From: Alphaproteobacteria bacterium
GTDB lineage: Bacteria; Pseudomonadota; Alphaproteobacteria; Micropepsales; Micropepsaceae
Direction: 5' to 3'
Assembly (NCBI GenBank): GCA_023259375.1
Contig: JAHFQC010000012.1
Coordinates: 1-53,300, forward strand
Length of the DNA: 53,300 nt
The translations under genes were made by a program, and so were the position numbers. Of this stretch, positions 1-53,300 are shown piece after piece. Every line of letters begins with the position of its first letter. Position 1 is the first letter of the stretch. The notes below the pieces were generated by a model. It saw only the letters and a list, made by a program, of their open reading frames with translations, did not search any database and had not been told where the DNA came from.

Positions 1-435
1 GCCGTTTCCGCTGAGACGCAGCCAGGAATAACCAAGGCCGGCACCGAAAGTGGCCTTCCAGCGCTCGGCGATCGGCAGATCGTACAGCGCATTGCCCATA
101 AAGCTCATCTGCTGGACGTCGATATCGCCGACACCAGCATCTTTCAGGGAGATGCAGCGGCTTTGGAAGCACGCGCCCTTGACGTCAGGATCGGTGTAAC
201 CGAATTCACCTTCCAGACGCCAGTTGTTGGTCCAGGCGTAACCGACTGTGGCAATGCCGCGCCAAGTCGGGTCGAATTGGAGGCGGCTCGAACCGACCAC
301 CACACTGGTGGAAACATCCTGCTGCAGGTTCAGTCCGGCGCCAAGACCGACATACCAGCCGGTGTCGGCGGCGAGCGCGGAACTCGACAACGCGATTATT
401 GCGGCGCCTGCCAGCGCCAGATGACGAAACCTCAT
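1..435 (-). CDS. Outer-membrane beta-barrel protein, N-terminal part (cut by window edge)
   Basis: I translated this by eye from the ATG complement at 433-435; the frame stays open for 145 codons to the window edge, so the C-terminus is missing. It begins MRFRHLALAGAAIIALSSSA and has a clear Sec signal peptide ending ALA-ADTGWYVGLGAG. Alternating hydrophobic strands follow (WRGIATVGYAWTNNWRLEGE, MGNALYDLP, ATFGAGLGYSWLRL), as in small 8-strand barrels of the OmpA-barrel/opacity-porin type. The start is supported by an AAGGGGGA ribosome site four bases upstream. The mature N-terminus closely resembles that of the OmpA-like protein at 669-1715 (DGWYVGLGAGW), so the two may be paralogues. Whether it also carries a peptidoglycan-binding domain cannot be seen. 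Confidence 0.8.
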   Translation of the reverse strand, partial: MRFRHLALAGAAIIALSSSALAADTGWYVGLGAGLNLQQDVSTSVVVGSSRLQFDPTWRGIATVGYAWTNNWRLEGEFGYTDPDVKGACFQSRCISLKDAGVGDIDVQQMSFMGNALYDLPIAERWKATFGAGLGYSWLRLSGNG

Positions 436-600
436 GAGGTCCCCCTTTTGTTGACCACGATCGATAGGCCCTTTCAGGACGTCTCCTGCAGGCGCTGTCA
501 ACCTATCAGAGAGAATGCCCCGGTTCCCCAGGGCAATTCCAGTACTACGGGCGCTCTTATAGCCGATTTCCCGTGAGCCGTGCCAACAATGTGACTCCCA

Positions 601-637
601 AAAAAACAGGGGCGGATAATTTTTTTCCGCCCCTGTT
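601..637 (-). terminator. Rho-independent terminator of the ompA-like gene
   Basis: A perfect 10-bp stem (607-616 with 626-635, CAGGGGCGGA) encloses a 9-base loop. It is preceded on the plus strand by six A residues at 601-606, which read as a T-tract after the hairpin on the minus strand. It lies about 30 bases past the stop of the minus-strand gene at 669-1715. Confidence 0.75.
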
Positions 638-668
638 GTACATTTGTGCGAATTAGTCTCGCGCCATA

Positions 669-1715
669 TTATTGGCCCAAGTCTATGACAGCGCGCCGGT
701 TTTGCGGCTCGCGCACGCCCGGGCCGGTGGGCACCAGGGGATCGTGGAAGCCATGACCTTCGACGCCGATCATACCGCCGTCCAGGCCTTCTCGGACCAT
801 TTCGTCCTTCACCGACTGGGCGCGCTGCTCGGACAGCTTCTGGTTGTAGGCGTCCGAGCCGACGGTATCGGTGTGCCCAACCACCTTGACCCGGACCGAG
901 CCGCTGCTCTTGGCGGTCTTGACCGCTTCCGAAACCACTGACTGCGCGGCCTCCGTCAGGTTCGACTTGTTGAAGTCGAAGAAGACGATGAACGTCTTGA
1001 CCGGCGGCGGAGGTGGCGGAGCCGGCGGCGGGGGGGGCGGTGGTGGGGGAGGCGGCGGTGGCGGAGGCGGTGGGGGCGGCGACATGAAGAAGCGGATGTT
1101 GAACATAACCGCCTGATCGTGCGTGTCCTCGTAGCTCGCCAAGCAGCCGGGCCCGCAGGTGAACTGGTCTTTGCCGAAGAACTGGCGGTAGCGCCAATCG
1201 ACGCCGATATCGATGTTATCGCTGACCGAATAGGTCAGGCCGACAATGCCCTGGGCTCCGAAATGGGCCTCGTTGTTGGCCATGAAGCGCGTGCCGGCGA
1301 AATCGGCCGCCGCGCTCACGATTCCGACGCCGATGCCGCCACCGACCGTCAAGGCCCAATTCGACGCTAAGGGGTAATCATAGGCCGCGTTCATGAAATA
1401 GGTTTTGGGCTCGGTATGGCCGCTGGTGCCGGACATGCCTCCAACGTGAAGATCGTGATGGGCCCAGCCGAATTCGTTTTCGAGGCGGAAGTGATTCCAG
1501 CGATAGCCGATGGCGCCGACCACCAGCGCGGAATCCTCCGACTCGAGCGGGTAGACGCCGGGCCCGATTGGGGTGTCCGCCGCGACATTGATGCGGGCGA
1601 ACTTGGTCCAGCCTGCGCCCAATCCCACATACCAGCCGTCATTGGCGGCAGCGGCGGGCAGGCAAACGGCGGCCAAGGCCGTCGTGGCCATCAGGGCGAT
1701 AATCGTGCGTTTCAT
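669..1715 (-). CDS. OmpA-family outer-membrane protein with poly-proline linker
   Basis: The 348-residue protein has three parts. A signal peptide (about 1-24, ending PAAAA) is followed by a beta-barrel domain (about 25-210, beginning NDGWYVGLGAGW). A linker of 19 prolines, one alanine and six prolines spans about 213-238. The C-terminal OmpA-like peptidoglycan-binding domain has FDFNKSNLT, VVGHTDTVGSDAYNQKLSEQ and GHG...REPQNRRAVI. The Asp in HTDT and the Arg in NRR are the residues that bind diaminopimelate in this family. Two cysteines in CGPGC lie in a barrel loop. It should tether the outer membrane to peptidoglycan. The start has GGGAG five bases upstream. Proline-rich linkers are common in alphaproteobacterial OmpA proteins, but this one is long and nearly pure. 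Confidence 0.93.
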   Translation of the reverse strand: MKRTIIALMATTALAAVCLPAAAANDGWYVGLGAGWTKFARINVAADTPIGPGVYPLESEDSALVVGAIGYRWNHFRLENEFGWAHHDLHVGGMSGTSGHTEPKTYFMNAAYDYPLASNWALTVGGGIGVGIVSAAADFAGTRFMANNEAHFGAQGIVGLTYSVSDNIDIGVDWRYRQFFGKDQFTCGPGCLASYEDTHDQAVMFNIRFFMSPPPPPPPPPPPPPPPPPPPAPPPPPPVKTFIVFFDFNKSNLTEAAQSVVSEAVKTAKSSGSVRVKVVGHTDTVGSDAYNQKLSEQRAQSVKDEMVREGLDGGMIGVEGHGFHDPLVPTGPGVREPQNRRAVIDLGQ

Positions 1716-1876
1716 GGAGCTCCCTCACAGATGGCCGCGATTGCGGCCCGTATCCGGGTGCTGGTACGCACGATAGCGCCGATTGTTCGCGGCGCGATCG
1801 TCGTCAACATCGAAAATCGCGAATGTCGGCCAGGATTTGGGAGGCGCTGTGGTCGAAACGCAACGACCTGGCGCGA

Positions 1877-2566
1877 CTACACTGAAAGCCCACCGGAACT
1901 GAACAGAAACGCATAACGTCCGGGCAGCAGGCGCAAGGCGGCGTCAGGCTGGTGTTCCAGCTGGGCGAGGAGTTCTTCGCGCGGGGCAACATGGAACAGG
2001 TGGAGCCAGCCCATCATCGCGGCGCGCGCGATCCCGCCCAATCCGGTGAGGTCGCCGAAATCGACGATATGGACATGTCCGCCGGCCGCGAGATTGCGGG
2101 ACGCCGCGTTGATGGCCCCTCGCCAATCCGGGATCATCGACAGGCTGTAGGAGAACAGGCACGCCTGGAACGGCTCGGTTTCCCCGAACATCGCCGGACT
2201 GAGGTCTTCGGCATAGCCGTGCGCCAGAGTGATGCGATGCCCAAGCCCGGCGCGCGCGATCGTATGCGCGGCGCTTTTCAGCATTTCGTGGCTGGCGTCG
2301 AGACCGAACAGGCGGGCTTCGGGATAACGTCGCGCGATCTTGACGAGGTTGCGCGCGGTGCCGCAGCCGATCTCGACCAGCCGGTCGCCGGGCTTGAGGT
2401 CGAGTTCGCGGATCAACCGGTCTCGGCCGAACAGATAGTATTTGCGCGTGATGTCGTAGATGTAGCGCTGATGCCGGTAAATCCGGTCCATCAGAGCGCT
2501 GTGGTCGTCAACCCTTTCGGACATAGAGGTGGAATCCGCCATAGATGGAGGAGCGGTCCTGGGCAT
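1877..2566 (-). CDS. btaB: BtaB-like S-adenosylmethionine N-methyltransferase (betaine lipid synthesis)
   Basis: This is a class I SAM methyltransferase of up to 229 residues. Motif I is LVEIGCGTARNLVKIA, followed by LFGLDASHEMLKSA and a later HIVDFGDL. The N-terminal run ALMDRIYRHQRYIYDITRKYYLFGRDRLI is typical of BtaB, which adds three methyl groups to diacylglyceryl-homoserine to give the betaine lipid DGTS. It follows btaA on the same strand and overlaps it, so the pair is probably co-transcribed and translationally coupled. The start is not settled. The ATG at 2566 has AAGG six bases upstream, while ATGs at 2542 and 2524 would give the short N-terminus more usual in the family. Confidence 0.88.
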   Translation of the reverse strand: MPRTAPPSMADSTSMSERVDDHSALMDRIYRHQRYIYDITRKYYLFGRDRLIRELDLKPGDRLVEIGCGTARNLVKIARRYPEARLFGLDASHEMLKSAAHTIARAGLGHRITLAHGYAEDLSPAMFGETEPFQACLFSYSLSMIPDWRGAINAASRNLAAGGHVHIVDFGDLTGLGGIARAAMMGWLHLFHVAPREELLAQLEHQPDAALRLLPGRYAFLFSSGGLSV

Positions 2567-3722
2567 GGAATGCCTTGCTCTCCGCTTCGAGATATTGCCA
2601 CGGGTCGAGCAGGCCCGGCTTGAGTTTGGTGGGCAACGGGCTGTCGGGTCCGGCGGTGCGGAAGATGACGCGGGCGTCCTTCGGATCCGCCGTGCGGTCG
2701 ATCTCGGCCCACAGCGAGGAGCATTGCGACGGACTCATCCAGTCCTGGCTGTCGAGCAGCACATAGCGGTGCAGCGATCCGGCATCCTGTTTCTTGAGGA
2801 AATCGGTGAGCATGGCGTGATGGACTTCGACACGGTCGACCCGCGATTTGATCACGCCATAAGTGTCTTCGCGCAGGTACGCCGGCACCGCTTCGCGGTG
2901 GACGGTGTCGTAACCGCGGCCGAACGCCTGCCAGGCAAAATAATTTTCACGAATCGGAAAGTCGCAGGCCAGACGTTCGACCCGTTCGCGCAGGGTCGCC
3001 ATGACATTGCCGTGCGGCCCGATCAGTTCGTCGTACTGCGCCGGCGGAATGCCGAGCGCATAAAGCGAGATCGGACTTTTCGAAATCAGCCGGATCGATT
3101 TGTTGTTGAACAGCGGCGCGATCAAGCGGTCGAAGGCGGCGCGCTGCTCCTCGGGCGTCTTGGCCTCGAGCATGCCGTCGAGCCGCTTGCCATTGAGTTT
3201 GGCGACCGCATGAAGGATGCCGATGAAACGCCCCAACAGGCCATAACGGTAGAGGTTGCGGGCGAACATGTTGATGCGCCGGTTGCCCACCGCATTGCGC
3301 TTTTCCCAATGGTGCCGCGTCACCGGGTCGAGATGGCCGGCGATGTAGGTGTCGTAAGCGGCGCGGTTGGCCTTGTCGTTGGCCTCGCCGAAAAACCGGA
3401 AGAAGGTCTCGTAATCGGGCAGGCTGGTGAGCGCCGTCAGCTTCAGCCGCGTCAAGGCGACGTGGTTGGGGTTGAGGTCGACAGCAATGATTCGGCCTGG
3501 ATCGGCGGCGAGATAGTTGAGGACGTTGCAGCCGCCCGAGGCGATAGTGAGCAGGCGATGGTGCTGGTTGAGCGCCAGCGCGGCCAAGTCGACGTCCGGA
3601 TCCTCCCAGATCTGGTTATAGACAAAGCCCTGAAACATAAGCGTAAAGAGGCGCTCGAGAGCGCCTCTTTTGGTGGTGGCGGGCCGCTGATGCGCGGCAC
3701 GTTCAAGCAATTCGTTGGCCAT
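2508..3722 (-). CDS. btaA: BtaA-like SAM:diacylglycerol 3-amino-3-carboxypropyltransferase
   Basis: The 404-residue protein carries the BtaA hallmark GFVYNQIWEDPDVDLAAL near the N-terminus, then a SAM-binding region LLTIASGGCNVLNYLA and IIAVDLNPNHVALTRLK. BtaA transfers the 3-amino-3-carboxypropyl group of SAM to diacylglycerol, the first step to DGTS; BtaB then methylates it. In bacteria such as Rhodobacter and Sinorhizobium the pair replaces phospholipids under phosphate limitation. I looked for a tandem Pho box in the 123-base gap to tesB and did not find a convincing one. The gene is divergent from tesB. Homology to BtaA is strong; the phosphate-dependent role is inferred. Confidence 0.93.
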   Translation of the reverse strand: MANELLERAAHQRPATTKRGALERLFTLMFQGFVYNQIWEDPDVDLAALALNQHHRLLTIASGGCNVLNYLAADPGRIIAVDLNPNHVALTRLKLTALTSLPDYETFFRFFGEANDKANRAAYDTYIAGHLDPVTRHHWEKRNAVGNRRINMFARNLYRYGLLGRFIGILHAVAKLNGKRLDGMLEAKTPEEQRAAFDRLIAPLFNNKSIRLISKSPISLYALGIPPAQYDELIGPHGNVMATLRERVERLACDFPIRENYFAWQAFGRGYDTVHREAVPAYLREDTYGVIKSRVDRVEVHHAMLTDFLKKQDAGSLHRYVLLDSQDWMSPSQCSSLWAEIDRTADPKDARVIFRTAGPDSPLPTKLKPGLLDPWQYLEAESKAFHAQDRSSIYGGFHLYVRKG

Positions 3723-3845
3723 GTTCTTCTTTAACAGTCCGCCCCCGGCCCATTCCGGCCGGTTACCTATATGGAAGAAGCGCGGGGATCAAACCGAATC
3801 GGCGGGAGCTTGCGTCCGGTTCCCGCACCCGTTTAGCTTGTCATC

Positions 3846-4709
3846 ATGACCGCACCCATAGCCGAGGTCCTCGACCTGCTCAATCTCGAGAAGATCGAGG
3901 AAAACATTTTCCGTGGTGTCAGTCCGAAGGACCGGCTGCAGCGGGTGTTCGGCGGTCAAGTGCTGGGCCAGGCCCTGATGGCGGCCAACCGGACGGTCGA
4001 AGATCGCTTGTGCCATTCCCTGCATGCCTATTTCTTGCGCGCCGGCGACCCCAAGGTTCCGATTCTTTACGAGGTCGACCGCTCGCGCGACGGCGCCAGC
4101 TTTACCTCGCGTCGGGTTGTCGCGATCCAGCATGGCCGGCCAATCTTTACTCTGGAAGCGTCGTTCCAGAGGGACGAGCCCGGCTACGAACACGCCTTCG
4201 AACGGCCGGAGGTTCCCGATCCCGAAAGCTTGAAGGGCGACGATGAGTTGCGCGCCGCCATTGCCGACGAAGTGCCGGAGGAATTCCGCGCCTGGGCCAA
4301 GCCGCGGCCGATCGAAACGCGGCCGGTGGATCCGCGTCCTTATTTCAAGCCCGACAAACGGCCGCCGCAGGAAATGGCCTGGATCCGCACCGCGGGCGCA
4401 CTGCCCGACGATCCGGCGCTGCACCGTTCGGTGGCGGCGTTTGCCTCGGACTTGTCGATCATCGGCACGGCGCTGCTGCCGCACGGCATCGGCTGGTACG
4501 ACGAGCGCGTGCAACTCGCCAGTCTCGACCACGCCATGTGGTTCCATCGCCCGTTCCGGATCGATGACTGGCTTTTGTTCGTGCAGGACAGTCCGTCTTC
4601 TTACGGCGCACGCGGTTTCAATCGCGGCCTGTTGTTCGCCCGCGACGGCGCCTTGGTGGCCTCGGTCGCCCAGGAAGGATTGATGCGGCCAGTCCGGAGC
4701 AAGGGCTAA
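3846..4709 (+). CDS. tesB: Acyl-CoA thioesterase II
   Basis: The 287-residue protein matches TesB in length and pattern. An N-terminal hot-dog half has FRGVSPKDRLQRVFGGQVLGQALMAA, and SLHAYFLRAGDPKVPILYEV and SFTSRRVVAIQHGRPIF follow. The C-terminal hot-dog half has SLDHAMWFHRPFRIDDWLLF and ARGFNRGLLFARDGALVASVAQEGLMR. It should hydrolyse fatty acyl-CoA to free acid and CoA in the cytoplasm. Its stop overlaps by four bases the stop of the convergent TadE-like gene. No strong ribosome site is visible before the ATG at 3846. Confidence 0.95.
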   Translation: MTAPIAEVLDLLNLEKIEENIFRGVSPKDRLQRVFGGQVLGQALMAANRTVEDRLCHSLHAYFLRAGDPKVPILYEVDRSRDGASFTSRRVVAIQHGRPIFTLEASFQRDEPGYEHAFERPEVPDPESLKGDDELRAAIADEVPEEFRAWAKPRPIETRPVDPRPYFKPDKRPPQEMAWIRTAGALPDDPALHRSVAAFASDLSIIGTALLPHGIGWYDERVQLASLDHAMWFHRPFRIDDWLLFVQDSPSSYGARGFNRGLLFARDGALVASVAQEGLMRPVRSKG

Positions 4710-5239
4710 GGATAAGGCAGTGCGTGCGTGACCTTCGTGCTGCGCCGCGGCTTCGAATAGAAGCTGTTGGTGAGCGTGAAGCTGCCGATGAAACTGGTGA
4801 CCGCCGGCGTGAAATTATAGGTGATTTCGGCGTAGATCACGCTCGAGCCGGCGGGCAGGATGCCGTCCGGGATGTTCGCCGGCGGCGTGGTCCGCCTGCC
4901 GGTATTCTGGGCTTCGCTCCAATCGACCTTGATGGTCTTGGTGGCGGCGTCGTTGGACAGGCTCGAGACCACGATCTTGGCGTTGGACACAGCGTAGGGG
5001 TTCAGGATGGCGCCGGCGGCCTGAAACACGTTGGTGGCGTCGCTGGTGGAGATGATCGTCTCCTGCGCCACCAGATCGGCAACCGTCGAGACGGCGCGGG
5101 TTACCCGCGCATTGCAGTCAATCGCGCTCGACAGCTCGGTAGCGCCGACGAACATGATGATCATCACCGGCGCGATCAGCGCGAACTCGACGGCGGCAAG
5201 GCCGCTGCGGTCCTTGAACAACGGCAGCCGCTTCAGCAT
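4706..5239 (-). CDS. TadE-like pseudopilin (second of two)
   Basis: The protein has 177 residues from the ATG at 5239 (MLKRLPLFKDRSGLAAVEF). The N-terminal basic stretch, the Gly followed by AAVEF and one hydrophobic helix (ALIAPVMIIMFVGATEL) make the TadE/TadF pattern. Such pseudopilins are processed by the prepilin peptidase at the Gly and help assemble the Flp pilus. A longer open frame runs upstream to 5389, but it crosses the other TadE gene and is low-complexity, so I rejected it. The start overlaps the stop of the upstream gene (5233-5808) by seven bases, suggesting coupled translation. Its stop abuts tesB tail-to-tail. Confidence 0.85.
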   Translation of the reverse strand: MLKRLPLFKDRSGLAAVEFALIAPVMIIMFVGATELSSAIDCNARVTRAVSTVADLVAQETIISTSDATNVFQAAGAILNPYAVSNAKIVVSSLSNDAATKTIKVDWSEAQNTGRRTTPPANIPDGILPAGSSVIYAEITYNFTPAVTSFIGSFTLTNSFYSKPRRSTKVTHALPYP

Positions 5240-5808
5240 CCCGCCACCGTGGTGTTGTAGGGCTCGTTGCGAAACGCGGCGGCGGCGGAGAGCAGATGGC
5301 GGCCGTTCGCCATGTTGGCGAGGAAGGGCGTCAACACCGGTGTGGCAACGTTCCAGGTATAGAAGGCCCGCACCAACACCACGCTGCACACCGATCCGGG
5401 CAGCCAGTTCCTGAGCGCGGGATCGAGTCCGCCGCTGGCGGTGATCGGATTGGGAACGCTGAGCGCACCGAAATTCGGATAGGCCTGAACGTCAATCTGA
5501 AGATTGGCATCGCAGGCGAGCAGCGGCGCGATACCGTTGCAGACCATGGTGCGGAATTGCTCCTGGTTGGTGCCGTTTTGCGCCACTTGGCCGGTGCGGA
5601 TCTGGCGGGCGGCATCGTTGACCGCGTTCTGCAGCACGAAATTGCCGAGAAAGATGATGCCGGTTTCCATCGTGCCCATCAGAAACAGGAAAAAGACCGG
5701 CGCGACGAAGGCAAACTCGATCGCGGCCGATCCCGACTTGGCGCGGGGCACGGCGTTTGCGGCGGCCCGCTTCGGACGCCTCTTCACGCGAATGCGCATC
5801 TTCATCAT
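5233..5808 (-). CDS. tadE: TadE-like pseudopilin (first of two)
   Basis: The protein has 191 residues if started at the first of two adjacent ATGs (5808). A highly basic N-terminus (MRIRVKRRPKRAAANAVPRA) precedes KSGSAAIEFAFVAPVFFLFL, the Tad pseudopilin motif: a cleavable Gly, Glu five residues later, and a hydrophobic helix. The rest is periplasmic and contains four cysteines (MVCNG, LLACD, SVCS and the C-terminal Cys). It is read away from tadG across a 210-base divergent promoter region (5809-6018) and is followed by the second TadE gene. A GGGGGAAG stretch lies 14 bases before the ATG, rather far for a ribosome site, so the ATG at 5799 is also possible. Confidence 0.85.
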   Translation of the reverse strand: MMKMRIRVKRRPKRAAANAVPRAKSGSAAIEFAFVAPVFFLFLMGTMETGIIFLGNFVLQNAVNDAARQIRTGQVAQNGTNQEQFRTMVCNGIAPLLACDANLQIDVQAYPNFGALSVPNPITASGGLDPALRNWLPGSVCSVVLVRAFYTWNVATPVLTPFLANMANGRHLLSAAAAFRNEPYNTTVAGC

Positions 5809-6018
5809 GAATTGCGACACAACTTCCCCCGCTCCGCCTTTTGACGGAAGTGGAGCATTAAACGCGCGCATGCCGTGTATTCGAAGCGATTTTGCCGGCG
5901 ATGCTGAACCGCGAGTTAACGTCAGGTGCGCCGCTTTCGCGGCAAATCCCGAACGAGCCGGAACCGCTTTGTTAATACATCGCAGCCATTCTAGAGGCGC
6001 GTTCAACCGGAGACTGTC

Positions 6019-7446
6019 GTGCTGCGTCTGTGGTCCGCGCGGATCCGCCGCTTTCTGGCCGCGTGTGGCGGGAATGTCGCTGTGCTCTACGCGCTCGCCC
6101 TGGTGCCGGTGGTGCTGGCCTCCAGCGGCGTGATCGATTACGCGCGCGCCGTGGTGGTGCGCACGGCGATGTCCTCGGCGCTGGATTCGGCGGCTCTGGC
6201 TGTCGCCCAGTCCAAGGGTCTCAGCGACGCCGATACGCAGCTCCTGGCGCAGCAATACTTCGACGCCAATTACCATCCGACGGATTGCCCGCCTCCCAAG
6301 CCCAGGGTGACCATTACCAAGACGGGCCGCGACATCCTGGTGTCGACGAGCTGCAATATGCCGACGACGATCCTGCGCTTGATCCATCTGGATCACATCG
6401 CCGTCAACACCTCTTCGACCGTGACCTACGGCCAGACCAAATTGTGGGTGTCGCTGGTGCTCGACAACTCCCATTCGATGTACGATGCCGACTCCTCCGG
6501 CTTGTCGAAAATCTCAGCATTGAAGACCGCTTCGCATTCGTTGTTGACGATGTTACAAAACGCCAGCAGCAATCCCGGCGACGTTCAGGTCGCGATCGTT
6601 CCTTTCACCAGCGATGTCAATATCGGCAAAACCAACACGACGTGGATCGACTGGACCTATTGGGACGCGAATTTCGGCAGTTGCAATATTTCCGGCAAGA
6701 CTACCGCCTCCAGCTGCAAGGTGACTGGCACCTGGACCACCAATTGGTGGGGCGGTGGCGGTAGCTGCAATATTCCCGGCTACAATTCGCAGAGTGCCTG
6801 CATCAAGGCGGTCGGCACCTGGACCATCACGCCGCACTCGAATTGGAACGGCTGCATGACCGATCGAGGCGCCATGAACGGCCCGGATGCGACGTATAAC
6901 TACGATGTGATGAAATCCACGCCGGTTTCGGGACAGCCCAACAGCCTGTTCCCGGCGAATATCCCGACCGGCTGTCCGCAGGGCATCATGGCGTTGAACT
7001 ATAGCTGGTCGAATCTTGGGTCCTCGATCGACGCAATGACGCCGCCGATGGGACAGACCAACCAGACCATCGGTCTGGTGTGGGGTTGGCATTCCCTGTC
7101 GCAAGGTGCGCCGCTCAATCCGCCGGCTCTGCCCGACCAGACCCAGCGCGTCATCATCATCCTGTCGGACGGCTTCAATACCAAGGATCGCTGGTGGGGC
7201 GACGGCTACAATCACTCGACCCAGGTCGACGACCGCATGACCAAGGTCTGCGCCAATGCCAAGGCCGACGGCATCGTGATCTACGCCGTCTTCCTCGACA
7301 TCAATGGCGCCCAGGGCAATTCGACGGTGCTGCAGAACTGCGCGACCGACATCAGCAAGTATTACGATCTCACCAGCGCGGGCGACGTCCAGAAGGCCTT
7401 CACCGACATCGGCAACCAGATCACCAATCTGCGCGTCAGCCGGTAA
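6019..7446 (+). CDS. tadG: TadG-like pilus assembly protein with von Willebrand A domain
   Basis: The 475-residue protein starts at GTG 6019 with GGAG seven bases upstream. The N-terminus (GGNVAVLYALALVPVVLASSGVIDYARA) is the TadE-like membrane helix of TadG, but the Glu used for processing in Flp is absent. The vWA fold follows, with the MIDAS motif VLDNSHSMYD (DxSxS), a Thr in VPFTSDV and Asp in IILSDGFNT. The protein is probably anchored in the inner membrane with the vWA domain in the periplasm, acting in Tad pilus assembly. Between the MIDAS and the later strands sits a Trp/Cys-rich insertion containing two copies of a cysteine repeat (listed separately). A short gap separates it from the convergent gene at 7516. 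Confidence 0.88.
   Translation: MLRLWSARIRRFLAACGGNVAVLYALALVPVVLASSGVIDYARAVVVRTAMSSALDSAALAVAQSKGLSDADTQLLAQQYFDANYHPTDCPPPKPRVTITKTGRDILVSTSCNMPTTILRLIHLDHIAVNTSSTVTYGQTKLWVSLVLDNSHSMYDADSSGLSKISALKTASHSLLTMLQNASSNPGDVQVAIVPFTSDVNIGKTNTTWIDWTYWDANFGSCNISGKTTASSCKVTGTWTTNWWGGGGSCNIPGYNSQSACIKAVGTWTITPHSNWNGCMTDRGAMNGPDATYNYDVMKSTPVSGQPNSLFPANIPTGCPQGIMALNYSWSNLGSSIDAMTPPMGQTNQTIGLVWGWHSLSQGAPLNPPALPDQTQRVIIILSDGFNTKDRWWGDGYNHSTQVDDRMTKVCANAKADGIVIYAVFLDINGAQGNSTVLQNCATDISKYYDLTSAGDVQKAFTDIGNQITNLRVSR
6676..6825 (+). repeat. Duplicated cysteine repeat inside tadG
   Basis: Residues 220-240 and 248-269 of the TadG-like protein are two copies of one unit. Copy 1 contains GSCNISG, then SSC, then GTWT. 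Copy 2 contains GSCNIPG, then SAC, then VGTWT. The copies are separated by a Trp- and Gly-rich spacer (TNWWGGGG). Each copy has two cysteines 11 residues apart, which could form one disulfide per repeat in the periplasm. Confidence 0.8.
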
Positions 7447-7515
7447 AGCGGCGCGATAGCAAGCGCACCGATAGCGTTGCGCTCATCATTGTGGTGATTG
7501 GAGAAAACTGAGCGG

Positions 7516-7980
7516 CTATTGCGCGCTGCCGGAGGCCGCGTGCCCGAGCAGGTTCTGGTATTTGGTGATCTGCTCGGTTCCGGCATCGAACGCGTCTTTG
7601 GCGTCGCCCGGCTGCGGCGCGGGCTGGCAGCGATTGCCGGCGCAGGCGTAGGTCATCTGTTCCTTGCCGCGCTGCAGAGTCACGGTGGCGCCGGCACCGC
7701 TCTTGCCGGCCACGACGATCTGCTGGTTGGCGACCGGACGGCCGGCAGAATCGAGGGCCACGACGTTGGTGGTGCCGAAGGCCTTGCCCTGCACGAAGGC
7801 GTGACGGTTGTCGATGATCATCACGTCGGCGATCACCGGGTTGCCGACATAGAGTGTCGCCACCGGCTTGACGAAGGACACGACACGCACTTCGTCGAGC
7901 GGGACGCTCATCGCGCTGCCGGCTTCGGCCGAACCAAAGGTCAGCGAACTCAGAACGGCGGCGAGAACGATGCGGCGCAT
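7516..7980 (-). CDS. Secreted stand-alone pilus-assembly N-terminal (RcpA-N/BON-like) domain protein
   Basis: The 154-residue protein has a signal peptide (MRRIVLAAVLSSLTFGSAEA). One domain follows: DEVRVVSFVKPVATLYVGNP, VIADVMIIDNRHAFVQGKA, FGTTNVVALDSAGRPVANQQ. This matches the N-terminal domain of the Tad secretin CpaC/RcpA (Pfam T2SS-T3SS_pil_N), seen also at residues 60-110 of CpaC in this locus. The C-terminal tail has one CAGNRC cysteine pair and may be flexible. It is convergent with tadG and faces away from flp. A role as a periplasmic accessory to the secretin is inferred from the domain and position. Confidence 0.8.
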   Translation of the reverse strand: MRRIVLAAVLSSLTFGSAEAGSAMSVPLDEVRVVSFVKPVATLYVGNPVIADVMIIDNRHAFVQGKAFGTTNVVALDSAGRPVANQQIVVAGKSGAGATVTLQRGKEQMTYACAGNRCQPAPQPGDAKDAFDAGTEQITKYQNLLGHAASGSAQ

Positions 7981-8193
7981 GGCAGAATCCCCAGCAATTT
8001 CCCGGCAGCACCCTATCGTGTCCGCCGTAAATTCCAGTTTAAGGACTGGTGGTTCGCGCCGATTGTCGGCATCTGCCAGGATTCACTGCTATCATGATGA
8101 ATCGCCGGTAAATACGAACTCCACCCGCGTCGACTTTCTCCTCAGCATGCCGTCGCTGACGACGCTGCTGATCTCCGCGGCGACGCTCGCGGC

Positions 8194-8211
8194 GCAGGAT
8201 GCGCATCCTGC
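8194..8211. repeat. Perfect 18-bp palindrome
   Basis: GCAGGATGCGCATCCTGC reads identically on both strands with no spacer. It lies about 390 bases before the flp start. It could be an operator or a hairpin; nothing in the flanks decides which. Confidence 0.6.
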
Positions 8212-8488
8212 AGGAAGTGGTCCGGATGCGCGACGAAACTATCGGACGTTCGTCGCCCGCGTGCGCTACCGCCTCCTGCCCGGCGTATTTTGATTGGGCA
8301 CGGGTGCGAAGCAGCCGCTAGCGCGATGCTTGTCTTTTTTGTGGCCGCTGCATGCAACGCGAATCCGCGAAGGTCCCAAGTTTTGCGGCACTGGTAAACA
8401 GAACGAAAATATTAAGGAAGACACGCCTCCCGCCGAGCCGTTTTTCGTGCCATCGCGGCACAAACCGTCGAGTCGAGGCCGGATCGAT

Positions 8489-8503
8489 TTAGTGCCTCGT
8501 TAA
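8489..8503. promoter_or_regulatory. Candidate CtrA-type site upstream of flp
   Basis: TTAG, seven bases, TTAA, followed by AC, matches seven of the eight fixed positions of the CtrA consensus TTAA-N7-TTAA. It lies 94 bases before the flp ATG. CtrA controls pilA in Caulobacter, which makes the position plausible, but such short motifs arise by chance. Confidence 0.3.
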
Positions 8504-8596
8504 ACCTCCGAGCCTAAGCTTCGTACGTCCTGGCAACGAACCGTCGCGAAACGGGGGAGCCTTGGGATCCTAGGGTGTCCAAAAGTGGAGGTCTTC

Positions 8597-8770
8597 ATGA
8601 GCAAGTTTTTTGCGCGTTTCGTCCGCGACGAGTCTGGCGCGACGGCAATCGAATACGGTCTGATCGCGGCGTTGATCGCGGTTGTGGTGATCGGGGCCCT
8701 GACGAGCATCGGTTCCAACCTGAATGCCACGTTCACGTCGATCGCCGGCAGCATCGGTGGCACGAAGTAA
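8597..8770 (+). CDS. flp: Flp family type IVb major pilin
   Basis: The prepilin has 57 residues, starting at the ATG at 8597, which has GGAGG five bases upstream; the upstream ATG at 8585 lies within that ribosome site and is not used. The sequence MSKFFARFVRDESGATAIEY is a typical short basic leader ending in Gly, then ATAIEYGL with Glu and Tyr at positions 5 and 6 of the mature pilin (the Flp motif). A hydrophobic helix follows (LIAALIAVVVIGALTSIG). CpaA, encoded next, should cleave after the Gly; the mature pilin would be about 43 residues. It is followed by a hairpin and then the cpa operon. Confidence 0.95.
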   Translation: MSKFFARFVRDESGATAIEYGLIAALIAVVVIGALTSIGSNLNATFTSIAGSIGGTK

Positions 8771-8828
8771 TGAACGTTTATCGGCTGCTCCATAAACGGA
8801 TGCAGTTGCCACTCAAAATAGCTTCGGG

Positions 8829-8849
8829 CGGCCGCCTTTAGGGCGGCCG
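8829..8849 (+). terminator. Hairpin between flp and cpaA (terminator or attenuator)
   Basis: An 8-bp GC-only stem (8829-8836 CGGCCGCC with 8842-8849 GGCGGCCG) with a 5-base loop stands 58 bases after the flp stop. Only a weak T-rich stretch (TTCCTGTATCT) follows, so termination is probably partial. It would also shield the 3' end of the flp mRNA and keep pilin expression above that of the machinery genes. Confidence 0.55.
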
Positions 8850-8870
8850 TTCCTGTATCTGGAGCATGGC

Positions 8871-9377
8871 ATGAGCGCGGTTCTGGTGATGATGGTTCTG
8901 CCGCTCCTTCTGGCGCTGGCCGCCGGTTGGGACCTGGCGAGCTACACCATTCCGAACCTTTTGTCGGTCGGTATCGTCGCCGCGTTCATTGCCTTTGCCC
9001 TTGTTGTCGGACTCCCCGCGGCCGCCTGGGGCGCCCATTTCGCCGCCGCACTGGTTGCGCTGGTCGCGGCGATCGCGTTGTTTGCCTTGCGCTTGATCGG
9101 CGGCGGCGATGCCAAGCTGTTCGCCGCAACGGCACTATGGTTCGGCTTCGGCGATCTGATGTCCTACGCCCTCGTCGCGGCGTTGATCGGCGGCGGTCTC
9201 ACTGTGGCCCTATTGGCGCTGCGCCAGTTGCCGCTGCCGCCAGCGCTCATCCGGCAAACCTGGATCGCGCGTCTGCACGACCATCGTTCCGGCGTTCCTT
9301 ACGGGGTTGCGCTTGCCGCCGGCGCGCTTGTGGTGTTGCCGAACGCGCAAATCCTGCGACTTGCCGGTCTCGCGTAA
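8871..9377 (+). CDS. cpaA: Prepilin peptidase CpaA/TadV
   Basis: The 168-residue membrane protein has about five hydrophobic helices. The two catalytic aspartates of the type IV prepilin peptidase (A24) family are seen in GWDLASYTIPN (Asp21) and RLIGGGDAKL. The C-terminus has GVPYGVALAAGALVVLP, also conserved. It lacks the N-terminal methylation domain of PilD, as usual for TadV. It should cleave the Flp prepilin and the TadE-type pseudopilins at the inner membrane. It follows the flp hairpin and leads the cpaB-tadC series. Confidence 0.92.
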   Translation: MSAVLVMMVLPLLLALAAGWDLASYTIPNLLSVGIVAAFIAFALVVGLPAAAWGAHFAAALVALVAAIALFALRLIGGGDAKLFAATALWFGFGDLMSYALVAALIGGGLTVALLALRQLPLPPALIRQTWIARLHDHRSGVPYGVALAAGALVVLPNAQILRLAGLA

Positions 9378-9421
9378 AGCAAAGCTTAACCGCTGTTTTT
9401 TGGGCGTTTCTCAGCACCTCA

Positions 9422-9436
9422 TTAAGCAAATTCTAA
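9422..9436. promoter_or_regulatory. Candidate CtrA-type half-conserved site upstream of cpaB
   Basis: TTAA, seven bases, CTAA occurs 40 bases before the cpaB ATG, in the only sizeable gap (98 bases) within the operon. The gap is AT-richer than its surroundings and has a second TTAA near 9386. This suggests an internal promoter; the CtrA assignment is tentative. Confidence 0.25.
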
Positions 9437-9475
9437 AGGGTGGCGTGCTCCTATGGCGTCAAAGGGAGCCTCATC

Positions 9476-10279
9476 ATGAACACGCGGAGACTGGTAGTTC
9501 TCTTGCTGGCGGCCGGCGCTGCGGGCGTCTTCGCTCTCATGGTGCGCGGGCTTGTTGGCGGCGGTACCAAGCAGGCCGAAGCCAAAGTGACACCGCCGCC
9601 GGTCGAGCTTGCCCAGGTGCTTGTCGCGGCAATGCGGCTTGATCCTGGCCGTCCGATGACGCCGGAGTCCGTGCGCTGGGAAACCTGGCCGACCAAGGCG
9701 GTCGATCCGAGTTTCATCCGCAGAAGCCCCGGTACCAGTCCCGCGACCATCGTGACCGGTATGGTGGTACGGGCGCCGATGGTGCCGGGAGAGCCGGTGA
9801 CCTTCGCCAAGATCGTCAAGAGTCAAGGCGCTGGCTTCATGGCGGCGACGATCGCGCCCGGCATGCGCGCGGTTTCGATTTCGGTGTCGGTGGCTTCGGT
9901 GGCGGGTGGCTTCGTTCTTCCCAACAACCGTGTCGACATCATGCTGACGCAGACCGGCGACGGCAATGGCAGCAAGCGTGGCATGACCCGTACCGTGCTC
10001 AACAACGTCCGCGTCGTCGCGATCGATCAGACCACCGACAAGCCCGATCAGAAGGCGGTGTCGGACGTCAAGACCGTCACCTTGGAACTGACGCCCGACC
10101 AGGCGCGCACCGTCGCCACCGCGCAGGCGATGGGCACGCTGTCGCTGATGCTGAGAAGCCTCGGCGACGAACAGACGGCGACCGCCGATGCGGCGACGTC
10201 GAACTCCGACGATCAATCAGGAATGGTGACCGTGATCCGCTACGGAAGAATGCCCAGATCGGGCGGAGGTCCTCAGTGA
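9476..10279 (+). CDS. cpaB: Flp pilus assembly protein CpaB/RcpC
   Basis: The protein has 267 residues from the ATG at 9476 (MNTRRLVVLLLAAGAAGVFALM), preceded by AAAGGGAG at good distance. An N-terminal membrane anchor is followed by the SAF-like region (VELAQVLVAAMRLDPGRPMTPESVRWETWP and GMVVRAPMVPGEPVTFAKIV), then the RcpC C-terminal part (GMRAVSISVSVASVAGGFVLPNNRVDIMLT). This family acts in the periplasm with the secretin and may bind glycan. It overlaps the cpaC start by one base (TGATG). A longer reading from 9440 has no ribosome site. Confidence 0.93.
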   Translation: MNTRRLVVLLLAAGAAGVFALMVRGLVGGGTKQAEAKVTPPPVELAQVLVAAMRLDPGRPMTPESVRWETWPTKAVDPSFIRRSPGTSPATIVTGMVVRAPMVPGEPVTFAKIVKSQGAGFMAATIAPGMRAVSISVSVASVAGGFVLPNNRVDIMLTQTGDGNGSKRGMTRTVLNNVRVVAIDQTTDKPDQKAVSDVKTVTLELTPDQARTVATAQAMGTLSLMLRSLGDEQTATADAATSNSDDQSGMVTVIRYGRMPRSGGGPQ

Positions 10280-11829
10280 TGCAGAAGATCCTTCTTCCGC
10301 TTGCCGGCTTGGTCGCGGCGTTCGTCGCGGCCCAACCTGCGTTGGCAGCGCCGTCCGCGAGCGAGGAGGCGTCGGCGCGCCAGATCTCGATATCGACCCG
10401 CAATGCGGCATTGCCGGTGCATCAGCGCGTCACCCTCGGCCTCGGCAAGGCGGCGGTGGTCGAGATCGACACCGATGCGCGCGACGTGCTGGTCTCCAAT
10501 CCGGATATCGTCGATGCCGTGGTGCGCACGCCGCGGCGCATTTTCCTGATGGGACAGAAGGGCGGCCAGACCAACGCCTTCTTCTTCGACGCCAACGGCA
10601 AGCAGATTGCCTCGATCGACGTGCGGGTCGAAAAGGACACCACCGATCTCGCCAAGCTGATCAAGCTCAGCTTCCCCGATACTGACGTCAAGGCGCAGGC
10701 GATCAACGACAACGTCGTCTTGACCGGCCATGTCGCTTCGGCCCAGGAATCGCAGCGCGCCGTCGACATCGCCGCGTCGTTCACCGGCGATCCCAAGAAA
10801 GTCGTCAATGTCCTCGCCATCCGCTCGTCCGATCAGGTGATGCTGAAGGTGCGGATCGCCGAAATGCAGCGCACCGTGGCCAAGCAGTTCGGCATCGACA
10901 TGACCAGCGCCATGACGGTTGCCGGCGTGCCGATGACCTTCGGTACGGCGAACCAGTTCGGCCTGGTCGGGCACGCGCTCAATGATCTTTCCGGCGGGCA
11001 GATCGGCCAGGTCTGTCCCCAGCATTTCTTCCCGACGACGACGGCCTCTGTCGCCTCGACGACGGTCACGGCAACGGGCTCGTTCGCGCCCGGCGGTCAG
11101 GCGACCACGAATTCGACGTCGACGACGATTCCCTGTTCCAGTCCGAACAATCTGCAGGGCGCGGTCAAGGCGCTGGAGCAGGTCGGTCTGGTGCACATTC
11201 TGGCCGAGCCTAATCTCACCGCGGTATCGGGCGAGACCGCGAAGTTCCTGGCCGGCGGCGAATTCCCGGTGCCGGCGGCGCGCGATCGCGACGGCAATAT
11301 CACGGTCGATTACAAACAGTTCGGTGTCGGCCTGTCGTTCACGCCGGTGGTGCTGGGCCCGGGCCGCATCTCGTTGCAGCTTTCGACCGAAGTAAGCGAA
11401 TTGAGTTCGCTCGGCGCCTACAGTATCGCCGGTTCGACGCCTACGTCCGGCATTACCTTGCCGGCGCTGGCGGTACGGCGGGCCCAGACCACGGTGGAAG
11501 TGCCCTCGGGCGGCAGCTTCGCCATCGCCGGCCTGATGCAGCATTCGACCAAGCAGGTGATCGACGCCTTCCCGGGTGCCAAGGATCTGCCGATCCTGGG
11601 GGCCTTGTTCCGCAGCCGCGACTTCTCCAACGAGGAATCGGAGCTGGTGGTGCTGGTCACGGCGTATCTGGTGAAGCCGACTGTCGAAACCAAGCTGGCG
11701 GCGCCGACCGACGGGTTCGTCGTGCCCACCGATCTGGAGACCTTACTGCTCGGACGCCTCAATGCGGTCTACGGCGGCGCCGACAAGACCAAGACGGCAC
11801 AAGCTCCAGGTGGCTACATTGTTGAATAG
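10279..11829 (+). CDS. cpaC: Outer-membrane secretin CpaC/RcpA of the Tad pilus
   Basis: The 516-residue protein begins with a signal peptide (MQKILLPLAGLVAAFVAAQP ... ALA). A pilus-assembly N-domain follows (LGLGKAAVVEIDTDARDVLV, ADAVV-like and GQKGGQTNAFFFDANGK segments), then a BON-like segment (DTDVKAQAINDNVVLTGHVASAQESQRAVDIA). The secretin core comes last: EQVGLVHILAEPNLTAVSGE, AKFLAGGEFPVP, VQLS-type strands, RRAQTTVEVPSGGSFAIAGL and GALFRSRDFSNEESELVVLV. It forms the outer-membrane pore for the Flp pilus. GGAGGT stands eight bases before the ATG. A Thr/Ser-rich loop with cysteines (about residues 245-295) is inserted before the core. Confidence 0.95.
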   Translation: MQKILLPLAGLVAAFVAAQPALAAPSASEEASARQISISTRNAALPVHQRVTLGLGKAAVVEIDTDARDVLVSNPDIVDAVVRTPRRIFLMGQKGGQTNAFFFDANGKQIASIDVRVEKDTTDLAKLIKLSFPDTDVKAQAINDNVVLTGHVASAQESQRAVDIAASFTGDPKKVVNVLAIRSSDQVMLKVRIAEMQRTVAKQFGIDMTSAMTVAGVPMTFGTANQFGLVGHALNDLSGGQIGQVCPQHFFPTTTASVASTTVTATGSFAPGGQATTNSTSTTIPCSSPNNLQGAVKALEQVGLVHILAEPNLTAVSGETAKFLAGGEFPVPAARDRDGNITVDYKQFGVGLSFTPVVLGPGRISLQLSTEVSELSSLGAYSIAGSTPTSGITLPALAVRRAQTTVEVPSGGSFAIAGLMQHSTKQVIDAFPGAKDLPILGALFRSRDFSNEESELVVLVTAYLVKPTVETKLAAPTDGFVVPTDLETLLLGRLNAVYGGADKTKTAQAPGGYIVE

Positions 11830-11839
11830 GACGGCGGCC

Positions 11840-12508
11840 ATGACGAATTACAGAGATGTCCTTAAGGTCGCCGCGATCGGCGCCGTGCTCTTGGCGGGGA
11901 GCTGCGCCTCGCCGCATGACGAGTTGTCGATGGCGGATCCCGCAGCCAATCACCCGATTTCGGTCGAGCCGCATTATTCGTCGATCAAGCTCAACTTCTC
12001 GGCGCCGGAAGCAGGACTTTTGCCCGACGATGCCGCGCGGTTCGATGCCTTCGTCGCCGATTATCTGTCGCGCGGTTCGGGATCGATTTCAGTGTCGGCG
12101 CCGCAAGGGGCCGGTTCGACCACGGCGCTCAGCTATTTCGGCGCCCGCCTGTTCGCGTTGGGCGTGCCGCGCTCGCGCATCCTGGTCGGCACGCGCGACG
12201 ATGCCGATGCCCGCGTCGAGATCGGCTACATCGCCTATGCGGCGAAAACCGATCCGTGCGGCGACTGGTCGGACAACGTGGCCATGACCTACGACAATCG
12301 CACGGCGAGGAACTTTGGCTGCGCCGTGCAGCACAACATCGCCGCGCAGGTGGCCGATCCGCGCGATCTGATCGAGATGCGGCCGACCGACCCGTCCGAT
12401 GCGGCGCGCCGCGGTCAAGTGCTCGACAATTACGAAAAGGGCAAGGTGACTGCTGCCGAAAAGAGCAACGAGCAGTCGGGTGCAGTATCGGACGTTGGCA
12501 AAAACTAG
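11840..12508 (+). CDS. cpaD: CpaD family pilus assembly lipoprotein
   Basis: The protein has 222 residues from the ATG at 11840; the frame is open further upstream into cpaC, but that part is not used. The N-terminus VLKVAAIGAVLLAGSCAS is a lipoprotein signal with Cys after AGS. The body shows the CpaD pattern: KLNFSAPEAGLLPDDAARFDAFVADY, ALSYFGARLFALGVPRSRIL, DPCGDWSDN and NFGCAVQHNIAAQVADPRDL, including the two conserved C-x-D-W and GC cysteines. It is thought to help the CpaC secretin reach or stay in the outer membrane. It lies 10 bases after cpaC and 9 bases before cpaE. Confidence 0.92.
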   Translation: MTNYRDVLKVAAIGAVLLAGSCASPHDELSMADPAANHPISVEPHYSSIKLNFSAPEAGLLPDDAARFDAFVADYLSRGSGSISVSAPQGAGSTTALSYFGARLFALGVPRSRILVGTRDDADARVEIGYIAYAAKTDPCGDWSDNVAMTYDNRTARNFGCAVQHNIAAQVADPRDLIEMRPTDPSDAARRGQVLDNYEKGKVTAAEKSNEQSGAVSDVGKN

Positions 12509-12517
12509 GCGTTGGCC

Positions 12518-13762
12518 ATGAACAAAACACCTTCGCACGAGCCGTTCGGAGCCGCTCCGCATGAGAGGCCGGTGCCGCGCATTTCCATTCAGGGCTTCTG
12601 CGAGTTTCCCGATACTGGCGCGGCGCTGCAGCGGGCCGGGGCCGATCGGCGCTTGGTGAAAACCCATTTGAGTGTGCAGCTCGGCGGCATTCCGGCGGCG
12701 GTCGAGTATTTCCAGGGCCAGGTGACGCCCAATCTCTTGATCGTCGAAACCCGGCTCGGCGGGCGCGAGGCCCTCTACGAACTCGATCGTCTGGCCGAGG
12801 TGTGCGATGCCGCCACCAAGGTGGTGGTGATCGGCCGCGTCAACGATGTCGAACTCTACCGCGAACTGATGCGACGCGGCGCGTCGGAGTATCTGGTCGC
12901 GCCGCTCGATCCCTTGCATCTCATCGAAGTCATCGCCGGGCTCTATGCCGATCCCGACCGGCGTCCGCTCGGACGGGTGGTCGCGGTCACCGGCGCGCGC
13001 GGCGGTGTCGGTGCTTCGACCCTGTGCCACAATGTCGGCTGGGTCATTGCCGAGGAGCTTGGGATCTCGACCACGATCGTCGATTTCGACCTGCCGTTCG
13101 GCACCGTGGCGCTGAATTTCAACGACGAACCCGGCCAGTCGGTCGCCGATGCGCTGGCAACGCCCGAACGTCTCGACGACATGCTGCTCGAGCGCATCCT
13201 TTTGAAACGCGGCGAGAACCTGTCGCTGTTCGCCGCGCCCGCCACGATCGAGCGCGATTACGAACACGGTCACGACGCCTATGAAGCGGTGATCGAAGCC
13301 GTCCGCCAGTATTCGCCCTGCGTGCTGGTCGACGTGCCGCATATCTGGACGCCCTGGGTCAAGGCAACGCTGATCGCCGCCGACGAGATCGTCCTGGTGG
13401 CTTCGCCAGACCTCGCTTCCTTGCGCAACACCAAGAACATCATGGATCTGTTGAAGGTCAACCGGCCCAACGATGTGCCGCCGCGCATCGTGCTCAACAA
13501 GGTTGGCGTTGCCAAGCGGCCTGAAATCCCGGTCAAGGATTTCGCCGACACGATCGGCGGCGAGCCGGCCGCAGTCATCCCTTATGATGCCGCGGCGTTC
13601 GGCCAGGCCGCCAACAACGGCCAGATGATCGCCGAACTTGGTCACAAGGGCGAACTGGTCGACCGCATCCGCGAGTTTGCCGGCCTCATCACCGGCCGCA
13701 AGCCGGCTGCCGCGCCGCCGAAATCGTTCCTGTCCCTGTTCACGACGAAGAAGAGGGCCTGA
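12518..13762 (+). CDS. cpaE: CpaE/TadZ pilus localisation ATPase
   Basis: The 414-residue protein has an N-terminal atypical receiver-like domain (about 45-145: NLLIVETRLGG, KVVVIGRVNDVELYRELMRR, GASEYLVAPLDP). A ParA/MinD-type ATPase domain follows, with the deviant P-loop VTGARGGVGASTLCHN (about 157-172), IVDFDLPFGTVALNF and VLVDVPHIWTPW. The usual Lys of the Walker A is replaced by Ala in GVGAST, as is common in CpaE/TadZ. The family positions the Tad machine at a pole. The start is ATG 12518; a TTG two codons earlier is possible. The stop overlaps cpaF by one base (TGATG). Confidence 0.94.
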   Translation: MNKTPSHEPFGAAPHERPVPRISIQGFCEFPDTGAALQRAGADRRLVKTHLSVQLGGIPAAVEYFQGQVTPNLLIVETRLGGREALYELDRLAEVCDAATKVVVIGRVNDVELYRELMRRGASEYLVAPLDPLHLIEVIAGLYADPDRRPLGRVVAVTGARGGVGASTLCHNVGWVIAEELGISTTIVDFDLPFGTVALNFNDEPGQSVADALATPERLDDMLLERILLKRGENLSLFAAPATIERDYEHGHDAYEAVIEAVRQYSPCVLVDVPHIWTPWVKATLIAADEIVLVASPDLASLRNTKNIMDLLKVNRPNDVPPRIVLNKVGVAKRPEIPVKDFADTIGGEPAAVIPYDAAAFGQAANNGQMIAELGHKGELVDRIREFAGLITGRKPAAAPPKSFLSLFTTKKRA

Positions 13763-15192
13763 TGGGTTTCGGACGGCGCGCCACGCTTGATGACGACAAG
13801 CCGGACCATCCGGTCGAGCGTCCGCGTGCGTCTGAGCCGCCGCCGGCGGTTGCACCCACACAGCCGTCTGCCGCGGCGGCACCCAAAGCGGCGCCGGTGT
13901 TTGTGCAGGACACCCGTTCCGAAGACTATTACGCGATCAAGGCAACGATCTTCTCGGCCCTGATCGACACCATCGATCTCGCCCAACTCGCTCAACTCGA
14001 TCCGGATTCGGCGCGCGAGGAAATCCGCGACATCGTCAACGAGATCATTTCGATCAAAGCCGTTGTGATGTCGATCGCCGAGCAGGAGCAGCTGTTGCAG
14101 GACATCTGCAACGACGTGCTCGGCTACGGCCCGCTGGAACCCTTGCTGGCGCGCGACGACATCTCCGACATTATGGTCAATGGTGCGGGGCGCGTCTTCA
14201 TCGAAGTCAGCGGCAAGGTTCAGCTTACCAACGTCCGTTTCCGCGATAATGCGCAGCTGATGAACATCTGCCAGCGCATCGTCAGCCAGGTCGGCCGCCG
14301 GGTCGACGAATCCTCGCCGATTTGCGACGCGCGCCTGCTTGACGGTTCCCGCGTCAACGTCATTGCGCCGCCTCTGGCTCTCGATGGGCCGACCCTGACC
14401 ATCCGCAAGTTCAAGAAGGACAAGCTCAAGCTGTCCGATCTCATGCGCTTCGGCTCGATCTCGGAGGCGGGCAGCCGCATCCTGCAGGTGATCGGGCGCT
14501 GCCGCTGCAACGTCTTGATCTCGGGCGGTACCGGTTCGGGCAAGACGACGCTCTTGAACTGCCTCACCGCCTATATCGACGCCGACGAACGCATCATCAC
14601 CTGCGAAGACGCCGCCGAACTGCAATTGCAGCAGCCGCACGTCGTGCGCCTGGAAACCCGGCCCCCCAACCTCGAAGGCCAGGGCCAGATCACCATGCGC
14701 GACCTGGTCAGGAACTGCCTGCGTATGCGCCCGGAACGGATCATCGTCGGCGAAGTGCGCGGACCGGAAGCATTCGACCTTTTGCAGGCGATGAACACTG
14801 GCCATGACGGTTCGATGGGCACGCTGCACGCCAACAGCCCACGCGAAGCGATGAGCCGTCTCGAATCCATGATCACCATGGGCGGCTTCCAGCTTCCGAC
14901 CAAGACCATCCGCGAGATGATCGTCGGCTCGATCGACGTGATCGTCCAGGCCGAGCGCCTGCGCGACGGCTCGCGCCGTATTACCGCGATCACCGAAGTG
15001 GTCGGCAGCGAAGGCGATGTCGTCATCACCCAGGACCTGATGAAGTTCGAAATGGAAGGCGAGGACGAAGCCGGCCGCATCCGCGGCAAGCATGTCGGCA
15101 CCGGCATCGTGCGCCCGAAGTTCTGGGAACGGGCCCGCTATTACGGGCTGGAGCGCGAACTGTCCGAAGCGCTCGATCAGTTACAGGAATAG
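13762..15192 (+). CDS. cpaF: CpaF/TadA secretion motor ATPase
   Basis: The 476-residue hexameric ATPase of the type II/IV secretion family drives pilus extension and probably retraction. Visible motifs are the Walker [10 protein letters not shown] with Lys261, an Asp-box region ([20 protein letters not shown]), Walker B region [20 protein letters not shown] and the His box [22 protein letters not shown]. The N-terminal about 45 residues are Pro/Ala-rich and probably disordered. [20 protein letters not shown] is the conserved N-terminal domain entry. It overlaps cpaE by one base and is followed two bases later by tadB. Confidence 0.97.
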
Positions 15193-15194
15193 CC

Positions 15195-16154
15195 ATGGGA
15201 CTGGTGCTCGCGGTGATGCTGTTGGTGCTGCTCGGCGGCGGGGCCGTTCTGGCTTTTGCCGGCGGCGACAGCCGTTCCAAGGCGCGCGTCGCGGCGCTCG
15301 GCAAGACCGGCGAGCGTCCGGGCAAGCCCGATGCCAACGCCTTGCGCAAGAAGAACATGCAGGCGGCGCTCAAGGAATTCGAGAAGAAGCAGGCCGAAAA
15401 CCGGACAACCGTCACCATCCGCAAGCGGCTCGACCGCGCCGGCCTGTTCACCACCAGCCCGAAGACTTTCTGGATCGCCTCCGGAGCGCTGGCGCTCGGC
15501 ACGGCGATGCTGGTGCTGCTCAAGGAGCAGTCGGTGCTGATCGCCGCACTCGCCGGTTTCGCCGCCGGCTTCGGTCTGCCGCGCTGGGTGCTGGGATTTC
15601 TGAAGGCGCGGCGCGAAAAGAAATTCACCGCCGATTTCGCCAACGCCATCGACGTCATCGTCCGCAGCGTCAAATCGGGCCTGCCGACAGGCGACGCGCT
15701 GCGTCTCGTGGCGAGCGAATTCCGTGATCCGGTCGGCGGCGAGTTCAAGAAGCTGGTCGAAGGCATGAAGGTCGGCCTCAGCCTCGATCAGGCTTTGCGC
15801 AAAATGTACGACTCGATGCCGACGGCCGAAGTGAACTTCTTCGCCATCGTGATGACCATTCAGCAGAAGACCGGCGGCAACCTCTCGGAGGCTCTCGGCA
15901 ATCTCTCGGGCGTGCTGCGCGACCGCAAGCGTCTCTTCGGCAAGATCAAGGCGATGTCGTCGGAAGCCAAGGCATCGGCCTTGATCATCGGCTCGCTGCC
16001 ACCGGTCGTGGGCGGCATCGTGTACATGACGACGCCGGGCTACATCTCGCTTCTGTTCACCCAGAAGGCCGGCAACCTGATGCTGGCGGGGTGCGCCCTG
16101 TGGATGGGGCTCGGGATCTTCGTCATGCGCAAAATGATCAACTTCAAGCATTGA
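15195..16154 (+). CDS. tadB: Tad inner-membrane platform protein TadB (type II secretion F family)
   Basis: The 319-residue protein has an N-terminal helix (LVLAVMLLVLLGGGAVLAFA), a soluble basic region, two hydrophobic helices around 90-135, and the T2SSF domain: FANAIDVIVRSVKSGLPTGD, LVASEFRDPVGGEF, VGLSLDQALRKMYDSMPTAE, FFAIVMTIQQKTGGNLSEAL, then C-terminal helices. With TadC it forms the platform that couples CpaF to pilin insertion. It begins two bases after cpaF. Confidence 0.94.
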   Translation: MGLVLAVMLLVLLGGGAVLAFAGGDSRSKARVAALGKTGERPGKPDANALRKKNMQAALKEFEKKQAENRTTVTIRKRLDRAGLFTTSPKTFWIASGALALGTAMLVLLKEQSVLIAALAGFAAGFGLPRWVLGFLKARREKKFTADFANAIDVIVRSVKSGLPTGDALRLVASEFRDPVGGEFKKLVEGMKVGLSLDQALRKMYDSMPTAEVNFFAIVMTIQQKTGGNLSEALGNLSGVLRDRKRLFGKIKAMSSEAKASALIIGSLPPVVGGIVYMTTPGYISLLFTQKAGNLMLAGCALWMGLGIFVMRKMINFKH

Positions 16155-16163
16155 GGCGATAGG

Positions 16164-17153
16164 GTGGGCGGCATCGACATCATGAGCCTGTTGTTCGACG
16201 CCAAGTTCTTGGCGACGGCGGCGGCGGCGGTGTTTGCCTTCGCTACCTTCGTCACGCTTGGATTGCCGTTGCTCGAACGCGATACCCTCTCCAAGCGGCT
16301 GAAATCGGTGGCGGCGCGGCGCGAGGAATTGCGGGCCCGCCACAAGGAACAGCTCAACCAGCGCCGTGGCGCGAGCTTGCGGGCCGCGCCGGTCGGCTCG
16401 ACCAAGCTGATCAAGCAGTTCTCCGATCGCTTTGATCTGGCCAAGCTGGTGGCATCCGAAGGCACCCAGGAAAAGCTTTCTCAGGCAGGTCTGCGCGGGC
16501 CGACACCGCTGATGGTATTCAATTTCTTCCGCTTCGTGATGCCCTTCGCGCTGTTCGCCTTCGGCCTTCTGTACTTTTTCGTCATCGGCACTTTCCATTG
16601 GTCAGCGATGATGAAGCTCGCCGCTGCGGTAGCGGCCGCGCTCATCGGCTACTACCTGCCGGACGTATTCATCTCCAACGCGATTTCGCGCCGTCAGCAG
16701 TCGATCATGGGGGCGTTCCCCGATGCGCTCGACCTTTTGCTGATCTGCGTCGAATCCGGCATGAGCGTCGAATCCGGCTTCCAGAAAGTGGCGAGTGAAA
16801 TCGGCCAGGCCTCCGCCGAACTCGCCGAAGAGTTCGCGCTGACCACGGCCGAGCTTTCCTATCTTCCCGACCGGCGCCAGGCGTTCGAGAATCTTGCCAA
16901 GCGCTGCGGTCATGCCGGCGTCAAGGCGGTGGCAACGGCCCTCAATCAGGCGGAGCGGTACGGCACGCCGTTGGGCCAGGCGCTGCGCATCTGCGCCCAG
17001 GAAAACCGCGACATGCGGATGATGGAAGCCGAAAGAAAAGCTGCTGCGCTGCCGGCCAAGCTGACCGTGCCGATGATCCTGTTCTTCCTGCCGGTGCTGT
17101 TCGTCGTGATCATGGGCCCGGCGGTCATGCGCATGATGCACATGGTTCATTGA
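16164..17153 (+). CDS. tadC: Tad inner-membrane platform protein TadC (type II secretion F family)
   Basis: The protein has 329 residues if begun at GTG 16164, which has GAGG seven bases upstream; the ATG at 16182 (MSLLFDAKF) is the alternative. One N-terminal helix is followed by a basic cytoplasmic stretch (KRLKSVAARREELRARHKEQ), two helices, then a T2SSF domain (GAFPDALDLLLICVESGMSV, KVASEIGQASAELAEEFALT, FENLAKRCGHAGVKAVATAL, QAERYGTPLGQALRICAQEN) and a final hydrophobic pair. It partners TadB. It is the last gene of the rightward operon and is followed by a strong inverted repeat. Confidence 0.94.
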   Translation: MGGIDIMSLLFDAKFLATAAAAVFAFATFVTLGLPLLERDTLSKRLKSVAARREELRARHKEQLNQRRGASLRAAPVGSTKLIKQFSDRFDLAKLVASEGTQEKLSQAGLRGPTPLMVFNFFRFVMPFALFAFGLLYFFVIGTFHWSAMMKLAAAVAAALIGYYLPDVFISNAISRRQQSIMGAFPDALDLLLICVESGMSVESGFQKVASEIGQASAELAEEFALTTAELSYLPDRRQAFENLAKRCGHAGVKAVATALNQAERYGTPLGQALRICAQENRDMRMMEAERKAAALPAKLTVPMILFFLPVLFVVIMGPAVMRMMHMVH

Positions 17154-17165
17154 TCCGCGGTACGG

Positions 17166-17259
17166 CTAAAGCGTCGGACTTTAAATTCGCTCGGTGCCTG
17201 CCATCGGCATGAGGCGAATTTAAAGTCCGTTGCTTTAGGCGCACGCTCGTCGCGTGCGC
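17166..17259. repeat. Long inverted repeat plus second hairpin between tadC and the TPR gene
   Basis: CTAAAGC (17166-17172) pairs with GCTTTAG (17232-17238), and a perfect 16-bp arm (17175-17190) pairs with 17214-17229, leaving a 23-base loop. Immediately after, GCGCACGC (17239-17246) pairs with GCGTGCGC (17252-17259). The genes on both sides converge here, so the structure could end transcription in both directions. The AT-rich core in the arms is unusual for this genome and looks like a dispersed repeat element. Confidence 0.7.
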
Positions 17260-17284
17260 TGCCTCTGAACGCAAGTGAATCCGA

Positions 17285-18073
17285 TTACTGTCCGCCGCCC
17301 GACAGCCTGAGCGCCGGGATGGCGTCCTTGGACTTGGCGGGCTTGGCCGAGGCGGTTTTCTTGATCTTCTTGCCGACCGGACCGGCCTCGGTGTCCTTGG
17401 GGACGGCCTGCATCACGATCGTGTTGCCTTCGGCGGCGGTCAACGTGCGCGACAGCGGGCGGGGCGGCGCGGAGGCAGCAAGTCCGGTCGCACCGAGCGG
17501 AGCACCGGCTGGCGGCGCTTTCAGGCTGGCGATCATCGTGGCGTTCTTGACGACGCGCTCGTCCTTCGATGCGTTGGCCGCTTGTGCGATCAGCTGGCGG
17601 GCGCGGTCGAGATCGCCGGCCTGCAAACGGCTCATGGCAAAATTGTTGAGGATTGCGCCTTCGCCCGGCTTGAGCTGGAGGGCGCGGCTGTAGGCGGCCT
17701 CGGCATTGGCGTAATCGGCTTTCTGGTCATAAGCGACGCCGAGCGCCGAATAGAGCGTCCAATCGCCCGTCTGCAGTTGCACCGCGCGGCGCAAAAAATC
17801 GAGCGCCTCGGTGGAGCGGCCTTGCTGCACCAGCACCTTGCCGTATTCGCCCACCACGCGCGGATCGTCGGTCGCGACCAGCATAAGCTGGCTCAGCACC
17901 TTGATGGCTCCGGCATAGTCCCGCTGGGTGCGCTTGAGCTGGGCATCGCGCACGCCGGCGTCGACGCTCTGGGCCAAGGTGACGCCGGATTGTTCCGGCG
18001 GGGAAGCGAGGGCGCTCGTGCACAACAGGGCCGAGACCGCGGCAGCGCCAAGGCTGTGGCATAGGCGGGACAT
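17285..18073 (-). CDS. tadD: TPR-repeat protein, TadD-like
   Basis: The 262-residue protein has a signal peptide (MSRLCHSLGAAAVSALLCTSALA). Three to four tetratricopeptide repeats follow, for example DYAGAIKVLSQLMLVATDDP, RSTEALDFLRRAVQLQTGDW, DYANAEAAYSRALQLKPGEG and DLDRARQLIAQAANASKDER. The C-terminal about 80 residues are low-complexity and basic (KKIKKTASAKPAKSKD). In other Tad loci TadD is a TPR lipoprotein; here the leader cysteines do not make a clear lipobox. It is convergent to tadC, so it is expressed separately from the operon. The role is inferred from fold and position. Confidence 0.8.
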   Translation of the reverse strand: MSRLCHSLGAAAVSALLCTSALASPPEQSGVTLAQSVDAGVRDAQLKRTQRDYAGAIKVLSQLMLVATDDPRVVGEYGKVLVQQGRSTEALDFLRRAVQLQTGDWTLYSALGVAYDQKADYANAEAAYSRALQLKPGEGAILNNFAMSRLQAGDLDRARQLIAQAANASKDERVVKNATMIASLKAPPAGAPLGATGLAASAPPRPLSRTLTAAEGNTIVMQAVPKDTEAGPVGKKIKKTASAKPAKSKDAIPALRLSGGGQ

Positions 18074-18229
18074 GGGGCAGAAGCCTTCCGATTGCTCCGC
18101 CAGAATGGGCGAAATGCGGTCAATAAAGGCTTAAATTACGCCGCATTACGGACGAATCTCGCTGCCAAGGTGTTAAGAAGCGTTAGCGGTTGTGCGGTAC
18201 AAGGTTCAAATGCCGCCGGAGTTGGCCCG

Positions 18230-19276
18230 ATGAAGACCGGATGGATTATGACAGCCGTCGTGGCTGTGGCGGTTGCGGCCACGGCCCAAGTGCTGCCGCC
18301 GCGCCGGTCGTTCGAGATTGCCACCGGGCCGGCCGCGGGAACTTATTTTCCGGCCGGAGAACTGATCGCGCGGATCGTCAGTCACCCCCCCGGCATGGCC
18401 CGTTGCGAGAAAAGTCCCTTGTGCGGCCCACCCGGGGTGATCGTCTCGGCCAAGTCGAGCGACGGTGCCGTCGCCAATGTGCTGGCGGTGAATACCGGCC
18501 AGATCGCCTCCGGGCTGGCGCAGGCCAACGTCATCGCCGATGCCGTCGCCGGTCGCGGCGAGTTCAAGAAAGCGGGGCGTCAGACCCATATCCGGGTCAT
18601 GGCCGACCTTTTCACCGAGCAGGTGCAGTTGGTGGTGCCGCGCGGTTCGCCGATCCGTTCGGTCGCCGATCTTCGCGGCAAGCGCGTATCGCTCGGCAGC
18701 GATCATTCCGGGTCCGATGTCATCGCCGTAGAAATCCTCAAGGCCTATCGCGCGCGTCCCGCCAAGATCGTTCGCGAGACCTATGAGACCAGCGGCGGAT
18801 TGATGCGCGAAGGCAAGCTCGACGCCTTCTTCTTTCTCGGCGGCGCGCCGGCTCTATTGATCGCCGACATGGTCAACCGCGGCCAGGCGCGGCTGGTGCC
18901 GATCGACGGCAAAGGGCGCGAGAAACTGCTTGCGGCCGTGAAGGGTGTCGCAGTCGATGCCGTTCCCGCGGGTGCTTACAAAGGTGCCGGCCGGATCGAG
19001 ACCGTATCCAGCCGCACCTACTGGATCGTGCGCGACAGTGCTCCCGGCGAAGCGGTCTACGATCTGGTGCGCGCGCTCTATCACCCCGGCAACCGGGCGC
19101 TGCTGGATCAGAACGTGATGGACACCGGCCGCATCCGGATTGGCGACGCCGCCAGTCTCGCTGGCGTTCCGCTCCATCCGGGTGCAGCCCGTTACTATCG
19201 TGAAGCAGGGCTCCTGAAGCCTACAGCGTCCAGCCCTTCGCCAGTTCCGCCTCGGCCGCGGCGCGCCATTCCTTGA
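18230..19276 (+). CDS. TAXI-family solute-binding protein
   Basis: The protein has 348 residues from the ATG at 18230 (GGAG eight bases upstream). An N-terminal helix or signal (WIMTAVVAVAVAATAQVLPP) precedes the TAXI pattern: FEIATGPAAGTYFPAGELIA, NVLAVNTGQIASGLAQANVI, LRGKRVSLGSDHSGSDVIAV, GKLDAFFFLGGAPALLIADM and TVSSRTYWIVRDSAPGEAVY. Such proteins bind organic acids in the periplasm for TRAP transporters, but no TRAP permease gene is nearby. Two cysteines in CEKSPLC may form a disulfide. The C-terminal tail (SSPSPVPPRPRRAIP) is unusual and is encoded within the 56-base overlap with the convergent gst gene; it may simply be read-through after loss of an earlier stop. Confidence 0.85.
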   Translation: MKTGWIMTAVVAVAVAATAQVLPPRRSFEIATGPAAGTYFPAGELIARIVSHPPGMARCEKSPLCGPPGVIVSAKSSDGAVANVLAVNTGQIASGLAQANVIADAVAGRGEFKKAGRQTHIRVMADLFTEQVQLVVPRGSPIRSVADLRGKRVSLGSDHSGSDVIAVEILKAYRARPAKIVRETYETSGGLMREGKLDAFFFLGGAPALLIADMVNRGQARLVPIDGKGREKLLAAVKGVAVDAVPAGAYKGAGRIETVSSRTYWIVRDSAPGEAVYDLVRALYHPGNRALLDQNVMDTGRIRIGDAASLAGVPLHPGAARYYREAGLLKPTASSPSPVPPRPRRAIP

Positions 19277-19874
19277 GCGCGGGCAGTTCCATCAGCCGCG
19301 CCACATAGGCCGCCGATGCGGCCGGCAGGTCGATGCCGTAGGTAAGGAAGCGCGAGGCCACCGGCGCATACATGCAGTCGGCGATCGAGAAGCGTCCGAA
19401 CAGGAAGCCGTCGTCGCGTCCGGCGAGTGCGGTCTCCCAGGCATTGATGATGCGGGCCACCTGCTTGTTGGTGGCTTCATCCAGCGTCGGCGTCGGCACG
19501 GTGGTGGCGAAATTCATCGACAGGTGCTGGCGCACGTCGGGAAAGCCCGAATGCATCTCGGCCGCATAGGAACGGGCCACGGCGCGGGTGTCGGGATCGG
19601 ACGGCCACAGCTGCGCTTCGGGATGGCGTTCGGCAATGGTCTCGCAGATGGCAAGGCTGTCCCACACCGTGACGGTCTTGTCGCCGTCGGTGATCTTCAG
19701 CACCGGGACTTTGCCTGCCGGCGAATGGCTGGTGAGCAAAGCGCGCGTGTCGGGCTGATAGAGCAGTACCTGGACTTCCTCAAACGGCACGCCGGCCATT
19801 TTCAGCGCCAGCCAGGGGCGGAGCGACCAGCTCGAATAATTCTTGTTGCCGATCACGAGGGTGTAGGCGGACAT
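19221..19874 (-). CDS. Glutathione S-transferase family protein
   Basis: The 217-residue protein has a thioredoxin-fold N-domain with NKNYSSWSLRPWLALKMAGV (active-site Ser region) and GKVPVLKI (the cis-Pro of the glutathione site), DSLAICETIAE, then an all-helical C-domain with FLFGRFSIADCMYAPVASRF. A GGAG stands seven bases before the ATG. It follows the ghrA-like gene by nine bases on the same strand and forms the end of a cycM-ghrA-gst run. The substrate is unknown. Its 3' end overlaps the TAXI gene. Confidence 0.9.
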   Translation of the reverse strand: MSAYTLVIGNKNYSSWSLRPWLALKMAGVPFEEVQVLLYQPDTRALLTSHSPAGKVPVLKITDGDKTVTVWDSLAICETIAERHPEAQLWPSDPDTRAVARSYAAEMHSGFPDVRQHLSMNFATTVPTPTLDEATNKQVARIINAWETALAGRDDGFLFGRFSIADCMYAPVASRFLTYGIDLPAASAAYVARLMELPALKEWRAAAEAELAKGWTL

Positions 19875-19883
19875 ACTTCTCTC

Positions 19884-20816
19884 CTAATAGGCCGTATCCA
19901 CATCGACGATATTGTCCGGCCGTTCGCCGCGTTCGAAGGCAGCGATGCCGTCGTGCACGTACTTAAGAACGACCTCGGTTTGCGACACCGCGGCAATATG
20001 CGGCGTGATCGTCACGTTTGCGTGATGCCACAGCGGACTCGTTGGCGGCAGCGGTTCTTCGCGGAAAACGTCGAGCACTGAGCCGGACAAATGTCCGCTG
20101 TCGAGCGCTGCAATCAGATCGGCTTCGACGAGATGGCCGCCGCGCGCCACGTTGATGACGAAGGCGCCTTTGGGCAGAGCCGCGAAGGTCTTGGCGTTGA
20201 GGATGCCGGCGGTTCTCCGCGTCAGCGCCATCAAACAGATGAGAATGTCGGTGCGGCCGAGGAACGCCGGCAGTTGATCGTCGCCGCTGAAGCTTTTGAG
20301 CCCCGGCATCTCTTTGGCCGAGCGGCTGAAGGCGGCGACATCGAAGCCGAGGTCGATCAGCCGCTTGGCGGCGAACGATCCGATTTCACCGTAGCCCAGA
20401 AAGCCGATGCGGGTGTCTTCGGTGCGGCGCGGCAAGGTCTGCTGGCGCCATTGGCGGTCGCGCTGAGCGGCATCGAAGAAGCGCTGACGGCGATGATGGA
20501 TCAGCACATGCATCAGCACGTACTGGGCCATTTCGGCCGACAGGGTGCGATCGACGAACCGCACCAGCGGCACGGCGCGGGGATAGTTCGGATCGGACAA
20601 AAAACCGTCGACACCCGCGCCGAGACAGAACGCCGCCTTCACGTTCGGCAGCAATGCGATTTTGCCGTGCGGCGGCGTGAAGCTCATGACGTAATCGATG
20701 CTCTCGGGGGCATAGGCGTCACGCCCTTCGAGCACCACCTCGGCATTGTCGAGGTTCGCTTCCATCAGCCCTTTCCATTTGGGCGATACGAGTATCAGCA
20801 GTTTGGGTTTGGACAT
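19884..20816 (-). CDS. D-2-hydroxyacid dehydrogenase, glyoxylate/hydroxypyruvate reductase A type
   Basis: The 310-residue protein has the NAD(P)-binding motif GFLGYGEIGSFAAKRL, a catalytic Arg in INVARGGHLVEADLIAAL, Glu in DVFREEPLPPTSPLWHH and His in ITPHIAAVSQ. This order is that of the GhrA branch, which reduces glyoxylate and hydroxypyruvate in the cytoplasm. It starts 13 bases after the cycM stop and lies 9 bases before gst, so the three are probably one transcript. Confidence 0.9.
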   Translation of the reverse strand: MSKPKLLILVSPKWKGLMEANLDNAEVVLEGRDAYAPESIDYVMSFTPPHGKIALLPNVKAAFCLGAGVDGFLSDPNYPRAVPLVRFVDRTLSAEMAQYVLMHVLIHHRRQRFFDAAQRDRQWRQQTLPRRTEDTRIGFLGYGEIGSFAAKRLIDLGFDVAAFSRSAKEMPGLKSFSGDDQLPAFLGRTDILICLMALTRRTAGILNAKTFAALPKGAFVINVARGGHLVEADLIAALDSGHLSGSVLDVFREEPLPPTSPLWHHANVTITPHIAAVSQTEVVLKYVHDGIAAFERGERPDNIVDVDTAY

Positions 20817-20828
20817 TCTTTCTTCATG

Positions 20829-21380
20829 TTACTTCTTCTCCGGCAGCGGTGCCGGAGTGTCGTTCAGGGTGCGCAAGTAGGCGAGCAGATCGATGCGATC
20901 CTGGCTCGAGCGCAGGCCGGCGAAGCTCATCTTGGTGCCCGGCACCACGACTTGCGGTGCCTTGATGAAGGCGAACAGCTTGTCATAGGTCCACGGATCG
21001 TGATTGGCGCTCATCGCGCTCGAATACGAAAAGCCGGGATGGGTCGCGCGCTGGCGATCGACCACGCCCCACAGATTGGGACCGATCTTGTTGGGCCCGC
21101 CGTTGGACTCGTCATGGCATTGCTGGCAGCGCCCGGCGAGCTCTTTGCCATGCGCCACATTGGCGGTCGGCAGGACGGCGGCGAAATCGGGCAGCGGCTC
21201 GGCGGCGGGCTCAGCCGCGGCGGTTTGGGTCTGCGCTTCTTTGGGGACTTCCACGGCATAGCCGGGCTTTTGCGGTAGCGGCGTATCGAAAATTGATTGT
21301 GCTACCTGTTTTACAACGAGAATAAACAGCAATGTGCCGAGAACCGCGCCGGCGATCTTGTTCCACTCCCAGGAATCCAT
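20829..21380 (-). CDS. cycM: Membrane-anchored c-type cytochrome (CycM-like)
   Basis: The protein has 183 residues from the ATG at 21380 (MDSWEWNKIAGAVLGTLLFI). One N-terminal helix is uncleaved, a Pro/Ala-rich linker follows (about 40-75), then one class I cytochrome c domain with heme site CQQCH, GPNLWGVVDRQRATHPGF and an axial Met in VPGTKMSFAGL. CycM-type cytochromes pass electrons from the bc1 complex to aa3 oxidase in rhizobia. It is divergent from kdsB-pheA, an arrangement seen in other alphaproteobacteria. The frame is open further upstream to 21710 but that part runs against kdsB. Confidence 0.92.
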   Translation of the reverse strand: MDSWEWNKIAGAVLGTLLFILVVKQVAQSIFDTPLPQKPGYAVEVPKEAQTQTAAAEPAAEPLPDFAAVLPTANVAHGKELAGRCQQCHDESNGGPNKIGPNLWGVVDRQRATHPGFSYSSAMSANHDPWTYDKLFAFIKAPQVVVPGTKMSFAGLRSSQDRIDLLAYLRTLNDTPAPLPEKK

Positions 21381-21542
21381 AAGGTCAGGCTCCGCGTGTT
21401 CAGTGCGTCGTATGTGGCCTTGCGCCAAATGCGAACGAGGGCGAAAAAAGAGGCCCGCTATGGGACCTCCGGGTGCGACATTACAAGCCCAACCGGGGGC
21501 AATGGTGCGGCAGACTGTCGCATATTTGAAGGGGGAGACCCA

Positions 21543-22280
21543 ATGAAACCGATCGTGCTGATCCCGGCCCGTATGGCCTCGACCCGCTTGCCCGGCAAGC
21601 CGCTGGCCGACATCGGTGGGGTCCCCATGATCGTTCGGGTCTGGAAGAAAGCCGTCGAGGCCGGGGTGGGCCCGGTCGTGGTGGCGTGCTCCGAGAAGGA
21701 AGTCCAGCAAGCCGTAGAGGCGGCCGGTGGCCGGGCGGTGATGACAGCCGCAAACCTGCCCTCAGGGTCGGACCGGGTCTGGGCCGCCCTCAACGCCGTC
21801 GATCGCGCCTTCGAACATGACCTGGTCGTCAATTTGCAAGGCGACCTGCCGACCTTCGATCCCACCGGCATCAGGGCGGCGATCGACGCCATGGTGACCA
21901 CCGGCGCCGACATCGGCACCTGTGCCGCCGAAATCGAGGACGACGCCGACGCCGACAATCCGGCGACCGTGAAGGTGGTGGCGACCTGGGACGTCGGCAA
22001 CACCCGCGGCATTGCCCATTATTTCTCGCGCTCGCGCATTCCGAGCGGCAAAGGGCCGTGGTTCGCCCATGTCGGGCTCTACGTTTATCGCCGCGAGGCG
22101 TTGCAGCGTTTTGTCGGCTTGCAGCCTTCGCCGCTGGAATTGCGCGAAAAGCTGGAGCAGCTGCGCGCCATCGAAGCGGGCATCAAGATCGGTGTCGGCC
22201 GCGTCGACGAGGTGCCGCTCAGTGTCGATATGCCGGCCGACCTTGAAAAGGCGCGGGCTGCCGTCGCGCGCGGTAAATGA
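21543..22280 (+). CDS. kdsB: 3-deoxy-manno-octulosonate cytidylyltransferase
   Basis: The protein has 245 residues from the ATG at 21543, preceded by GGGGGAGA. Motifs are VLIPARMASTRLPGKPLADI (nucleotide binding), SGSDRVWAAL, VVNLQGDLPTFDP, HYFSRSRIPSGKGPWFAHVG and LELREKLEQLRAIEAGIKI. It activates Kdo with CTP for lipopolysaccharide core synthesis in the cytoplasm. The frame is open upstream to 21297, across the cycM promoter region, but lacks support. It is followed by a palindromic repeat and pheA. Confidence 0.96.
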   Translation: MKPIVLIPARMASTRLPGKPLADIGGVPMIVRVWKKAVEAGVGPVVVACSEKEVQQAVEAAGGRAVMTAANLPSGSDRVWAALNAVDRAFEHDLVVNLQGDLPTFDPTGIRAAIDAMVTTGADIGTCAAEIEDDADADNPATVKVVATWDVGNTRGIAHYFSRSRIPSGKGPWFAHVGLYVYRREALQRFVGLQPSPLELREKLEQLRAIEAGIKIGVGRVDEVPLSVDMPADLEKARAAVARGK

Positions 22281-22283
22281 TGA

Positions 22284-22327
22284 GCGCGATCCGGAAAAGT
22301 GTGCAGCGGTTTTCCGCCAGATCGCGC
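22284..22327. repeat. Nested palindromic intergenic repeat, copy 1
   Basis: The outer arms GCGCGAT (22284-22290) and ATCGCGC (22321-22327) enclose inner arms CGGAAAA (22292-22298) and TTTTCCG (22310-22316). It fills the kdsB-pheA gap and ends eight bases before the pheA ATG. The layout and the GGAAAAGTG/CGGTTTTCCG core are shared with copies at 28187 and, in variant form, 23246 and 43702. Confidence 0.7.
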
Positions 22328-22335
22328 GGTGAGAA

Positions 22336-23244
22336 ATGAGCGAAAATACGCTGATTTCGCGCGCCAAGACGGTCGCCTTTCAGGGTGAGCCCGGCGCCTA
22401 TGCCAATCTCGCGGCTAAGGAAGCGGTGCCGCAAGCGACGTTCGTCGGCAAGCCAACTTTCGAAGCCGCGCTCGAAGCCGTGCGTTCGGGCGAAACCGAT
22501 CTCGCGGTGGTGCCGGTCGAGAACTCCGTCTACGGCCGCATCGCCGACGTGCATCAATTGGTCCGTCATTTCGGCCGCGCCGTGAAAGGCTTCGTGCCCA
22601 ATGAAGGGGACAAGGGCCTGTTCATTCTCGGCGAGCACTTTCATCGCGTGCGTCACCAGCTGCTCGGTCTTCCCGGCGCCAAGCTTTCAGACATCAAGAC
22701 CGTTTTCAGTCAGGCGCCGGCGCTGGGCCAGGTGCGGATCGTCACCAAGCAACTCGGCCTCGTCGAAAAGCAGTGGTACGACACCGCCGGGTCGGCGCGC
22801 CATGTCGCCGAACTGAAGGATCCGACCTGTGCCGCAGTGGCTTCGACCTTGGCGGGCGAGATCTACGGCCTCGAAGTGCTGAAGCCCAATATCGAAGACA
22901 CCTCCAACAACATGACCCGCTTTTTGATCGTCGGCAGCGAGCCGGACGATCCGCCCAATGACGGGCGCGCGGTGATCACGACGTTCCTGTTCGGCGTGCG
23001 CAACATTCCGGCGGCGCTCTACAAGGCGATGGGCGGCTTTGCCACCAATGGCGTCAACATGACCAAGTTGGAGAGCTATCAGCTCGGCGGCTCGTTCAAC
23101 GCCACCGAGTTCTATGTCGACATCGAAGGCCACCCCGACCAGCACAATGTCCGTCTGGCGCTGGAGGAGCTGTCCTTCTTCTCGTCGCGGGTGATCATGC
23201 TCGGCGTTTATCCGGCGCATCCCTATCGCAACGAGATGCCGTAG
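22336..23244 (+). CDS. pheA: Prephenate dehydratase
   Basis: The 302-residue protein has a catalytic domain with VAFQGEPGAYANLAAKEAV, LAVVPVENSVYGRIADVHQL and the Thr-Arg-Phe site in TSNNMTRFLIVG. A C-terminal ACT regulatory domain follows (about 210-290: FLFGVRNIPAALYKAMGGFA, NMTKLESYQLGGSFNATEFY with the ESRP-type Phe-binding motif altered to ESYQ). It turns prephenate into phenylpyruvate. There is no chorismate mutase domain, as is usual for the monofunctional enzyme. It probably shares a transcript with kdsB. Confidence 0.95.
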   Translation: MSENTLISRAKTVAFQGEPGAYANLAAKEAVPQATFVGKPTFEAALEAVRSGETDLAVVPVENSVYGRIADVHQLVRHFGRAVKGFVPNEGDKGLFILGEHFHRVRHQLLGLPGAKLSDIKTVFSQAPALGQVRIVTKQLGLVEKQWYDTAGSARHVAELKDPTCAAVASTLAGEIYGLEVLKPNIEDTSNNMTRFLIVGSEPDDPPNDGRAVITTFLFGVRNIPAALYKAMGGFATNGVNMTKLESYQLGGSFNATEFYVDIEGHPDQHNVRLALEELSFFSSRVIMLGVYPAHPYRNEMP

Positions 23245-23245
23245 A

Positions 23246-23288
23246 GCGCTTCCCGATAAGTGGGAACCGGTTATCGGATAAGAAGCGC
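23246..23288. repeat. Nested palindromic intergenic repeat, copy 2 (variant)
   Basis: The outer arms GCGCTTC (23246-23252) and GAAGCGC (23282-23288) enclose CCGATAA (23253-23259) and TTATCGG (23271-23277), with AGTGGGAACCGG between. It starts two bases after the pheA stop. It has the same nested layout as the copies at 22284 and 28187 with changed arms, and compensating changes on both sides keep the pairing. Confidence 0.7.
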
Positions 23289-23306
23289 GACGATCAATGA
23301 ATCTTT

Positions 23307-24914
23307 TCAGCGTTTGCGGGGAATGGAAAACCGCTCGATCTTCGGCGGCGTGCGTTTGCTGTCGGCGACGCGCCGCGGCGCTGCATTGCTGACGATCGGT
23401 GTGCCCGGAATCCGGCAGACGAAGCTTGAGGCCTGATCGGTCGGGCCTGAGCCCCGATAGACCGCCACTTTCGGTTCGGCGCACAAAGGCCGCGTCATGC
23501 CGATCGCACCGTCCTTGTCGGTATGGTAGCCGGTGATCTCGTCCGGCGCCTCGCCGCCTTCCACCCACGACACGATGGCGGCATTGGAATCGAGGCCGTT
23601 CGGTCCTTCGCCGCCGCCGCAGTGGCCCATCGACGGGACCATGAAGAGATGCACGAACTTGTCGGCGTCTGGAGTCTTGGCTTCGACCGCATGGTAGTAA
23701 TCAAGCGTGTTGTAAGGCGACAGAAGTCCGTCGGCCCAGCCGTGATACATCAGAAGCTTGCCGCCATGCGCCTTGAAGGCGGAGAGATCGGGGTTGGTGG
23801 CATTCATCATACCGCCCAGTTCCTTGTCGATCGGCGCCATATCGCGATCGGGATCGTAGCGGGCGACGGTCCAAGCCGGTTTCTGCTTCAGCGCTTGGAT
23901 CATCATCGAATCCTTGAACGGGTCGTGCCCCGGCGCGATCGAATGCGGTCCGAACGCCGAAGCGACGCCGAGCGGCAGGCCGGGATAAAGCTTCAGGCCT
24001 CGCGGGGTCGTTTGCGGTCCGTACAAGGTCTGTGCCCGGGCGATTTGCGCCCGCGTCAGGCAATCCGGCTTGTCGCCCGCCTTGCACAGAAGCTTCGACC
24101 AGTCGAACTTGCAGCTCCTGGGATCGGTGATGAAGCCGTCCTTGACGCCGTCGCCGGGATCGCACTGGGCGACCATCGCTTTGGCCATGAACGACAGCTT
24201 GGCCGGGGTCAGATCGCCTTTCGGCGTCCGCCGCGCCTGCCATGCCTGGACGAAACCGAGCGACTGCAGCCGTACGAAATTGATCGCCGGTGCCCCGGCG
24301 ATGATGCCATCGTAGTCTTCGGGATAACGCTGCGCTTCCGACAGCGCCTGCCAGCCGCCCGAGGAGCAGCCGGTGAAATAGTTCTTCTTCGACTCGCGGC
24401 CGTAATAGGCGGTGATGATCTTCTTGGCGTTGACCGCCATCAGGTGATGGGCGCGATACGCGAAATTCTCGACCCGCTCGGGATGACCGGCGACCCAGTT
24501 GGTGTCGAAGAACCCTTCCTGGGTTTCGTGGCCGGTGTCGGTCGAAGCGGTGGCGAAGCCTTCCCGCACCGCTTGCGCCATGGCGGGATAATTGATCGCG
24601 CCCGTCAGGCCGCCGTTGCCGACGCCCTCAAAGCGATGATTCCAGATGTCGGGCAGCCAGATCTCGACCCTGATGTCCTTGTCGATGGTCAGCGCCACCC
24701 GGCAGAACGAAGCATGCGATTCCGCGGCGGGCTTGAAGCCGGCATTGAACGGCGACTTGGGAAAGGCCCATCCGGGCGCCACGTGCTCGGCCGCGGTGAT
24801 CTTGACGGCGTCGAACTTGAGTTCGGTCAGCGCCCTGCAGGTCGCCGGCGTGCCTTGCGCAAAGGCGGCCGCCCCCAAGGCGGCAAAAACCAACACCCCC
24901 GCACAGACACGCAT
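23307..24914 (-). CDS. Tannase/feruloyl esterase family secreted hydrolase
   Basis: The 535-residue protein has a signal peptide (MRVCAGVLVFAALGAAAFAQ). Tannase-family markers are IEIWLP-like VEIWLPDIWNHRFEGVGNGG, the nucleophile elbow YFTGCSSGGWQALSEAQRYP, DYDGIIAGAPAINFVRLQ and the His region MVPSMGHCGGGEGPN. Cysteines flank the Ser and His (GCSSGG and GHCGG), as in fungal feruloyl esterases where they link the triad. It should hydrolyse ester bonds of plant aromatic acids in the periplasm or outside. It stands alone, with an inverted repeat upstream. Confidence 0.88.
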   Translation of the reverse strand: MRVCAGVLVFAALGAAAFAQGTPATCRALTELKFDAVKITAAEHVAPGWAFPKSPFNAGFKPAAESHASFCRVALTIDKDIRVEIWLPDIWNHRFEGVGNGGLTGAINYPAMAQAVREGFATASTDTGHETQEGFFDTNWVAGHPERVENFAYRAHHLMAVNAKKIITAYYGRESKKNYFTGCSSGGWQALSEAQRYPEDYDGIIAGAPAINFVRLQSLGFVQAWQARRTPKGDLTPAKLSFMAKAMVAQCDPGDGVKDGFITDPRSCKFDWSKLLCKAGDKPDCLTRAQIARAQTLYGPQTTPRGLKLYPGLPLGVASAFGPHSIAPGHDPFKDSMMIQALKQKPAWTVARYDPDRDMAPIDKELGGMMNATNPDLSAFKAHGGKLLMYHGWADGLLSPYNTLDYYHAVEAKTPDADKFVHLFMVPSMGHCGGGEGPNGLDSNAAIVSWVEGGEAPDEITGYHTDKDGAIGMTRPLCAEPKVAVYRGSGPTDQASSFVCRIPGTPIVSNAAPRRVADSKRTPPKIERFSIPRKR

Positions 24915-25017
24915 AACAGGAAACTCCCCGAGACCTTGCCCACCAAGCTAAGGCCGAACTCTTACCCGAAAAAGAAGCCTTTGTGCGACTTTCCGGCCTG
25001 CGGTGCCTCCATCCCTT

Positions 25018-25124
25018 CCTGTCATTCCCGGCGAGCCCGCGCCATACGCTGCTTTACGGATGGCACATTGCCTTCCCCCTCGCATTCCTCCGCACACGGT
25101 GGGTCGCCGGCCGGGGATGACAGG
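25018..25124. repeat. Imperfect inverted repeat between nudC and the tannase gene
   Basis: CCTGTCATTCCCGGCG (25018-25033) and the imperfectly matching right end 25105-25124 (CGCCGGCCGGGGATGACAGG) bound about 70 bases of unpaired sequence. The ends resemble the GTCATTCCCGG / CCGGGAATGAC palindromes scattered through many proteobacterial genomes. The gap it occupies (24915-25137) has no gene. Confidence 0.55.
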
Positions 25125-25137
25125 GTGGGGGTGCCTC

Positions 25138-26049
25138 CTACTTATCCGACCTCACCCAACCATCGATCAGATGCCATGCGATGGCGCTTTTGATTGGGCC
25201 GCGGCGGGCTTCGATCTGGCCTTCGAGCAGTGCCCGGGCCTGGTCACGCGTGTACCAGACCGCATCGGCAATTTCGGTGGGATCGAGTTTGAGCGCGTCG
25301 CCTTCGGCTTCGGCATAGCAGCCCATCATCAGGGCGGCGGGGAACGGCCACGGTTGGCTGGCGAAATAGCGGACGTTGCCGACGATGATGCCAGCCTCTT
25401 CGTGCAGTTCGCGGCGCACCGCTTCTTCGATGCTTTCGCCCGGCTCCATGAACCCGGCGAGGCAGGAATAAAAATCCGGCGTCCAATTGACGTTACGCGC
25501 CAGGAGGCAGCGCTCACCACAGGTCGCCAGCATGATCACGGCCGGATCGGTGCGCGGGAAATGCTCCGTGCCGCACAACGGGCAGACCCGCTTGGTGCCG
25601 GCGTCGGCGGTTTCAGTCTTGGCGCCGCAGCGGGCGCAGAAGCCGTTGCGGCTGTGCCACTCGATCATGCCCTTGGCCTGGGACAAGATCGCGAGATCCT
25701 TCCGCCGCAAGATCAGCGACGAGGTACGTAGGTCGCGGAACTCGCCAAAGGATTTCAGCACCTCCGGCGCGTCAGGGCTGGCCGTCACGTCGAACGCGAA
25801 CACCGCCCGGCCTTCGCCGAGGTCAGCCTCCTCAAGCCCCAGGAACACCATCACGCCCAAGGGGGTCACCAGGGTCTGGGCGACCTCCAGCGGCACCGCG
25901 GCGGCTTTGAGCACCGGCGACCCGGTCACCAGCACCTGGCCTTGCCAAAGCGGCAGTATCCGAGCCCCCACCAGCCGTTGGGCCACCCAGTCGGGATCGC
26001 TCCGCTTGTCCGAGCGGCGGTCGAGGGGACTTCCAGTGAACGGCAGCAT
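25138..26049 (-). CDS. nudC: NAD(+) diphosphatase, Nudix family
   Basis: The protein has 303 residues from the ATG at 26049; a GTG at 26061 is possible. An N-terminal domain precedes a zinc ribbon (FCARCGAKTE ... CPLCGTEHFPRTDP), then the Nudix box GFMEPGESIEEAVRRELHEE-AGI and the NADH-specific SQPWPFPAALMMG. It cleaves NAD(H) to NMN(H) and AMP and can remove NAD caps from RNA. It is divergent from the SRP RNA, with 256 bases between. Confidence 0.95.
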   Translation of the reverse strand: MLPFTGSPLDRRSDKRSDPDWVAQRLVGARILPLWQGQVLVTGSPVLKAAAVPLEVAQTLVTPLGVMVFLGLEEADLGEGRAVFAFDVTASPDAPEVLKSFGEFRDLRTSSLILRRKDLAILSQAKGMIEWHSRNGFCARCGAKTETADAGTKRVCPLCGTEHFPRTDPAVIMLATCGERCLLARNVNWTPDFYSCLAGFMEPGESIEEAVRRELHEEAGIIVGNVRYFASQPWPFPAALMMGCYAEAEGDALKLDPTEIADAVWYTRDQARALLEGQIEARRGPIKSAIAWHLIDGWVRSDK

Positions 26050-26305
26050 GGGAACTAACACCTTTCCCGACCTGGATTATCGTCCGGGCTGGCCTTCGGC
26101 AACGGCAATCTGTCCCGGACTGCGGGAACTGGCTGGGAGGGGACACCCGGTCGGGTCTGGAACAGGTGAGACGGTCAAGAAAATAAGCGCCAGCTTGGCC
26201 GAACGCGTCCGCATACGAGCGCCGTAACGGCCCAGGCCAACCCGCCAACAGCTTCATATCAAACGGCGACTCGCAATCTGCCGCGAGGGGCTCTATATCC
26301 GTTTC

Positions 26306-26397
26306 GGGAACCGGTGGCGGACGGAACGCTCGCCAACCCGGTCAGGTCCGGAAGGAAGCAGCCGTAACGAATCCGGTCCGGGTCGTCGCCGGTTCCC
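26306..26397 (+). ncRNA. ffs: Small signal recognition particle RNA (4.5S type)
   Basis: The ends GGGAACCGGTGGCG and GCCGGTTCCC pair into a long hairpin. The tip carries the universally conserved Ffh-binding sequence AGGTCCGGAAGGAAGCAGC with a GGAA tetraloop. Its length of about 92 bases matches the alphaproteobacterial small SRP RNA. TATATC at 26294-26299 lies at the right distance for a -10 box; the -35 is weak. It stands 19 bases before dnaX, a common gene order. Ends may differ by a few bases. Confidence 0.93.
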
Positions 26398-26416
26398 ACC
26401 TATTTCCAGGGCGAGC

Positions 26417-28186
26417 ATGGACGACAGCGAAACCCCATCGTTAGGTCTTGGCCCGGCGCCCGGCGCACCCGCGGCGGCGACTGGCGACTACAAGGTCCTG
26501 GCCCGCAAATACCGCCCTTCCGACTTCACCGGACTGATCGGCCAGGAAGCTCTGGTCCGAACACTGTCCAATGCGTTTGCCACCGGCCGCATCGCCCATG
26601 CCTTCATGCTGACCGGCGTGCGCGGGGTGGGCAAAACCACCACCGCCCGCATCATCGCCCGGGCGCTGAATTGCATCGGACCGGACGGCAAGCGGACCGA
26701 GCCGACCATCCACCCTTGCGGGGAATGCGAACCTTGCCGGGCGATTGCCGAATCCCGTCATGTTGATGTCCAGGAGATGGACGCTGCCTCTCGCACCGGC
26801 ATCGACGACGTGCGCGAGATCATCGAGGGCGTGCGCTACGCCCCGGCCAGCGCGCGCTACAAGGTCTACATCATCGACGAAGTCCACATGCTGTCGAAGC
26901 AGGCCTTCAACGGTCTGCTCAAGACCCTGGAAGAGCCTCCGCCGCATGTGAAATTCGTCTTCGCCACCACCGAAATCCGCAAAGTGCCGGTGACCGTGCT
27001 GTCGCGCTGCCAGCGCTTCGACCTACGCCGGGTCGAGACGGCGGAACTGGTCAAGCACCTCGCCAATATCGCCGGTCAGGAAGGCGTGCGGATCGAAGAC
27101 CCGGCGCTGGCGCTGGTCGCCCGTGCCGCCGAAGGCTCGGTGCGCGATTCGCTGTCGCTGCTCGATCAGGCGATTGCCCACGGCACCGAAGAGGTGATCA
27201 CGGCGGATGTCATTCGCGGCATGCTGGGTCTGGCCGATCGCGGCCGGGTGCTCGATCTGTACGAGAAAGTGATGGGTGGCGAGATCGCCGTCGCGCTGAC
27301 AAGCCTTGGCGAACTTTACGATCGCGGCGCCGATCCGCTGGCGGTGATGCAGGATCTTTTGGAGATCACGCATTTCCTCACCCGCATCAAAGTGGCGCCC
27401 GGCGCCGAAGGCTTCTTCGACGGCGCCTCCTCGGAAGCCAAACGCGCCGCCGAAATGGCGGCCAAGCTCACGGTGCCGTCGCTGACGCGCGCCTGGACCA
27501 TGCTGTTGAAAGGCCTGTTCGAGGTGCGCGATGCCGCCCGCCCGATGCAGGCGCTGGAAATGGCACTGATCCGCCTCGCTTACGCCGCCGATCTGCCGCC
27601 GGCCGACAAACTGGTGCGCGATCTGATGGACGGCAATGCCGCGCCTCGTACGCCTGCGCCGCACGCGCCGGCCCCCGGTGGCGCCCCTTCCGGTAATGGT
27701 CCGCGTATGGCCGTGACCAACGAGCGTCCGGTCGCCATGGCGGCCCCTCAGCCGGTTGCGGTGACGGGCGAAGGCCCGGTGTTCCGTTCGCTGGAAGAGA
27801 TCGCCGCCTTTGCCAACGAGCGTGGTGCGCGTCTTCTCAAGGTGAACATCGAAAACGATATGCACTTGGTGCGGCTGGAGCCTGGCATTCTCGAATTTCG
27901 CCCCAGCGAACGCGCCCCGCGCACGCTTGCCGCCGATCTGTCGCAGAAGCTGAAGGACTGGACCGGCCAGCGTTGGGCGGTGACGGTGGTGCGCGACGGC
28001 GGGGCGCTGACCATCGCCCAGCAGAAACAGGCGGCCAAACAGGCGCGGGTCGAACGCGTGCTGCAGCAACCTTTGGTGCGCGCGGTGATGGACCGTTTCC
28101 CCGGCGCCGAAATCGTCGCTGTCCGTGACGTGGTGTCCGAAGCGGCCGAAATCGAAGTGCCGATGCCGGAAAGCGACGACGATTAA
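26417..28186 (+). CDS. dnaX: DNA polymerase III subunit gamma/tau
   Basis: The 589-residue protein has a clamp-loader AAA+ module with Walker [13 protein letters not shown] (Lys73), a zinc module whose cysteines are in NCIGPDGK and [28 protein letters not shown] (Walker B) and the sensor region [20 protein letters not shown]. The later part carries the conserved [14 protein letters not shown] and a C-terminal tau-like domain beginning at [19 protein letters not shown]. An Ala/Pro-rich linker spans about 410-450. I saw no A-rich slippery heptamer, so a programmed frameshift to gamma is not suggested. AGGGCGAG precedes the ATG. Confidence 0.96.
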
Positions 28187-28228
28187 GCGCAACCCGAAAA
28201 GTGTTTGCGGTTTTCGGACCAGTTGCGC
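28187..28228. repeat. Nested palindromic intergenic repeat, copy 3
   Basis: The outer arms GCGCAAC (28187-28193) and GTTGCGC (28222-28228) enclose CCGAAAA (28194-28200) and TTTTCGG (28211-28217). It begins at the base after the dnaX stop. It sits in the dnaX-recR gap, where ybaB is normally found. Confidence 0.7.
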
Positions 28229-28284
28229 GCTTAACAAAAGATGCTGGATCACTATCCGGCATCGCAGCTGCGGATAGTGATTCA

Positions 28285-28881
28285 GTGTCTACCATCGGCC
28301 CCGAAATCGAACGGCTGATCCAACTCCTGGCGAAGCTGCCGGGGCTGGGACCGCGCTCGGCGCGCCGTGCCGCGCTTGATCTTTTGAAGAAGCGCGAAGT
28401 CTTGATGGAGCCGCTGGCACTCGCTCTTACGGACGCTGCGCGTGCGATAAAAACCTGCGAGATTTGCGGCAACCTCGATACCGCCAGTCCGTGTGCGCTG
28501 TGCTGCGATCCGCGCCGCGAATCCCGCGTCTTGTGTGTGGTCGAAGATGTTGCCGATTTGTGGGCGCTGGAACGGGCGGGCGTGTTCAAGGGCCGCTATC
28601 ACGTGCTCGGCGGCGCCCTGTCGGCACTCGACGGCATTACGCCGGAACGGCTGAACGTCGGTTCGCTGATCGATCGCGCCAAACAAGGCGTCGAGGAAAT
28701 CATCCTCGCCATGAATGCGACGGTCGAAGGCCAGACCACGGCGCATTATCTGCTCGACGCGCTGGCCGATACCAACGTCAAAGTCACCCGGCTGGCGCAT
28801 GGCGTGCCGGTCGGCGGCGAACTCGATTATCTCGATGAAGGAACGCTGTCGGCCGCCTTCAAGGCGCGCCGCTCGCTGTAA
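28285..28881 (+). CDS. recR: Recombination mediator protein RecR
   Basis: The protein has 198 residues if begun at GTG 28285 (then [20 protein letters not shown]), which fits RecR length and start; the open frame runs 28 codons further up with no family similarity. Features are a helix-hairpin-helix ([20 protein letters not shown]), a four-cysteine zinc finger (CEICGNLD ... CALCCD), a Toprim region ([33 protein letters not shown]) and the Walker-like C-terminus [20 protein letters not shown]. With RecO it loads RecA at gaps. It lies 98 bases after dnaX. Confidence 0.94.
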
Positions 28882-28891
28882 GGGGATGCGC

Positions 28892-29935
28892 ATGCGCTGG
28901 TACGGTCTTGTCGGACTTCTGTTGATCGCTCCGGCCTCTGCGGAATTTTCCGACAGCGACGCCGCCGCGATGGCCGTCGCCTCTCCAGCGGTGACGCAGT
29001 CACTCAAAACCATCGAAACGACGATCGCCGTACTGCCTGACGGCCTGCGTGCACCGACCCGTGACGGATTGCTGGTGACCGACACCTGCATCGCCTACCG
29101 CAAGGCCGAAACCGACGCGACGCGCCGTGCCGTAGTGGACGAACTGGTACGTCAGGGTTTGGTGACCGACGCGGCCGCGGCGACGCGCAGTCTCTATGGC
29201 TATCCGGTCAAGACCGACGGTACTTGCGTGCACACTGCGGCGCCGTTTCTCGCAACGCCGGGCAGCGAAGAAGACAGCCATCATTCCTGGCCCGGCGGAT
29301 TGGCCGATCACATCGCGTTCAATCTCCACGTCGCCCACGATTTGGCGGCACGCTACGGCGCCGTCACCGGCAACCCGAACGCCTACGACCGTGGCACGCT
29401 CGATGCGGCAGTGCTGTGGCACGATTGGGCCAAGCGGCTGGTGCTGCATTGGAGCGACAAGGGCGTCGTCTCCTATGAATCGACCATCGGCGGAACCTCG
29501 TCGCATCATGTGATCGGGCTTGCCGAAGCGATGGCGCGCGGGCTTCCCGCGGAAGAGGTGATGGTCCAGGTTTGCGCGCATCAGGCGCCGTCGAACGATC
29601 ATGATGCCAAAGTCATCGGCTGGATCCGCGCCGCCGCGATCATCACCCGCATCGATCCGGTCGCGCGGGGCTATTTGAAATCCGCTTCCGGCGGCTACAC
29701 GCTCACCGTCCGTCCCGAGTGCCGCATCCACAATCTGTCGGATGGCAACTGGGTTTATGCCGTTCCGGCGGCGCAGCATGCCAAGGCCATCATCGCGCGC
29801 CTTGCGCCGCAAGCCGGTCACAAGGACGACCGCCACTTTCTGGAACAAGCGCTCAGTTATTACGGCGGCGAACGCTTCGACCTTTTGAGCGACGCCGAAG
29901 CCCTCAAACTTCTGCGGGAATTGCCGAAGAAATAA
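28892..29935 (+). CDS. Secreted HD-superfamily protein of unknown function
   Basis: The protein has 347 residues. The start is ATG 28892, six bases after AGGGG; the ATG at 28886 abuts that ribosome site and a longer frame into recR is spurious. A short signal peptide (MRWYGLVGLLLIAPASA) suggests export. The central region has the ordered metal ligands of an HD phosphohydrolase: His140 (WPGGLADH), His177-Asp178 (LWHDWAKRL), His205/206 (GTSSHHVIG), His230 (CAHQAP) and Asp255 (TRID). Two cysteines (TDTC, TC) lie before the domain. HD enzymes usually act on cytoplasmic nucleotides, so an exported one is notable; substrate unknown. It lies 10 bases after recR and should be co-expressed. Confidence 0.8.
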   Translation: MRWYGLVGLLLIAPASAEFSDSDAAAMAVASPAVTQSLKTIETTIAVLPDGLRAPTRDGLLVTDTCIAYRKAETDATRRAVVDELVRQGLVTDAAAATRSLYGYPVKTDGTCVHTAAPFLATPGSEEDSHHSWPGGLADHIAFNLHVAHDLAARYGAVTGNPNAYDRGTLDAAVLWHDWAKRLVLHWSDKGVVSYESTIGGTSSHHVIGLAEAMARGLPAEEVMVQVCAHQAPSNDHDAKVIGWIRAAAIITRIDPVARGYLKSASGGYTLTVRPECRIHNLSDGNWVYAVPAAQHAKAIIARLAPQAGHKDDRHFLEQALSYYGGERFDLLSDAEALKLLRELPKK

Positions 29936-29974
29936 GTCGGCGGATTTCCAACCGGCTTTGGTGATTTGCCAGGA

Positions 29975-31369
29975 TCAGCCTTCTGCTTCCGTCTCGTTCT
30001 CGGCAAGCCCGAGCAGAGCTTGCGCTTCGCTGCCCGGCATGCCTTCCACTTCGCGCAATTTGCGGCTCATCACATTGGTTCTTGTGCCAAGCCGGTCGAC
30101 GGTGTTGGTGGCAGCGTTGAGCTGCTTTTTCAGCGTCTCGACCACTTTGCCGTGGCTGGCAAATTCGGTCTGCACAGCGCCCAGAAGCTTCCACACTTCG
30201 CCCGAGCGCGCCTGCAGTGCTTGAGTCCGGAACCCCATGGCGAAGGCCGACAGCAGCGCAGAAAGTGTCGTGGGACCGGCAATGGTGACGTGGAAGTCGC
30301 GCTGGATTAATTCGATCAGGCCCTGCCGGCGCGCCATTTCGGCAAACAGCCCTTCGGTCGGCAGGAAGAGAATGCCGTAATCGGTGGTGTGGGGCGGGCA
30401 GATGTATTTGTCGTGAATGTCCTTGGCGCAGGCTTTGACGCGCAGTTCCAGGGCGTCGCCGGCCACTTTCACTGCTTCGATATCGCCGCGCTCGGAGGCG
30501 TCTACCAAGCGCAGATAGTCCTCCTGCGGGAACTTGGAGTCGATCGGCATCAGGATTTCGTCGTTGGCGTCGCGCCCCGGCAGGCGGATGGCGAATTCGA
30601 CCCGCTCCTTCGAGTCGGGTTTGATCAGCGTGTTGGTGGCGTATTGGCTGGGCACCAGGAATTGATCGAGCAGCATGCCGAGCTGCACTTCGCCCAAGAT
30701 GCCGCGCGTCTTGACGTTCGACAGCACTTTTTTTAGATCGCCGACGCCGGTCGCCAGGGTTTGCATCTCGCCAAGGCCCTGATGCACGCGCTCAAGCTGT
30801 TCGGTCACGGTGCGGAACGATTCGCCGAGGCGCTTTTCGAGTTCGGTCTGCAGTTTTTCGTCGACGGTCCGGCGCATCTCGTCGAGCTTCTCGGAATTTT
30901 CGCGGCGCAGCGCATCGAGGCGTCCTTCGACCGTCTGGCGCAGCGCTTCGGCCGCCGCCGCCTGTTTCTCGGTGAGCGCCTTCAGTTCCGTCACCACCGT
31001 ATCAAGGCGTTCCTTCTGATGCTCGCCGAGGCCTTTGAGGTTGGCGGTCAGCATCTCGGTGGTCTGGGCGAAACTGGCGGCGAGGGCTTCGCGGGTGTCG
31101 CGCGCGGCATTCATCTGCTGGCTCGCGGCGGTGTCGAGCTTGGCTTCGGTCGCGGTCTGAAAATCCTTGATCAGGCCGCGGATTTCTTCACGCGAGGCGC
31201 GCGCTTGTTCGGCGCTGTCGGCGCGGATGCGGTCGGCTTCGGTACGCACCGTTGCCGCGATGGTGTCGTCCGGCTTGGGTTTGCGGACGAGAACAACCAG
31301 AGCGGCCGCCGCCGCCACCAAAGCGACGCCGAGCGTCAGAACCTGCAACATCAATGAAAGCGAATCCAT
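29975..31369 (-). CDS. rmuC: RmuC family DNA recombination protein
   Basis: The 464-residue protein has an N-terminal membrane helix (LMLQVLTLGVALVAAAAALV), about 170 residues of coiled coil (for example LTEKQAAAAEALRQTVEGRL), and the RmuC nuclease-like domain: VLSNVKTRGILGEVQLGMLL, VEFAIRLPGRDANDEILMPI, DSKFPQEDYLRLVDA and YGILFLPTEGLFAEMARRQG. The family limits recombination between short inverted repeats. It is convergent with the HD gene. The fucosidase gene lies 45 bases downstream on the same strand. Confidence 0.94.
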   Translation of the reverse strand: MDSLSLMLQVLTLGVALVAAAAALVVLVRKPKPDDTIAATVRTEADRIRADSAEQARASREEIRGLIKDFQTATEAKLDTAASQQMNAARDTREALAASFAQTTEMLTANLKGLGEHQKERLDTVVTELKALTEKQAAAAEALRQTVEGRLDALRRENSEKLDEMRRTVDEKLQTELEKRLGESFRTVTEQLERVHQGLGEMQTLATGVGDLKKVLSNVKTRGILGEVQLGMLLDQFLVPSQYATNTLIKPDSKERVEFAIRLPGRDANDEILMPIDSKFPQEDYLRLVDASERGDIEAVKVAGDALELRVKACAKDIHDKYICPPHTTDYGILFLPTEGLFAEMARRQGLIELIQRDFHVTIAGPTTLSALLSAFAMGFRTQALQARSGEVWKLLGAVQTEFASHGKVVETLKKQLNAATNTVDRLGTRTNVMSRKLREVEGMPGSEAQALLGLAENETEAEG

Positions 31370-31414
31370 GGGCCGAATCTTTTGGGAACCAGCCCATGGT
31401 ACTCCATTACTGGG

Positions 31415-33046
31415 TTATGCGATCCCCTTGCCGCGGATCTTCAGAGCGACGCCGAAATCATGGTTGGCCGCGGCAGGGATGCTGACCACCAGTCCGGCGC
31501 CGGTTTTGCGGAAGGAAAGCGGTGCCGAAGAACCAACCATCTCCACACGTTCGACCGCGGCGCCCTTGAGCGCGGCGATAGTCACCGTGTCCCCCGGCTT
31601 GCCAAGGGTGATCGCATAAAGCGCGCCCGCTTTGGTGGTGAAGCGGATATCGGCGGCCGAGAACGAGTTCAGTTTGCCTTCGCCGAAGGCGCCGCCGCCG
31701 ACTTGGGTCGGACCTTCGCCCGCCACTTTCCATGGCCGCGTGCCGTAGATCGCCTCCGAGAACCGGCCCATCCAGCCGGCAACGCCTTCGACGATGGCGG
31801 TTTCCTTTTCGTCGATGGTGCCGTCGCGCCGCACCGGCACGCTGAGCAGCAGATTGCCATTCTTGGCAACGATATCGCAGAGGAAATGCACCACCAGATC
31901 GGCGCTCTTGTAGCCGTTCTTCTCGTAGAGCGGGCGGCTGTAATGCCAGTCGCCGATGCAGGTGTCGGTCTGCCAGGGATGGGCTGCGATCTCGCCATGC
32001 AAGCCGCGTTCGGTATCTTCGACCAGAGCGGCGCGGCGTTCTTCCGGCAGGAATTTGGCGTTGATCACCACGTCCGGCTGGCCGTGCCATTTCACCGCGG
32101 AATTGTAGTAGTGGGCGGCGATGTCGAGCCCCGCCTGGCCGAGCGGCAGTCCGGTGTTGTCGAAATAGAGCAGATCGGGCTGATAGGAATCGATCAGATC
32201 CTTGCAGCGCAGGAACCAGCGCCGCGTGAACGCGGGATTGGCGGCGGGCGGGTTTTCGTCCCAGACGCGGTCATGGGCTTCATGCCATTGTTGCGCCGCC
32301 TTCATGTCGGTGAAGCCGTCGGGCAGCGGCATCACACGGCCGCAGTACAGATCCTGCGGATCGAGGCCTTCCCACCATTTGCCTTTGCCGTCGGCCTTGG
32401 TGAGCTTGAAGGCGTCATAGCGCTGACCGCGGCGCGGCCCTTCGGGATCGTAGCCGTAAGCGACCTGGAACCAGTGCCAGGCATGCGCCGAGTGGTTGGA
32501 GACGCCGAACTTCAGGCCGCGCGCCCGCGCCGCTTTAGCCCACATCCCGATCAGATCGCGCTTGGGTCCGACGCGGGTGGCGTTCCAGTCGTGGAACTTG
32601 GAGGCATAGGTGTCGAAATTGTCGTGGTGGTTGGCGAGCGCCACGAAGTATTTCGCGCCGGCCTTGGCATAGAGATCGAGCAAGGCGTCGGGATCGAATT
32701 TTTCCGCCGTCCACGAGCCGATCACGTCGATAAAGCCGCTGTCGGCGGGATGGCCGTAATGCGTCAGGTGGTGTTGATATTGAGGCTGCTCCTGCAGATA
32801 CATGTTGCGGGCATACCAGTCGCCATCTTCGGCGGCGCATTGCGGACCCCAATGGGCCCAGATGCCGAATTTGGCGTCACGAAACCACTCGGGCGCCTTG
32901 TAGCCGGCGATCAGCGAATTCCACTCCGCCGCGAACGGACCGGGAGTACCCTCCGCCAGTCCCGCGGCGTACGCGCTTTTCGGCAGTCCTGCCGCCAAGC
33001 CGAGGCTGGCAGCGGCCTGAAACAGCCGCCGTTTGCTGATGTCCAT
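31415..33046 (-). CDS. Alpha-L-fucosidase, glycoside hydrolase family 29
   Basis: The protein has 543 residues from the ATG at 33046, which has GGAGG five bases upstream; GTG 33061 is less likely. The leader DISKRRLFQAAASLGLAAGL resembles a twin-arginine (Tat) signal. The GH29 barrel shows WFRDAKFGIWAHWGPQCAAE, NHHDNFDTYASKFHDWNATR, KRDLIGMWAKAARARGLKFG and LLYFDNTGLPLG, where the Asp is the expected nucleophile. A C-terminal beta domain follows. It should release fucose from glycans in the periplasm. No sugar transporter or fucose pathway is nearby. Confidence 0.9.
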   Translation of the reverse strand: MDISKRRLFQAAASLGLAAGLPKSAYAAGLAEGTPGPFAAEWNSLIAGYKAPEWFRDAKFGIWAHWGPQCAAEDGDWYARNMYLQEQPQYQHHLTHYGHPADSGFIDVIGSWTAEKFDPDALLDLYAKAGAKYFVALANHHDNFDTYASKFHDWNATRVGPKRDLIGMWAKAARARGLKFGVSNHSAHAWHWFQVAYGYDPEGPRRGQRYDAFKLTKADGKGKWWEGLDPQDLYCGRVMPLPDGFTDMKAAQQWHEAHDRVWDENPPAANPAFTRRWFLRCKDLIDSYQPDLLYFDNTGLPLGQAGLDIAAHYYNSAVKWHGQPDVVINAKFLPEERRAALVEDTERGLHGEIAAHPWQTDTCIGDWHYSRPLYEKNGYKSADLVVHFLCDIVAKNGNLLLSVPVRRDGTIDEKETAIVEGVAGWMGRFSEAIYGTRPWKVAGEGPTQVGGGAFGEGKLNSFSAADIRFTTKAGALYAITLGKPGDTVTIAALKGAAVERVEMVGSSAPLSFRKTGAGLVVSIPAAANHDFGVALKIRGKGIA

Positions 33047-33157
33047 GATGTCCTCCCGCACGGAATGGTTTTCGTAATTCTCCTATTTGTATGACAATAA
33101 CGCAAGCGCGTTTCGCCCTCACTTGACCCATGCAAACCCCGCGCTTATCTGACGGCC

Positions 33158-33670
33158 ATGGCCAAACGCACCATCCTGACTGCGCCCGATCCCCGCCTCA
33201 AAGCGAAGGGCAAAGACGTCGCCAAAGTCGACGGCGAAATCCGTACCCTGATCGAGGATATGCTCGAAACCATGTACGACGCCGACGGCGTCGGGCTGGC
33301 CGCACCGCAGATCGGCGTCTCTCTCAATGTGGTGGTGATCGACGTCGCCCAGAAAGAGAACAAGAACGATCCCCAGGCCTTCATCAACCCGAAGATCGTG
33401 TGGGCGTCCGACGAGACCGCGAAATTCGAGGAAGGCTGCCTCTCCGTGCCCGATATCTGGGAAGAGGTGACGCGTTCGACCGCTATCAAGGTCGAATACA
33501 TGGACCGCGACGGCAAGCAGCAGACGCTGGAAGCCGACGGCTTCCTTGCCGATTGCCTGCAGCACGAACTCGATCATCTGAACGGCACCCTCTTCATCGA
33601 CCACCTGTCGCGCCTCAAGCGCACGATGGCGTTGAAGAAGCTGGAAAAGAAGAAGAAGGAACTGGCGTAA
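33158..33670 (+). CDS. def: Peptide deformylase
   Basis: The 170-residue enzyme has all three motifs: GVGLAAPQIG, EEGCLSVP (metal Cys) and QHELDHLNG (two metal His and catalytic Glu). It removes the formyl group from nascent proteins. The C-terminus is Lys-rich (KKLEKKKKELA). It leads def-fmt-truA. No strong ribosome site is visible before the ATG, and the divergent fucosidase gene shares the 111-base upstream gap. Confidence 0.97.
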   Translation: MAKRTILTAPDPRLKAKGKDVAKVDGEIRTLIEDMLETMYDADGVGLAAPQIGVSLNVVVIDVAQKENKNDPQAFINPKIVWASDETAKFEEGCLSVPDIWEEVTRSTAIKVEYMDRDGKQQTLEADGFLADCLQHELDHLNGTLFIDHLSRLKRTMALKKLEKKKKELA

Positions 33671-33678
33671 CTCTTTTC

Positions 33679-33717
33679 ACCTCCCCCCGTGGGGAGGTCC
33701 GAGCGCGCAGCGCTCGG
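33679..33717. repeat. Two perfect adjoining hairpins between def and fmt
   Basis: ACCTCCCC (33679-33686) pairs with GGGGAGGT (33691-33698) around CCGT. Directly after, CCGAGCGC (33699-33706) pairs with GCGCTCGG (33710-33717) around GCA. They end just before the GGGGGA ribosome site of fmt (ATG 33730). No T-run follows, so they could modulate fmt translation or mRNA stability, or be a dispersed repeat. Confidence 0.65.
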
Positions 33718-33729
33718 GGTGGGGGACCC

Positions 33730-34683
33730 ATGCGACTCGCCTTTATGGGCACGCCGGATTTTGCTGTGCCGCTGCTCGCCGAACTGATCGCCGAAGGTCA
33801 CGACATCGCTGCGGTCTATTCCCAGCCGCCGCGCCCGAAAGGCCGCGGCATGAAGGAAGTGCCGTCGCCGGTTTCCGCCTTGGCGTTGAGCCGCGGCCTT
33901 GAAGTCCGAACCCCGGTCAGTTTGCGCCAGCCCGAACCGCAAGCCGAGTTCGCGGCGCTCAATCTCGATGTTGCCGTGGTTGCCGCCTACGGCCTCCTCT
34001 TACCGAAGCCCGTTCTCGATGCGCCGCGGCTGGGCTGCTGGAACCTGCATGGCTCGCTGTTGCCGCGCTGGCGTGGTGCCGCTCCGATCCAGCGCGCTGT
34101 GATGGCGGGCGATGCCGAAACCGGCGTCATGGTGATGCAGATGGAAGAGGGGCTCGATACCGGGCCCGTTCTCCTCGCCGGGAAAACACCGATTGGATTT
34201 AAGACGGCGGGTGAGTTGACGAATGAACTCGCTCGCACTGGTGCCAAATTGATGGCACGTGGATTGAAGCTTCTTGAGAGTGGGATTTACACAACCACAC
34301 CACAAGCCGAAGAGGGTGTTACTTACGCCAAGAAGATCGATAAGTCCGAAGCCCGTATTGATTGGAATAAGCCGGCAGTCGAAGTTGATCGTCTTATAAG
34401 AGGCCTCTCGCCGTGGCCAGGTGCGTGGACGGAAGTAAACGGCGAACGTCTCAAGATACTGAAGTCCAAAATCGGCGTCTTTTATAACTCGAATCATGCT
34501 CCGGGAACTGTCTTACCGGTCGACAATGCTTTGGTTATCGGATGCGCTAACGACACGACAATTGATGTCGAAGAAGTCCAAACGATTAATGTTGAAGTGG
34601 CCCAACGGGCAGGTGGAAAGCCTATGCAGGCGAAAGATCTGCTGAGGGGATTTCATCTGGAACCCGGTACGGTGCTCGCCTGA
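33730..34683 (+). CDS. fmt: Methionyl-tRNA formyltransferase
   Basis: The protein has 317 residues from the ATG at 33730. The N-domain has [28 protein letters not shown] and the active-site run [20 protein letters not shown], with [17 protein letters not shown] following. The C-domain has [37 protein letters not shown] and [14 protein letters not shown]. The last third of the gene is clearly AT-richer than its surroundings: my hand count for 34261-34620 is about 49% GC, against about 68% for 33901-33960. Codon choice there (GTT, CTT, ATT, GAA) also differs. The protein is still intact. It overlaps truA by one base. Confidence 0.95.
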
Positions 34684-35420
34684 TGCCGCGCTATCGCATC
34701 ACGGTCGAATACGACGGCACGCCGTTTGTCGGCTGGCAGCGGCAGGACAACGGCCCGTCGGTGCAAGGCACGCTGGAAGCGGCGATCCGTTCCTTTTCGT
34801 CAGAGACCGTGACCGTCACCGGCGCGGGCCGCACCGATACCGGCGTGCATGCGCTGGGGCAGGTGGCGCATTTCGATCTGACGAAAGAGTTCCATCCCGA
34901 TCGCGTCCGCGATGCGCTCAATCACTTCGTGCGTCCATCGCCGATTGCGGTGCTGAAGGCCGAGATCGCCGAACCCGAATTTCACGCCCGCTTCTCGGCC
35001 AAGGCGCGGCACTATCTTTATCGCATCATCTGCCGCCGGGCGCCGCTGGCGCTTGAGCGCGATCATGCCTGGCATGTGGTGCACGACCTTGATGCCGAGG
35101 CCATGCACGCCGCGGCGCAGGAGCTTGTCGGTCTGCACGATTTTACGACGTTCCGCGCCTCCGAGTGTCAGGCCAAGTCGCCTGTGAAAACGCTCGACAA
35201 ACTGACGGTGCGCCGCGCGCTCGATGAGATTTCGGTGGAAGCCTCGGCGCGTTCGTTCCTGCACCATCAGGTGCGCTCGATGGTCGGCACGTTGAAACTC
35301 GTCGGCGAAGGCAAATGGCGTCCCCGCGATGTCGCCAGCGCGCTTGAGGCTTGTGATCGCAGCCGTTGCGGCCCCGTCGCCCCGCCGGATGGGCTGTATT
35401 TCGTGAAAGTGGATTATTAA
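34683..35420 (+). CDS. truA: tRNA pseudouridine(38-40) synthase
   Basis: The 245-residue protein has [20 protein letters not shown], the catalytic loop [18 protein letters not shown] with its Asp, [12 protein letters not shown] and [20 protein letters not shown]. It isomerises uridines at positions 38-40 of tRNA anticodon arms. Its ATG overlaps the fmt stop by one base (TGATG). Base composition returns to the high-GC norm. It is convergent with murI. Confidence 0.97.
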
Positions 35421-35439
35421 GCCCGCGTTGCGCGCAGGG

Positions 35440-36249
35440 CTACTGCAAGTCTACTTGTTCCACCGCACCCGGATCGATCGGGTTGCCGAAGAAGATTTCG
35501 GCAACGCGGGCGAAGCGGTCAGGCGCATCGGTGCAATAGAAACGGTGCTCGCCCGGCTTTGATGTGGCGCGCAGCTTCTTTTCGTCCAGCAGCCGTTCCA
35601 CTGCTTGCGCGGTGATTGCAGCGCTGTCGACCAGTGTCACCTCCGGTCCCACCACGCGCGCGATGACGCTCTTCAACGCCGGATAATGGGTGCAGCCCAG
35701 CACCAGCACTTTCGGCTTGGGCAGTTGCGCCATCAAGGGATCGAGATAGCGATGCGCCACGGCTTCGGCGATAGGGCCGTCGGTCAGGCCTTCTTCCGCC
35801 ATCGGCACGAACAGCGGACAAGCCTGCTGCACCACCGGTGCCGTTGAATGGGCATGGATGGCGCGGACATAAGCACCGCCTTTGACGGTGCCTTCGGTGG
35901 CGATGACGCCGATGGGTCCGTTGGGCGCAACCGCCAGCGCCGCGGCGGCGCCCGGTTCGATCACGCCCAGCACCGGCATCGGCGCCAACGCTTCTTGTAA
36001 GTAAGGCAAACCGACCGAGGCGGTGTTGCAGGCGATCACCACCAGCTTGACATCGCGGCCGGTCAGCGCGTGCGCGGCCTGTAAGGCATAGCGGCGGACG
36101 GTATCGGCGCTTTTGGTGCCATAAGGCAGGCGCGCGGTGTCGCCAAGATAGAGAAACTGTTCGTCGGGCAGCTTGGCCGCCAAAGCCTGCATGACGGTAA
36201 GCCCGCCCATGCCGGAGTCAAATATTCCGATCGGCGCGTTATTCATCAT
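35440..36249 (-). CDS. murI: Glutamate racemase
   Basis: The 269-residue protein has IGIFDSGMGGLTVMQAL, LGDTARLPYGTKS and the two catalytic cysteines in VIACNTAS (Cys74) and VLGCTHYP (Cys186). It supplies D-glutamate for peptidoglycan. It starts with two ATG codons (36249, 36246), six bases after the dapE stop, so the two are probably translated from one mRNA. Confidence 0.96.
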   Translation of the reverse strand: MMNNAPIGIFDSGMGGLTVMQALAAKLPDEQFLYLGDTARLPYGTKSADTVRRYALQAAHALTGRDVKLVVIACNTASVGLPYLQEALAPMPVLGVIEPGAAAALAVAPNGPIGVIATEGTVKGGAYVRAIHAHSTAPVVQQACPLFVPMAEEGLTDGPIAEAVAHRYLDPLMAQLPKPKVLVLGCTHYPALKSVIARVVGPEVTLVDSAAITAQAVERLLDEKKLRATSKPGEHRFYCTDAPDRFARVAEIFFGNPIDPGAVEQVDLQ

Positions 36250-36255
36250 TCATAC

Positions 36256-37404
36256 TTACTGGAAATAGTCATCGAGAATGGCGGTGTAGATATCGGTCAG
36301 CCGGGCGATGTCGGCGAGCGGCACGCATTCGTTGGACTGGTGCATAGTGGCATTAACGAGACCGAGTTCGACCACCGGGCAAAGGTCCTTGATGAAGCGC
36401 CCGTCCGAGGTGCCGCCACCGGTCGAATGGGCTGGCGTCGTGCCGGTGACGCGCGCCACGGCGCGATCAAGCAGATCCATGAACGGCCCCGGCCCCACCG
36501 CATCGGCAACGCCGGAGAGATTGAACTCAAGCGACACCACGCAGCCGGTCGCGTCCGATACCGCTTTGGCCGCCGCATTCAGATGCGCCTGCAAGGACTC
36601 GTAACTGTGCGCGTCGCTGAAGCGGATGTTGAACGCGCCCGCCGTTTTGGCGGGAATGAGATTGCAGGTCGGATTGCCGGTATCGACGGAGGTGAACACC
36701 AGCGTCGAAGGATCGAACAGGGCCGTGCCGCTGTCGAGCGGCTTGGCTGTCAAGCGGGTCACGAAATCCGCCAGCGCATGCACCGGATTTTTCGCCTTGT
36801 CGGGCCAGGCGACATGGCCTTGCACGCCTTCGACGGTGACGCGCGTATTCAGCGAACCGCGCCGCCCGACCTTCAGCCCGTCGCCGACCGCTACCTGCGA
36901 CGACGGCTCGCCGATCAGACAGTGATCGAGGGTGATTTTCTGCTCTTTCAGCCAGCGCAACATTTTCGGCGTGCCGTTGATGGCATCGCCTTCCTCGTCG
37001 CCGGTGATGAGAAAGACGATCGAGCCCTTGAGCGGGCCCTGGGCGAGATGGCGTTCCACCGCCGCCGCGAAACAGGCAATCGACGACTTCATGTCGACGG
37101 CGCCGCGGCCATAAAGCGTGCCGTTCTCGATTACAGCGCCAAACGGATCGTGTTTCCAGAATTTGAGATCGCCCGGCGGCACCACGTCGGTGTGACCGGC
37201 GAAACAAAAGACCGGGCCCTCGGTGCCGATCCGCGCGTAAAGGTTTTCGGTGCGCGGGGCGCCGTCGCCGGCAAACGGCAGGGCGGTGATGGCAAATCCG
37301 AGCGGTTCCAGCGCCCCGGCGAGAAGGCCGAGCGCGCCCTCGTCGTCGGGCGTCACGGACGGGCGCCGGATCAAGGCCTGGGCGAGGTGGACAGGATCGA
37401 TCAT
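36256..37404 (-). CDS. dapE: Succinyl-diaminopimelate desuccinylase
   Basis: The 382-residue di-zinc M20 peptidase has FCFAGHTDVVPPGD (His and Asp ligands), GRGAVDMKSSIACFAAAVER, LITGDEEGDAINGT (Glu-Glu), a dimerisation domain, and HSTGGGTSDGRFIKDLCPVV plus NECVPLADIARLTDIY at the C-terminus. It acts in the succinylase branch of lysine and diaminopimelate synthesis, as does the upstream dapD. The two are 36 bases apart on the same strand. Confidence 0.96.
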   Translation of the reverse strand: MIDPVHLAQALIRRPSVTPDDEGALGLLAGALEPLGFAITALPFAGDGAPRTENLYARIGTEGPVFCFAGHTDVVPPGDLKFWKHDPFGAVIENGTLYGRGAVDMKSSIACFAAAVERHLAQGPLKGSIVFLITGDEEGDAINGTPKMLRWLKEQKITLDHCLIGEPSSQVAVGDGLKVGRRGSLNTRVTVEGVQGHVAWPDKAKNPVHALADFVTRLTAKPLDSGTALFDPSTLVFTSVDTGNPTCNLIPAKTAGAFNIRFSDAHSYESLQAHLNAAAKAVSDATGCVVSLEFNLSGVADAVGPGPFMDLLDRAVARVTGTTPAHSTGGGTSDGRFIKDLCPVVELGLVNATMHQSNECVPLADIARLTDIYTAILDDYFQ

Positions 37405-37440
37405 CCGGGGGATTTACGCTTGCCGCCCGAAAGGGTCAAT

Positions 37441-38265
37441 TCAGGGCCGAAGCAGCTCGTTAATCGAGGTTTTCGAACGGGTTTTGGCGTCCACCCGTTT
37501 GACGATGACGGCGCAATAAAGTGCCGGCTTGCCGTCGCCGCCCCCCGTTGTGCCCGAAACCACCACCGAATAGGCCGGCACCCGGCCCATGAAGGTCTCG
37601 CCGGTGGCGCGGTCGATGATGGTGGTGGAGGCGCCAATGGTGGTGCCCATGGCGATCACCGAGCCTTCTTCGACGATGACGCCCTCCGTCACCGCCGAGC
37701 AGGCGCCGACGAAACAATTATCCTCGATGATCACCGGCCCCGCCTGCACCGGCTCCAAGACGCCGCCGATCACCACATTGGCCGAGATATGGCAGTTCTC
37801 GCCGATCTGGCAGGCCGAGCCGATGGTGGCCCAGCTATCGACCATGGTGCCTTTGCCGACATAGGCGCCGATATTGACGAAACTTGGCATCACGATCACG
37901 CCCGGCGCCAGATAGGCGGCGTGACGTACGAACGCGCCCGGAACGACGCGCACGCCCGAGGCGCGCAAGCGGGCTTCGTCCCAGCCGGCGAATTTCATCG
38001 CCACCTTGTCCCACCACAGGGTGTCGCCCGGCCCGCCGTCGATCGCCCCGTTGTCGTTCAGCCGGAACGACAGCAGGATCGCTTTCTTCAGCCACTGATT
38101 GACGACCCATTGGCCGTTCTTCTTTTCGGCGACGCGGACCATGCCGGCATCGAGACCGGCCAGCGCCGACTCCACCGCTTCGCGGATGTCGCCTTTGGTC
38201 GAGGCATTGATGGTGGCGCGGTTTTCCCAGGCGCGATCGATGATGGCGGCAAGCTCATTCGGCAT
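37441..38265 (-). CDS. dapD: 2,3,4,5-tetrahydropyridine-2,6-dicarboxylate N-succinyltransferase
   Basis: The protein has 274 residues from the ATG at 38265 ([20 protein letters not shown]). An N-terminal helical domain is followed by a left-handed beta helix of hexapeptide repeats ([60 protein letters not shown]). It adds succinate to tetrahydrodipicolinate. The frame is open to 38328 but overlaps the upstream gene and lacks a ribosome site. Confidence 0.96.
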
Positions 38266-38287
38266 GACGGATCCGGCAGAAAAGGCT

Positions 38288-39004
38288 TCAGAGGCGGATG
38301 GTCTGGAGGAAATCAGCCAGATCGTCAATCTCGTAGCTGAAGGTCTGGTGCGGCGTGGCGGAGACCTGGGGCCCCTGGATCGACCAGCGGGTGTCCGATC
38401 GGATGAAAACCGTGGTCATGCCGAGCGTATGAGCGGGCACCAGATTGCGGGCGGTGTCCTCGAACATCGCCGCGCGATGGGGATCGAAGTGTCCGGCTTC
38501 GACAATGCGGTCATAGGCTTCCGGCCGCGGCTTGGGCACAAACGCGATGGTGTGAATGTCCCAGATGTCGCTCCATAGCCCGTCGAGGCCGATCTGCTTC
38601 AGCACGCGCTCGGCATGATTGCGGCTGCCGTTGGTGAAGACGGCGCGGCGGCCGGGAAGGCGCTCCAGCGCGGTGCGCAGCCGCGGTTCGGGACGCAGCG
38701 GCGTGAGGTCGACGTCGTGGACGTAGTTGAGAAACTCATCGGGATCGACGTGATCGCATTCCATCAGCCCGCGCAGGGTCGAGCCGTAGCTGCGGAAATA
38801 AAAGTGCTGCAGGGTGTAGGCCTCGCCCGGATGCACGTCGAGGCGATGGGCAATGAATTCGGTCATGCGCGATTCGATCTGCGCGAACAGGTTGGAATCG
38901 GCGTGATAAAGAGTGTTGTCGAGATCGAAGATCCAGGTCTCGACAGCGCGGAAATCCGGTGCCTCCGCCGGCGGACGTGCTTCGTGCGTGATGCCGTCGA
39001 TCAC
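38288..39004 (-). CDS. HAD-family pyrimidine 5'-nucleotidase
   Basis: The 238-residue HAD phosphatase has motif [13 protein letters not shown], motif II region [16 protein letters not shown] and motif [22 protein letters not shown]. The cap region [20 protein letters not shown] is that of the SDT1-like pyrimidine 5'-nucleotidases, which dephosphorylate UMP or CMP. It precedes dapD by 22 bases on the same strand, a neighbourhood seen in other alphaproteobacteria. The substrate is inferred from the family. Confidence 0.9.
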
Positions 39005-39120
39005 CGAACCAGCCCCTTCCCGTCCAGGATATTCTGCGCGCGCGATTTTGCACGAAGATTAACGGGTGGGGCGGCATGGTGAACAGTTGGTAAAATCCCT
39101 CTCCCGCAAGGGGGATGGAC

Positions 39121-40104
39121 CTATTTTGTCAGCCCGTTCGCTGTGACATGCGCGGTAAACCCGGGGGCGGGGCCGCCGGCGGTTTCGGCGAAGGCGGCTT
39201 CGGTGAGGCCGCGGGCGGCGCAGCGGTCGCTTCCCTGAATGTCGAATTCGATGTTGGTGACGCAGAACTTGGCTGGACCTTGCACCAGCGGAGCGCCTTT
39301 GCTGCGCTCGACCCGGAGCCACACTTTCTTACGCGCGACCGATTCGGTGAGGAGCGGCGCGCAGGATCCGCCTGGGACCGTCCACCAGCCGCGGCTGACG
39401 AAAACCGGGCCTTTCATCCCCACCATCGCAAGGCCGATCGCGGCATAGACATCGCCGGAGGTGTCGTTGCACAGGGTATAGCCGCTGGGGTTGGCGGCCT
39501 TCATGGCCTCGGTTTCGAGCGCGTCGAACAGCGCCGCCGTGGGGGCGTTGGGCGTCAGGTGCACGCGGCCGCGGAACGTTTTAAGCGCGGCGTCGACCTG
39601 TTTGTCGGTGAAGGCGTTTTTGACACCCGTATCCGCAAGCAGGCGCTTCAGGCCGGCCCGTTCGGCCGCGGCCATGTTGGGAAGATCGGGTGTGTCGCGC
39701 AGGGTGGTTGTCCACGACCGCATGTGCTGGGTTTGGATTTCGGCGAATCCGACTTCGTAGCTGCCCGCCGCACAGCGTGCGTTGAACGGCTGACGGAGGG
39801 AGAAGTCCTTATCGCGGACGCAAGTTCGTGAGGCCCCGCTCCAGTCCTTGGGTGTGCCGGCATGGGCGCGGCTGGTCTTGGCGTAGAGAAAGTAGCTCTG
39901 CGCCGTGAGATCGCCTTTGATCGCCTCGGCGCAGGCGCCGGGTATGAGGCGCGTCCAACCCTTGATGGCGGCGTCGGGAAAGTTCACCGCCCCAGTGGCG
40001 GCATAGACGATCGTGCTCGTCCGGTTGCACAGTGTCAGACCGGCGCGAGCGGGCATCGCAAAGCCCGCCAGTCCGAGCACGACAAGAAGTACCCCCCGTT
40101 TCAT
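39121..40104 (-). CDS. Secreted protein with two DUF1036 domains
   Basis: The 327-residue protein has a signal peptide (MKRGVLLVVLGLAGFAMPARA) and two copies of a cysteine-containing domain. Copy 1 has LTLCNRTSTIVYAATG, WTRLIPGACAEAI, TCVRDKDFSL and FNARCAAGSYEVGFAEIQTQ. Copy 2 has YTLCNDTSGDVYAAIG, WWTVPGGSCAPLL, FCVTNIEFDI and SDRCAARGLTEAAFAE. Each copy has four cysteines in the same order, suggesting two disulfides per domain. The function of DUF1036 is unknown. Its ATG lies one base after the argB stop (TGAGATG), so it is likely translated together with argB. Confidence 0.85.
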   Translation of the reverse strand: MKRGVLLVVLGLAGFAMPARAGLTLCNRTSTIVYAATGAVNFPDAAIKGWTRLIPGACAEAIKGDLTAQSYFLYAKTSRAHAGTPKDWSGASRTCVRDKDFSLRQPFNARCAAGSYEVGFAEIQTQHMRSWTTTLRDTPDLPNMAAAERAGLKRLLADTGVKNAFTDKQVDAALKTFRGRVHLTPNAPTAALFDALETEAMKAANPSGYTLCNDTSGDVYAAIGLAMVGMKGPVFVSRGWWTVPGGSCAPLLTESVARKKVWLRVERSKGAPLVQGPAKFCVTNIEFDIQGSDRCAARGLTEAAFAETAGGPAPGFTAHVTANGLTK

Positions 40105-40105
40105 C

Positions 40106-41026
40106 TCATTCGGCGGTGATCAGTGTTCCGGCGCCATGCTCGGTGAAGAGTTCGAGCAGCAGCACATGCGGAATGCGCCCGTCAAGGATGACCGCGGCCT
40201 TGACGCCGCTTTCCACCGCTTCGATGGCGGTTTCGATCTTCGGAATCATGCCGCCCGTTATGGTGCCGTCGGCGATCAGGGTGCGCGCTTCGGACAGGGT
40301 CAGGCGCGGAATCAGCTTGCCGTCCTTATCGAGCACGCCGTCGACGTCGGTGAGCAGAATCAGGCGTTCGGCGTGCATGGAGCCCGCAACGGCGCCTGCC
40401 ACCGTATCGGCGTTGATGTTGTAGCTCTCGCCATCGCGGCCGACGCCCACCGGCGCGATCACCGGGACGAGGTCGGACTTGATGAAGGTGCGCAACACTT
40501 CCGGATTGACCACCTCCGGTTCGCCGACAAAGCTGAGATTGACCGGCTTCGACTCATGCGTCTCGGGATCGATCTTCATGCGCTCGAGTTTCTTGGCCAC
40601 CACCAGATTGGAATCGGTGCCCGACAATCCGACTGCATGGCCGCCGGCGCGGTTGATGCCGCTGACGATGTGTTTGTTGATCGAGCCGATCAGCACCATC
40701 TCGACCACGTCCATGGTGGCTTCGTCGGTGACGCGCAGGCCGTCGATGAACTGCGACGGGATTTCGAGCTTCTTCAGCATCGCCCCGATCTGCGGTCCGC
40801 CGCCGTGGACGACCACCGGCTCGATGCCGGTCTGCTTCATCAGGACGATGTCCTGGGAGAAGTCGTGCTGGCTGTGCTCGTCCATGGCGTTGCCGCCGAA
40901 TTTCACCACCACGACCTTCTGATCGTATTGGAGGATGAAGGGCAGGGCTTCCACCAGCACCCGCGCGGTCGAGCGCCAACGCGCCAGCGAGCGCAGATTC
41001 CCCCCCAGGTCGTCCGAAAAAGCCAT
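40106..41026 (-). CDS. argB: Acetylglutamate kinase
   Basis: The protein has 306 residues from the ATG at 41026; a TTG at 41041 is less likely. It shows [30 protein letters not shown], the substrate region [36 protein letters not shown] and [17 protein letters not shown]. It phosphorylates N-acetylglutamate in arginine synthesis. A gap of 194 bases with no visible gene separates it from engB upstream. Confidence 0.96.
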
Positions 41027-41220
41027 GGCACAGCGTCTCAAAAAGTCGGGGCCTTATAAGGCGTTTTGGCGCCCTGTGGAAACCGGTTTTCGGTCGTGAC
41101 AGCTTCTTCACGTAGCGCTGGTGACACAGGCCGCGCGCTGCGGCTTTCCTCCCCGCTATGCGCGAGATTGGGGCGGCTCAAAAATGGGGCTCCGCGGGCG
41201 GGGAGAGAGGCCGGCCCGCT

Positions 41221-41865
41221 TTATCGATTCGCCAAGGCCGCGAGATGGCACTGGAGCGGCTCCAGGCTGGCCCCCTTGTAGGCGGAGGTCGCGAACAGGG
41301 CCGGATAGGCGGCGGTATGCGTCTTGGCCTGGGCCTCCACCTTTTCTTTCACTTCCGTGAGTTCGGCCGGCTTCAGGCTATCGGATTTGGTCAGGGCGAT
41401 GGCGTAGGAAACCGCCGACTTGTCGAGAAGTTCCATCACCGCCTCGTCGACCGCCATGATGCCGCGGCGGGCATCGATCAACAGCACCACGCGCTTCAGG
41501 CTCGGCCGGCCGCGCAGGTAGGAGAAGATCATGTGCTGCCACTCGGCCGCCAGTTCCTTGGAGGCTTTGGCGTAGCCGTAGCCGGGCAGGTCGACCAGCA
41601 TCAGCTGGCCGGAGAGATCGAAAAAATTGATCTCGCGGGTGCGTCCCGGCGTTTGTGACACCCGCGCCAGGGCTTTGCGACCGGTGAGGGCGTTGATCAG
41701 GCTCGACTTGCCGACGTTCGAGCGCCCGGCGAACGCGATCTCGGGCAGTTTCTGCGGCGGCAATCCCTCGACCGAATTTGCACCCCAGACGAACTTGGCC
41801 TCGCCCGCGAACAGTTTCTTCGCGACGAGCGGATCGGCGACGAGTTCTCCTTCGCGCGGCTTCAC
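41221..41865 (-). CDS. engB: Ribosome biogenesis GTP-binding protein YsxC/EngB
   Basis: The 214-residue protein starts at GTG 41865, which has AAGGA six bases upstream and overlaps the yidC stop (GTGA). GTPase motifs are G1 AFAGRSNVGKSSLINAL, G2 RVSQTPGRTREINFF, G3 LVDLPGYGYAK, G4 IALTKSDSL and G5 FATSAYKG. It helps assemble the large ribosomal subunit. The same frame is open across yidC to 42348, but that portion is not coding. Confidence 0.95.
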   Translation of the reverse strand: MKPREGELVADPLVAKKLFAGEAKFVWGANSVEGLPPQKLPEIAFAGRSNVGKSSLINALTGRKALARVSQTPGRTREINFFDLSGQLMLVDLPGYGYAKASKELAAEWQHMIFSYLRGRPSLKRVVLLIDARRGIMAVDEAVMELLDKSAVSYAIALTKSDSLKPAELTEVKEKVEAQAKTHTAAYPALFATSAYKGASLEPLQCHLAALANR

Positions 41866-43688
41866 GCCGGTTCCTTGCGGCCGACCAGCTTCTTCAGCCA
41901 AGGCAGGTTGTTGAAGAGGTGAATCTCGACGCCTTCCTTCTTCATCATGTAGCCCTGCTGCGCCATCGAGAGCAGGTTGTTCCAAGTGTAGTAGATGACG
42001 AGGCCGGCCGGGAAGGTCGCGAACATGAAGGTGAAGATCAGCGGCATCAGCGCGAACATCTTCTGCTGCACCGGATCGGTCGCTGACGGGTTCATTTTCA
42101 TCTGCACCCACTGGGTGATGCCCATCAGGATCGGCCACAGGCCGACATGCAAGAGGAAGCCGATATAGGGTATGTTGTCCGGCACCGAGTAGGGCAGAAG
42201 GCCGAACAGGTTGGCGTAGGTGGTGGGATCGGGCGCCGACAGGTCCTTGATCCAGCCCCAGAACGGGGCATGGAACATTTCGATGGTGACGACCTGCACC
42301 TTGTAGAAGGCGAACAGGATCGGGAACTGGATCAGCATCGGCAGGCACCCGGCGACCGGATTGGCCTTCTCGCGCTTGAACAGCTCCATCATTTCCTGCT
42401 GCTGCTTCTGCTGATCGTCGGCGTACTTCTTTTTGATCAGCTCCATCTGCGGCTGCAGCTTCTTCATCTTGCCCATCGATTTGAACTGATGGTTCGCCAT
42501 CGGATAGAGCAGAAGGCGCAGGAAGATGGTGGCGACGATGATCGCGAGGCCGAAGTTGCCGACCACCTGGAAGATCTGATCGAGCACCCAGAACAGCGGC
42601 CGGGTGAACATCCAGAACCAGCCCCAGTCGGTGGCGTAATCGAACATCTCGATCTGCTGGGTGTTCTCGTAGTGCTTGAGGATCGTCACCACCTTGGCAC
42701 CGGCGAACAGCTTGTGGGTCACCGAGGCGGTGCCGCCGGGCTGAAGGTTACGGGCGCCGAGAATGTAATTGGCCTGATAGGACTTGGCCGCACCCCACGG
42801 CGTGGCGCGGTAGGCGGCGTTGAACTTCTCGTTCTGCGGTGGGATGACCGCGGCCATCCAGTATTTGTCGGTGATGCCAAGCCAGCCGCCGGTGGAATCG
42901 AACTGGAGCGGCTGGGCGTCGTCCTTGTCGTAATCCTTGTAGGTCTTGTATTTGGCGCTGCCGCCGCCGACGCCGACAAAGCCTTCGTGCAGGAGATAGG
43001 TGACGAAATGCTTGTCGGTCTTCGGCACGCCGTCCCGCACCACCAGGGCATGCGGATAGAGCGTGGTCTTGGCGCCCGTGGTTTCCTTGACGCTGTCGTT
43101 GACCGTGAACATGTACTGATCGTCGACCGCGACGGTGCGCGTGAAAACGAGGCCGTGGCCGTTATCCCATTCGAGGGTCACCGGATGGCCGGGCGTCAGC
43201 GTGGTGCCTTTGACCTGTTTCCACTCGGTCTTGTCGTCGGGGACGATGGTGGTGCGTTCGGCCGGGCTCCAACCGAACTGGGCGAAATAGGGATTCTCCG
43301 AACCCGACGGCGCCAGCAGATCGATGTTGGGGCTCTTGGGGTCGACGGTAGTGTGATAGTTCTTGAGCTTCAGATCATCGAAGCGCGCGCCCTTGAGCTG
43401 GAGCGAGCCGCGAAGCGTCGGGGTATCGATCGCGATGCGGGCGCCGCCCTGCTTCAGCGCCGCGGCGCGCGACAGCGCGACGGTCTGCGGCTGGGCGAGG
43501 CCCGGCGGCGGAGCGACCGTGGTCGGGGCTTCGGCCGGCTTCGGCGTCTGCTTCTGCTGGGCCGCAATCTGGGCTTTGTGCTGCGCCTCGAGCTTGGCCT
43601 GCTGCGGCTCGGCGGCAAACTTCCACCATCCCAGCATAAACACGGCCGAGAGAGCGACGGCGATGAACAAATTGCGGTTCTGGTCCAT
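41862..43688 (-). CDS. yidC: Membrane protein insertase YidC
   Basis: The protein has 608 residues from the ATG at 43688 (MDQNRNLFIAVALSAVFMLG), with AGGA six bases upstream. A Gln/Ala/Pro-rich linker (about 25-75) and a large periplasmic beta domain are followed by five C-terminal helices, including WGWFWMFTRPLFWVLDQIFQ, FGLAIIVATIFLRLLLYPMA and NPVAGCLPMLIQFPILFAFY. It inserts membrane proteins with or without Sec. It overlaps engB by four bases. The frame is open 16 codons upstream to 43736, into the repeat. Confidence 0.97.
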   Translation of the reverse strand: MDQNRNLFIAVALSAVFMLGWWKFAAEPQQAKLEAQHKAQIAAQQKQTPKPAEAPTTVAPPPGLAQPQTVALSRAAALKQGGARIAIDTPTLRGSLQLKGARFDDLKLKNYHTTVDPKSPNIDLLAPSGSENPYFAQFGWSPAERTTIVPDDKTEWKQVKGTTLTPGHPVTLEWDNGHGLVFTRTVAVDDQYMFTVNDSVKETTGAKTTLYPHALVVRDGVPKTDKHFVTYLLHEGFVGVGGGSAKYKTYKDYDKDDAQPLQFDSTGGWLGITDKYWMAAVIPPQNEKFNAAYRATPWGAAKSYQANYILGARNLQPGGTASVTHKLFAGAKVVTILKHYENTQQIEMFDYATDWGWFWMFTRPLFWVLDQIFQVVGNFGLAIIVATIFLRLLLYPMANHQFKSMGKMKKLQPQMELIKKKYADDQQKQQQEMMELFKREKANPVAGCLPMLIQFPILFAFYKVQVVTIEMFHAPFWGWIKDLSAPDPTTYANLFGLLPYSVPDNIPYIGFLLHVGLWPILMGITQWVQMKMNPSATDPVQQKMFALMPLIFTFMFATFPAGLVIYYTWNNLLSMAQQGYMMKKEGVEIHLFNNLPWLKKLVGRKEPA

Positions 43689-43701
43689 GGAAGTCCTAAG
43701 A

Positions 43702-43741
43702 GCGCGAAGGGAAAGTGCGGCGCGGTTTTCCGACAAATCGC
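43702..43741. repeat. Degenerate copy of the nested palindromic repeat
   Basis: GCGCGA at 43702-43707 faces TCGC at 43738-43741, and GGAAA (43710-43714) faces TTTTCC (43726-43731), with AGTGCGGCGCGG between. It has the same layout as the copies at 22284 and 28187 but shorter arms. It occupies the yidD-yidC gap. Confidence 0.5.
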
Positions 43742-43775
43742 AGGAAAAATCAAAAAAAGCTGGAGCGGCGTCGCT

Positions 43776-44033
43776 CTAGCGCGGCGGTACCGGGTCGTAA
43801 CCTTGGCTACCGCCCAGCCACTTGATCGGGTGACAGCGCAACAGCCGGCGGACGGTCAGGTACAAGCCCTTGATCGGCCCATGCACCTGAATGGCCTCGA
43901 TGGCGTATTGCGAGCACGTCGGGGTGAAACGGCAGGACGGCGGCAACAGAGGTGAGATGGCATAGCGGTAGAAACGGATCGGCGCGATCAGGACAGCCCC
44001 GGCAATCTGCCGCAGTCTTTCAAGGATGCCCAT
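43776..44033 (-). CDS. yidD: Membrane protein insertion efficiency factor YidD
   Basis: The protein has 85 residues from the ATG at 44033, six bases after GGGAG; the ATG at 44039 abuts that site and a TTG at 44054 is unlikely. It shows [36 protein letters not shown] and [20 protein letters not shown], the full YidD pattern. It overlaps the rnpA 3' end by 14 bases and precedes yidC, the standard order. Confidence 0.93.
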
Positions 44034-44415
44034 CGACATCTCCCGCCCCCGCAACAGGGGTAAGCCTCAGATGGGCTGCGGCAAGGATTTGGGCAAGGTC
44101 TTTCATCAGCTCGGGGAAGGACCGCGTCAGCGTCGCCGGCCGGGCGATGAGAACATAATCGGTACGTTCGCGGGCTTCGAGCGGCAGGATCGCGGCCGCG
44201 ATCGCCCGCAGGCGCCGTTTGGCGCGATTGCGCTCGACCGCGCCCCCGACTTTGCGCGAGGCGGTGAAGCCGAGACGAAAATGCCCGTCCCGGGCGGAAA
44301 CGTCCGGGGTGGGGCAGACTTCAAGAGTTAAACCAGTAGCGCCCCGGCGGATGCCCTTTTGGGCCCGCAGGAAGTCGGCTCGTTTTTTGAGGCGGTCGGC
44401 CAGCAATTTCCCCAT
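44020..44415 (-). CDS. rnpA: Ribonuclease P protein component
   Basis: The 131-residue basic protein has [34 protein letters not shown] and the RNA-binding [13 protein letters not shown]. It binds the catalytic RNase P RNA for tRNA 5' maturation. It lies 32 bases after rpmH and overlaps yidD. Confidence 0.95.
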
Positions 44416-44447
44416 GGCCAGCCTCGGGCTAGGCCTGAAAAAGGCAG

Positions 44448-44582
44448 CTAGGCGGACAGCTTCTGACGGCCGTGGGCACGGCGGCGCGACAACACCTGAC
44501 GACCACTCTTGGTGGCCATACGGGCGCGGAAGCCGTGGCGGCGTTTGCGCACGAGCTTACTGGGCTGATAGGTGCGCTTCAT
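44448..44582 (-). CDS. rpmH: 50S ribosomal protein L34
   Basis: The 44-residue protein was read by eye: it begins [20 protein letters not shown], continues [20 protein letters not shown] and ends KLSA. This is the standard L34 sequence and length. It is the first gene of the rpmH-rnpA-yidD-yidC-engB run, with a strong promoter 36 bases upstream. Confidence 0.97.
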
Positions 44583-44617
44583 GGGCGTAAATCTCCGGTC
44601 GGCGTAAAGAGGCGGGG

Positions 44618-44646
44618 GTTCTAAGCACTGGCCCTCCCCCTGTCAA
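44618..44646 (-). promoter_or_regulatory. Sigma-70 type promoter of rpmH
   Basis: On the minus strand TTGACA (44641-44646) and TAGAAC (44618-44623) are separated by exactly 17 bases. The -35 is perfect and the -10 has four of six consensus bases. The start of transcription would fall near 44611, about 29 bases before the rpmH ATG. It should drive the whole ribosomal and insertase block. Confidence 0.75.
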
Positions 44647-44940
44647 TGACGCACGGCGGCCGACCGCGCGACTCTCGAGTTCTGGCTTTGTTCAACCAGG
44701 ACCATTCTCGGCCGGGTGTTGCCCCTATCCCGGGAATTGTCGTCCATGCCCGGTCGCTGCCGCGCGACAGGGCGAAGCAGGTAAGAAGTCTGCTTCTTTC
44801 CCGCAATCGTTTGCACACGATACACCGCGCCAAGCCGCTGTTTTCGAGCCATGCGGCCGGCTCATAACCGGGCGAAATGACGGTTTTGCTGTGGCCGCTG
44901 TCTTTTTTTTGCCGCGGGGCTGGCGCGAAATGTCCGCGGT
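44647..44940. other. Gap between rpmH promoter and the histidine kinase gene, no gene seen
   Basis: Short open frames here (for example 44643-44852 minus) have no ribosome site or family similarity. The right part should hold the promoter of the plus-strand histidine kinase, but I see no clear -35/-10 pair. Confidence 0.45.
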
Positions 44941-46344
44941 ATGAAATCGAGGACGGGGAAGCTCCAGGGGGTATGGAGCCTCGTGGCGCACAGCCTGTCG
45001 GGGCGCCTGCTGCTTTTGACCGTTCTCTACGTCCTGGCGTCGATGGCGCTGATCTTCCTGCCGGCGATGGGGATCGAGGAACGCGACATTCTCGGCAACC
45101 ATATCCTGTCGGCCGAATTGTCGATCCTGCCCTTCACCACTCCGGGCCAGGACTGGCCCGACGACCTGCGCCAGAATCTGCTCAAGCACGCCGACGCCGA
45201 CGAAGTGCTGCTGCGCCGCCTGTATCAGCGCGACTATTTCCAGATTGGGGCGCCGCATTCTTGGATCGACCGCACCATCGACCTGCGCCGCGAATGGCTG
45301 TGGCGCGACGTCACCAATGCGCTCGACTGCCTGATCAACGGCGGCCACCGCACCCTGCATGTGATCGCCCCGTCGCAGATCAAGGATGCCAGCACCATCT
45401 CGATCATCCTGTCGGAAGCGCCGATCCGCGCCGGTCTGATGCGCTATGCCCGCCAGGTGATGGCCGCCGCCGCCTTTATTTCCGGGCTGACCGGCGCGCT
45501 GGTGTTTCTCAGCCTCTATTATTTCGCGGTGCGGCCGATGCGGCGCATCACCCGCGCGATGAGCGATTTCCATGAGAATCCGGAAGACGCCAGCCGCATC
45601 ATCGTGGCCAGCGCGCGGCCCGACGAGATCGGCATCGCCGAACGCGAACTCGCCGCCATGCAAAGCGATCTCTACAGCTTCCTGCGCCAGAAGGAGAAGC
45701 TGGCGGCGGTGGGCGCGGCGGTGTCGCGGATCCAGCACGATTTGCGCAACATCCTCGCCAACGCCCAGCTGGCGTGCGACCGCGTCGCGACCTCGGGCGA
45801 CCCCGAAGTCAAACGCCTGACGCCGCGCCTGATGACGGCCATCGACCGCGCCATCGCGCTGGCCACCACCACCTTGCAATACGGCCGCACCCAGGACCGC
45901 CCGCCCGAGCAGACCGATTTTGTGCTGCGCGACTTGATCGAGGAAGCCGCCGGCGCGGCGATGGAAGGCCATGCCGGCGATTGCCGTTTCGACAACGCGG
46001 TCGATGAGAGCGTAATAGCCCGCGCTGATCGCGAGCAGCTGTTCCGCGTCGTGCTCAATCTGCTCCGCAATGCCTGCGAGGCGTGCGGCGGCAAAGGCAC
46101 CGTAGCCGTTCGCGCGGCATCGGCCGATGGAGCGCTGGTCATCGATATTGCCGACAGCGGCTGCGGTATCCCACCGATCGTCGCCGTGAAACTGTTCCGG
46201 CCGTTCGTATCGGCGGGTCGTCCCGGCGGTACCGGCCTCGGCCTCGCTATCGCCCGCGATCTCGTCCGCGGCCACGGCGGCGACCTCACGCTGGTCTCGA
46301 CCTGCGCGCAAGGCACGGTGTTCCGGATCACATTGCCGATGTAA
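44941..46344 (+). CDS. Orphan sensor histidine kinase
   Basis: The 467-residue protein has a first membrane helix (about 22-45), a periplasmic sensor region of about 130 residues, a second helix (about 175-200), a HAMP linker (RPMRRITRAMSDFHENPEDA), a phospho-acceptor helix with His266 (SRIQHDLRNILANAQLACDR) and the HATPase domain: N box LLRNACEA, G1 DIADSGCGIP, G2 GRPGGTGLGLAIA. The H-box HDLRN is the HWE-unlike, HisKA-like type. No response regulator gene lies next to it, so its partner is elsewhere. Three small secreted proteins follow on the same strand. Confidence 0.9.
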   Translation: MKSRTGKLQGVWSLVAHSLSGRLLLLTVLYVLASMALIFLPAMGIEERDILGNHILSAELSILPFTTPGQDWPDDLRQNLLKHADADEVLLRRLYQRDYFQIGAPHSWIDRTIDLRREWLWRDVTNALDCLINGGHRTLHVIAPSQIKDASTISIILSEAPIRAGLMRYARQVMAAAAFISGLTGALVFLSLYYFAVRPMRRITRAMSDFHENPEDASRIIVASARPDEIGIAERELAAMQSDLYSFLRQKEKLAAVGAAVSRIQHDLRNILANAQLACDRVATSGDPEVKRLTPRLMTAIDRAIALATTTLQYGRTQDRPPEQTDFVLRDLIEEAAGAAMEGHAGDCRFDNAVDESVIARADREQLFRVVLNLLRNACEACGGKGTVAVRAASADGALVIDIADSGCGIPPIVAVKLFRPFVSAGRPGGTGLGLAIARDLVRGHGGDLTLVSTCAQGTVFRITLPM

Positions 46345-46489
46345 AAATCGTCCGGGTTAAAAGTCCGCATTCAATATCGATCGTGATCGCGACTATCATA
46401 ACCCGGGTTCGGCGCTGTGCGGATTTGAGCCATTTCTCCGCTGATCGGTTGGGATAGGCTACTCCACGGCGGCATTGGCGGGGGGCTTC

Positions 46490-46888
46490 ATGGCGCGATT
46501 CGGCCTGTTTCTGGCGGCAGCATTTTTTGTTTCGACTGCAGCGCTGGCTGCCAGTTGGGATGTAAGCGGCGACGGCGTCATAGATGCCAACAAGGTCGCT
46601 ACGCTCTTGGACGCGCGCAAAGCCGCATTCAAAACCATAGACCGCAACGGCGACGGGTACATCGATATCCGAGAACTTGCGGCGCGCCTGGGCGGTCGGG
46701 TCGAGGAAGCGACGGTCGTATTGAAATTCGTGATCGACAATAATTTCGACGGCCGGATCGACCCCGGCGAGTGGGCTGAGGCTGACGAGATGCATGTCAA
46801 AAACACGATCGTCATGTGCGATGCCGATAAAGATGGAGTCTTGCGCGGTAACGAAATCCGCTGCGCCCAATCGCAGCCTTGGTGGTGA
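46490..46888 (+). CDS. Small secreted EF-hand protein
   Basis: The protein has 132 residues from the ATG at 46490 with a G-rich ribosome site; a signal peptide (MARFGLFLAAAFFVSTAALA) precedes four EF-hand-like loops. These are DVSGDGVIDANK (last position Lys, degenerate), DRNGDGYIDIRE, DNNFDGRIDPGE and DADKDGVLRGNE. Loops 2 to 4 keep the Asp/Asn and final Glu calcium ligands. It probably binds calcium in the periplasm. The region between it and the histidine kinase (46345-46489) is locally AT-richer. Confidence 0.83.
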   Translation: MARFGLFLAAAFFVSTAALAASWDVSGDGVIDANKVATLLDARKAAFKTIDRNGDGYIDIRELAARLGGRVEEATVVLKFVIDNNFDGRIDPGEWAEADEMHVKNTIVMCDADKDGVLRGNEIRCAQSQPWW

Positions 46889-46936
46889 CGGCCTCGCAAT
46901 CGCCGTCGGGGTCGCGTTTTTGTCGTGGAGGGGGAA

Positions 46937-47515
46937 ATGCGGAAGGCACTCTTGCTGTTGCCCGTCATTCTGATTTCGAGCTCAGCGGCCGCCGGGCCGT
47001 TCACGCCCAGCCCGCCGGAGCTAATGCGCGTGTTCGAGGGCTATACCAAGAAGATGGACATCGATCCCAATACATGTTCGCTTGGTGTCTGGGATAGCGG
47101 TGTTTTCTTATCCACGCCAAAGGCGACATATGCAAACCGCTACGCCACCTGTCCCGTGAAAGCGACATACCATATCTGCACCAAGCTCGCGCCCGAGATC
47201 GGAAACAGGATGGATGTTCAGAACGGCTGTGTCACCGGGCTGAATCGCGTGTCTTTCCTGCCGATCCTGGCGATCTCGCCATTGGGTGGGCACTTTGTGG
47301 TGGTTCACGAAACCGACGGCAAACCGTTGCGGCTTACGCAGCAGCTAACGATCGGGTTCGGCGATGCCTTGGACTATTGCGAAATCTCGGCACAATTAAT
47401 TGACGAAAACGGCGAGGCGTTGGCGAAGCATCAGTTCCATAACTTCGTGACGTTGCTCGGCGATCCCGGCGCGTGCGTGCGCGCCGATGCTTCTGCGCCA
47501 AAAGCGGAGAAGTAG
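46937..47515 (+). CDS. Secreted protein of unknown function
   Basis: The protein has 192 residues from the ATG at 46937, with GGAGGGGG just upstream. A signal peptide (MRKALLLLPVILISSSAAAG) is followed by a mature part with six cysteines (NTCSLG, ATCPVK, HICTKL, NGCVTG, DYCEIS, GACVRA), an even number suggesting three disulfides in the periplasm. I do not recognise a family. It follows the EF-hand gene by 48 bases and may be co-transcribed. Confidence 0.72.
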   Translation: MRKALLLLPVILISSSAAAGPFTPSPPELMRVFEGYTKKMDIDPNTCSLGVWDSGVFLSTPKATYANRYATCPVKATYHICTKLAPEIGNRMDVQNGCVTGLNRVSFLPILAISPLGGHFVVVHETDGKPLRLTQQLTIGFGDALDYCEISAQLIDENGEALAKHQFHNFVTLLGDPGACVRADASAPKAEK

Positions 47516-47645
47516 CAGCACATCGCCGTTGCGAATGAGGCGGATAGGGGGGGCGATCGTTCCTTCCCTCACCTATGCTTAACTGCCGCCTTCGGCACAT
47601 TGCAGCCGTTCCGTCGGCCCGCTAAGTTCTCGCAAGGAGGCGCTG

Positions 47646-48167
47646 GTGCGGGCGATTGTTGCGGTTCTAGCGATGCTGACGGTTCCGGCGGTGGCGGCGG
47701 AGCGCTGCGAGACGCCGGACGAGACGAACGCGCTGCACGCCGCCGCCTTGCAGCAGGAAATGATGGTGGCGGCGTTTCAATGCGCTGACGTTGCGTCTTA
47801 CAACAATTTCGTGCTCGCCCATCGTCCGGCGCTGCAGGACGCGGATCGCGCCCTGATGGCCTATTTTCAGCGCACAGCCTCCGCGCCGTCCGACGCCTAC
47901 AATCTTTATAAGACCGAATTGGCCAACGCCTCGTCGCTGCGCTTCAGCACCGATCGCGGTTTCTGCGCCCGCATGCGCGCCGATTTCCGCATCGCGGCGG
48001 GACGCAGCCTCGATCAGGTCCTGGCCGAGGTGCCATACGTTGTCGACACTGGCTCCGTCGTCTGCCCCTGGTCGGCGCGCGCCGTTCCGGCCGAGCCTGT
48101 GGTGCCGCCCAAGAAACGCACCCGCCACCGCACCTGGCTGGGGCGTCTGGTCGATTGGCTGTTTTAG
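47646..48167 (+). CDS. Secreted protein of unknown function
   Basis: The 173-residue protein starts at GTG 47646, five bases after a strong AAGGAGG site. A signal peptide (MRAIVAVLAMLTVPAVAAER) precedes a mostly helical body with four cysteines (ERCETP, FQCADV, GFCARM, VVCPWS) and a very basic, Trp-rich C-terminus (KKRTRHRTWLGRLVDWLF). No family recognised. It could bind envelope surfaces through the basic tail; that is only inference. Confidence 0.7.
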   Translation: MRAIVAVLAMLTVPAVAAERCETPDETNALHAAALQQEMMVAAFQCADVASYNNFVLAHRPALQDADRALMAYFQRTASAPSDAYNLYKTELANASSLRFSTDRGFCARMRADFRIAAGRSLDQVLAEVPYVVDTGSVVCPWSARAVPAEPVVPPKKRTRHRTWLGRLVDWLF

Positions 48168-48299
48168 TAATGGAGGGCAGAGTGGATTTCTCGTGCGATG
48201 CTTTTCGCAGTCGCGCACCGAGACTGGATAATCCACCCAGACCCCAATTAACGTGACCCAGACGGAAGAAGTTTTGCGCCCGCGAGGGCAGTAAATCCC

Positions 48300-49973
48300 T
48301 CAATCGCCGATCGCCACGCCTTCGCGCCGGGGATCGGCAGCGCCGACATGGCCGGTGGGAGTGCGCTTGATGACATGCAGACCGCTGGATTCGCTCGCCA
48401 GAGTCCGCACCTCGTAACCCATCGCGCTAAGGCGCGGCGCCAAGCCGGTAAGAACAGGGGTCTTTTCGAGCAGCAACGGGCCATTGGGTTCGATCACATG
48501 GCCGAGTGCTGCGGCTTTGACCGGATCGAAACCGCTGTCGAGCAGCGCGATCAAATTCTGCGCGACGTAGTCGATGATCGCGGGGCCGCCCGGCGAGCCG
48601 GTGGCGATCAGGAACTTGCCGTTCTTGTCGAACACCAGCGTCGGCGCCATAGCGCTCAAGGGCCGCTTGCCTGCGCCGGGCGCGTTGGCCACCGGTTTGC
48701 CGTCTTGCACCGGCACGAAGGAGAAATCGGTGAGCTGGTTGTTGAGCACGAAGCCGCCCACCATCATTTCCGAACCGAGCAGGAATTCGACTGTGGTGGT
48801 CATCGAGACCGCGCGGCCGGCATCATCGACCACCGACAGATGGCTGGTGCCCTCCTGTTCTTCGGTATCGCCGCGGCCGAATTCGGCTTTGATCATCGGC
48901 GGCGTGCCCGCCTCAGCCGTGCCCATGTCGCGGTCGGTCCTGATCAGCGCCGAGCGGTCCTTGAGATAAGCACCGTTCAACAACCCCGCGACCGGCACTT
49001 TCACGAACGCCGGATCGCCGACGTACCGGTTGCGGTCGGCGAAGGCGAGGCGGCTGGCCTGGGCGAAGAGATGCACGCCAGACAGCGTATCAGGCTGAAG
49101 GTTCGCCGACGGGAAGCGCTCCACCAGTTTCAGGATCTGCAACACCGCTATGCCGCCCGACGACGGCGGGCCCATCGAACAGAGTTTGTAGACGCGATAG
49201 GTCGCGCACACCGGCGCCCGTTCCGCCGCGCGGTAACGCGCAAGGTCGTTCAACGTCATGCCGCCGGGATTGACCGGCGCATGCTGCACCTTGGCGACGA
49301 TCGCTTTGGCGATCTCACCGCGATAGAACGCGCGCGCGCCGCCTTTGGCGATGGTTTTGAACGTGGCGGCGAGTTCCGGATTCTTCAAAATGTCGCCCGC
49401 TTGCACCGGCGTCCCGTCCGCCCGCGCAAAATAGCGCTTGAGGTCAGGCATCGCGGCGATGTCGGGATTGGCGGCGAGGAGCTTGGCCAATTTTTTGGAG
49501 ACGGGGAAACCCTGTTCGGCGAGTTTGATCGCCGGTCCAAACAGCGTCGCCCATTTCAGCTTGCCGTATTTCTTGTGCGCCAGTTCCAGCATCGCAAGAT
49601 TGCCCGGCACGCCGACCGACAGTCCGCCCGGAATGGCATCGCGGTGTGGCCGCGGATTGCCCGCCGCATCGAGGAACATGGTCGGCTTGGCCGAGGCGGG
49701 CGCGGTCTCGCGGCCGTCGAAGCTCGTCACTTTGTTGGTGGCGGGATCGAACAGCAGCATGAATGAGCCGCCGCCGATGCCGGAGGATTCCGGTTCGACC
49801 AGGGTCAGCACCGCTTGCGCCGCAATCGCGGCATCGACCGCCGATCCGCCCTGGCGCAGCATCTGAAGGCCGGCCTCGGCCGCCAGCGGGTTGGCGGCGG
49901 CGATCATATGGCGCTGAGCGGCGTGCGCCGGGATCAACAGAAAGGCAAGAACAAGGACCGCAAACCGTTTCAT
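48300..49973 (-). CDS. ggt: Gamma-glutamyltransferase
   Basis: The 557-residue protein has a signal peptide (MKRFAVLVLAFLLIPAHA), the large subunit (HMIAAANPLAAEAGLQMLRQ, GGSAVDAAIAAQAVLTLVEP, SSGIGGGSFMLLFDP with the binding Arg later in DGRETAPA) and a small subunit starting at the catalytic Thr376 in EEQEGTSHLSVVDD. RPLSAMAPTLVF and ATGSPGGPAIIDYVAQNL follow. It self-cleaves before the Thr and acts on glutathione in the periplasm. It stands alone, divergent from the P1 peptidase gene. Confidence 0.94.
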   Translation of the reverse strand: MKRFAVLVLAFLLIPAHAAQRHMIAAANPLAAEAGLQMLRQGGSAVDAAIAAQAVLTLVEPESSGIGGGSFMLLFDPATNKVTSFDGRETAPASAKPTMFLDAAGNPRPHRDAIPGGLSVGVPGNLAMLELAHKKYGKLKWATLFGPAIKLAEQGFPVSKKLAKLLAANPDIAAMPDLKRYFARADGTPVQAGDILKNPELAATFKTIAKGGARAFYRGEIAKAIVAKVQHAPVNPGGMTLNDLARYRAAERAPVCATYRVYKLCSMGPPSSGGIAVLQILKLVERFPSANLQPDTLSGVHLFAQASRLAFADRNRYVGDPAFVKVPVAGLLNGAYLKDRSALIRTDRDMGTAEAGTPPMIKAEFGRGDTEEQEGTSHLSVVDDAGRAVSMTTTVEFLLGSEMMVGGFVLNNQLTDFSFVPVQDGKPVANAPGAGKRPLSAMAPTLVFDKNGKFLIATGSPGGPAIIDYVAQNLIALLDSGFDPVKAAALGHVIEPNGPLLLEKTPVLTGLAPRLSAMGYEVRTLASESSGLHVIKRTPTGHVGAADPRREGVAIGD

Positions 49974-50008
49974 TCCGTCTCTTTCGGGAGAAGCGCGGGA
50001 AGGCTAGC

Positions 50009-51022
50009 GTGTCCGGCATGATCCGCAAAGGCGAACGCAATCTGATCACCGACGTGCCGGGCCTGCTGGTCGGCAACGCCCAAGACCTTCAAATCCGCAC
50101 CGGCGTTACTGTGGTTTTGCCGGAAAAGCCGATGGCGGCCGCGGCCGATATCCGCGGCGGCGCCCCGGGCACGCGCGAAACCGCGGCGCTTGATCCGGTA
50201 TCGCTGGTCGACGGCATCGACGGGCTATTTTTGTCAGGCGGTTCGGCCTTCGGGCTCGATGCCGGCGGCGGCGTGCAGGCGCATCTGAAAGCGATTGGCC
50301 GCGGCTACGAAATTGCGCCGGGGTTGCCGCGCATTCCGGTGGTGGCGGGTGCGATCCTGTTCGACCTCGGCAGCGGCGGCGACAAGGACTGGGGCGACGA
50401 GCCGCCTTATCGTCGCTTGGGTAAACAGGCGGCCGAACAAGCGGGACTGGACTTCCGCCTCGGCAATGCCGGTGCGGGCTTGGGGGCGGTCGCAGGCGCC
50501 TATAAGGGCGGCCTCGGTAGTGCCTCGTCGGTGCTTGCGGACGGAACCACCGTGGGTGCGCTGGCGGCGGTCAACGCCGTCGGTTCGCCGGTGATGCCGG
50601 GCGGCGAGGCCTTGTGGGCGTGGCCGTTCGAGCTCGACGGCGAATTCGGCGGCCGCCGGCCTACCGGACCGGTGACGGCCTCGGGACTGCCCGACGACAT
50701 GAAAGGCCGCCCGCAACCCGGAACCAACACCACCATCGCCGTGGTTGCCACCGATGCCGATCTGACCCGGGTGGAGCTGAAGCGGCTCGCCATCATGGCG
50801 GCGGACGGCTTCGCCCGCGCTTTGCGTCCGGTCCACACGCCGTTCGACGGCGATCTTGTCTATGCCGTGTCGACCGGTCGCCGTCCGGTGGAGGGCGCGC
50901 GTCCGCTGGCCGTGCTGGAATTGGGGGCTGTGGCGGCCGACACAATGGCCCGGGCGATTGCCCGCGGGGTCTGGGAAGCGGACAGCCTCGGACCCTTCCG
51001 CAGTTTTCGCGACGGCCGATAA
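50009..51022 (+). CDS. P1 family (DmpA-type) N-terminal-nucleophile peptidase
   Basis: The protein has 337 residues if begun at GTG 50009, five bases after GGGAAGG; the ATG at 50018 is the alternative. It shows NLITDVPGLLVGNAQDLQIR, TGVTVVLPEKPMAAAADIRG, GLFLSGGSAFGLDAGGGVQA, GNAGAGLGAVAGAYKGGLGS and the self-cleavage region PGTNTTIAVVATDAD, where Thr241 or Thr242 should become the nucleophile (Ser in DmpA). These enzymes are aminopeptidases, some specific for beta-peptides. No signal peptide is present, so it is probably cytoplasmic. Confidence 0.9.
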   Translation: MSGMIRKGERNLITDVPGLLVGNAQDLQIRTGVTVVLPEKPMAAAADIRGGAPGTRETAALDPVSLVDGIDGLFLSGGSAFGLDAGGGVQAHLKAIGRGYEIAPGLPRIPVVAGAILFDLGSGGDKDWGDEPPYRRLGKQAAEQAGLDFRLGNAGAGLGAVAGAYKGGLGSASSVLADGTTVGALAAVNAVGSPVMPGGEALWAWPFELDGEFGGRRPTGPVTASGLPDDMKGRPQPGTNTTIAVVATDADLTRVELKRLAIMAADGFARALRPVHTPFDGDLVYAVSTGRRPVEGARPLAVLELGAVAADTMARAIARGVWEADSLGPFRSFRDGR

Positions 51023-51040
51023 CTGGAGCCAGATAACAAA

Positions 51041-51068
51041 ACGGCGGACAGGAGGTCCTGCCCGCCGT
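51041..51068. terminator. Bidirectional terminator between the P1 peptidase and the lipoprotein gene
   Basis: ACGGCGG plus CAGGA (51041-51053) pairs with TCCTG plus CCGCCGT (51056-51068) with one mismatch. AACAAA stands before it and GATTTTGTT after it, giving a U-rich tail on both strands. The genes on either side converge here. Confidence 0.75.
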
Positions 51069-51090
51069 CGATTTTGTTCAGGTGGCCGCG

Positions 51091-52281
51091 TTAGCGGACG
51101 AACACCCGCACTTCGTTCGAGTTCACACCCGGATCGGTCTGCGACTGCACTGTCAGACGCGACGCCGGCACGCCCATATCGGTCATTGAGCGCAGGACTT
51201 CCTGGGCATGACGTTGGGCCGCGGTCTGGGCCAGCTGCACGGCCGTCACGGTTCCCTTGGTCGGCGACACGGCAATGATCGAGAACGCCGCGCCCGGACG
51301 GGTCTGAAGGGCCTGGTTCACCGCTGCGTACAGGATCTGCTGATAATCGACGTTGGAGCGGTCGAAGCGGATGGTCACCAGCGGTGCGGAACCGCCGGTA
51401 TAGGCGCGGGCGGAGCCGCCACGGCCGGTGGCGAACATCGGGGACGACAGATCGGCACCATAGAGTTCGCCGTTCTTGATGGCGGCAGCGAGGGTCGTCA
51501 GGTTGGCGCGCTCGTTGGCGACATAGGCGGTCTGGCGTTGGATGTCGGCCGAAACCTCGCCCAACAGGCGATCCTGCAGGATGATGGTCTGGTTGGTTTC
51601 GTCCTGCAGCACTGAAAGCTGGCGATGGTCTTCGTCATAGGCACCGCTGACGTTGAAGGCCGCACCGATCTGGTCAAGGGCGACATGGGCGGCGTTGGCA
51701 TCGGCGGCGACGCGGCTGCCGAGGGCATTCAACTTGTTGATATTGCCCGAAAGCTGGTCGAGGGCGGACTGGGCCCGGTTCCACTCAGCGACGAGTTCCG
51801 GGTTGCCGCGGGTGGTGCCGACCTGAAGCCGGGCAGTAATGTGCCCGCGCGCTTCGTAATAAGCCGCGGCGGCGCTGGCGCCGCTGCCGTGCAGATCGCT
51901 GAAGCTGCCTGCGTTGGACGCCAGCGAGCCCTGCAGGCCCTGGAGCTGCGACCGGAGGCCGGCGATGGTCTTGGACACGGAGCTGCCGGTGTCGGAACCG
52001 GGCTCAATCGTCACAGGCGTGATTCGCGCAACTGTGCCGACGGTTCCCGCCTGGCTTGCACTCGGTGCGGCCGGAGCGGCGTAACTGGGGGCCGGAGCCG
52101 GGCTCGACGTATCGCTGGCGACCGGTCCGGGCGCTCCCGCGTCGGTTCCCGAATCACCGAACAACATCGAATCGACGTCGGAGCAGCCAGCAAGGCCCAT
52201 TGCTGCGACTAGCACTACGGCCCCGAATATCCGCGACGAAACGCCTGAAATAGCAGCCCGCCCGGCGAATTTCACTGTCAT
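51091..52281 (-). CDS. Lipoprotein with long helical region and OmpA-like C-terminus
   Basis: The protein has 396 residues from the ATG at 52281, five bases after GGAGAG. The lipobox is AAMGLAGCSDVD. A Pro/Ala/Ser-rich linker is followed by about 150 residues of helix with heptad character (GLRSQLQGLQGSLASN, QLSGNINKLNALGSRVAADA). The C-terminus (VTIRFDRSNVDYQQILYAAV, RHAQEVLRSMTDMGVPASRL, NEVRVFVR) follows the OmpA-like fold pattern, but the usual Asp and Arg that bind peptidoglycan are not in the expected places. It probably sits in the outer membrane facing the periplasm. Function unknown. Confidence 0.82.
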   Translation of the reverse strand: MTVKFAGRAAISGVSSRIFGAVVLVAAMGLAGCSDVDSMLFGDSGTDAGAPGPVASDTSSPAPAPSYAAPAAPSASQAGTVGTVARITPVTIEPGSDTGSSVSKTIAGLRSQLQGLQGSLASNAGSFSDLHGSGASAAAAYYEARGHITARLQVGTTRGNPELVAEWNRAQSALDQLSGNINKLNALGSRVAADANAAHVALDQIGAAFNVSGAYDEDHRQLSVLQDETNQTIILQDRLLGEVSADIQRQTAYVANERANLTTLAAAIKNGELYGADLSSPMFATGRGGSARAYTGGSAPLVTIRFDRSNVDYQQILYAAVNQALQTRPGAAFSIIAVSPTKGTVTAVQLAQTAAQRHAQEVLRSMTDMGVPASRLTVQSQTDPGVNSNEVRVFVR

Positions 52282-52362
52282 TGCAGCTCTCCAAATCCGC
52301 GCGGGCCCAGGCCCTGCGGACATCCAGCCCGCCTGCGCTATTGTCGCGCGAGGTCCGCGGAA

Positions 52363-52391
52363 GTCTTATCCACCGGCACGCGCTGGGACAA
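52363..52391 (-). promoter_or_regulatory. Candidate promoter of the lipoprotein gene
   Basis: On the minus strand TTGTCC (52386-52391) and TAAGAC (52363-52368) are 17 bases apart. Transcription would start near 52356, about 75 bases before the ATG. Confidence 0.4.
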
Positions 52392-52529
52392 GGGCAGAAA
52401 CTGCGGCTTTCTGGGGGGATTTCGGGTGTTTAGTTGGTAACCGCCCGGCCATGTGGCGACGAATCGTCATGGTCGCTCTGATCTCTTGCGTTTGTCGTCG
52501 CCGATGAATAGGTTGCGCGCCCTAACGCG

Positions 52530-52606
52530 GCACCGGTAGCTCAGCTGGATAGAGCACCAGACTACGAATCTGGGGGTCGTGGGTTCGAATCCTGCCCGGT
52601 GCACCA
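52530..52606 (+). tRNA. tRNA-Arg (anticodon ACG)
   Basis: The 77 bases include the encoded CCA. The acceptor stem GCACCGG pairs with CCGGTGC. The D-arm has GTAGCTCAGCTGGATAGAGC, the anticodon arm CCAGA-CTACGAA-TCTGG gives ACG (read as inosine, for CGU/CGC/CGA), and the T-arm has GGTTCGAATCC. TTGCGT (52486-52491) is a possible -35, with a weak -10 (TAGGTT) 17 bases later. Confidence 0.97.
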
Positions 52607-52929
52607 TTTCTTCCGCCTTTTAGTCCAGACGTGCGAAAGCACGGCCCTCTTGGGGCCGGGCTATTTTGGCTCATCCGGCCGGGTGTCGGCGGCCCGCAGC
52701 GGCGGCCGGCATTCACGATGTGGTGAATTTACCGGGGTCCGTGACGCCTCGCCGCGACCCTTCTGGCCACCCTCTGTTGGCGATTTCCCGTATTAATTCT
52801 ATTGATCTGACTTCGGTCCTGCCGGACCTGCCGACACTTGTTCGAAGGGGTGATCGGTCGCGATGCGCATCGGCGCAGACGGCACTCGGTAAGCGCGCAT
52901 AGTCGCGCCACGTTACGTGAGAGCTTGAT
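52607..52929. other. Gap after tRNA-Arg, with terminator-like hairpins
   Basis: CGTGC-GAAA-GCACG (52630-52643) and the adjoining GGCCC-TCTT...GGGCC (52643-52657) form two small hairpins followed by CTATTTT, which may end the tRNA transcript. The rest (to 52929) has no convincing gene and should carry the promoter of the acyltransferase gene. Confidence 0.5.
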
Positions 52930-53300
52930 GGCGTATTTTTCGGTTTTTTCGCGGATGTTTCATCCGTTTGTCGTGGTGCGGCCGCTGCTGCGGCTGTTCT
53001 GCCGCGTCAAGGTGACCGGTCTCGAGAACCTGACCGCGGCCGGCAATCGGGTGTTGATCGTCGCCAACCACGTATCGGTGTGGGACGCGGTTTTGCTGTC
53101 GGCCTTCTTGCCCGGGCGGATTCTGTTCGCGACGCCGGCTACCATCGCTGAGCGGCGTTGGCTGAAACCTTATTGGCGCGACGGCCATAGCCTCAATCAG
53201 CATCATCCGATTACCGCCAAGCTGATGGTCGAGGCGATCAAGGCGGGCACACCGTGCATGGCCTTTCCCGAAGGCCGGGTCGGCCGCACCGGCGGCCTGA
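52930..53300 (+). CDS. aas: Aas-type acyltransferase, N-terminal part (cut by window edge)
   Basis: I read 123 codons by eye from the ATG at 52930 (MAYFSVFSRMFHPFVVVRPL) to the edge; there is no stop. The PlsC acyltransferase motifs are present: motif I NHVSVWDA (His48, Asp53) and motif III MAFPEGRVGRTGG. The spacing and the FPEGR-x-x-RTG form match the acyltransferase half of Aas (2-acylglycerophosphoethanolamine acyltransferase fused to acyl-ACP synthetase) better than plain PlsC. Whether the AMP-ligase half follows cannot be seen. It would re-acylate lysophospholipids at the inner membrane. Confidence 0.75.

Follow-up and report, generated by a model that had tools for sequence, protein, structure and literature searches.

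Within the window, the 53,300-nucleotide stretch of DNA analyzed here, a 347-amino-acid protein with a predicted export signal and the metal-ligand pattern of an HD-domain phosphohydrolase is encoded on the forward strand directly downstream of recR. The features of the locus are as follows.

28288–28881, forward strand: recR, the upstream neighbor; a housekeeping gene outside the proposed function
28880–28885, forward strand: AAGGGG, which resembles a ribosome-binding site; it overlaps the stop codon of recR and is the same in R. electricum
28892–29935, forward strand: gene of the predicted exported HD-domain protein (347 aa), from reading of the open reading frame and its relatives
28892–28942, forward strand: predicted Sec leader, residues 1–17, with cleavage probably after Ala-Ser-Ala
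29087–29089, forward strand: Cys66, candidate disulfide partner of Cys112
29225–29227, forward strand: Cys112
29279–29311, forward strand: HHSWPGGLADH motif, from His130/His131 to the candidate metal ligand His140; aligns with HHEF..GLAYH of YhaM
29420–29434, forward strand: HDWAK motif, His177-Asp178 to Lys181; aligns with HDLGK of YhaM
29504–29509, forward strand: His205-His206
29579–29581, forward strand: His230
29654–29656, forward strand: Asp255, the residue first named as the last ligand
29717–29743, forward strand: Glu276 to Asp284, more likely than Asp255 to supply the last acidic ligand
29975–31369, reverse strand: convergent gene downstream of the HD gene, which we take to be rmuC-like

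The recR gene ended at 28881 and the HD gene began with ATG at 28892, leaving the 10-base gap of the original prediction, and, in place of the ribosome-binding site claimed for the HD gene, a sequence resembling one, AAGGGG, lay 6 bases ahead of its ATG. The R. electricum orthologue of the HD protein was 89% identical, and its locus kept the same ATG, the AAGGGG and the recR neighbor. Because ATG 28892 was conserved in R. electricum, unlike the second in-frame ATG of the window at 28886, which was absent there, the start codon assignment was considered sound. Comparison of the two HD genes gave a dN of 0.060 and a dS of 0.450, which indicated purifying selection on the HD gene. Among other features of the window, the gap between dnaX and recR (28187–28290) was about 100 bases long and contained no ybaB-like gene; it held a GCGCAACCCGAAAAGTG element, of which the window had one exact copy and one copy with three mismatches (0.28 expected). 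An exported protein that was tannase-like by eye was encoded at 23307–24914, and a similar one in L033 (8200–9831) lay two genes from the HD gene, which may be chance. Another exported protein, with a twin-arginine-like start and alpha-L-fucosidase-like by eye, was encoded at 31415–33061.

The signal peptide that had been predicted for the HD protein was supported by a Sec-type leader in the window protein and by leaders in its homologues. Leaders were measured as the best mean hydropathy over 11 residues near the protein start, a measure devised for this analysis, with five cytoplasmic proteins from the window as controls. The values were 2.28–3.47 in 14 of 16 aligned relatives versus 0.21–1.85 in the controls; a Sec-like leader was assigned to 14 relatives, and the leader of L012 had no good −3/−1 site. 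One more relative (L011) had an RRQFLQ motif that was Tat-like by eye, with a hydropathy of 1.37, inside the control range; the NCBIfam Tat signal model matched one of the 16 relatives, at an E-value of 0.12. A Sec or Tat leader was thus retained among the homologues, as judged by hydropathy and, for L011, by the RR motif alone. The only relative that started without a leader, L037, also lacked the HD motif, reading HE in place of HD, and had lost His130, His131, His140 and Asp178. Since the leader and the ligand set recurred across families, chance was excluded, and export of the HD protein is well supported as a prediction from these sequences. The leaderless HE relative (L037, 5353–6543) was located among ABC-transporter- and malic-enzyme-like genes and perhaps represents a separate cytoplasmic subfamily.

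Conservation of the putative metal site was counted in the alignment of 16 relatives, using window numbering. The residues proposed as ligands, His140, His177-Asp178, His205/His206, His230 and Asp255, were all present at their predicted positions in the window protein. His177, Lys181, His205, His230, Glu276 and Asp284 were each found in all 16 relatives, and His130, His131, His140 and Asp178 in 15 each. Asp255 was Asp in 12 relatives, Ala in three and Glu in one, indicating that the fixed acidic ligand is probably another residue, and the original assignment of this residue was thereby weakened; with Ala or Glu in 4 of 16 relatives, we no longer treat it as fixed. The ligand order H…HD…H…H…acidic was therefore found, with an uncertain last acidic position (Asp284 and Glu276, 16/16; Asp255, 12/16), for which Asp284 or Glu276 most likely serves, going by their conservation. 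Cys66 and Cys112 co-occurred in 13 of the 16 relatives, and a disulfide between them probably braces the protein.

We compared the protein with family models and solved structures. The window protein was unmatched by Pfam at cut-off, the OB family PF25049 scoring 11.7 bits versus a cut-off of 29.3, and it was not recognized by the HD model PF01966. In NCBIfam, the YhaM model (NF010007) gave an E-value of 0.025 and 13.7 bits versus a cut-off of 460, so the protein fell far short of the YhaM cut-off. When the 16 relatives were searched, the best Pfam match was to HD (PF01966; E = 0.0032, in one member); the Pfam OB families gave a best E-value of 0.086, in two members, with none at cut-off, and the NCBIfam YhaM model matched 7 of 16 relatives at E-values up to 1, the best being 1.4e-6. 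The HD protein is a member of a small family outside the Pfam and NCBIfam models searched. Against solved structures, a profile of the 16 relatives matched YhaM (PDB ID: 9h3f) with an E-value of 2.5e-4, the next match being at 0.22, and the profile–YhaM alignment spanned the HH..GGL..H and HD..K motifs over about 70 residues.

Structures of the window protein and of a mature Brevundimonas relative were modeled with AlphaFold2 using five sequences, giving pLDDT values of 69.7 and 72.3, respectively; both models were weakest at the HH motif and around Asp284, and in the window model pLDDT fell below 50 at residues 124–131 and 279–292. In VIA searches, YhaM ranked first for both models, with a Z-score of 9.2 (rmsd 4.9, 185 residues aligned; next entry, Z = 5.4) for the window model and 10.6 (rmsd 3.3, 152 residues aligned; next entry, Z = 5.1) for the Brevundimonas model. 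The lower entries included many dGTPases and PDEs, more so for the window model. With Foldseek, neither model had a match at an E-value of 0.001 or lower; YhaM was first for the window model (E = 0.17), and was not among the best 50 of 53 matches for the Brevundimonas model. The N-terminal part was modeled as helices with modest confidence in both. Although the models were of modest quality, the HD fold, which had been predicted from the ligand pattern, is well supported, in that YhaM was matched by the family profile and stood first in VIA for both models. The ligand order H-HD-H-H-acid is that of HD superfamily phosphohydrolases (PF01966; dGTPases, class I PDEs), from which the protein differs in its predicted export and in escaping recognition by PF01966.

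YhaM shares with the HD protein the HH..(P)GGL..H motif followed by HDxxK, and is the nearest characterized relative both by profile and by fold. According to the available text of PMC11347170, YhaM trims RNA in a Mn- or Co-dependent manner and requires His192/Asp193, and all YhaM homologues have an OB fold. Because the activity of YhaM is Mn- or Co-dependent RNA trimming, scavenging of nucleic acids or oligonucleotides is a narrower version of the organic-phosphate scavenging proposed below: the protein would be a periplasmic 3′–5′ exonuclease of the YhaM kind degrading extracellular RNA or single-stranded DNA, with receptors importing the products. The requirement for the metal and for His192/Asp193 (PMC11347170, in the part available) agrees with this reading. 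However, Pfam found no OB fold at cut-off in the HD protein, although this fold is common to the YhaM homologues described, and the profile alignment with YhaM covered only about 70 residues. YhaM is cytoplasmic with an N-terminal OB fold, again according to the part of PMC11347170 available, whereas the HD protein has a leader and a helical N-terminal part as modeled. We regard the exonuclease as the less probable, narrower form, with a chance that is low yet worth keeping in mind.

MIOX and PhnZ are HD-fold oxygenases of the mixed-valence di-iron kind. A periplasmic enzyme of this kind, cleaving an imported ligand such as inositol or a phosphonate, would fit the H-HD-H-H-D order of a two-metal site, and PhnZ was present in the VIA list of the window model (Z = 4.0, rank 33), being missing from the entries listed for the Brevundimonas model. 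Nevertheless, a Z-score of 4.0 was no better than that of many hydrolases listed and YhaM was far ahead, and none of the genes named at the loci read was a phosphonate gene, making an oxygenase improbable.

The distribution of the family was surveyed at several taxonomic levels. With the window protein as the query, the single match among 41 near genomes was in its own genome. In the class, 5 of 385 genomes matched, including two spurious ones, and in the phylum a profile search matched 3 of 398, one of them YhaM-like; because only 5 or 6 first-look candidates were scored per genome in these searches, as in those of the Novosphingobium family and of the Brevundimonas receptors, absences in them are soft. 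The two spurious matches in the class were rejected as relatives, G344 being a 72-residue stretch in the wrong kind of open reading frame and G326 a DNA gyrase/topoisomerase-like frame; G421 of the phylum search was rejected because its frame was YhaM-like. Profile searches matched 3 of 69 genomes in the window's genus, 5 of 98 in the genus of G503 (including G853, with broken remnants), 2 of 39 in the family of G379 and 2 of 347, under the soft scoring noted above, in the family of the Novosphingobium. In Brevundimonas, where up to 15 candidates were scored per genome for the HD gene, 4 of 131 genomes matched, one through a weak partial match (G972, E = 8e-6), and the HD gene was complete in three. 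The remnants in G853 lay at about 4300–4500 of L041, where the HD-family gene was present only in broken form. No match to the HD protein was found in the phages or viral contigs searched, and plasmid records gave two distant matches (32% identity), from Burkholderia arboris and Nostoc; the window gene was therefore rejected as phage or plasmid cargo. In a tree of 17 proteins, the window protein grouped with that of R. electricum (support 100/100), then with that of G769 (88/89) and then with the five receptor-linked proteins described below (85/86), the latter two supports being moderate.

The question raised by the original prediction, whether homologues also adjoin recR, was answered in the negative. 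A recR match was found in 62 of 69 genomes of the genus, and 30 recR loci were read, several of which ended at contig edges; dnaX adjoined recR in most of them. The HD gene followed recR in two of the 30, in its own genome and at the R. electricum locus (G768), and tblastn with eight family proteins at an E-value of 0.01 detected no trace of the HD gene at the other 28. These two species pair as sisters in the tree of the family, and the recR link is local to them; a functional link of the HD gene with recR was accordingly rejected on these counts. An enzyme of repair or of the nucleotide pool linked to recR, for which the leader would not be real, could account for the 10-base spacing in two species, but leaders also occurred in relatives without a recR neighbor, and both the adjacency at only 2 of 30 loci and the tblastn result speak against it. 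We consider this explanation highly improbable.

Of the 14 core-family loci read, five were linked to receptors, two to recR and seven to neither. In the five receptor-linked genomes, belonging to two families, the HD gene lay within a cluster of ECF sigma factor, FecR and TonB-dependent receptor that also included a second receptor. The three genomes from Brevundimonas (G940, G942 and G970) had it between two TonB-dependent receptors, sharing its strand with the first and convergent to the second; the sigma/FecR pair lay beyond. The Novosphingobium (G941) and G1365, a genome from the same family, had sigma factor, FecR, receptor and HD gene in this order on one strand, the start of the HD gene touching the end of the receptor gene, and the second receptor was divergent. 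After the second receptor came an alkaline phosphatase gene in the Novosphingobium (PF00245, E = 2.6e-57) and a histidine phosphatase gene in G1365 (PF00328, E = 3.9e-22). Pfam matches established the ECF sigma factor and FecR in G970, G941 and G1365; in G940 and G942 the two were recognized by eye. The STN signaling domain scored below cut-off in one Brevundimonas receptor, and Pfam did not find it in the receptors of the members of the other two families. This receptor-cluster context of the HD gene is a new finding; a search of the literature, mostly of non-subscription journals, retrieved no exported HD family associated with TonB receptors.

Both receptors were detected in six of the 131 genomes of Brevundimonas, and all three complete HD genes were among those six; the hypergeometric probability of this co-occurrence was 5.5e-5, a value that ignores kinship of related genomes and was obtained with few receptor candidates scored. 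In the other three (G965, G1038 and G1008), the receptors were 115–133 bases apart and no HD gene was found, which indicated that the cluster does not require the HD gene and has it as an accessory. This dispensability, together with the position of the gene inside sigma/FecR/receptor clusters, would suit a regulator or binding protein that retains the HD metal site as a sensor for the receptor/FecR system. On the other hand, at least 15 of the 16 relatives retained each metal-site residue and Lys181, relatives without an adjoining receptor cluster included, and we judge a sensor to be quite improbable. In G769 a receptor pair (46–48% identical), a sigma factor and FecR (by reading) were present, unlinked to its HD gene. 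No TonB receptor/sigma/FecR/phosphatase cluster lay beside the HD gene at the window locus. No receptor closely related to the partner receptor was encoded in the window's genome (best E-value, 7.1e-14 among 36 matches) or in R. electricum (best E-value, 1.3e-15), suggesting that the window enzyme would work without such a partner in its own genome.

The original prediction took a periplasmic HD enzyme to point to an unusual substrate or to scavenging. The TonB receptors, sigma/FecR pairs and two phosphatase genes around the homologues favor this idea, which is supported in part and through the gene context of the relatives; the cluster is missing at the window locus itself. To our knowledge, two-metal HD chemistry is almost exclusively cytoplasmic. 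Phosphatase genes at two receptor clusters and the precedent in Flavobacterium described below made scavenging of organic phosphate the likeliest role. We put at about an even chance the reading that the protein is a periplasmic HD metal phosphohydrolase scavenging organic phosphate, accessory to the receptor clusters in relatives. The protein would be exported through Sec and would fold in the periplasm to an HD-domain catalytic core, with the Cys66–Cys112 disulfide probably bracing it. A two-metal-type ligand set of His140, His177-Asp178, His205 and His230 with an acidic residue, most likely Asp284 or Glu276, would hydrolyze phosphate esters or diesters, such as oligonucleotides, nucleotides or other organophosphates, and the released phosphate and the dephosphorylated compound would be taken up. 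The relatives in Brevundimonas and Sphingomonadaceae would be accessory enzymes of a surface-signaled uptake cluster built from an ECF sigma factor with FecR and one or two TonB-dependent receptors, to which two genomes add a second phosphatase, while in the window's species the HD gene would operate from its place behind recR with the uptake cluster missing. We infer metal occupancy, catalytic activity, substrate and scavenging role alike from sequence and gene context. More speculatively, and with a chance that we set clearly below even, the HD family could be the enzyme of an alphaproteobacterial phosphate utilization system, in which the receptor pair under ECF sigma/FecR surface signaling binds an organophosphate and the HD enzyme opens it, the free-standing copy beside recR serving Rhizomicrobium.

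ECF/FecR/TonB clusters serve iron and sugar uptake too, and it is possible that the cluster has such a purpose and that the HD protein has a different role. Beta-propeller phytase genes often adjoin TonB receptors. For the favored reading, organic-phosphate scavenging, two known systems offer comparison. In phosphate-starvation clusters of Flavobacterium, TonB transporters occur with regulators of the ECF sigma or FecR-like type and with a periplasmic enzyme, either PhoA or a phosphodiesterase, according to the available part of PMC8115612. The relatives' clusters resemble these phosphate utilization systems (PUS) in their TonB-type transporter and ECF sigma/FecR-like regulator and, in two of the five genomes, a phosphatase gene; in contrast to what that part of PMC8115612 describes, they are without SusD, their enzyme is of the HD type and phosphate control is a candidate property, and the window's genome is without the cluster. 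In Citromicrobium, a TonB receptor adjoining a phytase was read as serving phytate uptake in the accessible text of PMC3400609. That arrangement shares a receptor beside a phosphatase gene, whereas the enzyme there, as far as the same text goes, is a phytase, and here it is the HD protein, joined in two genomes by PhoA or a histidine phosphatase.

Work on HD phosphohydrolases has treated them as cytoplasmic enzymes that act on nucleotides, RNA and second messengers. The present family forms a conserved branch with predicted export and an intact site, tied to surface-signaled TonB receptors and outside the Pfam and NCBIfam models searched, and it points to an unrecognized form of phosphorus or nucleotide harvesting in Alphaproteobacteria of soil and water. 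The receptor and phosphatase context of the relatives makes the scavenging idea testable, and a receptor family without a known ligand gains a testable candidate ligand. Beside one Brevundimonas cluster (L048, 12543–18000), a second set of sigma factor, FecR and TonB receptor was observed, which includes an exported protein of the metallo-beta-lactamase fold.
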